Origin: Oidiodendron maius Zn
Taxonomy: Eukaryota > Ascomycota > Leotiomycetes > Myxotrichaceae
NCBI GenBank assembly: GCA_000827325.1
Contig: KN832893.1
Coordinates: 87,576-151,575, forward strand
Reading direction: 5' to 3'
Length of the DNA: 64,000 bases
This document shows, one piece after another, positions 1 to 64,000 of this stretch. The translations under genes and the position numbers were made by a program. Under the pieces are notes generated by a model. That model was given only the letters and a program-made list of their open reading frames with translations, did not search any database and was not told where the DNA came from. How positions within the stretch are numbered: the first letter of the stretch is position 1; each line of letters starts with the position of its first letter.

Positions 1-117
1 CATAACCTCTAGGCTTTGACCAGCTCTGAATAGCCTCAAAAAGGGCTTCCTTTGAAAGGTAGGTAGCTAGAGGTGGCAGGGATAACGCGTCAGATGCGCT
101 GGTCAGGGGTTGTGATA

Positions 118-150
118 GTGGTGGCGGTGGTGGTGGTGGTGGTGGTGGTT
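118..150. repeat. GGT/GGC trinucleotide microsatellite
   Basis: A run of about ten GGT units with one GGC unit. It is a simple repeat with no visible coding context. Confidence 0.9.
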
Positions 151-198
151 GAGAAAAGGGGTCAGAAACGTTGAATTGGCTGAATTGATTCATTTTCA

Positions 199-260
199 GG
201 GCTGTATTCAAGCTTCAAGAGGGCTGTAATCAAGCTTCAAGAGGGTTGTATTTGATTCAG
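199..260. repeat. 22-bp tandem repeat, two full units and a decayed third
   Basis: Units of 22 bp start at 199 and 221 and differ at one base. A third unit starts at 243 and diverges after about ten bases. Each full unit carries an AAGCTT core. No gene is visible here. Confidence 0.8.
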
Positions 261-328
261 GGCTATTAAGAGCCTTAGGTTCCATAATAACATGCCAAGG
301 AGGGCTAGCCGTAAAGGGATGCGCTAGT

Positions 329-450
329 TATACTCACACCACCTCGTCCTAAAGGGGTAATCTTAGTAATACTAGTATCCACTTCGGCCGTAAAGGGTAA
401 TTGATCACCGGGTGGTGTGAGTTTGACATAAGCAGGGTGGTGTGAGTGTA
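329..450. mobile_element. Candidate 122-bp MITE-like inverted-repeat element
   Basis: A 15-bp terminal inverted repeat (TATACTCACACCACC at 329-343) matches the reverse complement of 436-450 at 14 of 15 positions, and both ends begin with TA. A further copy of the right-hand motif lies inside at about 411-422. The size, TA ends and lack of coding capacity fit a non-autonomous DNA element. The family is not recognised, and internal duplication of a regulatory motif is an alternative. Confidence 0.4.
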
Positions 451-481
451 AGGGCCGCCCCCGGAGAGGGGTTATGTTTTG

Positions 482-499
482 GGCCGGTGTTTACCGGCC
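482..499. promoter_or_regulatory. Perfect 18-bp palindrome with a CGG-N6-CCG core
   Basis: GGCCGGT and ACCGGCC form 7-bp arms around a GTTT spacer. The core reads CGG-N6-CCG, a typical arrangement for dimeric fungal Zn2Cys6 activators. It lies about 290 bp upstream of the GH2 beta-galactosidase start, so a role in inducible expression of that gene is plausible. This is inferred from the motif alone. Confidence 0.4.
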
Positions 500-762
500 G
501 AATATCCGAAGCGATTTGAGCCGCCTCTCAGCGACTCTCTTTTGGAATGGCCGGTTTACGGGGTTTGTCTCTGGCACCACTCTGTCTGACGTGGTATGGT
601 TCTTTTTAACTAGCATCTTGGCGCGCTAAAGTTCCTGGAAATGCGGACGACAAACCTGTCTACCGTTCCTGAGCCATGATCAAGTTTTTCAAGCTTGTGA
701 AAAGACAAATCATTGTTAGGTTGAATTTACAAGCTCATCTGAGAGCCTCATTTATAATCTAA

Positions 763-4024
<3,262 letters not shown>

Positions 4025-4218
4025 TTTATCTGGAAAGGAACTATATATTGTCTACAATGCAGAACAAATCAAGGACTCATATATTTGGTTTATATTTAGA
4101 TTATACCGGGGACAAGTTCCCATTTCAGGGCTTGTTGAAATCGATTAATCAACCTTTTCAGCAACCCATATAGTATCTCTATTTAACACGTGTCTTCTTA
4201 TTGTCCTCTGGCCGCCAT

Positions 4219-6016
4219 CTAACAAGTATACACGAAATCAAACGTAACCGACGGGATCCCAGAGAAGTTTGCTGGAACCATATACGTGATGTTGTAATAT
4301 ATATGGTCATATATGGTCCCTCCATACACAATAGGCTGCAGTTCTAGTCCGGCAGCTGAAACCGCTACATCAAGACATGGCAGGGTGGAAAAACCCGATA
4401 CAACATTGCCAGCAAGATTCCACGCGGGCGGAATGTTGCTAAGTAAGAATTGGAAACTATTAGTCCCCTCTTGAGTAGTATTCGGATAGCTGACTTCAAG
4501 CTTGGTCCTACTCGCGACAGCCGTAATTGTGGTGGCAGTGGGATACAAGCTAAAGAAACCATTGTATGGGAATGGTTTGTGATCGGGGTCTGCAGCCCAA
4601 TGTACAATAGCCGGCACAAACTGCCCGCTCCTTGGCACCACCTCAGCAAGTGTCTCACCGCCAATCATAAGATTTTTGCTCATCCACGAGGTCGCCGTTC
4701 GTATAGTGTCATTGTAAAGAGATTGCCGGATTGTCTTGTTCAAGAACCGCTCCTCCGTATTTCCCGGTGGGACAGTGAGTTTCTTGATTGTAGAAGCTGG
4801 GACATTTGCTTTGACAGTATCTATCAAGAGTGCGATGGCACAGCCTTGAGTAGCATCATATTGGAGATCCAATTCTAACTTGTTCGGCTCAGGAGCTTGC
4901 TGGTAGCCCAGCATACCCCAAAACCACAAGGGAAGCGTAGCACTGTGCTGTGTCATATCTCGACTGTTTGCGCGATCATAGGGTCCTACGAAATTGCCCA
5001 AATAAGCATTAAAATGTTCCGCTATGTCTGCCCACAGCTCTGCCAACAAGAATGGAGCGTTAATCGTCATTGTGGAGTTCTGGGGTCCATATTTGATGCT
5101 AGCAGCCAAGGCCCAAACATCCATTCCATAATACGTTGGGGCGTTGTATTCGGTAAATGTATTTGGGCCGTCTTTGAAGAGTTTTGTGATTTCGGATCCT
5201 TGGATATTGGCATAATCGATGAGCGTTTTATTGCCCGTGCGGTAGCCCGTCCACCCAACGGTTAGAGCACGCATCAGGGCTGGATTTGTGTAGCCTGTAA
5301 CGAGGTTATCACCATTGGTGCCGTCTCGGCGCATGGCCCCGATGGCTTGAATTTCCATTGTGGTTACGATTTGAGAAATGAGCTCAGGTCCGATGAGAGC
5401 AGGAAATTCTTCCACAATTTGGATCAGCTGGGTACCAATGAATTCGCGCCAGTTAGGATCGTATGTGTTCTGGGAGTTCATTAGCTGGTCACTCGGTTTG
5501 CGCGGATATAGACTTACATAAATCGAAGGAGGATACAAATCAGAGTCAGGGGTAGGGGTGGGCTCTAAAGCTTGTCTTAGTAATACTTCCTCTCATGCGG
5601 ATGGCGATGGCTACCGTCAGGTGACAATTTCCAAGTCCCATACCAAGCCGAATCGTAGGAGTCTCTCTGTTGACACGCCAGAATGCCTTTCAACGCGGCT
5701 TTGGCATTATCCACATCTGCTCCCTGGTTGCGGTGCAAAAGACCGGCTACATACCAAGCGGTGAAGCGGACGCTCCAAGGGCCAGTGTCGGGGTATATGA
5801 TGAACTTGTACGATTCATCAAATCTCGGGTCATTGATGCTCATGGCATAGTCAAAAAGACTCTGAGCCGCTAATTTAAGGGTTAGCAATGCCAGGCATTA
5901 ATAAGAGGGGACCAAGGTAAAAGCGTACAGGAAGTAAGCTTCGACTCGGATAGAGCTGCACATGTCTTAATTGAGAAAAATGCCAGAGCGGCTGGGATGA
6001 ACCATTGGAGATGCAT
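4219..6016 (-). CDS. Secreted conserved-looking protein, function unknown
   Basis: Exons on the minus strand are 6016-5929, 5869-5615, 5564-5518 and 5469-4219, giving 546 aa. The start at 6016 gives a clear signal peptide (MHLQWFIPAALAFFSIKTCA), and a TATATAG lies about 90 bp upstream. The 47-bp third exon is supported because it keeps the frame and joins DLYPPSIY to NTYDPNW. The mature part is rich in Asn-X-Ser/Thr sequons and aromatic residues, with an apparent helical N-terminal half (an alpha/alpha-toroid fold is possible) and a beta-rich C-terminal end finishing in a Cys. I do not recognise the family. It is divergent from the MFS sugar porter and convergent with GH2, so a role in extracellular carbohydrate handling is a contextual guess only. 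Confidence 0.75.
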
Positions 6017-6226
6017 TTCCAAATCTTTGAAGAAAATTGGTTTAGCAGCGCTTTAGTCGCTGGAGGACACCTCGGCGTCAATTGTTGGAAACAGCTACTA
6101 TATAAGTCCCAGCACGATATTAATCCCCTGACCTTACATTTATCCGCAAAATTAACTCTAAGGTTAATCCTGGCCCGTTATCCCCCCAACTACATGGTAC
6201 ATGGTAAGATTACGCCGGCAATGTTG

Positions 6227-6252
6227 CCCCGGAAAACCGGCGTTATCCGGGG
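6227..6252. promoter_or_regulatory. GC-rich palindrome in the divergent promoter, candidate Zn2Cys6 site
   Basis: CCCCGGA at 6227-6233 is mirrored by TCCGGGG at 6246-6252, and a CGG-N4-CCG core (CGGAAAACCG) lies at 6230-6239. It sits between the secreted unknown (start 6016, minus) and the MFS porter (start 6883, plus), so it could serve both. A C-rich stretch with CCCCAC at about 6281-6298 could be a CreA (carbon-catabolite repressor) site. Both assignments are by motif only. Confidence 0.35.
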
Positions 6253-6882
6253 AAATACCATGTGTCCACGCAACCTTCCCCCCCACCCCTGATATTTCAG
6301 GGTCCGGGCATTACCCACGGCCAATCATTGGAAGTTGATTAAGTGAATACTAAATCTCCCCCAGACTCAGCCAAACCTCCGCCACTGCCTGAATCTCAGA
6401 AACAATTAGAATACCGCAACTTTTAAGAATATTAACCAACCCTAGCCTCCCAAACCTTCTATTAAAAATGTTGCTGTATACCTCAAGATAGCCACGAAAA
6501 GGATTTAATGCCTATACAGTGTTATTCAAGCGCATCATAATAATATTACTGGAAGATGGATTCTATAAGAGGAAAGGTGGGGGAGATTTAGCGTTACGGT
6601 TAATTAACTGTCGAGGCCATTTCCACAAGGGGAAGGGTGGGGGCCGGTGATAAGATCTTCCAAGCTAGAAAAGCACGAGAGAGACCATTCAAAGCAAGTT
6701 CTCTCTCTGTTTTTCTTGCAATTGCTTGTACGCATCCTGGTTGGCGAGGCACATATAGTCCTCAATAACTCCTCTCCACGCTCTTCTTTGCTCTCATCCC
6801 ACCTCGACCGAGTCAATATTGCGATTATTGATTCCCACGACTTTCCTCACTAACCATATCGTTCATTTCAAATCCTCTCACT

Positions 6883-8752
6883 ATGGATCAGGCGTTATCC
6901 AACCCTAATCGCAAAACTGGGTTTGCAAACACAGGCCTCATCTGGTTGAACTTGATATTATCTGTCGTCCAAATTTCAAGTTATGCAACGGGGTACGATG
7001 GATCTATGATGAGTAGGGAGGCAAATCATGATCACTCAAACCTTTATTGATGTTCTATTAGATGGACTGCAATCTTTGACTACTTGGAATGCATACTTTA
7101 ACAACCCCACCCCAGGGACTTTAGGGATGTGAGTGCCGCCTAGCTTCAAAATCTTCAGGGGTCTGACAATCCAGATTGAATGCAATCCAAAACATTGGCC
7201 AATTGGCAGCTCTCCCACTCTGTGCCATAGCTTGTGACAGGTTTGGCCGTGTGGCAATCCTCGAACTCGGTGCCTTCGTCATCCTGCTTGGGACTGCTCT
7301 CCAAGGAGCAGCGCAAAATAGTGAGTTTACCTAAAGGCACTTACCTCCCATACGGATCATTCAATATTGACTTATCTAAATAGCTGGTATGTTTATTGCT
7401 GCTCGCGGGATAATTGGCTTTGGACTGGCATTCAATATCACAGCCGCGCCGCTTCTTCTGCTCGAACTAGCATACCCAACCCAGCGGTCCCCAGCGGTGA
7501 GTATTTACAACGCACTGTGGAACCTAGGCGCCATTTCTGCTGCATGGATTACCTATGGCACTTTCCGACTTGAGAACAACTGGGCCTGGAGAATTCCGTC
7601 ACTTATCCAAGGTCTTGCCAGCGTGGTGCAGCTGGGAAGTAGCTTCTTCCTAGTCGAATCTCCCAGGTGGCTGGTTTCGAGAGGCAGAGAGGAACAGGCT
7701 AGACTCGTCATCACGAAGTACCATGCCGATGGAAACCCTGATGACCCCTTGGTTAGTCTAGAACTAGAGGAGATTAGGAGAGCTCTTGATTTTGAGATTG
7801 AGAGTTCAAGAGGCACTTCTTATTTAGCATTTTTCAAGACGAAAGGAAACAGGCACCGATTCTTCATTATCTTGGCAGTTGGATTTTTCTCGCAGTGGAG
7901 TGGAAATGGGTTAATTTCCTACTACCTCACCTTGGTTCTGGATTCAATTGGATATAAGAGCGAAAAAAGCCAAACTCTTTTAAACGGAATCCTGCAGATT
8001 TGGGGTCTGGTCACTAGTGTTTTCTTCGCTTTACTCGTCAACAGATTCGGTAGAAGAACCATGTTTTTAGCATCGACCTTTTTCATGCTTGTAACTTATA
8101 TCAGTAAGTCTTCTCTAAATCAGCAGTGACGCTTATGATTTCAAGTTGCTAACCGAATTGCAGTCTGGACAGCAACCGAGGCAACATATGAGACACAAAC
8201 GGCTTTGACCGGCGCAGGATCCCCGGCTGTCGCCAGAGCTGTTCTTGCGATGATATTCCTGTACTCATTAGCCTTCAACATCGGTTGGAATCCGCTGCAA
8301 GTAACATATGTTATCGAAATTCTTCCCTACCATCTCCGAGCAAAAGTTGCGCCCAAGAACCTCCATACACTTTGATATTTACTAATTTCCTCAGGGCTTG
8401 GTCCTCTATAACCTCTTCGTTGCTTGTGCACTCATCTTCAACCAATATGCCAACCCAATCGCACTTACGAACATTGGCTGGAAATGTAAGTAATCACACC
8501 CCTCTTCTGCCTCGGGACATGCAAATCTAAATTAAATCTCTAGACTATATCATGTATGATGTCTGGCTGGCTGTCGAATTGGTGGTTGTGTATTTCTTGT
8601 TTATCGAGACGGGTAACCAATCGCTAGAGCAAACAGCTACGATTCTGGACGGAACTGCAATTCAAGAAAAATTAACGGATGAAGTGACACAGGATTCTAA
8701 TCAGAAGCATATCGTAGAAGTGTCTACAAACCCTGAATTTAAGGAGGTCTGA
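6883..8752 (+). CDS. MFS sugar transporter (sugar porter family, lactose-permease-like)
   Basis: Seven exons: 6883-7012, 7062-7128, 7175-7320, 7384-8103, 8164-8345, 8395-8485 and 8544-8752, giving 514 aa. Frames stay open across every junction. Recognisable sugar-porter features are GYDGSMMNGLQSL after TM1, DRFGRV between TM2 and TM3, an ESPRWL segment before the central loop, a second NRFGRR loop motif, and EILPYHLRAKG followed by NQYANP in the C-terminal half. These fit a 12-TM plasma-membrane proton symporter. The closest kind I recall is the fungal lactose/galactoside permease group, but the substrate cannot be read from sequence. Its neighbour GH2 would hydrolyse imported beta-galactosides. 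It resembles the second porter at 50869-52602. Confidence 0.9.
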
Positions 8753-8814
8753 GAAAGGGGGGTTGCGACTTACGAGTTTAATCTAGGTCAGAATCATAAT
8801 TGCTAAATGGTTAG

Positions 8815-8975
8815 TGTTGATATAGCTCCAGGGCTTCCAGGTATATCTACATGGCTTAGTAGGAGCCTAGTCAGTAACGCATTTGGGTGCAAACAGTATC
8901 TTGTATAAAGCGTCTAGGTCTCCTGTATCCTACTTATAATTTTAGTTGTCTCTGCCATACTCAACATAGTTTTCT
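8815..8975 (+). mobile_element. Decayed solo-LTR relic (same family as 9312, 9587 and 39453)
   Basis: Begins TGTTGATATAG and shares with the copy at 9312 the block GGAGCC, the segment CTAGGTCTCCTGTATC and TTTAGTTGTCTCTGCC, in the same order. It lacks the conserved 3' end, so it is truncated. No internal coding region is visible. Confidence 0.5.
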
Positions 8976-9311
8976 TAACTCTTCCCCGCCGACGCCCTAG
9001 CGTCTCTATATATTTGGCCAAGAGAGCGAATTATCGTCTCCCTCGGTGCGTCAACATAAACTCGAAGGGCAGGGGTGGGCAATGGGGGGAAGTGGAGGCT
9101 GAGCTGAACGGCGAGTGAAGGAAGTGGTCGTGATGAAAACTAGTCATCTGGTGCCTATGGAAGCAGTAGCAGAATGTGCAGATGCATCTACTAAATGGAT
9201 TGTAGACGAGATGAAGAGGTGGGCAGGTCTTGAAAAACTATATATGCTTGAAATGGCAACATATGCAGCAAGGCAACAATATTAAAAGCCGGAATTAATT
9301 ATATAATATAT

Positions 9312-9556
9312 TGTTGAGCTGGTATAAGGCTTCAAGCATATCTACACATGCGATACAGCTGCCTACTAGGCTGCCCACTGGTGCCTATAGGGTGACTAAG
9401 TGGGAGCCTATTTGGTGACTCAATTGAGTGTATAGTGTTGAGCATAAAAGGCTCTAGTTCTCCTGAATCTCTTCTTACTTTAGTTGTCTCTGCATCACTT
9501 AATATAACACTGAGTTTCACCTTGATTCCTGACTACGACCTGTGCACTATGTGACC
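9312..9556 (+). mobile_element. Solo-LTR relic, plus orientation
   Basis: Begins TGTTGAGCT and contains TTTAGTTGTCTCTGCATC. Near its end, at 9511-9547, it carries a block (GAGTTTCACCTTGATTCCTG and the bases after it) that is repeated in inverted orientation in the copy at 9587. The TGTT start and the several copies are typical of LTRs. It has no open reading frames. Confidence 0.65.
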
Positions 9557-9586
9557 TCAGTTCAAGATATATTATCTTGAAGCAAA

Positions 9587-9916
9587 GGTTCAGTAGTGCG
9601 CAGGTTGTAGTCAGGAATCAAGGTGAAACTCAGTTATATTGACTATAGGCTTTCGGCATAGCAAAATGCGGAAAGGCTTTCGGCATAGCTGATATACTGA
9701 AAGCAGTGAATGACTTAAAAATGATGTAGAGACAACTTAAGGAACCTCTTTAGGAATGCAATACAGTCCTTATATATATGCTTCCAGTCTTGTAGGACTT
9801 GTAAGCTCTATACGCAAGCTCAATGCAGGAGGACTGAGCACTCAATGCATAGGTTCTGTGCGTGTATCAGTACTGTATCGCCTTTCATATGCTTGAGGCC
9901 CTGATATCGGTCAACA
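9587..9916 (-). mobile_element. Solo LTR, minus orientation, head-to-head with the previous copy
   Basis: Read on the minus strand it starts TGTTGACC at 9916 and ends near CTGAACC at 9587, about 330 bp. It aligns over most of its length with 39453-39740, sharing GAGACAACTTAAGGAACCTC, the TATGC/CTCAATGCATAGG block and the TCAGTACTGTAT block. Together with the copy ending at 9547 it creates an inverted repeat with roughly 35-bp near-perfect arms. No target duplication is visible. Confidence 0.7.
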
Positions 9917-10710
9917 TATTATATAAGATAATATTAGACCTTCTACTATTACTTACTATATACCTAAGTAAGAAATATATAAACACTGGTATAATAATGG
10001 CTTATACCTAGTATTAGATAAGTTATTAAGTTTGTTTAGATAAGATAAAGATACTATTAAGTTAAGTTCATGATGGCTTAAATTAAAGTACTTGATCTCA
10101 AGCTTCGGCTATGAGACTGTTTTGTCGGAGACAAATGCTGACCGTGAAAAGTCGAACATATTGCAAAAGGACGGTGGCGCGTAAACATCTCTTAATTGAT
10201 ATACTGCAGAACATGTCGGGATGAACCCAAAGTAACAAGTACCAAAACCGAAACTAAAAAAGCTCCCATGTTGGCAGCGCCAAATGCAGACTTTTGCGCA
10301 GAGACACAGTATGGAGTTTTGTAGCAGTCATAGGCAGGTTAACGGCAAGAAGGGGCAAAAGGTGGCTTTCCTGTCACGGCGTTCGTATTCAATTGATTTG
10401 TTGTGTCTCTCTAGCTGTACGGAAAACAGTCCTCCTTTGTGCCCACTGTGGTCGCCGTGGTTGGGTCCTCATCTCCATTGGCCTACAGCTTCAGTTATCA
10501 CTAAACCCCGCACTTCTCAGTAATTTCCCGACAATATTACTTTTCCTATACAGGCCAGTTCCGCATATATGTTATTAGGAAGATCTATATTCTTTTTTAA
10601 CGCATTAGTCTCGTCACCGCTGTTTTAGAGATGCCGATTACGGCTACCAGCCCTTACCAAGGCGCTATGCAAATCTTATTACTAGGTATGCCACACAGTA
10701 ATTATGACAG

Positions 10711-10888
10711 TACAGTCAAACCAGACTATAAGCGTATTGGTTAGGAACATATCCTGACTGATAAGCATACGCCAATAAGTCCCAAGTTTTTCAAATGCAT
10801 TGACGTGCAGGTGGAATTGAGCATATCCTGGCCTATATGCATACTATCCTCCTCCCAGTGGGTATGCTTATAGCTAGGTTTGACTGTA
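10711..10888. mobile_element. 178-bp MITE-like element with TA-flanked TIRs
   Basis: The left end TACAGTCAAACC..CTATAAGCGTA (10711-10736) is the inverted repeat of the right end (10862-10888), with about 22 of 26 matches. CAGT-type ends flanked by TA fit non-autonomous Tc1/mariner-pogo elements. The inside holds a partly repeated CATATCCTG..GC(C)TATA..GCATAC segment and no ORF. It lies just upstream of the glycosyltransferase pseudogene. Confidence 0.6.
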
Positions 10889-10971
10889 AGTCCGTCAATA
10901 CAAACAGCTTTATCCGACAATGAAATCTTGTTCGAGTCGATTTAACTCTTTTTGAATAAGCCACCAACGAC

Positions 10972-13211
10972 ATGACATCTACAACTTGCATAATCCAACA
11001 TCCCGAACTGGTCTCTCGCTAGACAACGTCGCGTTCAAGGCTCAGGAATCGCTATGAATCTAATATCTCCAATCATAAAATTGTTACTGTCGATAGGGAC
11101 GAGAAAGTCTTGTTCACATTGAATGGAAAGCAGGAGCCTGCCTTTGAGTTGACGCCGATGGCAACGCTTGTTCCAATGCTGCTGAGTTGCTACTATAGGC
11201 GAATACAGTACATGTTCCTTTCTGCGCTAGAAGCTGCTGATTCGGATATCAATTTTGAATATGTGGCGGACCTACATCATTTTAGACGCAATAACTAACG
11301 GTATGTTTTGCTTCCCACTCCTACACATATGCGACCGTGTAGAATACTAAATCTGTAGTCCCAAACTATTTTAAAAAGCTCTTAGATGCTTTAGCCATCT
11401 CTAAAGGCGCCTGGAGACCTCGCTTATTGTTACAAGGACAAGATGTACCATCAGTTGATGTGGCGATAGTAGGCTGCAGAGAAGAACTATGGGTGATATT
11501 GGATACGGTCAAGGCAGCGCTCAACACTGACTACCCCGATAATAGACTGCGAATCATTGTCTCAGACGACGGAGTGCAACAATGCGTTGAGATAGTTGTC
11601 CAACAGCTACAAGATCGGTACCTTAATAGGCATCTGTTTTACACTGCACGAGCAAAATCCCCAGAAAATAGCCACGAGGCAGGAAATCTCAACCATGTGC
11701 TCGTGTTTACCGCTACAATATTAGGAGGACATGCAACGTTCACTGCGGGACCAGATGCTGATATGATGCCAGAAATCAGATGGCTTAGAGTGCAATTACT
11801 GCACCTGATCTCGGATACTCGAATGGAATTCACATGTCCGCCACCATGATTCTATAATATCCTGACGGACGATCCTATTTCGAAATCTCTTTTTGCGTTT
11901 TACAGGCTTGAAGAAATGTTTAAGGACTCGGCAGGCATTGCCTGGAGCACAGGGTCTGGATGGGTGATGCGGCAAACTGCGCTGGAGGAAATAGGAGGGC
12001 TCCCAGCGAAATCCCTTACGGAGGACCTTCTCTGTGGCAAGCTCCTACTCGGAGGAGGTGAGCCGCAATGGCAAAGTTTACAGCACAGCATTTTAACTAA
12101 TTTTTAGGTTGGAGATCAGCGTACGTACTGGAGACGCTACAATGGGGATTAGTCCCGGACACGTATCACGCACACGTCCGGTAATGAACACGATGGGTGA
12201 GTGGTCATTAATTATGCTAGAACGTTTGAATCTAACTTTGGATGCCTTATACAGAGTACTAGTGGCATACAAGTAGGTCTCATAATGAAGCTATGTCTCT
12301 TTGGAGATCTCTTGCGGCATCCTAATGGGTGGCAAAGAGCGTACAGTTTCTGGTATCTCTTCCAGAACGCATCGGCCACCTTTAAGACGCTGGAAGTGCT
12401 AAAGACCATGCTTATGCTCATTTTCGGCTAGCCTATAGCTGTTTTTGCTGATAAACGTCAACTCACATCTCTTGTCAGAGTGGCTGCTCTAGGTCATACC
12501 TTTGGCTTCGTCCGTCAATGCCTGGTAGCGTATGTGAATGGGTATGCGGCGAGTTGCCGAGAGATATTCTGCCTTTATTTTATGAACACGTGTAAGTCAA
12601 ACCTATAAGGCTCCGACAGGTTCAGCTAAACCAAGCGAACGATAGATTTTGCGCTTGATCACTAGAGAACGTTTGTGCTCCCCACATGGTTGGCAAGCCG
12701 CCCGACTACGATCTCTACAAGATTTCCAGCGACTGGAAGCTTGCCTGACGAACTTCACAAAAACAAAGAGGTACTAAGAGCACTACAGTATACACGATTC
12801 AAATCAATTCTGATAAAAGATGGAGTCGCTTTTCACTTACTTCTCTCCTTGGCCTTTATTTTTGGGTTCTTTCGAAACATCACAAGGGCCTCTATCCTTC
12901 ACCCAGGCGATCTAGAAGGCTGCTTTCTTTATCTATTTCCAAGAATCTTCTGGGTTGCTGCAATGTGGCCAGCTTACACCGCAGCATTTTTGCGACGTTC
13001 TGGTATGCTGTCTTCCCTCCGACGACGCATGATCGTGAGCATCTTCTTGAACGAGATGCAACCGGAGTTGCCTATCCAAAGGACGAATGCAAAATACCGA
13101 AGTCGCCTATTCGAGGCCTATGACTTGAACTTATCAATACAATTTTTGGCGTTTGGGCCTTTGGTCTACTTCTCGGAACTTGGTGGTTTGTTGGGATCAA
13201 TGAACGAATGA
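10972..13211 (+). pseudogene. Pseudogene of a membrane GT2 (cellulose/hyaluronan-synthase-like) glycosyltransferase
   Basis: The decayed reading frame can be followed from ATG 10972 to about 13211. Visible family parts are an N-terminal segment with VDRDEKVLFTLNGKQEP, a GT-A core with IIVSDDG and AKSPENSHEAGNLNH, GPDADMMPE for the DXD region, SGWVMRQTALEEIGG and LTEDLLCGK for the acceptor/TED region, and hydrophobic segments at 12270-12420 and 12820-13010. In-frame stops are TAG 11020-11022, TGA 11847-11849, TAA and TGA at 12182-12187, and TAG 12429-12431. Each can come from CAG, CGA or CAA by one C-to-T change. The two adjacent stops fall where the catalytic Q-R-x-R-W motif is expected (R-stop-stop-T-R-W). 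A genuine intron, about 12057-12107, is still recognisable. The ancestor would be a processive polysaccharide synthase in the plasma membrane. Confidence 0.85.
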
Positions 13212-16200
13212 AGTCCAACTTATTAGTCAGACATTGAGGCACCTGCTCTAAACCTTGTGCGCGAAAACATGATTGGCTGTCCATTGACAGAGGTGTGATT
13301 GTAAGGTTGTATTGACCATCTTGCCTCGCCAAAATCCTCTTTCAAAGCTGCATTTACATTTCTATAGATATTAAATAAAAGAACGTCCTGTTTTTCTATT
13401 TTCTACTCGGAATAGACATATTTAAAGCCTTGCGAAACTATCTATCAAATAAAAAATGCAGAGGACATCCGGCAAGAGGTCTCGTGACCACCTTCAACTT
13501 CATGGGGGCCACTAAAACACCAATGGGGATCGGAATTAAGCACATCATAGTAGGAGGACCGGAGTAGAAGGAAATTGTCGAGATATCCTATAGATATCCT
13601 AAGCGCCCCAGCGATGAAGATTAAACTCAAGCATACGTGCCAGGGGACTCTGCACGTATGGCAGTGCTGTCAACGGCGACCATGAAGGAGCAGCAAACTA
13701 ACAGTAGAGAGAATACCTTGATCAGGAAGGTTCACGAATTGGGGACGCTTCCCGTGCTGGATGTAACGTTGTTTATTCCCAACCGGGTTCGATGTACCGT
13801 ATAAACGTCGACAGACGAAGGCTATTGGCCACCATCCATGGCATAATCGTAAGTAAGGGTCCCTCAATCTTCTTCATTTGACTAGTATGGGTACATTGCA
13901 GAAAATAGTGGCCTGTAGCAAAATCTTGCTTGCCAAGAACTTTAAAAGGATGCTATTGGGAGGGATATTCAATAAACAGCTAGATTGTATCTCAAGGAAG
14001 GGAATCAATACTATAAAATCTATATTATTGCATCCTTTGCCGCACGGGCCCTATAATGAACAGAACTCTTAGCCTTGATGAGAATTTTTCCTACGATAGC
14101 GTCAACCCCGGGAATATTTAATTGGTTACTACATGCTACTCCGAGTATGAGGGCGGACGCAAATGCCGACCGGAAGAAGCCCATGGTGGCTAATACTCAG
14201 GCACACTCAAACTCTGGGTTAGGACTGCGGATTACGAGATGAGGGTTAACGGGGGAAAGAATATGGGGATTCGGGCACCACTATATACCTAGAGAACATA
14301 GTAAAAGCCGAATGCAATGTTTTTGTTTTTATAGCGGAAGAGGGGGGATTGGGCCTCAAGAGTTATCTCCCAGAACCATAATGAGCATCATTGTAGAGTG
14401 GGGCTCCCAGCGCATTTGTTAAGAAAGCCACTGGAGTTTTGCTTGTAGAGGGGTATAACCAGCGCCGAAGAGGCCCCGACACCACGCAGTGAGAGCTATA
14501 GGTGCCGTACAGCCACAAGAGTACGTACAAAAGGTGCGTAAATATAGTGGATGTCAGTTCAAATCGTGTTGAAAATTTTTCTTTTGCTGGCAAGCTATCA
14601 ATACTATTTTTTCAATTTCCTTAGCTTTACTCTAGTAGCTGTACGGCATCATCCTCCCGCACATATCTCTAGATACACTCCCTAAGAATGGTCTATGCTC
14701 TCTCATGTAAGCAAGTAGTCTGTGCATTACTGGTATTTCCAGCATCGGGCCGAAGCGTAGTTGAGGGGTAGACAGCCGGCTTGACAAAGGGTCATGGTAA
14801 AATGAGTAAAACTGGCACGCCTTGCCGCATTATCTCACGGTATTATAGGAGAATGGAAGGCTGAAAGAAAGTTATTAAACAATCATGAATATTTATGTTA
14901 TGGGTAGCATAGAATGATATGTGAAGTCAAACTCATGCCTGCTGATAATTCGTCGGCCTGGCACCTGACTGCAGAAAACAGAGACAGGAGATGGGAATAG
15001 TCAGGAATTCGGAACTTACTTTTACCCCTAAATCGGGCTAAGGATATACAGTAATTTACACAACGTGTGATCCGCTTTACTCCTTGTGAAGCAATTTACA
15101 CGTAGTGCGAGGTCTTGTGTAACATTACCATTTTTAGCCAATATACAATCATTTACTACAATAAAAGTTAACTGTAATTCGAGTTCTATCAAACCTTTTT
15201 CTAGCAGAAGAGGTTATATGGCGTAAATTTAGAGATCTTTTCTAACAAAATCTAGTCTCATCTATATTATATTATAGATATTTGCTGCTGAATATTGAAT
15301 TTTAAGCATTTGAGCCATAATATCCTCGGATATTAGAAACAGAAGGTCCCTCTCTAGTCTTTTCGACGCTGATGAAATTATACTTGCTCTTGAATCCACT
15401 TAGCCAGCACTCATCCTAACCTAGGCAACGCTCTTATCCTTGATATTCAAGTAAACTCGATCAAATTGTAATGTCTAATTATAGTGTTCCTTTTCAAGTG
15501 TATCCTGCTTTGTACCCCTTAAATTCCTGGCTTTTAGGTTAATAAGGTCAGAATCAAGGTGGCTATTTGTGGCTGAAAGAACACCACCAGCGGTTGAAGA
15601 GCTTAATGGGTATCTGTATGGAGAATTCTACTAGATTGAGGCATCAGCTAGAGTCATTTTCAGGCCTGGGCCACAAACCCAAACTTAGAGAGTCTTTTTT
15701 AGGCATTTAAGATTACAGTTAAAGACCTTATAGGCTTTAAAAGTCTTGAAAAGCGTTCTGTACTACGGTAAAAGGGAGATTCGGGATATCTATACAAAAA
15801 TTGGGAATTTCCGCGTAATTTCTGTATAAAATGGGTTTCCGGATTAACTAGTTCCGGGATAAACAGAGAATATTGTATATTTTATAAGCCGTAGTCATGA
15901 GTTAATCAAAAGCACCATTTAAGGCTATAACATATTATTATATAAACCAATTAAATTGACACTTAAACCAGCTATGACTTGAATAATAAAATACATCTCG
16001 TTTCTAGTTATTTAGGTAGAACTCTACTCTGGGGTTTAATCGGCGGTAATTTAGCGGACGTACCTACGGAAGCACGTGCCTAAAAGACGTGCTCACTGCC
16101 TCTTGTTCTGCAACTAATCAATGCATTTTGTCAACACAAATTAAACTCTGCAAGCGAATATGCACTTCTTTCGGATCTGCGCTGTACCTCCGTAGAGTAG

Positions 16201-16960
16201 TAGTTTGAAAGGCCCGAAAAGAATCGATTGACCCTCGTTCATCTGATGTCCTACTGTGTGCACCACAGTATGACCGTCCAGACACACCGGCTTTAGCTAT
16301 ACTCAGACAAAGAGGATGGCATGGTCATCCTGTAAGGTGTTCTGTCATGGTGATGCTCATTTGGCTGTTGCTATTTGCTTTGGCCTTTCTCTCTCTACCT
16401 CCTCTTCTCTTGTTCTCTTGAGCAGTATATCTACTATTGGGTTTTACACTTATCTATTATTAATAGATAAGCTTTAATAGATAGGTTTAGAAGGGGGGGG
16501 GGTTTGAATAACTCTTCAATGTTCTAGTCTTATGATAGCCGCAATTAGGACTATTATGTCTATGGTGCTGTCTTTCTCTATAGCCCTTGTGTTTACCTTG
16601 CTGTCCATAGATTCAACCATTTCCTCTAACCATTTCCCGTCTACTTCTATTGTTAGAACCTTCCTTCCTCCACCTCTTCGGGCCTTTTAATACTCTGAAT
16701 AAGGATCACACGATGCATCTGCTTGAGGATTCGGTCCTACCTGTAATTAACCGTTAAACTTTAATATACAGGAAGCAATTAGGATGCTAAGGAGGTGCAT
16801 TCGCTATATTCAAAATATCTCACTAGGCTGGTTGTGTATATATATGCCTCTTCACGACGTCGACCTCGCAGATTCTCCAGAGTAGTAAATCTTCACATAT
16901 ATTGTCGATATTCCTAAAGCGGAGCTTTCTCGACACTCAAAAGTCTCTGACTATATCAAA
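13212..16960. other. 3.7-kb gene-poor AT-rich stretch
   Basis: Only short ORFs appear, and none carries a recognisable domain. A minus-strand ORF at 13670-13867 and another at 13445-13630 look vaguely protein-like but match nothing I know. Base composition falls towards AT at 15050-16000, with many TATA/TTAA steps, as in RIP-affected DNA. A 10-base G run lies near 16491. The last ~120 bp carry a TATATATATG at about 16836 that probably serves the GH64 gene. Confidence 0.5.
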
Positions 16961-18283
16961 ATGCGTACCTTTTCGAGTCTTGCCTTCTGGTTGGCAGCTG
17001 CCCTAGTTGGCCGCACATTGGCCGTCCCCGTCGTCGTAACTCCCGGTAACGTGCATAATCTCATCATTACCAGTGAAAACACAATCAATGGAACGTCAAG
17101 CCCGATCCGTCTTGTCGGTTCTGTCGGTGGAGAGCCTGCTCCTCCGACGACTCAAGCGACCCAGCAACTCAAGATTTCCTTCCTCAACCACCTCGCCGGC
17201 GGCGCCGTGAATGCTTACGTGACTGGATTGGACCCCAACAACCAAGTCGTCTTACTCCAACCCAACGGTCAGTGGTTCTATCCCAGTACAGGCTCCTCGG
17301 TTCCTCAGCCTATAACGACCAACGTGGCACTCCCGGTCGGAGCTCAGGGCAGCACCACTACAATCACCCTCCCCAGCTTCATCTCATCTGGGCGTATCTG
17401 GTTCGCACAAGGCAATCTGCAGTTTTTCGTCGTCACTACGCCCAATGGCGTCGGGCTAGTGGAACCTTCGGCTCTCAATCCCTCAGACCCAAGCGCCGGC
17501 ATCAACTGGGGCTTCGTCGAGTTGACCAACGGCGCCGGAGGTATCTACGTGAATATCAGCTACGTCGACTTTGTCGGTCTGCCCCTTGGCATCACTCTGA
17601 CTTCTAGTGATGGTGTGCAAACTGCTAAGGGTATCCAGGCCAATGCGGTTGCCTCGATCTGTGCCGACTTAAAAACACAAGCCGCAGCCGATGGCCAACC
17701 GTGGAACCAGCTCTGTATGACCACCAGTAATGGCACTCCCCTCCGTGTAGTATCTCCGGGTGACTGGATCAGTGTCACGCCGAATGCCTTCAGTACATAT
17801 TGGACCAACTATGTGAACCAAGTCTGGAATACTTATACCGCCCAGACGCTTACCATTAATACCCAGACCGGATCTGGCGAGGTGGCATGCAAAGTATCTG
17901 GGGGTCTTCTCCAATGTGCGGGTGACAACAGAGGATATGCAAAGCCCACAGCAGGTGACATCTTTGGGTGCAACAGTGGACCTTTCTCAATCCAGGCAGG
18001 AGATAATGGTGTTCATCTAGCCGTCGTTCCCCGCCTCTGCGCCGCATTCGACCGATCCACGCTCCTGATCAGTGGCGGAAATGTTCAGCCTGGCGTCTCT
18101 TCCACTTCTTACTATACGGTCTCGCCAACCAACCATTTCAGCAGGATTGTGCACAAGTACGAAGTGGATGGGAAAGGGTATGCTTTCCCTTATGATGATG
18201 TCAATCCATCTGGGGAGAATCAGTCGGGCCTTCTGGCGGACGCAAATCCGCAACTCCTTACTGTCACTGTTGGTGGGCCATGA
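16961..18283 (+). CDS. Secreted GH64 endo-beta-1,3-glucanase
   Basis: A single-exon gene of 440 aa. Residues 1-21 form a signal peptide (MRTFSSLAFWLAAALVGRTLA). The mature protein has the GH64 layout: a beta-barrel with the conserved GRIWFAQGNLQFFV stretch, then VGLVEPSALNPSDPSAGINW followed by GFVELTN, where the catalytic Glu and Asp of laminaripentaose-producing enzymes lie, then the thaumatin-like second domain with YTAQTLTINTQTGSGEVACK and a C-terminal PYDDVNPSGENQSG segment. It should release oligosaccharides from beta-1,3-glucan outside the cell. It is followed by a GH55 gene on the same strand, so the pair probably attacks the same polymer (fungal wall, callose or similar). Confidence 0.92.
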   Translation: MRTFSSLAFWLAAALVGRTLAVPVVVTPGNVHNLIITSENTINGTSSPIRLVGSVGGEPAPPTTQATQQLKISFLNHLAGGAVNAYVTGLDPNNQVVLLQPNGQWFYPSTGSSVPQPITTNVALPVGAQGSTTTITLPSFISSGRIWFAQGNLQFFVVTTPNGVGLVEPSALNPSDPSAGINWGFVELTNGAGGIYVNISYVDFVGLPLGITLTSSDGVQTAKGIQANAVASICADLKTQAAADGQPWNQLCMTTSNGTPLRVVSPGDWISVTPNAFSTYWTNYVNQVWNTYTAQTLTINTQTGSGEVACKVSGGLLQCAGDNRGYAKPTAGDIFGCNSGPFSIQAGDNGVHLAVVPRLCAAFDRSTLLISGGNVQPGVSSTSYYTVSPTNHFSRIVHKYEVDGKGYAFPYDDVNPSGENQSGLLADANPQLLTVTVGGP

Positions 18284-19651
18284 GTCTGAGTGTGGAACTT
18301 ATTGGGGTAAAGTCTATGAACCAGTTGGCAGCAAGCTAGGCGAGGCAGTACTGTATAATCTCGCTATAAGAATACGCTCGGTTCTAGACAGGCCAACGTG
18401 GACAAGTAGCGCTATATCTATACTATATCTATAAGAATACTGATTGCAGTGTTAAAGTTTAAAACTATAAAATTATAACAATATCTTAAGTTACAAGGAT
18501 ATTCTAAGGTTACAACAAAATTTACTTCGTTCTTATTATAGTATTCTTATTAGTCAGGTATTCTTATTCTTATCTATAGAATTCGTCTAGTAAGAGTTTT
18601 AGTATAAACAATCTATTATATAAGGATAGAAGGGTACTTAAGTTAATGCTAGTTAACTTAAGGGTATTAAAAATCTAGCTAAGCATTCTAGAATGATACC
18701 AAACTTGACCTAAAATGAAGCAATGGGCGGTTCTAGTAATTAATTGAAGTGTTTAGGCAGTTTCTGTAAATATTAAAAGATATTGGCCAGGATCAGTAGG
18801 TTGTCGATTATTTATACGCCCGTACTACTGGTAGCGCTGTTCTTCTAGCGCAATCTAGGGCAAGATAGCTTCGGCGCAGAGTATTTCGGGCCTATTTCGT
18901 ACAATCACGGATACATACGCCAACATTCTTAGAACGGTTGCGATACGACCCAATATAGCCCTTTTTGGATGCGGGGAAGGTGGGGGGGGAGAGGGGGGTT
19001 GATGTACGGGCATGCCTGTGCCATGAGGCTACACGATCTTCAAATCGGCGATGGAGGTTGTGGCAAAAGGGCCGACGGCTGTTCTCCACCGGGCAAACTA
19101 TAATCCGCCGTGGGATCTCTTGGTTTCCCTGTAAGCTTGTTCAGACGACATCTGGTACCCTCCTGACCAAGGCAGTGCCACTCACAACCCCGGCTCCGGC
19201 TTCCAGGCGTGGTTCATCTTCGGAACTATGCTTGTCGGAGCTTGCGCCAAGGGCCTATGCTGATCCGTTGACTGCATGCGTCTAGATTGGTAATTTTCTT
19301 GGCTGTGTTAACGTTGCCGGTGCCCAAAGCTACTGTACCTACCCCAAGATCCCTGGACAAGATTCGGTAGCTTGAGAAGCATCCTCCATGAACCCATCAG
19401 ACGCGACTTTAGTCAACCTTCAGTTTTAGAAGATCATTGCCAAGTCTACTTCGGCCCTTTGATTCGGCCCGTATTATAACCATTCATATAAAATACCATT
19501 AGCTTAAGTTTCTGCACATGGCTATTTTGAGGCCACTAGGCCAGAATATGTGCTCGCCAAGAAGAATAAGTAAAAGCTCATTTCTCCATCCTTCAATCTT
19601 TCCCATTGCTTGTACTCCACAGAACACTTCACACCTGCCACCTTACTCATC
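18284..19651. other. Intergenic region between the two glucanase genes
   Basis: The first part (18340-18800) is AT-rich with many ATAAG/TATTCTTA repeats and looks like a decayed repeat. The second part (18900-19600) has normal composition with no convincing ORF; a short plus-strand ORF at 18965-19285 shows no domain. The last ~100 bp should hold the GH55 promoter. Confidence 0.45.
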
Positions 19652-22265
19652 ATGAAATTGTCATTGGGGGTTTCGGTATCCCTCAGCCTTGTGGCCCAGG
19701 TGTTTGCTCAGACCTACTGGTATGAGTCTATCGCGCACCAAGGGGTAGCGCCATACAACCCGCAGGGCTCCGGCTATCAGGTATTCAGAAATGTCAAGTC
19801 TTTTGGTGCCAGAGGTATCTCCAATCGCTTGGTGGTACGTAGCATCATTTTGTTGACCTAATCTGTATTTAGGAGATGGTGTGACAGATGATACCGCTGC
19901 AATCAATTCAGCCATCTCCAGTGGCTCGCGTTGTGTGGAGGGTGCTCCCGGCTGTCAATCCAGTACTACATCGCCAGCAGTGGTATATTTTCCGGCCGGC
20001 ACATACCTCGTCTCGTCCTCCATATTGCCATATTATATGACACAGCTGATTGGAGATCCAAATAATATGGCAGTCATCAAGGCCACTGCTGGTTTTACTG
20101 GGCTTGGCCTTGTCGACGGGGATCACTATGGCTCATCAGTCCCGGACTATGTAACGGTTAATGTCTTTTATCGACAAATTAGGAACCTGGTCTTTGATAC
20201 CACTAACATCCCTCCCGGCAATTACGCTACGGGTATTCATTGGCCCACTGCCCAGGCGACAAGTGTGCAGAACTGTGTCTTCCATCTAAGTCAGGCGAAG
20301 CCAAATATACACGTCGGGATCTTCATTGAGAACGGTTAGATCCTTATATTGCATTCAGGTAATTGCTAACCAATCCGTAGGCTCTGGTGGCTTCCTTACC
20401 GATCTAGTCTTCTATGGTGGCTCTCCAGCCATGAACGTCGGCTCTCAGCAGTTCACAACCAGGAATTTGACCTTTGAAAAGTAAGCGACGATGATTCTGG
20501 TGCGGAAAGTTTGCTGACTCAAGAGCAGCTCTGGAACTGCTATCAACCAACTATGGGATTGGGGATGGACTTACATGGGCATCACTATCAACAACTGTGC
20601 GATCGGATTCGACATGTCTGCAGTTGGAACTGTAAATGGTGTTGCCAATGGTGCAGAGGTTGGCTCTGTGATATTTATCGACAGCCATATCAGCAACACC
20701 CCAATTGGATTCAAGACCGCTCGTGGAAGCGGCACATACCCACCAACTGGTGCAAGTTTGGCTCTCGAGAATGTGGTACTTACTAATGTTCCAACTGCCA
20801 TCCAAGGTCCATCTGGCATCACTCTTGCCGGAACTAGCGGCACATCGACCATCGCTGCGTACCTTGAGGGTAACTCCTACACCGGAGGGGCCACCAAACC
20901 GACGAATACTGCGGGAACTATTGCCGCATTCCCTCGGCCAGCGTCCCTTCTGAGTGGTGGACATTACTATACTCGCTCGAAGCCTCAATATCAAACTCTA
21001 GCTGTCTCTCAGTTTTCAAGCGTACGCAGTGCTGGCGCGAAAGGAGATGGGTCTACTGATGACACCGCTGCGATTCAGTCCATCATCAACTCTGCAACCA
21101 CTGCCGGCAAAGTTGTATATTTTGATGCTGGTATCTACAAGGTCACAACTACAATTTCCATCCCCCCGGGAGCTAAGATCGTTGGCGAGACGTATCCAGT
21201 CATCATGGGCTCGGGCTCGTTTTTCTCTAATGTGAATAGCCCACAGCCCGTCGTTCGTGTTGGATCCACAGCTGGACAGAATGGTGTCGTTGAATGGTCA
21301 GACATGATTGTTTCCACGCAGGGCCCGACTGAGGGAGCTATTCTAATCGAATGGAATCTTTCGTCTCCTTCCTCGGGCCCATCGGGTATGTGGGATGTTC
21401 ACACGCGAATTGGTGGCTTCGCTGGAAGCAACCTGCAAGTCAGCCAATGTGCCGTTGGGCATGCTCAACCTAATACTAACTGTATCGCTGCATTCCAATC
21501 TATGCATATTACTCCCGTAGCCAGTGGACTGTATATGGAAAACGTCTGGCTGTGGTCAGCAGATCATGACATTGATGATCCGTCGGATACACAAGTTACG
21601 GTCTATAGCGGTCGCGGCCTCTTGGTAGAGAGCACCATAGGAAACATCTGGCTGTGAGTACATCGCTGTTTCTTCTTCAGGAGCAAGCTGATTGCTAGCA
21701 GAATTGGCACAGCCGTTGAGCATCATGCTCTGTATCAATATCAATTCACAAACACACAGAACATCTTCATGGGTTTCATCCAGACCGAAACTCCGTGAGT
21801 ACCCTCCCCCACAATGTTATAAGTCCAATCAAACTCATATCCTCCAGGTACTACCAACCATCACCGGGGGCTACTATACCATTTAGCCCGGTAGCCTCTC
21901 GAAACGATCCCGATTTTAGCGTCTACTGTGCTGGAAAAGCTGCCACTTGCAATGATGCTTGGGCTCTCCGCATACTATCTTCTAAAAATATCCTGGTCTA
22001 CGGCGCGGGCTTATATTCCTTCTTCAACAACTACAGTACGACGTGCTCTAGCCACACTGCCTCTGTCTACAACGAGAACTGCCAGACGCAGATTTTTGGC
22101 ATCGATGAGGGAGGTAGCCAAAGCTATTCGGGAAGTACTGTCCACATATACGGATTGAGCACACTAGGAACGGTGAGCATGATTGATAAAGGAGGTGTGA
22201 GTATCGCCGCGCAGAGCGATAATACGAATGCCTTTGCAGAGACTGTTGCTATGTATATAGCATAG
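19652..22265 (+). CDS. Secreted GH55 exo/endo-beta-1,3-glucanase
   Basis: Six exons: 19652-19814, 19873-20334, 20381-20480, 20526-21653, 21702-21794 and 21848-22265, giving 787 aa, the normal size for the family. ATG 19652 is preferred to an upstream in-frame start because it begins a clean signal peptide (MKLSLGVSVSLSLVAQVFAQ). Two pectate-lyase-like right-handed beta-helices follow, each opening with the hallmark motif: VKSFGARGDGVTDDTAAIN near residue 50 and VRSAGAKGDGSTDDTAAIQ near residue 400. Later motifs are MWDVHTRIGG, ENVWLWSADHDID and GTAVEHHALYQYQF. The two donors that leave partial codons are confirmed by the restored motifs GARGDGVTDD and FENSSGTAI. It should degrade beta-1,3-glucan from chain ends together with the upstream GH64. 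Confidence 0.94.
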
Positions 22266-23506
22266 TTAAAGTACTGCATATGTAACTAAGGTCTGCGAAG
22301 TATGGTAGCCTGCTAGCCTGGTAGGGAGCCATGGTAAATGAAAAATTATCAATTCATACCTATGAAGCCGAACTCGAAGTACATCTAAGTGGGACATATC
22401 CAGACTAACACCCGACTATTCGTGCGAAACAGTTAAATGCGCGCGGGTCAAGGAGGCCATTTTTAGTATTAAAGCGAAGGTCGATATACTCAAGGAGTAA
22501 GAAAACCGTGCTACGCTTGGCATGAAGACGGGTACCTTGGCGGTGCTTGAAGGGACAAGGATGTAGGCGGGTGAGGATACTATTGACAGCGAGAGGAGCT
22601 TGATAGATCCGAGCGTATCTATGATCCTGGAAAGGCCTGTTATTTTAACAGCACAATTTCTGCATGAGTATTCCGCGCGGGAGTGGAAGATAAAGGTGCC
22701 GACGTTGACATAGGTCCTGCGGCCTATTGGTCGCCTTGGTGGTGTTTCCTACCACGGAAACCATGGAGGCGCTAGAACTGACCAGGCCCGAGTTTGAGAA
22801 CGACCTTGGTGGCGCGACAGGGTTGGGAAGGATCGAAAAGAAATATCGAGTGTAGTTACCACTGAGCAGGCCACTAATACGAGCCTCTGAAGCCTAGTGA
22901 AAGAAAGGAGATAAATGAGAGAGGCCTGATAGGGGCCAGAGTGAGGTATCAAGCTCAGAGAGTTGATACACAATTTCGCTTATGTCATATCGATATCTGC
23001 TGCGTGATGCAGCCAACTTATACATGAACTGACATATATGATCTACCAAGCAATACGAGCGCTTCCATTAACACATGAGATGTTACTTGGCGCTTGACTT
23101 GCTGACATTTGTCCAAATAGAGTGCATCGCTGGAACAATGCCTGGACCGCTGTGCTGCCTCGGCTGCCGGGCTCGCTGGTGCCAGTGCCGCCACCGTCCT
23201 GGAAAGGAGTCTTAGCATTGCGGCCCTCATCTTCAGCCTCGTCTCTTTAGGGGCGGCTCCTCCTTCTCTCTACATACAGGCCAATTTACTCATCTGCGCC
23301 TGGCTAAGGTTTCCGAGGGACTTAATGCGCATCTAAAGCCTTGAGTTGGTAGGCTGAACTCAAAACGATATTCACGGGCCATCGCAGGAGGTTGCAATCA
23401 TGACTTATGGGACTAAAACCCTGCCTCGATGACTGTCTGTCCTATAATTTCCAAAGAGCCCAGGTCTAATAAATACGTCGCAATGGTTTGTGTTCTGCAA
23501 GAACTG
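22266..23506. other. Gene-free stretch between GH55 and the lipase pseudogene
   Basis: Mixed composition and only short ORFs without recognisable motifs on either strand. I see no RNA gene or repeat. Confidence 0.5.
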
Positions 23507-24759
23507 CTAGCAAGGCACCCCATTGAAATGATTTCGCAAGAACGTGAAAGCGTCACCGGAACCAGTAATTGCCTCGAGTGTATGATCCCGGGGGAGGTCC
23601 CTCACATACTCAAGTCCTGCCTCCTGAGAGTAAAGCTTCTTAACTAAGGCATCCGTATCTGCGATAGCGAATATCTAATCTTGCACAGACTTGTAGATAT
23701 TCATTGGCATCTTCGGTGTGCCGTGAACACGCATGAGTCCAGTCTCATTAAGGACTGTTTGGACAATAGGTTGAATGAAGATCTGATCCCCGAGATCAAA
23801 ATAGGAGGATATATTTTGGTCTAAGAAATCCATCGAGTCATCATTTGAACACTAACTCAGTGGCCTCTCGAAGTACGCCACTGTCATAGGGTCGAGGTGT
23901 TCGTCGACAAATGTCATGAGCTCGGGGAGAGCGTTGGTAAGCCCAAGGATTGCCGCCGGGATCAGTCCTGCATGCTCTCCACCGTTGACGGTATTTAGAA
24001 CCGAGATCACGCTGGGCGTAACACTGCCAATCGCTGCGCCGATGAAATTCAGTTCTGGAGCATATGTAGGCCGAAGTTCCGCAGCCCGTTCACTTGCCAG
24101 TGCACTCCTAGCGTATCCCCACATCCCCACATCTGGTATTCAGCGTCAGGGCTTATGCCTGTCAGTGATCCGGAGGCGAGAGGGGCACGGACTGAGTCAA
24201 GCGTTGCACGCCCAGCCTGGAGGACAGCGGTGTATACTGCTTTGAGCCCTTCATAGTCGGGACATTGACAATCCAGCCTTTATCCAAAGCGGCAATAATG
24301 ACTAGCAACTCAAAGCTACTAGTATCCCCGCCCCCAAAATTCGCAGGCGAGCCCAGTTGTAGAGTATACGATGGCACACAATTAATCCATGCTGAATCAC
24401 CTGTTTGATAAGAGAGCAGCCTAGTCATGTTTGCATTGTTTGGTATGATCACCGTTGTAACAGCGGTGGCTGCATTTCCAAGACTATCTGTTGATCGGAA
24501 GAGGAGCTGGAATACGGTTTTCACGTTCACCGCTTGGCTGCCTCCGGATTCTATGCTATTAACAGATCTCGTCAGGATAATAGACCCTGGTGCCTGGTAG
24601 ATGGCTCTCGTAGCCCGGAGTTGATATATAGAAAGAGTCACCCGATGGTGCTAGGATAGCCGCGCCCGTGGACAGTTGGGGCCTTGCAGGGATATATGCA
24701 GCAGACACGAGTTGAAGAAAGGTAAGAGTATTGACCAGAATAGCCTTGAGAGAGCCCAT
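23507..24759 (-). pseudogene. Pseudogene of a secretory lipase (LIP family, PF03583 type)
   Basis: Starts at 24759 with a signal peptide (MGSLKAILVNTLTFLQLVSA) and can be followed through three frames to about 23507. Frame 2 holds QLLFRSTDSLGNA and LLSYQTGDSAW; frame 3 holds AAELRPTYAPEL and NFIGAAIGSVTPSV; a C-terminal piece holds VHGTPKMPMNIYKS and AITGSGDAFTFLRN. Frame breaks lie near 24580 and 24258 (a lost base in the VPDYEG block), and a TAG lies at 23677-23675. The nucleophile elbow expected as GYSGG reads GYARS at about 24117-24105, next to a small duplication of GGATGTGG, so the catalytic Ser is gone. The living family hydrolyses triglycerides outside the cell. Confidence 0.85.
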
Positions 24760-25431
24760 TTTGACAAGGTCTATGTGTCTTCTGGGCTATACAACCTTAA
24801 GCAAGCTAATTTAGAGGAATACGATATTCCATCTTGAAGATAGTTATACCTGACATTTTAAATTGATGAACAGATAGAATAATGCTGAGCTCTCTGCTTC
24901 GTCACGCCACTGAGATCAGCGCTACATGCAGCAGCATGATCAATTCAGAGTTAATGGGTTAATTATATCCGGATACGATACTTTGATCTTCTAATCCAGC
25001 GGAAGATTAAGGTCGTTCCGTCTTTCCTTTCTGGGCCTTTATCAATGAACTTGGCTCGGCTGTAACAAGCCCGGAAATTTCTCCCACCAACCACAGCTTA
25101 TGAAAGTGTGGGACAGCATAAATACTCGTACATACCGTAGAGCTGCGGAACCCAAGCAGATTTCTCTCTAGCTCTTCAGTTCCCAATTTGGATACTGCCA
25201 ACGACCTGAAGAACGAGACCAAGACGTGGGGATCCCCAGTCCCGGTTCTCTCACTTTCATTGTTACTGGACCGCTGAGAGATAGTTTACTGCCATTAATC
25301 CTGTTAAAGAGCCGTTAGAGGTGCTTATATTATTCCCTTCATCTTCATGTCTTCATTTTGAATGCACGCTGCGTCGTCTTCTGGCACACTCATCTAGATA
25401 CTATTCACGCGGATCCCTTACCTTCCTAATC

Positions 25432-27050
25432 ATGATCAATTCCAATGAGTCAGCCAAGGTCGCCCCGACCTGGTCAGGCAGTGCGCATTCAAGTGGAACA
25501 GGACCTGCAGAAGTGCTCGAAACCAGAGAATTACGATCGCGATTCAGTATTTTATCTGCAATTGGTATCCAATATAGTATCAGCGCAACCCCAATTGCCG
25601 TTGGCAGTTACATCATCTTTATTCTCGGTGCTGGCGGCAGTCCATTCTTCTTTTGGGCCTTTATAGTGACTGTCTTTGGCAATATGCTTGTTTGCGCCAG
25701 TATGGCAGAGATTGCTTCTGCGTACCCTCACGCTTCGGGTAAGATTTCTCCACTGAGATCTCTAATCGGAAGCAGCGGTGATGTTAATTTTGACCAGGGC
25801 AAGTGTTTTGGACGGCCGCCCTCGCTCCTCCCAAATATTCACGATTTCTGAGCTACTGGAATGGCGCCACAACGACCCTGGCTTGGACTTTTGCCAACGC
25901 TGGGACCTATGTTTTTGCTGCCTTGATCTGGTCTTCGACTATGCAAGTTCGATATCCGAGCTGGGAAGTCCAAACATATCAAGTCTTTTTGATGTCGTTA
26001 GGATTTGCCTTCCTTGGGGTCGTTCTTAACACTTGGTTATTCAATTTCTACCCTTTCTTTGCCAAATTCATGGTATACTTCATCAACCTAAGCACAGTCT
26101 ACCTCCTGGTTGCTCTGTTGGTTCGCACCCATCCAAAGGCCTCCGCTCATACGGTCTTCATTGAAGTTGTCAATGAGACTGGTTGGTCATCCAATGTCGT
26201 GGTCTTCTTTCTCTGTTTCTTGCCTGGTAGTACGGCCGTCGCCTGCTTCGATACCGCCTGCCATATGAGCGAGGAGATGGACCAGCCGGAACGGCAAGTA
26301 CCATTGGTCATGATAGGCGGCTCCCTATTATGTGCGCTCTCCGCTATCCCGATGATCGTGGTATATCTATTCTGTACCAGCAAACCAGATAATCTCCTCA
26401 ATCCCGTCGGTGGTCAGCCAATCTTTCAGATTTTCAAGGACGGCCTCCAATCAGAGGCACTTCTAACTGTCGCCATGGTGATATATTGTATCACATTTTT
26501 CTCCTCCTGCCCTGCAACCATCGCAACTGGGAGTCGTCTAGTCTGGTCTTTTGCAAAACATGGAGGTCTTCCTTTCTCTAAATGGATTGGATACGTTGAA
26601 CCGAAAAACAAAATTCCTATCAACGCAGTCTATCTTCTGGCGGGTGTATCAGCTGCTATCGGCGCGTTGTTGTTTGGCCCATCCACAATCCTCAACGGAG
26701 TCTTTGGTGCCGCTGCGGTGTGTTTCTTCTTCTCCTACGGGTTGCCTATCTGGCTGAATGTCCTTTCGGGACGTAGACAGCTTCCTTCCGACCGTTATTT
26801 CAATCTCGGAAAGTTCGGCATGGTCATCAATATCGTGACTATAGTATGGCAGGTCATACTTGTAACTTTCCTGTGCTTTCCTATATACCAACCTGTCACC
26901 ACAGCGAACATGAATTGGGCATCTTTGTGCGCCGTGGTTGCATTGATTATCTTCGCCATCAATTGGGTTTTGCACGGTAAAAAGCACTATCACTCGCCAA
27001 AGGCACTGTACGTGGAAGGTATTCACGGCCATCAGGACGAAATTCCTTAA
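25432..27050 (+). CDS. APC-family amino acid/choline/GABA-type permease
   Basis: Two exons, 25432-25738 and 25798-27050, giving 519 aa with about 12 hydrophobic segments. The junction restores ASGGQVFWTAALAPP, the conserved TM3-loop motif of the fungal choline/GABA/amino-acid permease branch. Other marks are AIGIQYSISATPIAVGSY in TM1, a CFDTACHMSEEMDQPERQVP segment, and the TGSRLVWSFAKHGGLP segment that opens the second half. The N-terminal ~45 residues are hydrophilic and cytosolic. It should carry a small nitrogen compound across the plasma membrane. It stands upstream of two amine oxidase genes and a RidA gene, so an amine or amino acid used as a nitrogen source is a reasonable guess. Confidence 0.9.
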
Positions 27051-27680
27051 AATTGAAATTATGATAGCTTTTGCAGACACAGGCGTGTTAAGGAGGGTGT
27101 TGGACGGAGCGAGTGGAGAAGGTAAACGAGAGTATGTAGTACGGAAGATAGACATAATACTTCCTTACACTTCTCTTTGGCCTAGCTGAGCAAACATGCT
27201 TTTATAGTACAGATTATAAATATCTTACCGTTTCGATTTTATTTACACTGCTGTGATACAATCTTTGCCTATCAGAGACAATAAATCACCTAATCACGGC
27301 TACCTGGAGATGGGGACGATGGCGAGTACATATCCATGCAATACTGGTCTGGAACGCCATGATTCCAGTCTCCTTTCTAAATATTTGGATACACATTGCC
27401 TATTTAGGATGAGTAGTGGCTGCGAATGCCACAATCCATAGGCTCGCGAAGCTGTTGGATCCCATGTGCGTGTACTAGGTGGGACCGCAGTTTCGACTGT
27501 GGGAGAGATCGTTCCTACTTTCCGATTTGGGCGGTATTGCCAGAATCCTCACTCAACCCCTGGTCGGGTGGATTTATCTCGGTAGAAATGAAAGCACTGC
27601 TCACTCAGGCCACCCCCAACCGTTTGATGGATGTGAAGATGATTTAGTAGAGTTGATATGGAATTAACTTGTCCACATGA

Positions 27681-29218
<1,538 letters not shown>

Positions 29219-29556
29219 GATTTGCGTACATGTGAATTATCCTATTCCGTATTGCACAGGGTGGTTTACCAAATGTCGGGACGGCCACGTCCTGCCAGGA
29301 GGAGGATTATTGGGAGAAGGAAGGCAGAGTTTAATGAACAAAGAGGGACTTATAAATTGACCCTAAGTAGCAGACTTATCCGCAGACTTGGACTAGTCTG
29401 CCAGTATTCACTAATTGAAGAGAATCATGGCGGCAGGCGATATGAATTTTTAATATTCGCCTGTAGTCAGGCCCGTTTGAAAAGCTTTTATATTTGAAAA
29501 TCTAATAGATACTCTAGACAAGAAACCAAACCAGCCTCACGAAGCACAGTGAGTAA

Positions 29557-30751
29557 TCAAATCTTCGATAAGTACTTTACTAGTGTTCTCCGCATGCACA
29601 AACATAGCAATCGCATTCCCCAGACGATTGCCGCCTGCGGGATCTGGTTGGAGGGCTTTTCCAGGGCACCACTATTGTTTTCTATATAATTAACCCCTGT
29701 GCGGGCTGTAACAGGGACAAAGACATTCAGCGCGAGCGGGTCCGTCGTCAAAAGATGAGCAAGGCGGCTGGGAGCAGGCCCTGCGTCCTTATAAGGACAC
29801 TATATTTCCAGTACTTCCTTTCCAGGGTCTGTAGACTTATCATATTGACTCTGAGAAATTTCATCCAGCATCATCGGTGACAGCGTCGCGGAGTGGTTGC
29901 CAAGCTCTGCGGTGGAATAACTTCCTTGATGGATCTAAACCTGTCCAATGTCTGTTAGAGTCTTGATTGTTAAGTGACAGCTTTGATACATACGCTGCCA
30001 TTTCTACGAGCGGTTGGTCACCTCCTGACACCTTGTAGAGGTGCTTGAATACCTCGGTCATTTGCAAAATTCGATTCGAAAACGGATGTGGTGTCGCTGG
30101 GTCATCTACGTTTGACCATAGTGTTGGATCATGGTGCGTCCGGACTTCTGTGATTTTATATCAGACTTGTGATTATTTTTGTCCTCGTTCGACATGTACC
30201 ATTGTAATAGGGGCCGATATACAAGCAACCAGCTTGACTGCACGCAATTGCTTACTCAACACTGAACACACCAGTACAGAGTGTTGGGATACATTCCTGT
30301 TGGAGAGTTCTAGCAGCGCTCACTACTAGCCCGATGGTAATGATTTTGATGCAGCAACGACTTCTTGAAATTTCCAGCCTCTTAAATTCCTGATCATAGA
30401 GTTGAGCATGATGCAGGATGCCCTGTTGATATGCTTCCGCGAGCGAGGTCTGAACAAGTACATGCCCTTGAATAATATCCAGTTTTTTCCGACACAGAAG
30501 CGCTACCTGTAACAAGATTTAGCATATTCGCAGGTCTGCACAGCAAAGCAGGCCGGTGCAAGTACCATTCTCGTGTCAATACCAAGCCAGCCCCTGCCTC
30601 TCAACTCCTTCACAACCTTTCCGAGTAGAGTCTCGTTTGATGCATGACTTAATCGAATGCCCAGCCAGAGTCGATTGCTCGTTTGACCACATGCTCCCAT
30701 TGGAATAGATTTGATGTTGTCAGGATCTATCCAGTCAATGTCAATGTTCAC
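29557..30751 (-). pseudogene. Unrecognised decayed coding relic
   Basis: Minus-strand frames between 30751 and 29557 give protein-like stretches in several frames, such as GIDTRMVLAPACFAVQTCEY and QGHVLVQTSLAEAYQQGI, then MTEVFKHLYKVSGGDQPLVE, separated by stops and shifts. The order and composition suggest one old gene lying head-to-tail with RidA on the same strand. I do not recognise the family, so no function is given. Confidence 0.35.
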
Positions 30752-31011
30752 TTGGTTTGCTCAGGAGGCGAAAACTGTTACCGAAGTGAACATGAAATTC
30801 GGTAGAGAATTCGGGTTTTCTTGGTTGATTAGACGCATGCTCGCCAATTTGAGCAGACATGTCAGGCTATCGAATGGAGTTGTACGTGAACGCAATATCA
30901 GAACTGTCTTCATTTTATTTCTACATGTATCTGAACTTAAGTCTATTCTGCAGCCAAACGGCACCGGTAGATTCTTTTCCATTTGCACTCGTTCGCGGCT
31001 AAGGATGGATG

Positions 31012-31413
31012 TTACAAGTAAGACTCAGCCTGGATTTCTACCACCATGCCTTTCCCACACAGTGCATTTGTTCCCACAGTCATCCATGTTGGTCGATGTT
31101 CTGGCCACCGTCTCCTCCAGATTTCCATCAGCAAAGGCTCCATGCTAACATCTGTTAAGAAACAGCGGATCCTGTGAGCCTTCCCGAGCCCTTCGGTTAC
31201 CCCAGCTACTTTGAGCGCCAGATCGCAGTTGTTGAAAGTCGATTCAATTTGTTCTGCTGCCGAATCAGGCATGCGGGCTTCGCTGTTGAAACCGGGCTGC
31301 CCAGACGCAATTACAAGTTGGGCCCCTGGCGGGAGGACGACAGCGTGAGAGAAGCCCGTTTGCTGGTAGTATTCACCTAGAAGGCCAGGGACTTGGAAAT
31401 ATTTTGCAGTCAT
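31012..31413 (-). CDS. RidA/YjgF-family protein (enamine/imine deaminase type)
   Basis: An intronless 133-aa ORF of standard RidA size. It has the family's early G-Y/F-S-H segment (QTGFSHAVVLPPG), VIASGQPGF in the position of the usual (S)GQ, a central helix with NCDLALKVAG, HRIRCFLTDV, and RPTWMTVGTNALCGKGMVVEI containing the RP-x-x-T-x-V-G/L-x-x-L block near the C-terminus. Members hydrolyse reactive enamine/imine intermediates to keto products and ammonia. It is divergent from the intact monoamine oxidase (gap 596 bp), and amine oxidases make imines, so a clean-up role in that pathway is a good inference. Confidence 0.88.
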   Translation of the reverse strand: MTAKYFQVPGLLGEYYQQTGFSHAVVLPPGAQLVIASGQPGFNSEARMPDSAAEQIESTFNNCDLALKVAGVTEGLGKAHRIRCFLTDVSMEPLLMEIWRRRWPEHRPTWMTVGTNALCGKGMVVEIQAESYL

Positions 31414-32009
31414 GTTTGAAGATGAGGGAATGGTTGGGAATTAGTGAATCTACTCCAAGGTAGGAACTCTTGTGCTCTAGCTGTGAGAGTTGGAGGGAGC
31501 GATAATAAGCTCCGGAAGACAGAGAGTGTGATCTTTTTTCATTCTTATGCAGCCGCCGGCTACGCATGGGATGGTCTGAGCGACATTCAGTTTTACTAGT
31601 CCTTGAAGTATATTAGGAGATTAGGAGCGAAGCCAGAATGCATGGGGGGGAAGAAAAGGATTGTAACCTCCGCAAAGACTGGGCTCTAATTTTGATTGGT
31701 TCGTCGCTGCCTTCCTAATTGGGATGAATCTAGACGATTCGAGCTACTCTTTCTGGAATCCGCATTCCTTGAACACGACTCTTAACGTTCTGATATCGAT
31801 ACAAAATACGAGACTTACATCGCAAGGGACTTTGTAGTCACACCCCTGAAGTACTCACAGGTGATTGAGGTGTTTCTCTTACCCGAGCCGCAACCCCAAA
31901 GAATCGCGGGGTTCAAAATGCCGCGAATAGACCGAGAAAACAATGTTTCTTTTCAGTTCATCTTTTCGTTTCTCGTTTGTATCAAATCCTTCTGTGACAA
32001 AATCCAGTC

Positions 32010-33413
32010 ATGTCGTCTCCTCAGTCGCCATCAAGTGAAGCCGTTGTTGATGTCATTGTCATTGGTGCTGGCTTCTCCGGGCTTGCAGCTGCGAATCAGC
32101 TTGTTGCTGCTGGTAAATCTGTCGTCGTCCTCGAAGCCCGGGACCGAGTCGGCAGGAAAGTTTACGACAAATTGCTCCCAAGCGGTGATATCATCGAACT
32201 TGGGGCTGAGTTTGCTGGTCCGTGCCAAGATCGTGTTCTCCAACTTGCTAAGGAACTAGATGTCGAGACATTTAAAACGTATAGGGTTGGAAAATCTGTC
32301 TCTTTCTACAATGGAAATCGACTAGTGTACGATCCTGAGGAGACAGGAGGCTATATACCTCTTGGGGAAGACGCTCTCAAAGATCTGGCAGTTGCCATTC
32401 AAACCCTCGATGCCATGGCCCAGGAATTGGACGTGAGGGTGCCTTGGAAGCACCCGAAGGCAAACATCTGGGACAGTATGACACTCACATCGTGGCTGAA
32501 GAACGCGATATCTGACCCTATGGCTCTTGATCTTTTGGTTATGCTGGCTCGAGCCTTGCTGTCTGCGGAACCTTCAGATGTGTCACTCCTTCAAACCTTG
32601 ACCTATATCAGCCGCGCCGGAAACGAAAGTACTCCAGGTTCTTTTCAAAGGCTTGTCAGCACCGAGGGGGGAGCACAAGAGGTTCGCTTCAGCGGAGGCC
32701 CACAGCTAATTGCAAAAAGATTAGGGGGCCGCCTAGGCGAGGCCCTCAAACTAAATTCGCCCATTCGTTCAATCACCAAACGAGGTGAAATATACGAGGT
32801 TAACGGCGAGACATTCACCGGAAAGGCGCGCAATATTATACTTGCGCTCTCTCCGCCGCTCACTGGAAGGATTAAATATGACCCTCCGCTCCCGGCCAGC
32901 CGCGACCTCCTAACACAACATATGCCCATGGGGTCAGTCGGCAAAGTAATTGCCATTTACAAGACGCCATTTTGGAGGGAAGACGGGTTGAGCGGTGGTG
33001 CCATTGGTCTCCAGGGGGTGACCATTCAGGTAACCTTTGATAACTCTCCGCGGGATGGATCTCATGGTGCACTAATGGGACTTATTGTGGCGAACGCTAT
33101 GCGTCGCTTAGATGGGAAGACAGAGGCGGAAATTCAAGCTGCTGTGGTAGAAGACTTAGCGACTTATTTTGGTCCAAAGGCAAGGGAAGTTGAATCTTGG
33201 ATTATTCAACGTTGGGCAAACGAGGAGTTCTCACGAGGTGGTCATTTTGCCGTTTGTCCGCCCAATGTCATGACCCAGTATGGCACAGCAGTAACAGAGC
33301 CAGTGGGCAATATCTATTTCGCCGGTACAGAAGCATCTCCATATTGGAGCGGTTTCATGGACGGTGCAATACGTGCTGGGGAGGCAGCCGCTGCGAAAAT
33401 CTGTCGGTCTTGA
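32010..33413 (+). CDS. Flavin-containing monoamine oxidase
   Basis: An intronless 467-aa gene. N-terminal FAD-binding DVIVIGAGFSGLAAA (about residues 14-28), EARDRVGR near residue 45 where a second Gly is usual (VGG), a GAEFAGP block, SEGGxQE-like STEGGAQEVRFSGG near residue 225, and the C-terminal FAD-contact motif IYFAGTEASPYWSGFMDGAIRAGE truncated here as AGTEASPYWSGFMDGAI. No signal peptide and no obvious C-terminal anchor are seen, so it is probably cytosolic or peroxisomal. It oxidises a primary amine to an imine/aldehyde with release of H2O2. It is divergent from RidA, and both may share regulation from the 596-bp gap. Length fits fungal MAO-N-type enzymes (about 495 aa). The substrate cannot be read. 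Confidence 0.92.
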   Translation: MSSPQSPSSEAVVDVIVIGAGFSGLAAANQLVAAGKSVVVLEARDRVGRKVYDKLLPSGDIIELGAEFAGPCQDRVLQLAKELDVETFKTYRVGKSVSFYNGNRLVYDPEETGGYIPLGEDALKDLAVAIQTLDAMAQELDVRVPWKHPKANIWDSMTLTSWLKNAISDPMALDLLVMLARALLSAEPSDVSLLQTLTYISRAGNESTPGSFQRLVSTEGGAQEVRFSGGPQLIAKRLGGRLGEALKLNSPIRSITKRGEIYEVNGETFTGKARNIILALSPPLTGRIKYDPPLPASRDLLTQHMPMGSVGKVIAIYKTPFWREDGLSGGAIGLQGVTIQVTFDNSPRDGSHGALMGLIVANAMRRLDGKTEAEIQAAVVEDLATYFGPKAREVESWIIQRWANEEFSRGGHFAVCPPNVMTQYGTAVTEPVGNIYFAGTEASPYWSGFMDGAIRAGEAAAAKICRS

Positions 33414-34526
33414 ATGGGTCGGTAGATGGGTAGATGAGCAAGATGAATATAAATTAGAACATGATCTTCAAGAGACTTCAACCGCGCTTAGACGTAATTT
33501 CTTCTGTCTACTGGAGGTTTTCTGCATCTGATGGAGTACTCCGCATTGAGGCACCAGATATACATTTGACAATAGAAAGTCATTGATTTCTCATACCGAT
33601 CTAAGGCAAAGCAGAGCATTCTGCATGTTTTAAATTGATCTGATATGTGTGACGCCGAAACGCCCTGATCTACTGGTACCTCAGGTCACAAGTGTGGATG
33701 CGTAGGTTTTCTCTAGTTTAACATGTCCTAACCTCGGTTCTAGGTATATATGGACACTAACATCACATCGCCTGGTTTAGTGGGAATCTTGGTGCAAAGG
33801 AGTTTCTCATCTTCACTGGCTGCATGCTCATCACTATCTTTTGGGCCTACTTCTATTTGTACGCACTGGCTGAGAATATCAAGTGAGCCTAGAGCCCGAC
33901 TAACTGGCGCGCTGACATGAAACCGCTTAGCGAAATTGACGAGTTGTATGCTGCAAGAGTTCCCAAACGCCATTGGAGAAGTCAGAGCAGCCATCAGTAT
34001 TCTGAAGTTATCGATTGGGCAGACCACAAAGCAACGACGACGATTAAACAGATTGATGCTCGTTAGCAGCAAGCCACCTAACTTAACCGAACATGGTTTC
34101 ATCGGCAATCAGATGGTTGTAAGCTTCAAGGCCCCGTTTTATTGACACCTAAACGAATATTATGTTTAGTATAGCTAAATGATTATCTTGGTAATGTAGA
34201 GTAGTTTGTCGATATTATTAGCACAGTAGAGTGAGTTTTCGAATTGCTCGCGTAGCACATGTCTATGATGCCATTAAATTTCGAAGTAAATTATAAGACC
34301 GCTCTTCCCGATTAGGGTCTAGCTCCTGTCATGGAAAACTCATCTTTGCCTTGATCATTCATACCATTGTAGACTACGTGTTTTTTAGCATAGGGGAGGG
34401 GAAGCACATGTTGCTCTTAGTTATGCGGCCCCGAATTCAATGGGCAAGTGCCTTGTATACTCGGTCCCTCGGGATCTAGATGCACGGCCTTATCTATGCG
34501 CGCTTATCATTTGCACTATTTGCCGA
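33414..34526. other. Intergenic DNA with one unrecognised minus-strand ORF
   Basis: A minus-strand ORF at 33740-34108 encodes a protein-like 122 aa (contains HVSAPVSRALGSLDILSQ), which I cannot assign. It may be a relic belonging to the P450 fusion fragment downstream of it on the same strand, or unrelated. The rest shows nothing. Confidence 0.4.
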
Positions 34527-35765
34527 TCAACGGAAGTAAGTGCAGCTCGCTGTCGTAGTGGGTAGCCTCTGCAACTCATAACCTAACCAGGTTAGCGCAG
34601 GCCCTTGAAAATACCTTGAAAATACAAGTACCTTGTGTGGGGCGAAGGGCTTGGAGTAACATATTTCTCTATTCTTCTTATCTGTTATCGGCAAAGGCCA
34701 TATCAGGGAGACTGATTTTGAGATCCACATACCGCAGGCAAAGACAGCAAAAGGTACGCCGTCGAGAGCGCCACTACTCAACATGTTCAGCCAGTCACAG
34801 AATTTGGCGGCATTGTCGGCAGGCAGTCCGTCATATGAACATGTGAATATAACGACGAGCTCACCCTTCTTTCCTGCCAGAGTCTCCAGCGCCGAGTCTA
34901 GTGTGGTGACAGTCATTGCTAAATACCCATATTCTGGTGCATCTCTCGACGCTAACCCTAAGTGCTTCACATGTGCCACTGTTGCTTCCATAGAAGATGC
35001 TCATAGGAGTGCCGTTTGTTCCTGTGGTGCCACGTACTGGCGCAGAATTTTATATTTCTTCTATATGCCAGCAGGGGCCGGGGCAGCCGAGCCAAAGCCC
35101 TGACACAGGTCTGTAGCTGTCCGACCGCGTCTGAGTTTAGCACGAACATATAAGTTGCTGGGCTAATTGTCAATGTTTCCACGATTTCGAGCTTGTAATT
35201 GGGATGATAAAGCGTCAGATCAAAGTCTTGGACTATAGAGGCGATTACCTTGCGAAACAGTAGTCAGTGAGATTCATTCAGAGGCTAGTAGTATGCTTAC
35301 AAGCTGTGATTCTTGCCACGCAAAGCACACCCTATGCACCCACATGTACCATTCCCGAACGGCCTCTAAGAACTTTTCGGAAGCCGCTGGAAATTTTCCT
35401 CAAGTATCCTTTTAAGTTTCCGCTCGTCCGCATCCTCGCCATAGACCTTCTTGTCCAGGTGAATGTTGTGGAACCTGCATAATAGAGGTTCACCCTCCTT
35501 GGCCAAATATCCCCCCCCCCCCCAGATGGTATCCTCGCGGGTTACTAGAGTAATAGCAGGAGCGGTTGGGTTGAGACGCAATGACTCTCGTATAACTGCA
35601 TCAATGTACGGGAGCTGCAACAATATATCCGCGGTATAAGGCCAGTCCCAATCGCACGATCAACCTCTTCTTGTGCGATCTTTAACGATTCTGGGTTCGT
35701 GATGAGGTAATAGAAAGCAAACGAGAGAGCACCAGATGTGGTCTCGTAGCCTGCGACTGGAAATG
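34527..35765 (-). pseudogene. Truncated P450-reductase fusion (CYP505/P450-BM3 type)
   Basis: On the minus strand, 35765 down to about 35640 reads as the I-helix region ([19 protein letters not shown]). 35623-35366 gives the K-helix ExxR segment ([20 protein letters not shown]) and HNIHLDKKVYGEDADE. Further on, a stretch like QDFDLTLYHPNYKLEIVETL marks the heme-domain end, and 34991-34527 carries part of the FMN domain (VVIFTCSYDGLPADNAAKF). The heme-cysteine loop is missing, several frame changes occur, and both the N-terminal half and most of the reductase are absent. A run of 14 C at about 35509-35523 sits in the former coding part. Upstream of 35766 the sequence switches to AT-rich DNA, suggesting a break or insertion. 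Living members hydroxylate fatty acids near the chain end without a partner protein. Confidence 0.85.
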
Positions 35766-36751
35766 TGAATATTATATAATATTGCTAAATTTTAGCTTTT
35801 ACTCTAGCTATTTAAGTAGTGAATTAGCTAATTAAGGACTACTAAATGGCTATATATAATGCAATAATCCTAGCTAAGAGTGGGCAATTATAGACTATAA
35901 ATGCAAGGTATACAGGAATAGGGCTGAGAAAATAGTGATTATTGATAGAGGAGAGACTTTAACTGCTTAAGAGGTTCTATGTAGTTAGAATTAGTCTATA
36001 ACTTATAATAAGGTTAGGATTTAGATGGTTAAGCCAACTGGCCATATAGTATCTACACGTGCGCTATAGACATGTAGTCTATATAGATCACTAGAACACA
36101 CTGCCTGTAGGTGCCTAGAACGTGAATAAATCGACTAGTTCAATTAGTTAATCAGTATTTAACGCGGTTGATTTTTAATTAATTAATATATGTGGTAGCT
36201 TCTGGCTTCCTGGGTCGCGTACTGATCTGGATCTCTTACTGCTCTACTACGTTATGCGACGCAGTTGCTTATGCCAACTAGGAGCGAATGCAACGTAGGA
36301 GGTAGCCATAAGCAAGCCGATGATCAACACTGGTGTGTTTGTAACACAAGACCTTTGGGTATAATACCCTTAGCCACACCCACCTCAGTATCCCATACAA
36401 ATCTACCCTCAGACTATTCAGGCACTTCCCAGTTTTCTAAGATATATCGTAGGAGACTTCCATTTCTTGTACTACAATCATCGAATTTGTTGATTTGGTC
36501 GAATTTGAGCCATTTAACGGCCATATTTGAGCTTATTAAAGATGAAGGTGGGCGGGCAGTTACGGACGAATCGCCTAAATAGGTACGTATTACCTCGGTA
36601 TTTCCCTAGTCACAACCTGGTGTTGATATATTCTTAGCCAGCCCAGGCACTTTCGTCGTACACTCTCCTGCCCCCCTGCCTCCTGCCTCTTTCCAGCACT
36701 CCCAAACGACTCTATCGCTCGGTTCATGACTGTACTTCGCAACATCCATCT
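35766..36751. other. AT-rich gene-free DNA with an abrupt border at 35766
   Basis: From 35766 to about 36200 the DNA is strongly AT-rich with repeated CTA/TTAG steps and no coding motif; the last ~500 bp returns to normal composition. A plus-strand ORF at 36265-36582 shows no domain. The border coincides with the end of recognisable P450 sequence. Confidence 0.55.
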
Positions 36752-38651
36752 ATGACGGGTACTCGGCAAGGTCCTACATCTACGGGACGTTGTGCCTCAA
36801 AACGCGACGAAAAGGTATTTACGGGGTGCTGGACCGACGCATCAAATGCGACGAAGCTCAACCAATTTGTAACCGATGTCACACCGCCCGCATCCTTTGC
36901 AAAGGGTATAACATCAGGTTGAGATGGAAAGGGCTTTCGGGTGATTCCGCGGCTCTTCCATCCCGCAACGTGCCGCCAAATATTCTCACCGGTCGAAGCT
37001 GCCAGCGGCAACCCTTCCTCGAGCTCTGACGAGGGCTGAGGTTTCCTCTATCCAGCATGATCTAGATGGAGTAGACTCTCGTACGCCTTTCTCCTCGAGG
37101 GGACTGTTTTCTGTCTTCTGTGCTCAACCTGTGGACTCTGCCTCGACATCATTGCAAAGTCCACACCAATCCCATTCTAGTCTCCTGACTCTTAGCGATG
37201 ACGATGTCATGCCATTATATAAAGACGTCGACAAGGTGGTCGGAACATGTACCGAGAACGAAATTCAGCCATGCAATTCACCTGGCTCCCATGAGGACAA
37301 TGTTGACCAACCTGCCTATTCTACATTCCCATGCAATGGAGTATCGCCATCTCATTCAAGTTCTATCGACTGCATAAACTCCGCAGACGGCGATGGTAAC
37401 AATGAATGCCTCACTCCGACGTCTATTGAACCGCTTGATGATCAACCCTCCCCAAATGTCAGCTCGCAAATACCGTATGCTGCACGGGAAGAAGGAATTC
37501 TCCAAGCATCTCATCTCGATTTTCTGCCAGCACCGGCCGACCAGAAGGAACTTATTCATCACTGGGTCATTTCCCTCAATTCTGCCATGGCACCTGTTGC
37601 GAGAATCGACCGGCCCCAGCACAATATGCTCATGCCTCTCGCCCTAGCCGGAATGAAATGTACCTTTCAAGAGTCAAGCGCTGAGATTGCCGTTTTCCAT
37701 GGTATTTGTGCAGCCTCGGCTTTCAACCTCTTCCTGTTGCGGAACGATGACGCTCATTACCATCGCCTTGCTATCAGGCATCGCCATTTGGCTCTCTGCC
37801 ATCTTCGCAACAGCATACAAGGCAACAATACAGCCAACAATGAATCAATTTGGGCCGCAGTTCTGACGTTTCTCTTTCAAGAGGGCATTCGAGGCTCCGC
37901 ACATGAGTGGCGGGCACATATGCGAGGACTCGACTCCCTCGTCCGGGCGAATTCGCACATGATCCGCAACAGCTTAGTGGCACGTGGTGTCTACGAGTCA
38001 TGGCTGTGCATTACAATTCTGGGAAACCTGCACACAGAGGTCGACTTGCAGAGCATGTTGACAGAGGTTCCTCCTACGCTAGATTATATCGGATCAGTCC
38101 ATGGACTTACTCGTCCTATCCTCGAGATGGTTTTGGAAATCAACTCGCTTGCTTCATTAAAGCCATCGCCCTCTCCAATTGAGCTGGATCGGCTTGAATT
38201 ACTTCTCTATCTTCATTTCCCTGTAACTTCTCCGGCTGAGGGAATTGGCCACAGAACGCTGTTACAGCACTATATGTTTATATACTATTACGCAACTATC
38301 GTACACTTTCAACGATTTCTTCGGAAAAAAGAACCAGAAGCAATACAAGATGTGATTTCAACCGCACTGGGCCACCTGGAAGCTGTTGAGACGGTGGGAG
38401 ATAAGCCCAAAGGATGCATCTGGGTCTGGCCTTGTGTCGTCATCTCCTCGGAATGCGCGACACCCGAGCTTCAAGGCCGAATGGTTTCTTGGTATGAGCA
38501 AAAGCGAAGGCATGGGTTTGGAAACCTGCAAGTCGCCTGTAAGCTCTCATCCGAGGTTTGGAGACGGAGAACTGAATATGTAGGTAGCCCTGGAGATGTC
38601 TACTGGCAGGATCTGATTAATGGAATGGAGTATGATGTCCTTCCTCTTTAG
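36752..38651 (+). pseudogene. Zn2Cys6 transcription factor with damaged DNA-binding domain
   Basis: ATG 36752 opens a frame ending in TGCW just where Cys1 of the zinc cluster lies (36827-36829). The next residues jump to another frame (RRIKCDEAQPICNRC, 36835 on), with about 8 bp and Cys2 missing. A second shift follows between 36922 and 36942, where TGA (CGA before C-to-T?) precedes FRGSSIPQR. From about 36945 a long frame runs to 38651 (at least 506 aa from 37131; first in-frame ATG 37209). This C-terminal part is the Fungal_trans_2-type regulatory domain, with VLTFLFQEGIRGSAHEWRAH, then GCIWVWPCVVISSECATPE. It could still make a protein without a DNA-binding domain, but the sequence as given cannot make a normal regulator. 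It might once have controlled the neighbouring amine or P450 genes. Confidence 0.8.
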
Positions 38652-39452
38652 TTACTCTAACTAGCAAATGGCGAATTTTTGCTATAGATATAAGAAGAAA
38701 CGATTACTGATTCTACTATATTATATAAGTGTAAATATGCTATTAATTATTATGGCAATTTACTAGATGCAGTCTTATATATTCGAAAATTACTAAAACT
38801 AGCCTCAATTCTTAATTAATTACTAAAGCCAGCTTTTGACCTATTTAAGGCTGGGCCAAGTGGCAACCCTAGAATGCTTTAGTACTTCTTAATACCACAA
38901 ATTACTAATACAAACGTAATTGCCCTTCCATTCGCGTCGCATTGTTTACTTATATTACATTGACTTGCGCATTTTCAGGGTCTCTTTACATCAACACCAG
39001 CACTTTTTCATCAACACCATCACTTCAACCAACATCACCACCCTTACTAGTGATACAGATACTAGTTATCAGGATACTACGCATTAAAAGTGTCAATATT
39101 CAAATGAAGCACTCGATTCTACGGATCCTACGGAGCGTCGATATCCTTTGAGAAAGCGGCAATTAACTGTAAAGGCAGCTGCTATTATTATAGAGTAGTA
39201 GAGTGCTAGAGTAGTTGAAGTAGTATAAGCCCAAATCCCATTTAAAGACTATCCCTGTATATATAGAAATTCTTTATGGCTAATGATGGAACCCGATAGA
39301 GTCACACCTTAGGGAAGGCGGAAGAATTGAACGTACGTATCTAATAAGCAAACCAAAACGTCTAATGAAGCTTGCTCCTCTAACCCCTTTTTAGAAGTTA
39401 ACTAAAAACTATGAAAAGAGCTTTATATACTTACTAATTTTTCTTGATCAGA
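38652..39452. other. AT-rich gene-free stretch before the solo LTR
   Basis: Rich in TTAATTA/TATA steps with no recognised coding or RNA motif. A 69-aa ORF at 38942 shows only low-complexity content. Confidence 0.5.
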
Positions 39453-39740
39453 TGTTCAATAAGCGTACAGGTCGTAGTTAGATATCAAGGTGAAACTCAG
39501 TTATATTGACTATAGGTTTTCGGCATGGATGTTTGCAGAGAACACTAGGTGGTAGAAGACAGTTGGGTAATAAAGAGACAACTTAAGGAACCTCCTTACA
39601 GATGCAATGCAGTCCACAAATACACGCTTACGGTCCGTAAGACTCGTAAGCCGTATATGCAATCTCAATGCATAGGCCCTATGCGTGTGTCAGTACAGTA
39701 TTGCCTTCTATATACTTGAGGCTCTCATATCAAGTCAATA
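39453..39740 (-). mobile_element. Solo LTR, same family as 9587-9916
   Basis: Read on the minus strand it begins TATTGAC (TGTTGAC in the other copy) at 39740 and ends TTGAACA at 39453, giving TGTT...AACA-type ends and a length of 288 bp. Matching blocks with 9587-9916 are CAAGGTGAAACTCAGTTATA, TTGACTATAGG, GAGACAACTTAAGGAACCTC and the CTCAATGCATAGG segment. No 5-bp target duplication is evident and no internal retrotransposon genes flank it. Confidence 0.7.
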
Positions 39741-42161
39741 AATTTCTATAAATATAATACCTAGCCTTTGCAATTTCGCCCACATCCACCTACTACTCTA
39801 AAACCTTAAATAAACACCATAATTGAACATAACGCCTTCGATTACCCATCGAAGAGCTGGCGAAGACCATGGGAGAGCCCATGGTGACGGACGGTGGGAG
39901 CGCTAGTCTAGATAACGCCCTAGTGAGTGAGAAGGACCTGATTAATACTGTTGATAAGTATTGAAGAACAAAAGTGGTGAGAATAAGTATTATACAGTAA
40001 ACACGATAGAAGATGAAAAAATTGAGTTTACTCTCACGTTTTACGGTACTCAGGCCGAAGGGACGAAGAATCGTCACCTTAGACGAGGGTCTCGTGCACG
40101 CCCAGCAGATCAGAGTCCAGTAGAAACTTCGCATCGCATGGATATACTTTAATTACATACCTCCATCCTTCATCCTCGTTCCTTTCGAGGCTTAAAACAT
40201 GTTCAGAGCTGTATCTAATACCAAATACGTAAGGTGAGCGAGGAACAGAGCATCTCCTAGATATAGTATGCACTACAATAGCAATGTTTCTCCTAAGGCG
40301 ATTGTTGTAGATCACAAATAGTCAGTCAGGTTGGGTGGTAGCCATTAATCAATAATATAGCCTTATTTAATTAGAGATACCCGGATGTAACAAATCTTTG
40401 CTGTGTCAAGTGGCACAGGTCATAAGAATTGCAAGTTCCTCATGCAAGATATAGCTGTAGCCACGCCTATCCTTAGCCCTACCTGACCGACGCTCGTATC
40501 AGATCGTTGCCGGTGGCATACCAAGGTATACAGCTAGAGTGTTACGGTCGATGAAGTTTGGCATGCAGTATCGTTCGTAGACTTCCCTACAATTGCCCAT
40601 GACCTGTATACGCTCTTCGGGACAAAGCCTCTGTGTAGACATCGATTGTCAGGCTTCTCATATCGGGCATGCCAATAATAGGGATAAGCACGAATGGTTT
40701 GGGGCATACCATTCAATTTCTTGCCTAAAGCATGTCGCCAGTAATACTACTGCAACCCCTTCCGATATTCACAGGCGCGGCCAAGGCGGACGAAGTAGTG
40801 CCTGTGCATCTGATAGCTGAGCGATTGAGTGTTGGATATGTATACCTTGCTGCCCGGAGTCTGCTTCCTGACTAGCACTTTGCGAGACCGGTGTTGCGTA
40901 CAGCCTTTCCTGACTTGGCTCCTCTTCTCGGCATCTTTCATGAATAGATCTTGCGGGCGATTGTCGCTGTCGGTTTGATGTAGGAGTACGGAGTGGATAG
41001 CAAGGAGCGTAATGATGCTGAGATAGAGGAGCTCGAGTAGATTGCCGGAAATAATCTGCGTTGTAATAAGTCGAGGTGTATTGGTCGGTATTATAGGCTC
41101 CAGAGTAAGAGCTACAAGGGTTGCGCGGAAGAAACACGATAGACGCTACAGAGTCAAACATTTACAGCTGTGTGCAATCACGACAATGTCCTTCTTAAGC
41201 ACTGGAAGTTAATTATACTACGCAAGATATTCGAACGTATTCTATAATCTTAGTCACTATATACTGTAAAATTGGAAATTTATCTTATTCTACGATGGTC
41301 TATGACCATTAAGGAATCTTATTGACTTAAGATCAAGGTGTTGGAAAGGAAAGAAGTTTAATCTGCCCAGAAGTCCTCCAACTATAGGAACGATTTTGGG
41401 TCGCAGCTCTGGAGTACAAAAAAGGCCCTTTCCCGCATATTAGCGAGATTACTTTGTCATCGCATGTTCTTCCATCATGAGAGAGAGCAGGAAAGTTATA
41501 ACGGAGCATGCGAACGAGAATGCTTCCTAGTGTTAGTAACCAAAAAATGTTGTATCTGACGAAAAGGACACATTATGGTTGTATTTGAGGTTATTTAGAT
41601 AGTTTTTTACAACTAAGTTATGGGTAGCTCCATTCAATCGCTTGATATATGACACATCTGACAAGACATGCTTTAACTGTCCCAACATTGACTGAGAGGT
41701 AGAGTCCAGATGTCACAGCGGCCGCGTTTTCCTGCTTCAGGTTTACCGTCAGTGCAACAAAAGAGCCGCACGGCCGTAACACTTGCCCCTGAACGGGCGG
41801 GCTATTGGGACCGATGGTGCTTTTAAGATGCGCTGCCAGCTGTGCGTGTTGCAAAGTAGAGATTCCGAGAAGATGGTATATGTGAGATGCGTGAAAATTC
41901 TGCACCGCCAATTTACGGCACTACATTCCACCACTTCTTACTTCATGAATATCGGTACAAGCCCCCAAACCCCTGTGATGCAATTGGCTATCCTTGTTTG
42001 CCCGATCCTACCCGGCAGTACCCGCCACATTGTACAACTGCACTGTAGTAAAGGGTAGCTATATGTATATACTACTGATTTCACTGCTGCCGAGCTCCCT
42101 GGCAGTCTCGATACCTGCAGGACCTCCGCCAGCAATGGTCCAGTGGGGGAAAGGATCGGAA
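39741..42161. other. Gene-poor stretch with uncertain small ORFs
   Basis: No assignable gene. A minus-strand ORF at 40769-41161 (130 aa, Ser/Gln/Tyr/Arg-rich, for example SQHHYAPCYPLRTPTSNRQR) has coding-like composition but no known domain and could be a fragment or a small hypothetical gene. A minus-strand ORF at 41618-41911 also lacks a known domain. The rest (41160-41600) is AT-rich. Confidence 0.45.
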
Positions 42162-43746
42162 TCATCCAACATAGAATTCAAAAGCGTAGGCAGTTGTGTT
42201 AACCCAGTTATAGATTGGAAATGTTACACTGTTGCCAGTGTAGTTATGCGAAACCCAACCCAAGTCTGTCAGCGCGTCGACCTCGCCAAAATGTCCGCCT
42301 GTGAAGGGGAATCCCCAAGTATGGATATGGAGTTCTCCAGAATCAGCCAATCCAACTGAGGTGAGGTTATTAATCGTGATCTGCCAAACTCCTAACTCGA
42401 TGCGCACGCCTGACAGGACTCTGACCATATCCGTACCCACTGTCGCAAAGGTGTCCAGTTTCAGATCAGCAGATGGAGAAGTCCCAACTCGATATCCCGT
42501 CATGTTCAAATTGTAGTACTTGTAGACCTGATAATCGCCATTTGGGAAATATCCTGTACCCGTATAATTATACTCAGATGTACCAGCAGTTGGCTTTGAG
42601 ACTAATGAGGCCATAAGGTCGTGCAGCTCGTTTCCGCTCTGCCAGTTTCCTCGAAGCCCACGTGCATTTACTCGCTCGAGCTGAGAGATATACCACGCGG
42701 AGCCAGCAGGGCACTGCTCCTTGTAGATGGCGTATTCGTCGATGTTCAAAGGTTTGCTGGGAAGGCCATAAGTTTCGAGTAAGGATTGTAGAACCCCATT
42801 TGAAGTCTCCATGTCACCGATACCTTCTTCCATATGCCAAACATATTGGTCGGGGACGCTGGAGTTTTTGGCCACAAAGCTCAGGAACTTGGTCCACCCT
42901 ATAACGGATTAGTTTTGCATAGAGAATAAAATACAAATATGAGCGTCCAAAAATGGATTTGGTCGTCGAAAACCGTGGATTTAGAGGGTCATGACCTACA
43001 GGAATCGGAAGCACTGGGTAAACCAATGTATGCGGGACCAATCAGCTCAACGCCAGGCAAGTCATTCCTATCAACGAACTTCTGTCAGAAACAGGTCAAT
43101 GCTGGCTGGGAATACTGCTGACCTCAAACGGTGATAAGTTCTTCCCCGCATTTGAAAATACTGTGCTTGACTAGCATTCCAAAAAGGCTTGTTATCAGGC
43201 TCATTCCAAATATCAACAGCTAGTCCCGTAGTGGCATTATTGGCATGCATGTCAGAAATCCATTGCGTCAGGTAGTCATCCCAAAATGTCCAGTTGCCAT
43301 TGTCTCCAGGGTAAGGTGCTGACGAGTTTTGTTTTCCATCGGCTCCCCAAAGGTCATGAATAAGGAAGATGAAGGTTGCATTGTATTTTCTAGCTGTCTT
43401 GTAGTTGGACAACGCAGATGCAAATCGAACCTATCTAATATTTAACACGTGAAAGATTGGGGCCTAGTTGCAACTATACCTGGTACTCAGACAAACCCCA
43501 GATCCATCCAAGGCCTGGAGCGGGCACTTGAGCACCACCACCTCTAGCATAGTTGAAGCCGATGTCTGTGTAGAAGTGATCAGGTATCTGGTTCGGGGCG
43601 TCCGGAATACCGTAAAGCAAGCCAGAAGCCAGGTGTTCAGGCTCGCCAGTGTTGTTGCTTAAGTCAACTATGGAGGTTCCAGACACACGTTTTGCCAAGG
43701 GGTTGGCCGCTACAGAGGCTACAAGGAGGGGGAGAAACAGCTGCAT
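42162..43746 (-). CDS. Secreted clan-A glycoside hydrolase (GH39-like)
   Basis: Exons on the minus strand are 43746-43480, 43430-43123, 43067-43000 and 42898-42162, giving 459 aa. The splice choices restore RTYHRLRNDLPGVELIGP and SASDSWWTKFLSF. Residues 1-14 or so form a signal peptide (MQLFLPLLVASVAA) followed by a basic KR site. The TIM-barrel has the acid/base in LAVDIWNEPDN and a probable nucleophile in PLNIDEYAIYKEQ, about 110 residues apart as expected for clan GH-A. A C-terminal beta domain (from about residue 330) is rich in sequons. The exact family and substrate are uncertain; GH39 or a nearby clan-A family is most likely. Neighbouring GH35, regulator and sugar porter suggest that it releases sugars for the same pathway. 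Confidence 0.8.
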
Positions 43747-46624
43747 AATGAAGCCCTGAGAGTGAAAGTACAGAAGCCGAAAGGAATGGGAATTGAGCTG
43801 TTTGACTTAGAGGAAATGTGGTGAACCTCCGTCGCTTTATATGCTACTCACGGAATACTGTCTTGGTAGGGAAGAAGAGTACGCCGTAGTTCTGGTCGTC
43901 ACCCATGCCTGCAGGGACTAAGCATTCCCCATGCCCCAGATCTTCCCGCAAGAGAAGCCCAGGCATATACTGGGGTCGTGTTCAACCACAACTAAGGCCT
44001 CGGCAATCACCGTGATGCGGTCTGCATTTGAAGCGAAGCAGTCACTGACTCGTGCCAACCCACCGGAGTAACCTACGGAACGAATCATCTCCTGGTGTTC
44101 TTGTTAAACCAAGCCGAGCCAGGAATTATTCCGCATGTACTTCGTTCCTTTCCACTATCATGCCTCCGGGGCGGGCGCCCCACCGGAGCAACGACAGTCG
44201 AAGACAGAACTGCGGAGCATGCCATCGCGAAGACCTTGTGTCTAGTTAAGGGAAGCAAACTTCCACTCAGTAGGGAAACACAATTGTCAAGTCATCTGCA
44301 CCAATCTGTGCACTGGTCTCTAGCCGAGACCATAGTCGAAGTCCCACAACTAGAGACGCTATAGTTAGGAAACTTGCACTGGGAATGAGAGACTGGCGTT
44401 GTTTGTAGAGCGCATTGGTAGGCTTTCCAGCGAATGGCACGGGATATTTACCAGTTATATATTAGCGCAGCCAATAATATTTGCCCTCTCTTCGCACAGA
44501 CCTTGGTAGGAGGGAGCCTTGATGCCTCTCCTCAGCTTCCTGTACGCTACAGTCATGAAACCGAAAGCCCTCACGCTAGCAAATGTGCCTCCTACTAATT
44601 GCAGTTACCTGACTTGCACCAACCGGTGATAGTGCTGTATAGTACGTGCAAAAAGGGTCATAGGCGAACGGTCCTGGACTTGCGCCGATAACCCGATTTT
44701 AGTGGCGATCGAGACATTAAGGTCGCCAGGGGCGAGAGTACAGTAAGCAGTGGAAAGATATTCCCGCTAAGGTACAGTAATTCGTGCGGATACAATAGAT
44801 CCTTGACTGCACTACATCCTGGCTTATCCGATTCTACTGTATCAACCGGGGTCCCTTACCTAACCAGGTACTAATTTTTACCAATCCCTTTAATATACAG
44901 GTTGGTTAGATTCTAACCCAATCTCTTTGTTTCCAAAGGTAGACAAGCTATAAGAAAAAGCCCTTATGCTTGGAATAGTTACCTTTAGGTTCAAAACCTA
45001 TAAGAATCTATAACAGAGGGAAAGTAGCCAGGTAATTTTTATACTACAGGATAGCTTAGTAGAAACTTTTTTCTATAGCCTATTTCTTGGAATAGACGCT
45101 ACTATAGAGTCCGGAATTAAAGAATAGTTTCAAGAAATCAAGTATAGCTGCTTAAGATATACTATATTAATATTAAACTATAGGCTTGGCTGTATAAAGG
45201 AGCAATAATGCTACTAATCTTAGTCCTATTTAGAGTATAGTTATAGTCAAGCCCTTGCCTCGATATAAGAATCTAATTATATATTTAGTATTCTACTGCC
45301 TAGTCGATATATAATCAACTATGTTATTAGGAAAATAACAAGATAATATAATAGGTAAGGTATAAGATTAATTAGACCCTTGCCTAATATTGCTAGCTTA
45401 GAGATCTTTATACAGTAGATATACTAATTTTAAACCTAGGAAAGGTACATTCAGCTCAAAAGACTTTTGAGCCGAGCGGGTGTCAAGTGACTGAATGGGG
45501 AGTCACAGGAAGGTCACTGGTTCCTATATGGCATGTGTTCAGGGTTATATAACCAGACTTCAATTGCATATGAAGAGGCTGGCTCTCTTTTCAGGGACAG
45601 TAGAGTTCAGTCTTCCCTTGATAATTTTTTCGGAAAATATATACTTTATTACTTCAAACCTCAGGCGACCTATCAGCGAGGTCCCTTCAACCTTCCAGCA
45701 TCCCACCACATATACCAATATCCGATCAAATATATTAAGTGGCTGACTTAGCAGCAGCGAGGACCTAGCGAAGATTACGATCCCGAGGAGACACCCATGT
45801 GGAGGCTGGCGCATAACGACCCGTCCTGGGCGTGCGAGACCTGCCGTGCGTATGTATAGAGCGAGGTCAACGAGTTTGTTGACTGCCGTGCTGTCGAGAA
45901 GCACGCTGATTACGCCGAGGTCGATGGCTATGTAGTTGTGCACAAGGATAAATTCCAATAGCCAGCATGTTGCGCACGCTCTCTCCAACCCGGACGGAGA
46001 TTGGTCTCCTGTCAGGACCACTTGGGAGGCAAGTGTTATAGACCAGGTAGCCTAAGAATATGGGTGTTAAATATAACGACTAGTAGATAGATAGAGAGTA
46101 GTAATACCGGTGAGATAGAAAGCAAAGCTGGAGTGTTCTGAGTTCTTCCTACAAAGACTAGCATCCAAATTATCGCATTAAGTGTTGCAAGCAAGCGTGT
46201 TTAGTGGCCCACAATTCGGAGAATTCTCACTGGTAATCAATCCTACTTGTCAGATATCGATGAAAACCCAAATATTAAAGAATGGACAGGCCCCTAGTTT
46301 CCTCCAAAGGAGACTGGCACTGGTAGTGCGGGGATTTAGCGCCCACCATTTTTTTACTCCGAGGATTATGCGCCAGTGTGGATAGTGGTGGGGATGAAGG
46401 TCCGAGCCAACTCGACGATCTGGAGCTGCACATTCCAGTCTTCCGGATCTCTAGTATTAATATTTTCTATCTCCACGTATTTATTTCTTGATCTATGTTA
46501 TGCATTTCATTTCTATCAGAATCGGAAACTGAGATCTTTACCAGCAAGGACGACCCTCAATAGATCATAATTGCGGTGAAAACCTCTTTTCCCAAAAATA
46601 CACGACAAGCACGCATCCGCTACA
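43747..46624. other. Gene-poor stretch with a possible decayed GC-rich relic
   Basis: 44840-45440 is very AT-rich with CTATA/TTAG steps typical of RIP-like decay. 45752-46060 is GC-richer and, on the plus strand, reads as a coding-like stretch (EETPMWRLAHNDPSWACETC and, after a TAG, SEVNEFVDCRAVEKHADY) interrupted by stop codons; I cannot assign a family. No RNA gene was recognised. The final ~250 bp should contain the GH35 promoter. Confidence 0.45.
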
Positions 46625-48319
46625 ATGTCATCTCCAACCATTCCCTATCTCCGCAAGACCAAGACATCTAGCCAATTGATTGTCAATGGTAAACCCTTCC
46701 TCATGCTCGCAGCCGAGCTGCACAACTCCTCCCTCAGCGATGCCGAATACATGCGAACTGTCTGGCCTAATATGAAAGCCATGAATATCAACACACTTTT
46801 AGGGTCCGTGACCTGGGAGATGATTGAACCCGTGGAGGGGAAATTCGAATTTGCAGAATTAAATAAAGTTATCCTAGATGCAAGGAGCCACGACCTACAT
46901 CTTGTGTTGTTGTGGTTCGGCTCATTTAAGAACGCTCTAAGTACGTACGTGCCAGGTTGGGTGAAGACCGACATCAAAAGGTTTCCAAGAGTACATGTTT
47001 CAGAGTCCGGCGCTGTCACGAGAACCGAAGAGCTTCTATCACCATTCAATCCGCGAGCCTGGGAAGCTGATGCGAAAGCTTTTGCGGCATTGATGCGGCA
47101 TCTAAACGAGTTTGACGCAAAGTACAGCACGGTTGTCATGATACAGGTTGAAAATGAGACAGGACTGCTTGGAGATTCTCGCGACAGGTCAAAGATCGCA
47201 AACAAGCTTTTCAAAGAAGCTGTTCCAAAGGAACTCATCCAACATCTCCAAGCTCAAGGCAGTAGCTTACATCCAGAGTTCCACAAACGCTTTCCAGGCT
47301 TCCAGACACTCACTGCCGGCGCGTCAACATGGGAGGAAGCATTTGGCAAAGGCCCCGACTCAGACGAGATGTTCATGGCCAACGCTTTTTCGAAATATGT
47401 CGGTAAGGTTGCAGAAGCAGGAAAGAGGGAATACCCGATCCCCTTCTACACTAATGTGTGGCTCAACTTCGATGATCCAAGCCAGTTGGACTTACAAGGT
47501 CTGCCAACGACCGTCGGGGGTGGTGCAACGGCTGGCGTCTATCCTTCTGGCGGCGCAATCGGACGAACAATGGATCTTTGGAAATTAAACACACCGGCTC
47601 TCGATTTTATCTCCCCGGATCTGTACTTCCACGATTATGAAGAGGTGTGCAGACAATACACACATCAGAACCAGCCGCTCTTTATTCCGGAACAGCGCCG
47701 CGATGAGAAAGGTGTCAGGAGGGTGTGGCTAGCTTATGGCTCATATGCAGCAATGGGATGTTCACCGTTCGGGATTGACTCTGTACTGGAGATTGACTCA
47801 TCAGTGACACGGCATTATGGCCTTTTAGGCTCTATCAGCAAGATCCTGCTAGAGAAACAAGCCACATCGCCTGAAGACGTCATGGGGTTTTATTTCGACG
47901 AGCTTTCTGAAACGACGACGGAGAAGACCTGGACTCGTACGTTCGGCGAATTCAAAGTCATAATCGACCGTGCCTTTGTGTTTGGGAAGGCTGGTGCAGG
48001 CGCCGGGTTAATTATACATCAAGGCTCAGGGAAGTTTCTACTCGTTGGCTGGGGATTTAATGTTTCGTTTAAGAGCACGAAGGCGGGCGCTACATTCACG
48101 GGAATTTTGCATGCGGAAGAGAAGACAGTTGATAAGGATGGAAAACTGAGGACTGCGAGAGTGATGAATGGGGATGAGACGAGGAGTGGAGAGTTTTTCA
48201 TTATGCCTAATGATGATCCAGATTATGGGGGGTTTCCAATAGCGGTTACGATCCCGGCGAGGACGATGATTGCAGAGTGTACTGCGTATAGTGTTGAGGA
48301 GCAGGAAGAATATTTCTAA
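46625..48319 (+). CDS. GH35/DUF5597-type beta-galactosidase-like enzyme, intracellular
   Basis: An intronless 564-aa gene without a signal peptide. The N-terminal TIM-barrel opens with LIVNGKPFLMLAAELHNSS and NTLLGSVTWEMIEPVEGKF, typical of the bacterial-like GH35/GH42 group. The acid/base is in VVMIQVENETGLLG (about residue 178), and the probable nucleophile in QPLFIPEQRRD (about residue 358). The C-terminal ~170 residues match the DUF5597 beta-sandwich seen after this barrel (GEFKVIIDRAFVFGKAGAGA). It should remove terminal beta-galactosyl units from imported oligosaccharides in the cytosol. It is convergent with the Zn2Cys6 regulator (gap 162 bp). The intronless structure and bacterial-type domain order make ancient transfer from bacteria possible. 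Confidence 0.88.
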   Translation: MSSPTIPYLRKTKTSSQLIVNGKPFLMLAAELHNSSLSDAEYMRTVWPNMKAMNINTLLGSVTWEMIEPVEGKFEFAELNKVILDARSHDLHLVLLWFGSFKNALSTYVPGWVKTDIKRFPRVHVSESGAVTRTEELLSPFNPRAWEADAKAFAALMRHLNEFDAKYSTVVMIQVENETGLLGDSRDRSKIANKLFKEAVPKELIQHLQAQGSSLHPEFHKRFPGFQTLTAGASTWEEAFGKGPDSDEMFMANAFSKYVGKVAEAGKREYPIPFYTNVWLNFDDPSQLDLQGLPTTVGGGATAGVYPSGGAIGRTMDLWKLNTPALDFISPDLYFHDYEEVCRQYTHQNQPLFIPEQRRDEKGVRRVWLAYGSYAAMGCSPFGIDSVLEIDSSVTRHYGLLGSISKILLEKQATSPEDVMGFYFDELSETTTEKTWTRTFGEFKVIIDRAFVFGKAGAGAGLIIHQGSGKFLLVGWGFNVSFKSTKAGATFTGILHAEEKTVDKDGKLRTARVMNGDETRSGEFFIMPNDDPDYGGFPIAVTIPARTMIAECTAYSVEEQEEYF

Positions 48320-48481
48320 GCTTATAGATGTATTGCGAGCATTCTCTGCAGGAATTAGCACGACCTCAAAAACATGAATATAGCTTCCAGGGCAATTATA
48401 TTTGAACTTTGAAAATGAACTCCATCAACTATACATCATACAAATACAAACGATTCCGAGCCAAATAAAGTAAAGAGCTCT

Positions 48482-50164
48482 CTACCTTCCATGTATTTCC
48501 GGCAACGATCCCATTTCTAAATATTGTAATTGTGAGTGAATGTCTAGATCCTCAAGCTTTGCCAGCAGTTTCTCTAGGTTCACAGAGGCTTTCGAGCGCA
48601 TTGCCTGCTCCCTATCACTAGTCCTTACCTCATCTAATAATGCCGACCCCAAGTCTCTAATTTTGGGAATGAGCGAATGGCCATTTGCTTCTAAGGTCTC
48701 CTGCGATGTGTGATATAAGATTTCAAGCATGTCTTCTACGATGCTCTGCCGCTCATTAATGACCTCTGGTGGCGTTTGCCGCATCCCCGAAGATTTCGAG
48801 AGACGATTTATCTGCTCAAGAAGATTAGAACGGATGTGGAGCTGAGTGATATACAGGTTGACGGTTTGAACGTCGGTGCCGAAGTTGCTTTGAGGAGGTC
48901 TGGAAAGGCCGCCTCGCCATTTTAGCTCTGGTGGTAAGTAGTCCAGAGCTCGTTGAACGAGATTTAAGTGGTGCTGTAGATGCGAGATCGAGTTTTCGGC
49001 TCCTCGTTGGCTTTTATGCCACAACAGGAAGAGCTTTGACAGGTAGTTAAGCCCGGGGATATAGGACTTCGTATTACCGTGCCAATCAATCTCTCCTAAC
49101 GGAGAGCGGGTAGGATCCAGCTCATCCTCTGAAAGCTCCAGTGGAGTCAATGCAATAATGCTGTCCTCTGGGGTCAGCAAGCCTACATACGGTCGCCCAT
49201 GCAAATCTGACGTGCTATGTACAGTTAGCTGCTGTTTTGGACTCTGAGTTGTCCCTTGATGTAATCTGATATTGAGATAGACACTCACCAGAGAGCTACA
49301 AACAGTAGCCAGTAAAGGCGCTTTAAAAGCTGCTGCGACACTGTATCCATATCCTGCATCCGGTAATAGACCAGGTACTTAACTCCAGTAACGGACTCGG
49401 CCAAAAGCCTGAAACAATCGGCGTCATCTAGTGACTTTTCTGAACCCAAAGACACGCTCAAATGGTATTTAAGCTGGCACCATTCCAGACTAAATGGAAA
49501 TCTGCCAGCCTGTAGCTCAATTTCCTCAACGGCATCAACACATCTTTGGACGGTGACAATGCCATAATCTTTCGAGCTTTTTCTCTTCAAGCTAGCACTT
49601 GTAGCAGCGCAAACAGATATCACCAGAGCGGCGAAGATCCCGTCCTGCGCTGCTTCTCCTGAGGCGAGGCGAGTAAGAAAGATTCCGCGATGGAAGATGG
49701 GGCACACCGAATGGATTAAATCAAACCAGTCGTGTATCATCTGCTCGATGACTGGGAATGGTGCTAGTCGATCTGAGCCGCATGTCGCGGCCGATACAGG
49801 AGATGTTGAAGTGCTAGGGTCGAGACCGGTTCCGATTTGAGCCAGAACGTATCTTTATCATCGTTTATCATCTGATTAACGGAAGGTAGGGAGGAGTGCT
49901 TTACTTACCGATTTTGTGGTCCTCTTCTTTTGCGAGGCTTATCGTATGTGCATTGGATCTCCAGCTCAAGACATGTCTTGCAGACGGAGTTATGATTGTC
50001 ACAAAGGCACTGTAGCCTCTGTCAGTTCTGTACTCCTCAGAGAGCAGAAACAGGATCTTTTCCAAACTGTGGCATACCCTGACTTTACGCGAGCGGCAGG
50101 CATCACACGCGTTTCTAGAACGCCGATGGATCTGTCTCTCTCCTAGCGGGGGTAAACTGTCCAT
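48482..50164 (-). CDS. Zn2Cys6 transcription factor of the sugar-utilisation block
   Basis: Exons on the minus strand are 50164-50078, 50009-49909, 49852-49289 and 49214-48482, giving 494 aa. ATG 50164 is chosen because it begins directly before the DNA-binding domain (MDSLPPLGERQIHRR). The zinc cluster is split by an intron: NACDACRSRKVR, then CLCDNHNSVCKTC, then LELEIQC, followed by a basic linker TYDKPRKRRGPQNR like that of fungal sugar regulators of the Mal/Rgt type. One extra Cys (CLC) lies at the junction. The remainder is a fungal-specific TF domain (PIFHRGIFLTRLASGEAAQD near residue 105, then CTSDLHGRPYVGLL). It is divergent from the MFS porter and next to GH35, so local pathway control is likely. 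Confidence 0.88.
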
Positions 50165-50868
50165 CCCAGTAGTTATGGGTTTGCATCTGAACAGGACGAT
50201 TATCGGCTGTGGGAGCAAACAAAGCGAAGTCAGGAAGTGGATATTCCTCGGAAATGGGGAAGGCAAAAAGACTCGCCCAGGGAGGGGATCAAGGCGGGGT
50301 AAAAGACGGCATAACGGCATGGCATGGGGTTTGAGGCCCCAACCCCACAACCCCACAACTCCTCAAAGTTCCCATCATTAAAAAGAATGGGTTTCCATAT
50401 ACAGAAGGAGGCGTTCCAATGAAATGTAAGTGCTAGCTATGTTCCCATATTTTGATTGGCTAGACAGTGCAGCTCGTGTGTTGGCTAGCACGTCAAGAGT
50501 CGGCCCATGGATTCTCCAGTTTATTAGAGTAGGCTCCGCATAAACCTCGGATTTATTGACAGCCGATTCTGTCGTCCGGGCGCCAATCAAGCCTATGAAT
50601 TGACATTTTCCACGCACAGCACGGAAGGGAACACTGGCATAGGAAATATTTCGGACGTGAAGTCCTCAGGGATACGGTGTCTGCGGCGTAGATCGATTTG
50701 GAAGCCAGAGGATCCCGGCACGATGATTTCAACAATGTGTGACGACAAAAGTTTATAAAATGTCCATCACATCCCATGAGAATACAGACCATCCACAGCA
50801 TTAAAGAACCTCAATAAAGCGGCGACAACCCTCTCTTGGCTCCCACCTTGACCATTACAGTCGTTGCC
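50165..50868. other. Divergent promoter region between the regulator and the sugar porter
   Basis: About 700 bp with no ORF of note. It should carry the control sites of both genes. An A/T-rich TTTATAAAA at about 50752 could be the porter's TATA element. I see no perfect CGG palindrome. Confidence 0.45.
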
Positions 50869-52602
50869 ATGGACTCGGAAAAGCCATCGAATATGGTAGC
50901 AGAGGCGGAACGAGGTGGATACCAGCGGGGAATGAGTGATGAACTCAGCTGGTGGAAACAACCCAATCTACGACGGCTCTACCTCATGCTCCCATTCTTG
51001 TTCTTAGGTTCCACGACTCTCGGATACGATGGAAGTCTGTTGAACGGCCTTCAGAGTATGGAAACCTGGCAAGACTGTGAGTCTCCATACTCCTTCAAAC
51101 TTCGCACCCAGCTGACGATTACTACAGTCTTTAAACATCCTGTTGGCTCAAACTTAGGAATCTACGGAGCAATGCCTGGATTTGGTGGACTCGCTGTCCT
51201 ACCATTCGCCCCTTACATCGCAGACAACCTCGGACGAAGAAATGGAACGGCAATCGGCTGTCTATTTGTACTCCTAGGAGCTCTACTTCAATCTTTCTCG
51301 TCAGCTTCAAACCCACAGCCAATGTACCTGGCCGGCCGGTTCTTTATTGGTTTTGGTGGTAACTTGAGTAACGGCACGTGTCCACTTCTTATCACCGAGG
51401 TCTCTCATCCCAGACATCGCGGAAGAACCACTACCATCTATAACACTCTGTGGTATCTTGTGAGACACCCCTTTAGACTACACGGGACCCAGCTGAGCAA
51501 ACTATTCTATAGGGTGCCATCATTGCCGCTTGGGTGTCTTACGGAACGATAGTTCACTTGGCCGACAACCTTCAATGGCGACTCCCAACGGGGTTGCAAT
51601 GTGCCATGCCTGGCATCCAATTACTTTTCCTGTGGTTTATACCTGAATCCCCACGATACTTGATCAGCAAGGAGAGAGATGATGAAGCACTCGCTTTCTT
51701 GATCAAATATCACGGTAACGGCGACCCGGATAACGCTTTTGCTAAATGGGAATATAACGAGATTAGAGAGACTCTCCACATGGAAAAGGCCGCAGCAGCT
51801 AAGAGCGGGTGGTACGAACTTGTCAGAACTCCTGGCAACCGCAAACGCTGCATCTTAATCATCTGCACCGCAGTCTTCTCGCAGTGCTCTGGCAATGGAC
51901 TCGTTTCATACTATCTGTCGCCGGTCCTGAAAAGTATCGGTATTATTGAGTAAGGATACTCTAACAGCCCCTATGATACATGTAAATAGGCTAACTAGAA
52001 CTTCTAGACCGACAAAGCAGACACTCATCAACGGCGGGCTTACTATCTGGTCCTGGCTCGTCTCCCTCGCATTCGCCTTCGCAGTCGACAAGATTGGACG
52101 ACGAATTCTCTTCCTCACTGCAGGAATCGGCATGCTGATAGCCTTCACGGTGTGGACTGCATGCAGTGCCGTTTATGCAAAGTCCGGAAGCAGTCAGGCC
52201 GGCTCTGCGGTTCTTGCGATGATCTTCCTGTTCTTCGGTGTGGCCGGCCTCGCATGGCCAGGTCTGACTGTCAGCTACACTGTTGAAATCCTTCCATACA
52301 ATATCCGCGCTAAAGGACTGACTCTGTGTTTCGTCTTCACCGCTCTTAGTGGAATATTCAATCAGTACGTCAACCCAATCGGGCTGCTCAACTTGGCATG
52401 GAAGTACTATTTCGTCTACATCGTTGTGTTAGTTATTGAATGTTTGGTCATATACTTTTATTTCGTGGAAACACGTGGTCCCACGTTAGAGGAGATTGCA
52501 TTGTTGTTCGACAGGGACGATGTGCATGTTGCGGTAGGTCCGATAGTAGAGAAGGGGCAGATAGATTCTGAAGACGGACATATCGAGACTGTGTCAAAGT
52601 AG
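50869..52602 (+). CDS. MFS sugar transporter (sugar porter family)
   Basis: Exons are 50869-51076, 51128-51459, 51513-51949 and 52008-52602, giving 523 aa. The first intron (51 bp) has no stop and keeps frame, so read-through would insert 17 residues; removing it restores METWQDFFKHPVGSNLGIYG. Sugar-porter motifs are GYDGSLLNGLQSM, DNLGRRNG, a PESPRYLISKER segment ahead of the central loop, DKIGRR and VEILPYNIRAKG, ending with YFVETRGPTLEEIA. It should have 12 TM segments in the plasma membrane. It is divergent from the Zn2Cys6 gene and related in sequence to the porter at 6883-8752. It probably imports the di- or oligosaccharide split by the GH35 enzyme. Confidence 0.9.
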
Positions 52603-52699
52603 ATATACTAGTGGTCATCCAATCGAGTGCCTTACGAATGAGTGGGGGGGTTAGGACTAGACAGCGCGAACCACTAACGCTCTCATGATCACAGCATCG

Positions 52700-53130
52700 T
52701 ATTACCATACTACCTTACCCAACAAAATTATTAAAGTAAAGAATAGTAACAAGGCGTTACAGTCCAAAGACTCAGGAGTAAGGGAGAAAATGGGCAGCCA
52801 ACCTGATGAAAGTGGTGAGCCTGCGGGTATTGCTGCGATAGCCGATGAGTATGTGTTCTGGAGACCGCCAAGCCACTTCTCGGCATTGGGCTCGTATGGA
52901 CTCGAAGCAATGCTAGCGGAACACAGAATTGAATCGCTTCTTCTTGCGGGGTTCAGCACTTCGGGCTGCGTCATCAATACTGCCAAGGGGGTTGTGGATA
53001 AGGGTTCATTGCCACTACTGTCGAGGACGCCTGTGGAGATAAATCACCCGAGTCACACGAACTTATCATGACGAAGCTATTAATGGGACAGACTCACATT
53101 GTAGAAAAAGAGATGTTGATCGAGGCATAA
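52700..53130 (+). pseudogene. Fragment of an isochorismatase-like cysteine hydrolase
   Basis: Reading from about 52794 gives GSQPDESGEPAGIAAIADEY and LEAMLAEHRIESLLLAGFST followed by SGCVINTAKGVVDKG, containing the family's catalytic Cys. The frame then shifts at about 53005 (one base short in the GF-I block), and the C-terminal piece (TTVEDACGDKS, then THIVEKEMLIEA) ends at TAA 53128-53130 in another frame. The N-terminal third with the catalytic Asp is missing. It is a dead 3' fragment. Confidence 0.82.
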
Positions 53131-54702
53131 GGCAAGGTAAGTTCATTCACTTGATGTGTGATGTACTGTACCGGGTTACATACTATGTTCTTGTGGAATG
53201 TAATAGGGAGTTCTCTATCTGCATTAGGAGGGAGGCTTATGCTTAAATAATGAACAGATTTCAAAATATTCTTGGGATTATCGCCAGATTTGAGTTTACA
53301 AATTTTGCCGCCTAATACTTGGCCTTCCGTGTGGTACGCAAAGAATAAAATTCTCTCAGGTTTGCAGCATCTATTCTCATCATTTGAGTTCAGGCAATTA
53401 GAAATCAGAATATTCACTTCTATAAACACAATATATCTCTAATTGAGAGGATGATGGAATCCCGAGCAGAGATGAAATTTTGACAATGTAAGTGTGGAAA
53501 CGAGGTAACTCATTTCTTGTTCCAATTTGACGTTCTACCAAGAGCCGCAAACAATATATATGATCTAATTCACATGCCACGAGTGTAGTGGAGTGGAGTG
53601 TAAATTAGCAGATGTTAAGAATATAAAATAAAGATTAAGGACTTTCCTAATGTCTAGGTGAGCAATTGGAGGGACTGGTAGCTTAAGGAGGCTATAGAGG
53701 GAGAGGATATATAGAGTATTTAATACTAGAGGAGATAGAGGTGCTAGCGTCTAGTATTACAGTTGATAACAGCGATAATATAGTCGATTCTAAGGAGACT
53801 ATTATAGTAGACGTAGAGTAATAAGAATAGCTTTATTTTTAATACTAGTACTAATAAAGGAGGTTACTACATACTAACAAATATCAGAACGGCTACCCTC
53901 CGCTAAGGGGGGGGGGGGGGGTGGGGCGAGGTGGCAACAATATGCCAGTTTATACAGTATCCATGAACGAACTTATAGTTAACACTAGCTCTAAGGTATT
54001 TATGAATATCGCTGTGGGATGCATCCTTACAAACATACCATCTGTCCAGCTCATAAGCAAAGCCTAACATCACGATGTTATATATCATCTTGTTATGAGA
54101 TCTCCAAAATTCCGAATGTTGCATCTCGCTTACTGGGCTAGAGACAATCTAATTCTCACACCTCGCCACTCAATCTGCGAACCTACTTATCCAAATCGAA
54201 ACCATTGCTTTTCCCGTCATCCACGTTCCTCTTCTATTTTACTCAACTCCGCAGACAGGAATCATCCTACAGGGCTAGCAACAGGTAAATATTCAAAATT
54301 GAGGCAATGATTTCCTACAGGGGCGCATATTGGAGTGTCGACAATCTCCAAGCTTCAAAGCATGTCATAGTGTGCACATAATTATTCCGGAAAAGCATTG
54401 TCAAGCACGGCGACAAACACTTTACAATCTTCTGGGCAGTCGCAGCCTACTGTTATGAGCAATAACTGTGACTTGGGTGCAAAGAAGTGTGGCTCTTCAA
54501 TTACCAGTTATGTACTCTACATACCTATACGATAACTAGGAGACGATGGAATTCTTAGGAAGGGTCGTTGTATAATTACATCCTTACATGGATGAAAGAT
54601 GACACATTAACGCAAACATAGCCAAGCAGTCAAGCTGGTGTCAGCCCCACCTTTACGCCATTCCCCACAGACAGGGTTAGGGAAAGCTATGTTACGAGCC
54701 AA
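53131..54702. other. AT-rich gene-free DNA with a 15-base G run
   Basis: 53580-53880 is strongly AT-rich, poor in C on the plus strand and full of TAGAG/AATACTAG steps, as in RIP-decayed repeats. A 15-base G homopolymer lies at 53907-53921. Short ORFs on both strands have no recognisable product. Confidence 0.5.
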
Positions 54703-56445
54703 TCAGTCACTGTCAGAGATACTCAGTAAAGGGGCTATTTTTAGGAAGCTTACCGATTCCTTATATTCCTCGGGGTCACGACTCTCGATGGCTTTGAAGG
54801 CTTGCAAGAGCCTGATAGTGGTATAGCCGGCTTCTGTAAGCGCAAATTTCTGACCGATACAAATTCGCGGACCTCCGTTAAAGGGAAGGTATTGCCATCT
54901 GTTATTGTATAAGTTGTGTGAACAGACCAATACTGGAAGCGGCCTACCCAGGTCTTAGCGTCTCCCACCTCTCTGGCCTGAACACCTCCGCATCTTCGCC
55001 GTAGAAATCCTTGCGGCGGTGCATGGCCCAGACTTGGTAGATGATCTGTGTACCGGATTTGATGAAGATAGGAGATTTACCGACAGGCCCGCCCCCGACG
55101 GGAAGGACTGTGTCGGTCACGGCCGTGCGAGAGTTCATAGGAACCCTAGAACACAGCAGCGTTAGCTTCCATCGTTAGAGGTCAAATGTGCAAACGACAA
55201 TTTGTAGGTAAGGGGACAACAGGAGACCGTACACTGGATAGAGCCGAAGAGCCTCATTTAGGCAGTACTGGAGATACCTCATCTCCTTGATCTGCTCAAA
55301 GGACGGTGCGCGGTCTCCTAAGTGTAATACTTCGCTCCTAAGCTTTTGCAGCACATCTGGTCGGCGTGCTAGGGTGTACCACAGGTGGGCTAAGAGGCTT
55401 GCTGTTGTATCGCGCCCCGCTAGTAGGATGCTCAAAAGTTCGTCTTGGATCTTCTTCTCGCTACTCTCTGACATTGCCAAGTGTTCTAGAAAAACGTACT
55501 TCGACGAGGCTTGCACACTCTTCCCCCGCTTTGCCTTCTGCTCTAGAGTCCTTCTGACATAGTACTGTATGTATTCATGGATGAACTTGATACCATCCTC
55601 GTATTCCTGGTCTGGAAGGATGGCAGCCAGCTTCCCCACCCGACCTCGTATGCTCATCACACTCGTAGTGTAAGATAAATGTTCTGCAAACCTCTTACCT
55701 CTGTGTCTTGCTTCCCCTGTTCCTAATACATTAGTGCTTTGACCGAAAAGGAAATCTGTAGCTGTTAAACAAAGAGTCAGCATCTGTCTCTGATCAATAG
55801 ACCATGGGTTGTGGGGTTACCAGAGTCGAGAGTGAGCATGAAGAACAGTTCCTGGAGATCCACGGTAGATCCATCTCGGGGAATCCTAGCTATCATCTTA
55901 GAGGCATGAGTTTCAAAGACCTCTAGGTCGCCGACGAGAGATCGAGCGAAACTCGGGCGAAGTAAAGCGCGGCTAGCCTCCCACTCTTTGCCATCAGTGG
56001 TAAAGATGCCACGACCAAGTATGGGAGCACAAGAGTCCTTGCGCCTATGCGAGAACTCGAAGTCTCTGAACTTGGCTGCGAGGACTGTTTTAATATTTTC
56101 CGGTTCGCGCGTGACGATAACACGATCGCCCAAGACGAGTTGCGTGTAAGTATTCACGCCATTATTGACAAGCTCGTATCGCTGCTGTGCCCGAGACAAG
56201 AACTTACCAACCTTCAGAAGCTTGATCCCTTCGAAGAAGAGATCGAGGCCAAAGATAGGATCTCTATGGGGGTATGACACAGCTGGCATGCACCCGTTCG
56301 CCCTGCTAAATGCTGAGCGTCGATACGCTGTTACCGCACACCGGAAAGTGGCACGGAGGATGATCGCAATAAGGACAAGAACGATGATGACGAGAAAGCT
56401 CATCTGTAGGAATCCTGCAATGGCCAGCATCCTGGGGACTTCCAT
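54703..56445 (-). CDS. Cytochrome P450, CYP52-like (fatty acid/alkane hydroxylase type)
   Basis: Exons on the minus strand are 56445-55821, 55761-55233, 55145-54948 and 54898-54703, giving 515 aa. A membrane anchor lies at about residues 13-33 ([20 protein letters not shown]), so the protein sits on the ER facing the cytosol. Key motifs are the I-helix [15 protein letters not shown]-helix ExxR in [35 protein letters not shown], and the heme loop [17 protein letters not shown] with the axial Cys. The RPG-W junction and the others preserve these motifs. CYP52-like enzymes hydroxylate fatty acids or alkanes at the terminal carbon. It is the first of five consecutive minus-strand genes with lipid- or CoA-linked functions. 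Confidence 0.92.
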
Positions 56446-56906
56446 GAGAGAAACTAAACCTGACCAGGAGCATGTTGTAGTGTCAGCGGTTTATTATGTA
56501 GTTTGCGGCTGGTAGACGCTTAGGATCAACCGTAAAGAGAAGGTGGAGTTGGGAAGCGCAGGAAATCCATATCTAGCTAAATGGCTGGGCGGTGCGGCGC
56601 AGGTACAAAGCATAAAGCTCCACACTCGTCGATCTATTCAGTAGGAGCTCGGTATATTTGGCTGGTCCACTAACCAAATACAGGCATCGAATCAAGGAAA
56701 CGGGTGACCTTCATTCACGCGCTATAGAGTCAAGGTATAATATGGAGAGCATGATAATTCATGGCGTATGCACGCATGACACTCCTCCTGCCCGCAAAAT
56801 ATGCGACATGTACGACTTGGACAGGCACCGTACGCTACTAATGCTTCTCTTCTTGCAAAGCGTCTTTGGCATCTAGCAGTGCGCTGAGCTATATCTCTAG
56901 CCTCAT

Positions 56907-58076
56907 CTATAGTCTGTATCTAATCTTTAACCCAAGCCTCACGGCCTCACTGGCCACGATATCCGGAATCTCATCTTTTAATCTCTTGCGTGGGTTCCAT
57001 CCCAGATACTTGCGTGCCCTCTTGGCATGCCCCTTGGAATTTAATCCCCACGTTAGTGCCGCCACACCTAGCTCACGGGCCCCATCAAGAGTAATCTGTA
57101 TCACCTCCTTGGTCTTGATGAATCCTTGTTTATAGCCCTCCTCTGCAACTTGCTTTGAGACTTCACCCCAAACATGATGGCCGTTCTCCACCAAGAAGTA
57201 CCCTTTCGGACCAAACAGCTCCGTATCTAGCTCGCTCTTGTTGGCAATGATGGCATCGACAAACAAAGTGTATAGATTACTGAGATCATGTATATGAACA
57301 TTGCCCCACTCCGACAAACCTCTTCCAAATTGCGGGGCTTGTCCCTGCTTTAGCGTTGTTTCGGTCAGGAGATAAACTTGAATACTTCTCTGGTTATCGG
57401 GACCACGGCCACGGCCATATATAGCTGGGGGGCAGATAATCGCCGTCTTCACTACATCAGAACTAGCAGCAAGGACCAGCTTGTCGACGCCACGGTGCCA
57501 AGCTGTGTCTGGTAGTGAGGTAAGGTCTGAGACCTTGTCTAGATCATCGTATTCCGGTTGAGAAGGGGGTTCACCGTAGGTATTCGTGTCCCTATCTTTC
57601 CAACACAGAACGCCTGTCCCGGAGAGATGGAGCCAGTACCCAGGCTTCTCTCCGGTGTGCCCCGCGGCCAATCCTTTGGAAATGGCTTTCGCGGCCCCTA
57701 AATGGTCGGAAGAATCTGCTGTATCTTCGTGGCTCATGCTTCAGTATCTTATTGTCAATTGAACATTGGGAGTAACGTGTACCTATAACAATGTCTGCCT
57801 TTGCGCTCTCTTCCTCTAGTAGAGCAGCATTCTCGAGGTTGCCATAAACAAGACGGGCTTTAGGATATGCAGCAGCTACCATTGTGCCTTTTTCTGAGCC
57901 TCGAACCATGACCGTATATTCATATTCTGGGTGCGTTTCGTTGAGGGCATACAGGACATCTCCTCCAATGTAACCCGTCACCCCAGTGCTAGTAGGTCTG
58001 TTAGATGATTCAATTAAGATTGCGGAGCAGGGCCAGTTTGAGACGATATTTCTTACATGAAGATCTTTGGCGGCAT
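56907..58076 (-). CDS. Atypical/extended SDR (NmrA- or epimerase-like NAD(P)-binding protein)
   Basis: Exons on the minus strand are 58076-58057, 57988-57783 and 57724-56907, giving 347 aa. The tiny 20-bp first exon is supported by the junction, which gives MPPKIFITGVTGYIGGDVL with a perfect TGxxGxxG nucleotide-binding motif. A DSSDHLGAAKAI stretch, YWLHLSGTGVL, a CPPAIYGRGRGP block and VHIHDLSNLYTLFVDAI follow the pattern of fungal NAD-dependent epimerase/dehydratase-like proteins. The classical YxxxK pair is not obvious, so activity as an oxidoreductase is uncertain. Location is cytosolic. It sits between the P450 and the thioesterase on the same strand. Confidence 0.85.
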
Positions 58077-58768
58077 GTATTATACCCAGGAGAGGAAGTG
58101 AAAGGTTTTTTTGGCCCCGGGGGCTCAGGGGCTCGGGGAAGATTGGGTCGCGACAGCTAGCCAGCTAACTCTTTGATAATTTTCCGAGTTCCCTAACATT
58201 AAATGGTGTTATTTTGTTAATCCTTTTAGAAGTTTGCGTAGCGTTGCTTCCGGAAACAAATCCTTCCTTTGCGAATATCTTAAAGTCGGCCGTATTACCC
58301 TCTCGGCCTATTCCTTTTTGTCGCACTTCCCCATGAAGACGGCAGTCTTCCTGCATTTATATTTGAGACACTGAAACTTTCTGTCACGGGTGTCGGCCTC
58401 TGGACTCTGGATGCTCCGTACACATGATTTGGACAACACGGTTGGCGTCTGCCAGGGAATGGCGTGGCTAGGCCCATAGTCTGTCATTGCTAGACAACTT
58501 CGTACTCTCAGTTGCTGTTTGTTTCACTGTCGGGATGATGAATTACTCTACATGGGCTGCAGCCTGTCTCAGAACCTCCTAGCTACCTGCACGAACAAGC
58601 AACCACACTTCTGCGTCCTGACCTGTATAACGTGAGTCGTTTGAAACATACTAAAGCCACAGTCGTAACCTTAAGCTCATGGAGGAACGTGTGCAAAGTA
58701 GTTAATTTTACATAGTTGAAGTATGTAGAAGACCTGCCCCTAATAAATAATGTAACATACTGTAGGCC
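58077..58768. other. Intergenic DNA between the SDR start and the thioesterase end
   Basis: Upstream region of the SDR gene; no recognisable gene. A GC-rich GGCCCCGGGGGCTCAGGGGC stretch lies at about 58112. Small ORFs have no domain. Confidence 0.45.
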
Positions 58769-59317
58769 TCAGATTTTAGTTTCCTTGGATTTTATGAGAA
58801 GCAGCCGTGCATAAGCACAAACCACACCGGGCTCAGCCCCTTCCAACATCGCCGTAATCCACAACTTTCGCCCCTCCACAGAGCCCGCTTTTGCAATGAT
58901 GACCACGAAACTATTCACAAGTACCGGTCTTACATACTCCACATCCAGCTTGGCCGTGAAAGTAGACGTATTGCCTAGCACCCCGAAACTTGCTTTTCCC
59001 ATCACCTCATCGAGAAGCATGGCAATGATGCCACCATGGGCAACTCTAGGGTAGCCTGATAGGTCATTCCCGAGTGAAAATGCTGCGAAGACGGTTTGTT
59101 GAGAAATATTGACGATGGCAATAGGTGCTGTGCGGAGCAGATTTGGCCCTCGTAGGATGCCTTCAGTGACATTCAGCTTCGCAATATGTTGGGGAATCGC
59201 GAAGACTTCTCGACTCACTACAGAGGTGGGCGATAAACAGAGTTCCCTAGCAACTGGATGATGTTCGACAAATTCTCGAAGCGATGTGTCTAATTCCGCT
59301 TCCGGAGATGGAGCCAT
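58769..59317 (-). CDS. Hotdog-fold thioesterase (PaaI/THEM4-like acyl-CoA thioesterase)
   Basis: An intronless 182-aa gene. The hotdog signature is clear: YPRVAHGGIIAMLLDEVMGK with the HGG turn and the catalytic Asp/Glu region (about residues 92-111), then TAKLDVEYVRPVLVNSFVVI for the beta-sheet. The C-terminal strands end at KSKETKI. It should cleave an acyl-CoA to free acid and CoA. It lies on the same strand as the P450, SDR, desaturase and CoA-ligase-like genes, and could release or proofread a CoA-bound intermediate. Its start is 83 bp from the SINE insertion. Confidence 0.9.
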   Translation of the reverse strand: MAPSPEAELDTSLREFVEHHPVARELCLSPTSVVSREVFAIPQHIAKLNVTEGILRGPNLLRTAPIAIVNISQQTVFAAFSLGNDLSGYPRVAHGGIIAMLLDEVMGKASFGVLGNTSTFTAKLDVEYVRPVLVNSFVVIIAKAGSVEGRKLWITAMLEGAEPGVVCAYARLLLIKSKETKI

Positions 59318-59399
59318 AGCTGCTTTCGCGTGACGCGGTGGCAGAATTGTTACGTGGAAGACGAGCAGACCGAAAGACTTGGGTTCATACCAAGGAGTA

Positions 59400-60144
59400 T
59401 CTACGCATATTTATTATTATTATTATTATTATCCTCCGCAATGGCTAAGCCGCGGTACTTCTATACAATAATATCCTATATACAAAGGCTAACGCAACCT
59501 CTCGGAAGAATCCTCACTGATATGCATACCCCCTTGTAATACAGGCAAATAATCGGGAGGCCTAGGTAAACTCGTCCAGTGGCAACTCTGAACCAAACTT
59601 CCTCCTTCTCCCTGGGATCAGACCACTGTCCCTGCCTCTGGTGTCCAGCCCTGTCTCTCACTCAGTTCTGTTCCTAGACGGCCTCTGGGGGCTGGTCGCT
59701 TCGCTACTTGATTGGTCGCGGTTGTAGGGCCCTATCACCCTAGTCTCAAGCTCTTTGGTCGCGTATCAATGATTTGGTCTTCGTCGTTTCTAGAGGCTCA
59801 CCCCTCTAGAAAGGTAGGGTTTTGCCCAGGTTCTCGGTTAGGCGACCGCTGCTGTGGTATCCGGGAGCAGAAGCCGGGGCCAAGGTTCTCGGTTAGGCAA
59901 AAACCGCTGCTGTGATAACCGGGAGCAGAATCCGGGTTCAAGCTAGGCCTAGGGGGAGCAGTCCTAGGTGAACCAGCTAGTCATCTTCTGGAAGGCAACA
60001 GAAGAGGTGCCTAGAGCTGGATTCGAACCAACATCCCTCACATCACAGGTTTAAATAGGGTGGGCGAGACCTATTAGGTTCGATGATGACTTTTGGGACC
60101 CAGGCGCACGACCACTGCGCCATCCGGGCTCTACGCATATTTAT
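59400..60144 (-). mobile_element. tRNA-derived SINE with 15-bp target duplication and AAT tail
   Basis: The direct repeat TCTACGCATATTTAT occurs at 59400-59414 and 60130-60144. Between them, on the minus strand, a unit of about 715 bp starts at 60129 with GCCCGGATGGCGCAGTGGT, holding a pol III A box (60122-60111), and has a B box GGTTCGAATCC (60029-60019). The ends of this head (GCCCGGA with TCTAGGC) pair like a tRNA acceptor stem. The body has two tandem ~55-bp units (59828-59882 and 59883-59937), and the 3' end is an (AAT)n tail at 59415-59432. TSDs, tRNA head and A-rich tail together define a SINE. It has no ORF, so it needs a partner LINE. Confidence 0.85.
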
Positions 60145-60618
60145 AATGGTACAAGTAATTTTCTTGACTATGATGTGGGGTAAACTTATACGTAATCATT
60201 TGACTTAAATAAAGCCCGACTATATCAAATGGACTCACTTACCCCTAAAGCTGGAATAAATCAATTCCAGAACCCAACCACTAATCAAATCAAGCTAATT
60301 TTTATAGCAGGCGGTGGCCGCCTAAATACAGGTATTTTGTCTCTAGAATATTACCAATTTTATAAAGCTCTCTATCTCCTACAAGAGGACAATATCAATG
60401 AACTACGTCTTGTCTCTAATTTTAAACTATGGGAGTAGTTATCGTAATACCAGTTAATGTTGAAATGACCTGTACTCGGCTTTCCCCGCTTTCTGTATTC
60501 CAACAGTATGCAAAACAGGCCATTTTTCGCTGCTCTACACCTTACATCAATAGCTAATTTGAGTACCATCAATATGAACAGCCGCAAAAATACGCATTAG
60601 AGACATTCTACCGCATCA
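60145..60618. other. Short intergenic stretch with an unassigned 69-aa ORF
   Basis: A plus-strand ORF at 60229-60438 (MDSLTPKAGINQFQNPTTNQ at its start) is AT-rich and has no known domain. It might be a relic of a transposon gene or chance. Nothing else is visible. Confidence 0.35.
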
Positions 60619-62028
60619 CTAAAGTCCTCGACCTTTTGCTATGTGTAGAATTGCTCCCAACCACATCCTGGCAAGAGAAAATCGGCTCACCGATCTCAAG
60701 TTCATATTCGCAGTGCTCAGTTTGCTCTTCTTCTCCACAACAACCACCGGCGGCGTGCCTCTCCCATACAGATTCCTGAACATAAATACGCCCAACCCAT
60801 CCATGCCCTCACTCTCCTCGACAAACTTGCACTCAATGTGGTTGTTCCAGAAGGCGCGCATGAAAGGTGTCTGAGTATCAGCACGATAGTGCTTGCCCAT
60901 CACCTTGCGTATGGACTTGCTAGCTTCGACGGCGTGGTAGAAGGGGATTGTGGAGACTAAGTGGTGACAGACATGAGTGCTGATGATGTTGTGAAAGAGG
61001 TGAGTATCGATGAAACCGAAGTTTCGATCAATGGTGGCAGTGGCACCACGTGTGAAGGTCCATTGGCTATTCGTGTAGTGGGGAAGGGTGCCATCCGTGT
61101 GGTGAAGGAAGGTGATAGCCACTGCAACGTGAAACATGCGTTAATTAAGGATGTCAGCTAGAGAAGGGCAGAGGAATATACCAATCCAATGGTTAACCCA
61201 GAGATACGGGACCCAATAGTAAATCGCTATTTGCGCCCACCCGAAGTGCAAACTTCCCCACACTATCAACATCAGCATACATGTAATTCCAAGGTCAGAC
61301 AGCACAATCAGCGGCATCTGCTCCTTCTTAAAGAGCGTGCTATCCTCGCCAAAGTAAAAATGACTGCGTCGCGGGAACCCCGGCCCATATTCTTGGCCTG
61401 ATAGATTCGTAACCAGATGTGCCGGCCACCCGAAGACTTGGTAGATTATGCAATGCCAGAGCGTCACCAATGGTGCGTCTTCGCTGAGGTGCATGAAATC
61501 TACGGAGGTGGGATCCGCATCTTTGCCAAAGCTGTTCTTAATCCACATATCACGCGTCTGGGGAACAAACGCTGTATCATGCGCCATGTTACCTGTAGCG
61601 TGGTGGTGCCTAGAATGTGTAATGCGCCAGCTGTAGTAAGGAACCAGGAGGAAGGAATGCATAAGAAGTCCCATGATATTGTTTAGTCTCTTGCTTTTAG
61701 AGAAGGCACCATGGCCGCACTCGTGCGCGAGGATCCAGATGCCGGTGAATACCATGCCTTGCAGAATTGTGTATGCTGTCCAAAAGAACGTGCGCAGATA
61801 GATATTTGATACAAAGAGGGTGTGGCTAGCCATGTAGATGAGGCCTATGGCGTAAAAGTAGTCCCGGGCCGCATAGAACATGCTTCGAGTGATAGAAGGC
61901 CGAAAACAATGAGGTGGAATAGCATTCCGGATTTGATTTATCGTGAAGTCTGGGAGTTCGAAGATATTTCCACGGAGGTCGATATGATTCGACGTCGAGG
62001 AGGTGGTATCTGCTTTGTGCTTCTCCAT
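60619..62028 (-). CDS. Delta-12-type membrane fatty acid desaturase (or acetylenase/conjugase variant)
   Basis: Two exons on the minus strand, 62028-61182 and 61121-60619, giving 449 aa. ATG 62028 is the first ATG (a longer frame opens only with TTG). Three histidine boxes are present: HECGHGAF, HSRHHHATG and HVCHH, with NHWIVAITFLHHTD near the last. Hydrophobic segments lie between them as in ER membrane desaturases. The DFTINQIRNAIPPHCFRPS segment is the FAD2-type N-terminal mark. It would insert a cis double bond, or a triple bond in divergent members, into an acyl chain. A housekeeping copy usually exists elsewhere, so this cluster member may be a specialised paralogue. It shares strand and theme with the P450, SDR, thioesterase and ligase-like genes. 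Confidence 0.93.
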
Positions 62029-63161
62029 TGCTATATGCAATCCAACAAGCAAAGGGGTTGTTATTATAAGATCAAAGAGACAGGTAGGGAAAACCTTGAT
62101 TGATATTACCTTATTAATGGTTTGTAGAGCAGTGAAGCGACAATAAATTAAGTTTGAAAAGGGAGGTTGAGCGTCCAGGTCCCTCTTAGCGGTAAGCTAC
62201 CGATTATTCCAGGAATTCCTCCAAAACCTGGGCCGGCTCTAACAGATGAACATCTCGGGGAATACCATTTAGTATCCTATTAGAATGTTGTATGGCGACA
62301 TGTAACAGCCATTGGTGACTAATATACCGGGCATTCCTCCTCCGTGATCTACAGCCGCGACGTAAGACTCTCTGGAGGTACAGAAGTTTTGAGATGCAGT
62401 GGTGAGCAATCATGACCTAGATCACCGATTCTGCAAACATTGTTTCTGTCAGAATGAAAAGGTTTACTTCCAAAAGCGACCAGCACTGCACATCCAAGGA
62501 ATAACCTAAATCCTGATACTAGACTGGGTCCAAACTAGAGATTTCCTGGAACAAGACCTTGGTATCTGTGGCTGATTCCGACAAATCTTGGAGTGGATGA
62601 ACTCTAACTGCTAAGACACGACCAATTACTTTGGCTAGGCACAAGGAGGTGTTTCTACTGAAGCCCAGAATTGTCTGGTTTTGTGTGACCACAGCAAATT
62701 CGAGGATCTACCCGGTTCATGAGGCTGCAACAAGATTCTTGTTCTCCCGAAGACACTCTCGATACTGTCAAATGTTGGAGGACTGCTCATCCGAACTAAA
62801 TACAGTGGAAGTATTAGTTGGACCCAAGGAAATCTAATATCGTCCTCTAAAAATCTATGTCTAGTATCTCCTCTTTAATATATTGAGAGAGGTCTTCCAG
62901 TTGTGGATTCTCAAAACGAATCGAGGCATTTTCATAGAAGTTAATAATAGCTACACTAAAGGGCATCTCTTCCAGAGTGTACGGCCAAACACCGGTCTCT
63001 TTACCTCCAGGCGGCTGAGACGAAAGGGACGGCTCTGTTACAGGGACTATTAGAAGGTGTGATACTCGGTATAAACGATTTATAATATCATCTCAATGCT
63101 GGATTACGGTCAGCTCTTGTGAATATTGCTTCCCATTCTTTACTAATCCAATAATAAGGAC
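62029..63161. other. Intergenic DNA upstream of the desaturase
   Basis: About 1.1 kb without a recognisable gene; short ORFs on both strands have no domain. It should hold the desaturase promoter and the 3' end of the ligase-like transcript. Confidence 0.5.
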
Positions 63162-64000
63162 CTACTTTGGCCCATCCTCTGTAGGCCGCTGATCTACTAA
63201 ACCCATAAGCTTTCCAGTTCGTGCATTCAATGCCAAATCCTTAGCATCCACAAACTCCACTTGCAAAGGACAAATCAATCTTAGATCAACGTGCTGTTGA
63301 AACATTGGCCTTTCCTCCTTAAGCTGGGCCGCAATAGCCTTAGTCGCCCCAACTCGATCTCGTGGCTGGTATCCAATGCGGATGGTCAACGAGTCTAACG
63401 AGTCAATACGATTTAGTAAAAGTTGGATTCCGGCAATAGATGCGTCTGGGAGGGCCTGATATATGATCCTGCGGACATGAGAAACGTCTAAGGAGACAGG
63501 GCCAATGCGGGCCGACTCATTGTGACGCCCGAGGACTCTGAATAGTCCCTTGGCGTGGTCTACCCACTCTGCACGATCTCCGCATGGATATCGAATCACT
63601 GGTTGAAGCCGGCGATTAAGATTGGTTACCAACAAGCGGCCAGGGACCATTGGCTGCGTGGTAGGAACTGTGTCGTCGCCGTCCGGACATATTTCAAGTT
63701 CGACAAATGGGCGATTCGCTCGATGCAAACGCAAGTCAGTGCCTGAAACTGAATATCCAATAACCCCCGAGTCCATGCTACCATATACTAATGAGCGTAT
63801 GCGTGCTAGTGGAAAGGCTGCTTGCACTATTGCCTTCTGATCGTGAAAAAATGCCTCACCAGAAAACATGAAGGCGCGGATTTGGTCCATGGTCTGCTTT
63901 CGTGCTAGCAGATATTCTGCAAGTTGCACAACCTTCGTGACTGTGCCGAAAATAACGGTTGCATCTAGATCTTTCATGTACTGAATCGTGGTTGACGCAT
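63162..64000 (-). CDS. Phenylacetate-CoA-ligase-like adenylate-forming enzyme (3' part, runs off the window)
   Basis: The minus-strand frame is open from the window edge to the stop at 63164-63162; at least 278 residues are present and the N-terminal part is outside. Visible parts are YGSMDSGVIGYSVSG, like the Y-G-x-x-E motif of PaaK-type enzymes with D in place of E, VTNLNRRLQPVIRYPCGDRAEW with the GD adenylate-contact residues, and LFRVLGRHNESARIGPVSLD for the hinge to the C-terminal lid. Family members make an acyl-AMP and pass it to CoA or another acceptor. In this cluster it could activate a fatty or aromatic acid. The first ATG in view (63977) is probably internal. Confidence 0.85.
   Translation of the reverse strand, partial: ASTTIQYMKDLDATVIFGTVTKVVQLAEYLLARKQTMDQIRAFMFSGEAFFHDQKAIVQAAFPLARIRSLVYGSMDSGVIGYSVSGTDLRLHRANRPFVELEICPDGDDTVPTTQPMVPGRLLVTNLNRRLQPVIRYPCGDRAEWVDHAKGLFRVLGRHNESARIGPVSLDVSHVRRIIYQALPDASIAGIQLLLNRIDSLDSLTIRIGYQPRDRVGATKAIAAQLKEERPMFQQHVDLRLICPLQVEFVDAKDLALNARTGKLMGLVDQRPTEDGPK

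Follow-up and report, generated by a model that had tools for sequence, protein, structure and literature searches.

The genes described here, at most six in number, span positions 54630 to about 67431. The group lies at the end of the window, by which we mean the whole stretch of 64,000 nucleotides that was analysed, and continues past it. We somewhat favour reading it as a small metabolic cluster of a fungus, whose product would be an oxidised, CoA-dependent acyl compound made with neither a PKS nor an NRPS. The core would be formed by a PaaK-like ligase, a delta-12-type desaturase and a cytochrome P450 (P450b), and a hotdog thioesterase is probably a fourth member. Relatives of the three core genes are found together again on another contig of this genome, a sign that the pathway may be real. 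The original prediction of a lipid-derived metabolite cluster is partly supported: the genes probably belong together, and their contig has no PKS or NRPS match; the ligase may or may not act on a fatty acid.

As a rule, cluster-finding tools take backbone enzymes as their starting point, and fatty-acid pathways with tailoring enzymes only are therefore easily missed. The two loci, with relatives of the PaaK-like ligase, P450b and the desaturase in common, provide a concrete, searchable signature for such fungal pathways. A literature search of limited scope, conducted mostly at the level of titles, returned no description of this gene set.

Gene content and boundaries

Gene models were built by placing splice sites by hand. 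All five are full-length; their introns are of the GT-AG type, and no stop codon interrupts the frames (Table 1). The five genes originally noticed are all present and intact, in a row on the minus strand. Their predicted extent of 54703 to 64000 required correction at both ends: P450a ends at 54630, and the start of the PaaK-like gene is found 571 bases beyond the window. The set is also not closed at five, as P450b adjoins it once the contig is read past 64 kb. We considered whether P450b is a broken gene and rejected this, as its frame is kept by a short, 43-base intron at the site of an intron in its relative P450b'.

Table 1. Features of the gene set in window coordinates, with strand and gene structure
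Feature	Position	Strand	Structure
P450a, cytochrome P450	54630..56445	-	517 aa, 5 exons, 4 introns; gene model
NAD-dependent epimerase/dehydratase-like protein	56907..58076	-	347 aa, 3 exons, 2 introns; gene model
Hotdog-fold thioesterase	58769..59317	-	182 aa, single exon; gene model
SINE-like repeat	59401..60142 including target-site duplications (repeat proper 59413-60130, 718 bp)	-	
Delta-12-type fatty acid desaturase	60619..62028	-	449 aa, 2 exons, 1 intron; gene model
PaaK-like acyl-activating enzyme	63162..64571 (in window to 64000)	-	447 aa, 2 exons, 1 intron
P450b, second divergent P450	about 65517-67431, past window end		begins 945 bases beyond PaaK-like gene

The claim that no unrelated host gene lies between the five holds for protein genes, none of which was seen, but a SINE-like repeat separates the thioesterase from the desaturase. 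Inspection of the open frames in the 1.1-kb spacer between the desaturase and the PaaK-like gene revealed nothing recognisable. The absence of a visible PKS or NRPS extends to the whole contig holding the window (C24): none of the 98 ketosynthase matches in the genome and none of the 97 matches to the PP-binding (carrier protein) family PF00550 is found on it.

Linked relatives on a second contig

Contig C33 (170,724 bp) carries relatives of the ligase (PaaK'), of P450b (P450b') and of the desaturase within about 6 kb. When C24 (window positions 40001-85000) was compared with pieces of C33 by blastn, all eight nucleotide matches fell inside the PaaK-like, desaturase, P450b and thioesterase genes. 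The gene order is P450b, PaaK, desaturase on C24 and P450b', desaturase', PaaK' on C33; the three genes have therefore stayed together through rearrangement. The closest relative of the thioesterase (75% identical) is found on the same C33 contig, about 53 kb from P450b'. A search for the same families side by side, restricted to this genome, therefore recovers the PaaK-like gene and the desaturase together with P450b, and loosely the thioesterase; P450a, the putative CYP52-like gene, and the epimerase-like gene are not recovered. Both loci being in one genome, part of this co-occurrence may be plain duplication.

Amino-acid divergence is low compared to silent divergence for PaaK (pN 0.096 vs pS 0.436) and for the thioesterase (pN 0.129 vs pS 0.429), a pattern that suggests purifying selection on these two pairs. 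For the P450b pair, pN is 0.216 and pS 0.810. Silent differences amount to about 0.43 for PaaK and the thioesterase and to 0.76-0.85 for the P450b and desaturase pieces. Because they are this unequal, the gene pairs do not have one common history. On C33, PaaK', P450b' and thioesterase' have open frames although the desaturase there is broken; those three genes therefore need no linked intact desaturase. A polyketide synthase lies between the thioesterase and ligase relatives on C33; we do not count it as part of the system, as the nearest of these lie some 19 and 30 kb away from it.

The two remaining genes behave differently from the core. P450a has no close relative on C33, where the sole row among its 92 matches is P450b' (31%), and none of the 13 genome matches of the epimerase-like protein is on C33. 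Their closest relatives are on other contigs, and we treat both as neighbours whose membership in the cluster rests on position only. The flanks of the gene set also include sugar-metabolism genes, so gene neighbourhoods are mixed here. Both observations would fit a chance neighbourhood of separate lipid-metabolism genes, with the likeness between C24 and C33 the remnant of an old duplication. We consider this unlikely, given that the relatives of the ligase, P450b and the desaturase are no more than about 7 kb apart at either locus despite the change in order, and that the search of 45.9 Mb found no other close copy of the ligase or of P450b. The PaaK-like genes of the genome number two (4 match pieces), the second being the one on C33. 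For P450b, with 84 of 185 candidates scored, the one close relative found is P450b'; the next by E-value is 27% identical.

Predicted activities and product

The PaaK-like ligase matches the NCBIfam PaaK model over most of its length (6.5e-12), yet its 44.7 bits are far from the equivalog cut-off of 646.3. No Pfam match is found at 1e-3, and among solved structures it matches PDB 4r1l (1.4e-4). Its nearest named relatives are, weakly, phenylacetate-CoA ligases, from which it differs in being fungal, far below the equivalog cut-off and without a Pfam match. With this score it ranks as a distant superfamily member only. When bacterial and archaeal genomes were scanned with an alignment of two PaaK sequences, 233 pattern hits came back, none of them a confirmed relative; the scan is insensitive, as it used two closely related sequences and a pair of short patterns. 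The substrate could be a fatty acid or an aromatic acid.

The thioesterase passes the cut-off for Pfam 4HBT (PF03061, 2.5e-5, 24.9 bits vs 20.6), and its nearest solved chains are THEM4/THEM5. Its best NCBIfam match is the hydroxyphenylacetyl-CoA thioesterase PaaI, which is weak (2.9e-4) and far below the equivalog cut-off. Together with the best matches of the ligase and the three genes that are open on C33 beside a broken desaturase, this match fits a core acting on a small carboxylic acid, aromatic or otherwise. The ligase would then form an aryl-CoA, P450b would oxidise it and the hotdog enzyme would hydrolyse it, the desaturase being a neighbour or contributing the fatty acyl portion of a mixed product. 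We regard this as possible but not likely: the PaaK and PaaI matches all fall far below equivalog cut-offs, the window copy of the desaturase is intact, and its relatives are found beside the ligase at both loci.

The desaturase has all three histidine boxes (HECGH, HSRHH and HVCHH) and, in exon 1, an FA_desaturase domain (PF00487, 3.4e-12, 47.1 bits vs a cut-off of 29.7); exon 2 alone gives 9.3e-5, below the cut-off. Boxes and domain are those of FAD2-type (delta-12) desaturases, whose derivatives include acetylenases and the Claviceps oleate hydroxylase CpFAH. A PDB search with the desaturase alignment gives no match at 1e-3. The second box is followed by H in the window desaturase (HSRHHH) and by K in its paralogues on two other contigs (C1 and C3) and in the C33 relative. 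The window desaturase is 58% identical to the C1 paralogue (pN 0.261 vs pS 0.725), and its last exon is equally close to the C1 and C33 genes. PF00487 matches 15 times in the genome and at one place only on C24. Since the delta-12-type genes on C1 and C3 are open, the window desaturase is an extra one and not the sole delta-12-type gene; the original prediction had named a sole oleate desaturase as counting against it.

P450a, a candidate CYP52-like enzyme, has a Pfam p450 match (8.7e-59) and an 11-residue haem motif. A PDB search places LUTEIN DEFICIENT 5 and P450 BM3 as its nearest solved chains. CYP52-type P450s are alkane and fatty-acid hydroxylases (PMC5869400). P450a shares with them the haem motif, with BM3 among its nearest chains, and differs by its linkage to a ligase and a desaturase. 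The epimerase-like protein matches Pfam Epimerase (PF01370, 7.6e-8, 32.5 bits vs a cut-off of 20.9) over residues 5-83 only, in its N-terminal part.

From these families we infer a substrate, an order of steps and a product for the favoured cluster. The ligase would adenylate a carboxylic acid and convert it to a CoA ester. An oleoyl- or linoleoyl-type chain in a membrane lipid would be the target of the desaturase, which may instead be a hydroxylase or acetylenase of desaturase origin. The P450s would hydroxylate, the epimerase-like protein could alter a redox or stereo centre, and the thioesterase would release or edit the CoA ester. More tentatively, and with the odds against it, this may be an undescribed fungal pathway in which a PaaK-like ligase, a FAD2-derived enzyme and two P450s make an acetylenic, hydroxylated or aryl-lipid product directly from membrane fatty acid, without PKS, NRPS or carrier protein, with a second, partly decayed version in the same genome.

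A polyyne had been among the products originally suggested. Bacterial polyyne clusters (caryoynencin, cepacin, protegencin) contain a fatty acyl-AMP ligase (JamA type), an acyl carrier protein (JamC type), three desaturases and, in most cases, a rubredoxin; in 10 actinobacterial genomes a P450 replaces the thioesterase and rubredoxin (PMC8406139). An acid-activating enzyme, a desaturase and a thioesterase are found together both there and in the window, where the 4HBT protein supplies the thioesterase, and this resemblance in kind would suit a fungal pathway to a polyyne (acetylenic fatty acid) in the bacterial style. Nevertheless, the window set has one intact desaturase instead of three, C24 has no carrier-protein match, and the ligase is PaaK-like, matching PaaK models. 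A polyyne made by bacterial logic is not supported, and we consider such a pathway very improbable. In a 2020 paper on fungal polyynes, identifying the genes behind one was still a task for the future (PMC7692509).

A repeat upstream of the thioesterase

The SINE-like repeat has a tRNA-like head (60008-60129; Rfam tRNA, E 0.0031) and a TAA-repeat tail, and a 12-bp target-site duplication flanks it on either side (60131-60142, 59401-59412). ARAGORN predicts no tRNA anywhere in the window. We do not take the tRNA-like stretch for a host gene intruding on the set, since it forms the head of a repeat with at least 43 genome matches, itself included. Only 83 bases separate the near copy of the duplication from the start codon of the thioesterase downstream, and a recent SINE insertion at this distance may disturb the thioesterase promoter.

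Gene models and surroundings

A P450 (P450a), an epimerase-like protein, a hotdog thioesterase, a delta-12-type desaturase and a PaaK-like ligase were originally predicted to lie consecutively on one strand of the window (C24:87576-151575; contig C24 is 517,702 bp in a genome of 45,896,833 bp and 58 contigs) and to form a lipid-derived metabolite cluster. Manually built models, drawn from open frames and splice sites, bear out the arrangement: all five are on the minus strand and free of internal stops. Both ends of the set had to be corrected, to the PaaK-like start at 64571 and the P450a end at 54630. A second P450 (P450b) begins 945 bases past the PaaK-like start, so the set exceeds five genes. 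From P450a to the PaaK-like gene, the intergenic gaps are 461, 692, 1301 and 1133 bases. Between the desaturase and the PaaK-like gene lie numerous short open frames that may represent a decayed gene.

The 1301-base gap contains a repeat with a tRNA-like head (Rfam, E 0.0031), a TAA-repeat tail and a perfect 12-bp target-site duplication, whose near copy stops 83 bases ahead of the start codon of the thioesterase. By structure, we classify it as a tRNA-related SINE; such elements are reported from Aspergillus fumigatus (PMC5063351). The genome has at least 43 matches including the element itself (40 of 56 candidates scored), and among the matches listed, 11 others are near full-length at 100% (rounded) identity. 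Judged by its identity to other genome copies, the insertion is recent.

Beta-galactosidase-type genes seem to flank the cluster on both sides as divergent pairs. Domain searches gave a GH35/DUF5597 match at window 46580-48316 and a GH2 match at L012:2377-5397 (L011 and L012 are stretches past the window end); L012:2-922 has no Pfam match at 0.01, and its likeness was judged by eye. The P450a side of the set carries a sugar transporter and an isochorismatase-domain fragment, probably a gene remnant. A remnant resembling, by eye, a Tc1/mariner-type transposase lies between P450b and the beta-galactosidase genes. Elsewhere in the window, two FAD amine-oxidase-like genes enclose a RidA-like gene (by eye, from open frames).

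Features of the gene set, its surroundings and its relatives (window positions unless a contig or stretch is named)
Feature	Position	Strand	Details
P450a	56445..54630	minus	517 aa; introns 59, 87, 49, 67 bases
Epimerase-like	58076..56907	minus	347 aa; introns 68, 58 bases
Thioesterase	59317..58769	minus	182 aa; intronless
SINE-like element	59413-60130 (59401-60142 with duplications)	minus	718 bp
Desaturase	62028..60619	minus	449 aa; intron 60 bases
Short open frames	62148-63092	minus
PaaK-like	64571..63162	minus	447 aa; intron 66 bases; first exon beyond window, in L011
P450b	65517-67431 (extended window coordinates)	plus	513 aa; 8 exons; Pfam p450 1.9e-58
Putative beta-galactosidase-type	763-4024; 46580-48319; L011 9528-10000; L012 2-1387; L012 2377-5397
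Amine-oxidase-like	27681-29218; 31998-33413
RidA-like	31012-31440
Isochorismatase domain, partial	52661-53071	plus	profile positions 86-138 of 175
Transposase-like remnant	L011 7114-8124
P450b relative (P450b')	C33:115949-117945	minus
Desaturase relative	C33:118453-119684	plus
PaaK relative (PaaK')	C33:120689-122064	plus	83% over main exon
Thioesterase relative	C33:62473-63012		74%
Acyl-CoA dehydrogenase	L054 (stretch of C33) 453-1359, near 61.4-62.3 kb
Polyketide synthase	C33:81656-86068		ketosynthase, two carrier-protein matches
Desaturase paralogues	C1:1331563-1332791; C3:1031011-1032356
P450a relative	C1:3610800-3612517		61-70% by piece
Epimerase-like relative	C8:456082-457140		64-65%

A related locus on another contig

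Contig C33 holds P450b', a desaturase relative and PaaK' inside about 6 kb of C33:110001-130000. P450b is divergent to PaaK and desaturase at both loci; reading from it, the order is PaaK, desaturase on C24 and desaturase, PaaK on C33. Since the order differs while linkage is kept, the three genes have remained linked through reordering. In a nucleotide comparison of window 40001-85000 with C33 pieces, all 8 matches fall in P450b, PaaK, desaturase and thioesterase, and spacers and flanks gave none. This is the main evidence that the genes form one unit, limited in that the two loci share one genome. Of the original interpretation, part holds: we consider a gene cluster likely, with the PaaK-like ligase, desaturase and P450b as its core.

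Genome searches scored the best candidates only, and match counts are lower bounds. The PaaK-like gene has at least 4 matching pieces, in two genes (its own and PaaK'), and the desaturase at least 8, in four genes (its own and those on C33, C1 and C3). For the thioesterase (at least 8 matches), the best other match listed is on C33. Among the matches listed for P450b (at least 92), only its own and P450b' are close, the next by E-value being 27% identical. Co-occurrence of the set, checked within this genome, holds for PaaK-like gene and desaturase, together with P450b, and loosely for the thioesterase, but not for P450a and the epimerase-like gene: the epimerase-like gene has no C33 relative among the at least 13 matches listed, the best other being on C8, and the single C33 row among the at least 92 listed for P450a is P450b' at 31%. 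The most alike P450a match listed is on C1, with long 48-53% matches on C5 and C7.

PaaK' and P450b' give full, stop-free models, and the C33 thioesterase relative is one open frame. The C33 desaturase relative has in-frame stops and a frame change (one tool-counted stop may sit in an intron), and we take it as a broken gene. On C33, the polyketide synthase has the thioesterase relative on one side and the PaaK'/P450b' locus on the other. An acyl-CoA dehydrogenase adjoins the thioesterase relative; the 16 genome matches listed for it all fall on contigs other than C24. C33 also carries a fungal-specific transcription factor; such gene content, together with genome size and short GT-AG introns, points to a fungal source.

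Divergence of the copies

The PaaK pair (358/437 residues identical; silent divergence pS 0.436, amino-acid divergence pN 0.096) and the thioesterase pair (136/182; pS 0.429, pN 0.129) have similar pS and so appear equal in age; with pN below pS, both look to be under purifying selection. The P450b pair is at 345/506 (pS 0.810, pN 0.216). The broken C33 desaturase was compared piecewise, with pieces kept separate (93/134 and 95/170; pS 0.852 and 0.764; pN 0.201 and 0.302); the C1 paralogue gave 244/386 (pS 0.725, pN 0.261). These values suggest either an older origin of the P450b and desaturase pairs or later homogenisation of the PaaK and thioesterase pairs. In its last exon, the desaturase shows 69.7% identity with the C1 gene and 68.5% with the C33 relative; with values this close, the C33 relative does not stand out as its nearest kin. 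Unequal divergence and the last-exon result complicate a single-duplication history and count against the cluster reading.

Predicted enzyme roles

Neither ketosynthase (PF00109, 0 of 98 genome matches) nor PP-binding domains (PF00550, 0 of 97) were found on C24, while many other contigs match; this agrees with the original remark that no PKS or NRPS is visible. In PMC8406139, seven genes are common to the characterised polyyne clusters of bacteria: JamA, JamB, JamC, two further desaturases, a thioesterase and a rubredoxin. The present set differs in desaturase number and carrier protein, and a polyyne made by a bacterial-type cluster finds no support on these two counts. For a basidiomycete polyyne, PMC7692509 leaves identification of potential biosynthesis genes to future work. 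In the literature listings searched, no description of the present combination appeared.

The enzyme families would permit the proposed sequence of activation, desaturation, hydroxylation and release, but the ligase may act on an aromatic acid, and hydroxylase or acetylenase activity is possible for the desaturase. The PaaK-like protein matches PaaK models distantly (one solved PaaK at 1.4e-4); its stretches TGGTLGNPK, YPCGD and C-terminal RTGK are presumably motifs of adenylate-forming enzymes. The thioesterase resembles THEM4/THEM5. Nearest solved chains, all distant, are LUTEIN DEFICIENT 5 and BM3 for P450a, and CYP3A4, CYP4B1 and BM3 for P450b.

The desaturase is not the organism's sole candidate oleate desaturase, a possibility raised against the prediction, as C1 and C3 also carry delta-12-type genes. 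Both (open frames in stretches L020 and L021, respectively) have HECGH, HxxHH and HVxHH boxes, with full-length identities to the window desaturase of 257/446 (C1) and 181/407 (C3); the C3 gene may be the housekeeping one, given its likeness to fungal delta-12 desaturases. The residue after the second box is H in the window desaturase vs K in the C1, C3 and C33 relatives.
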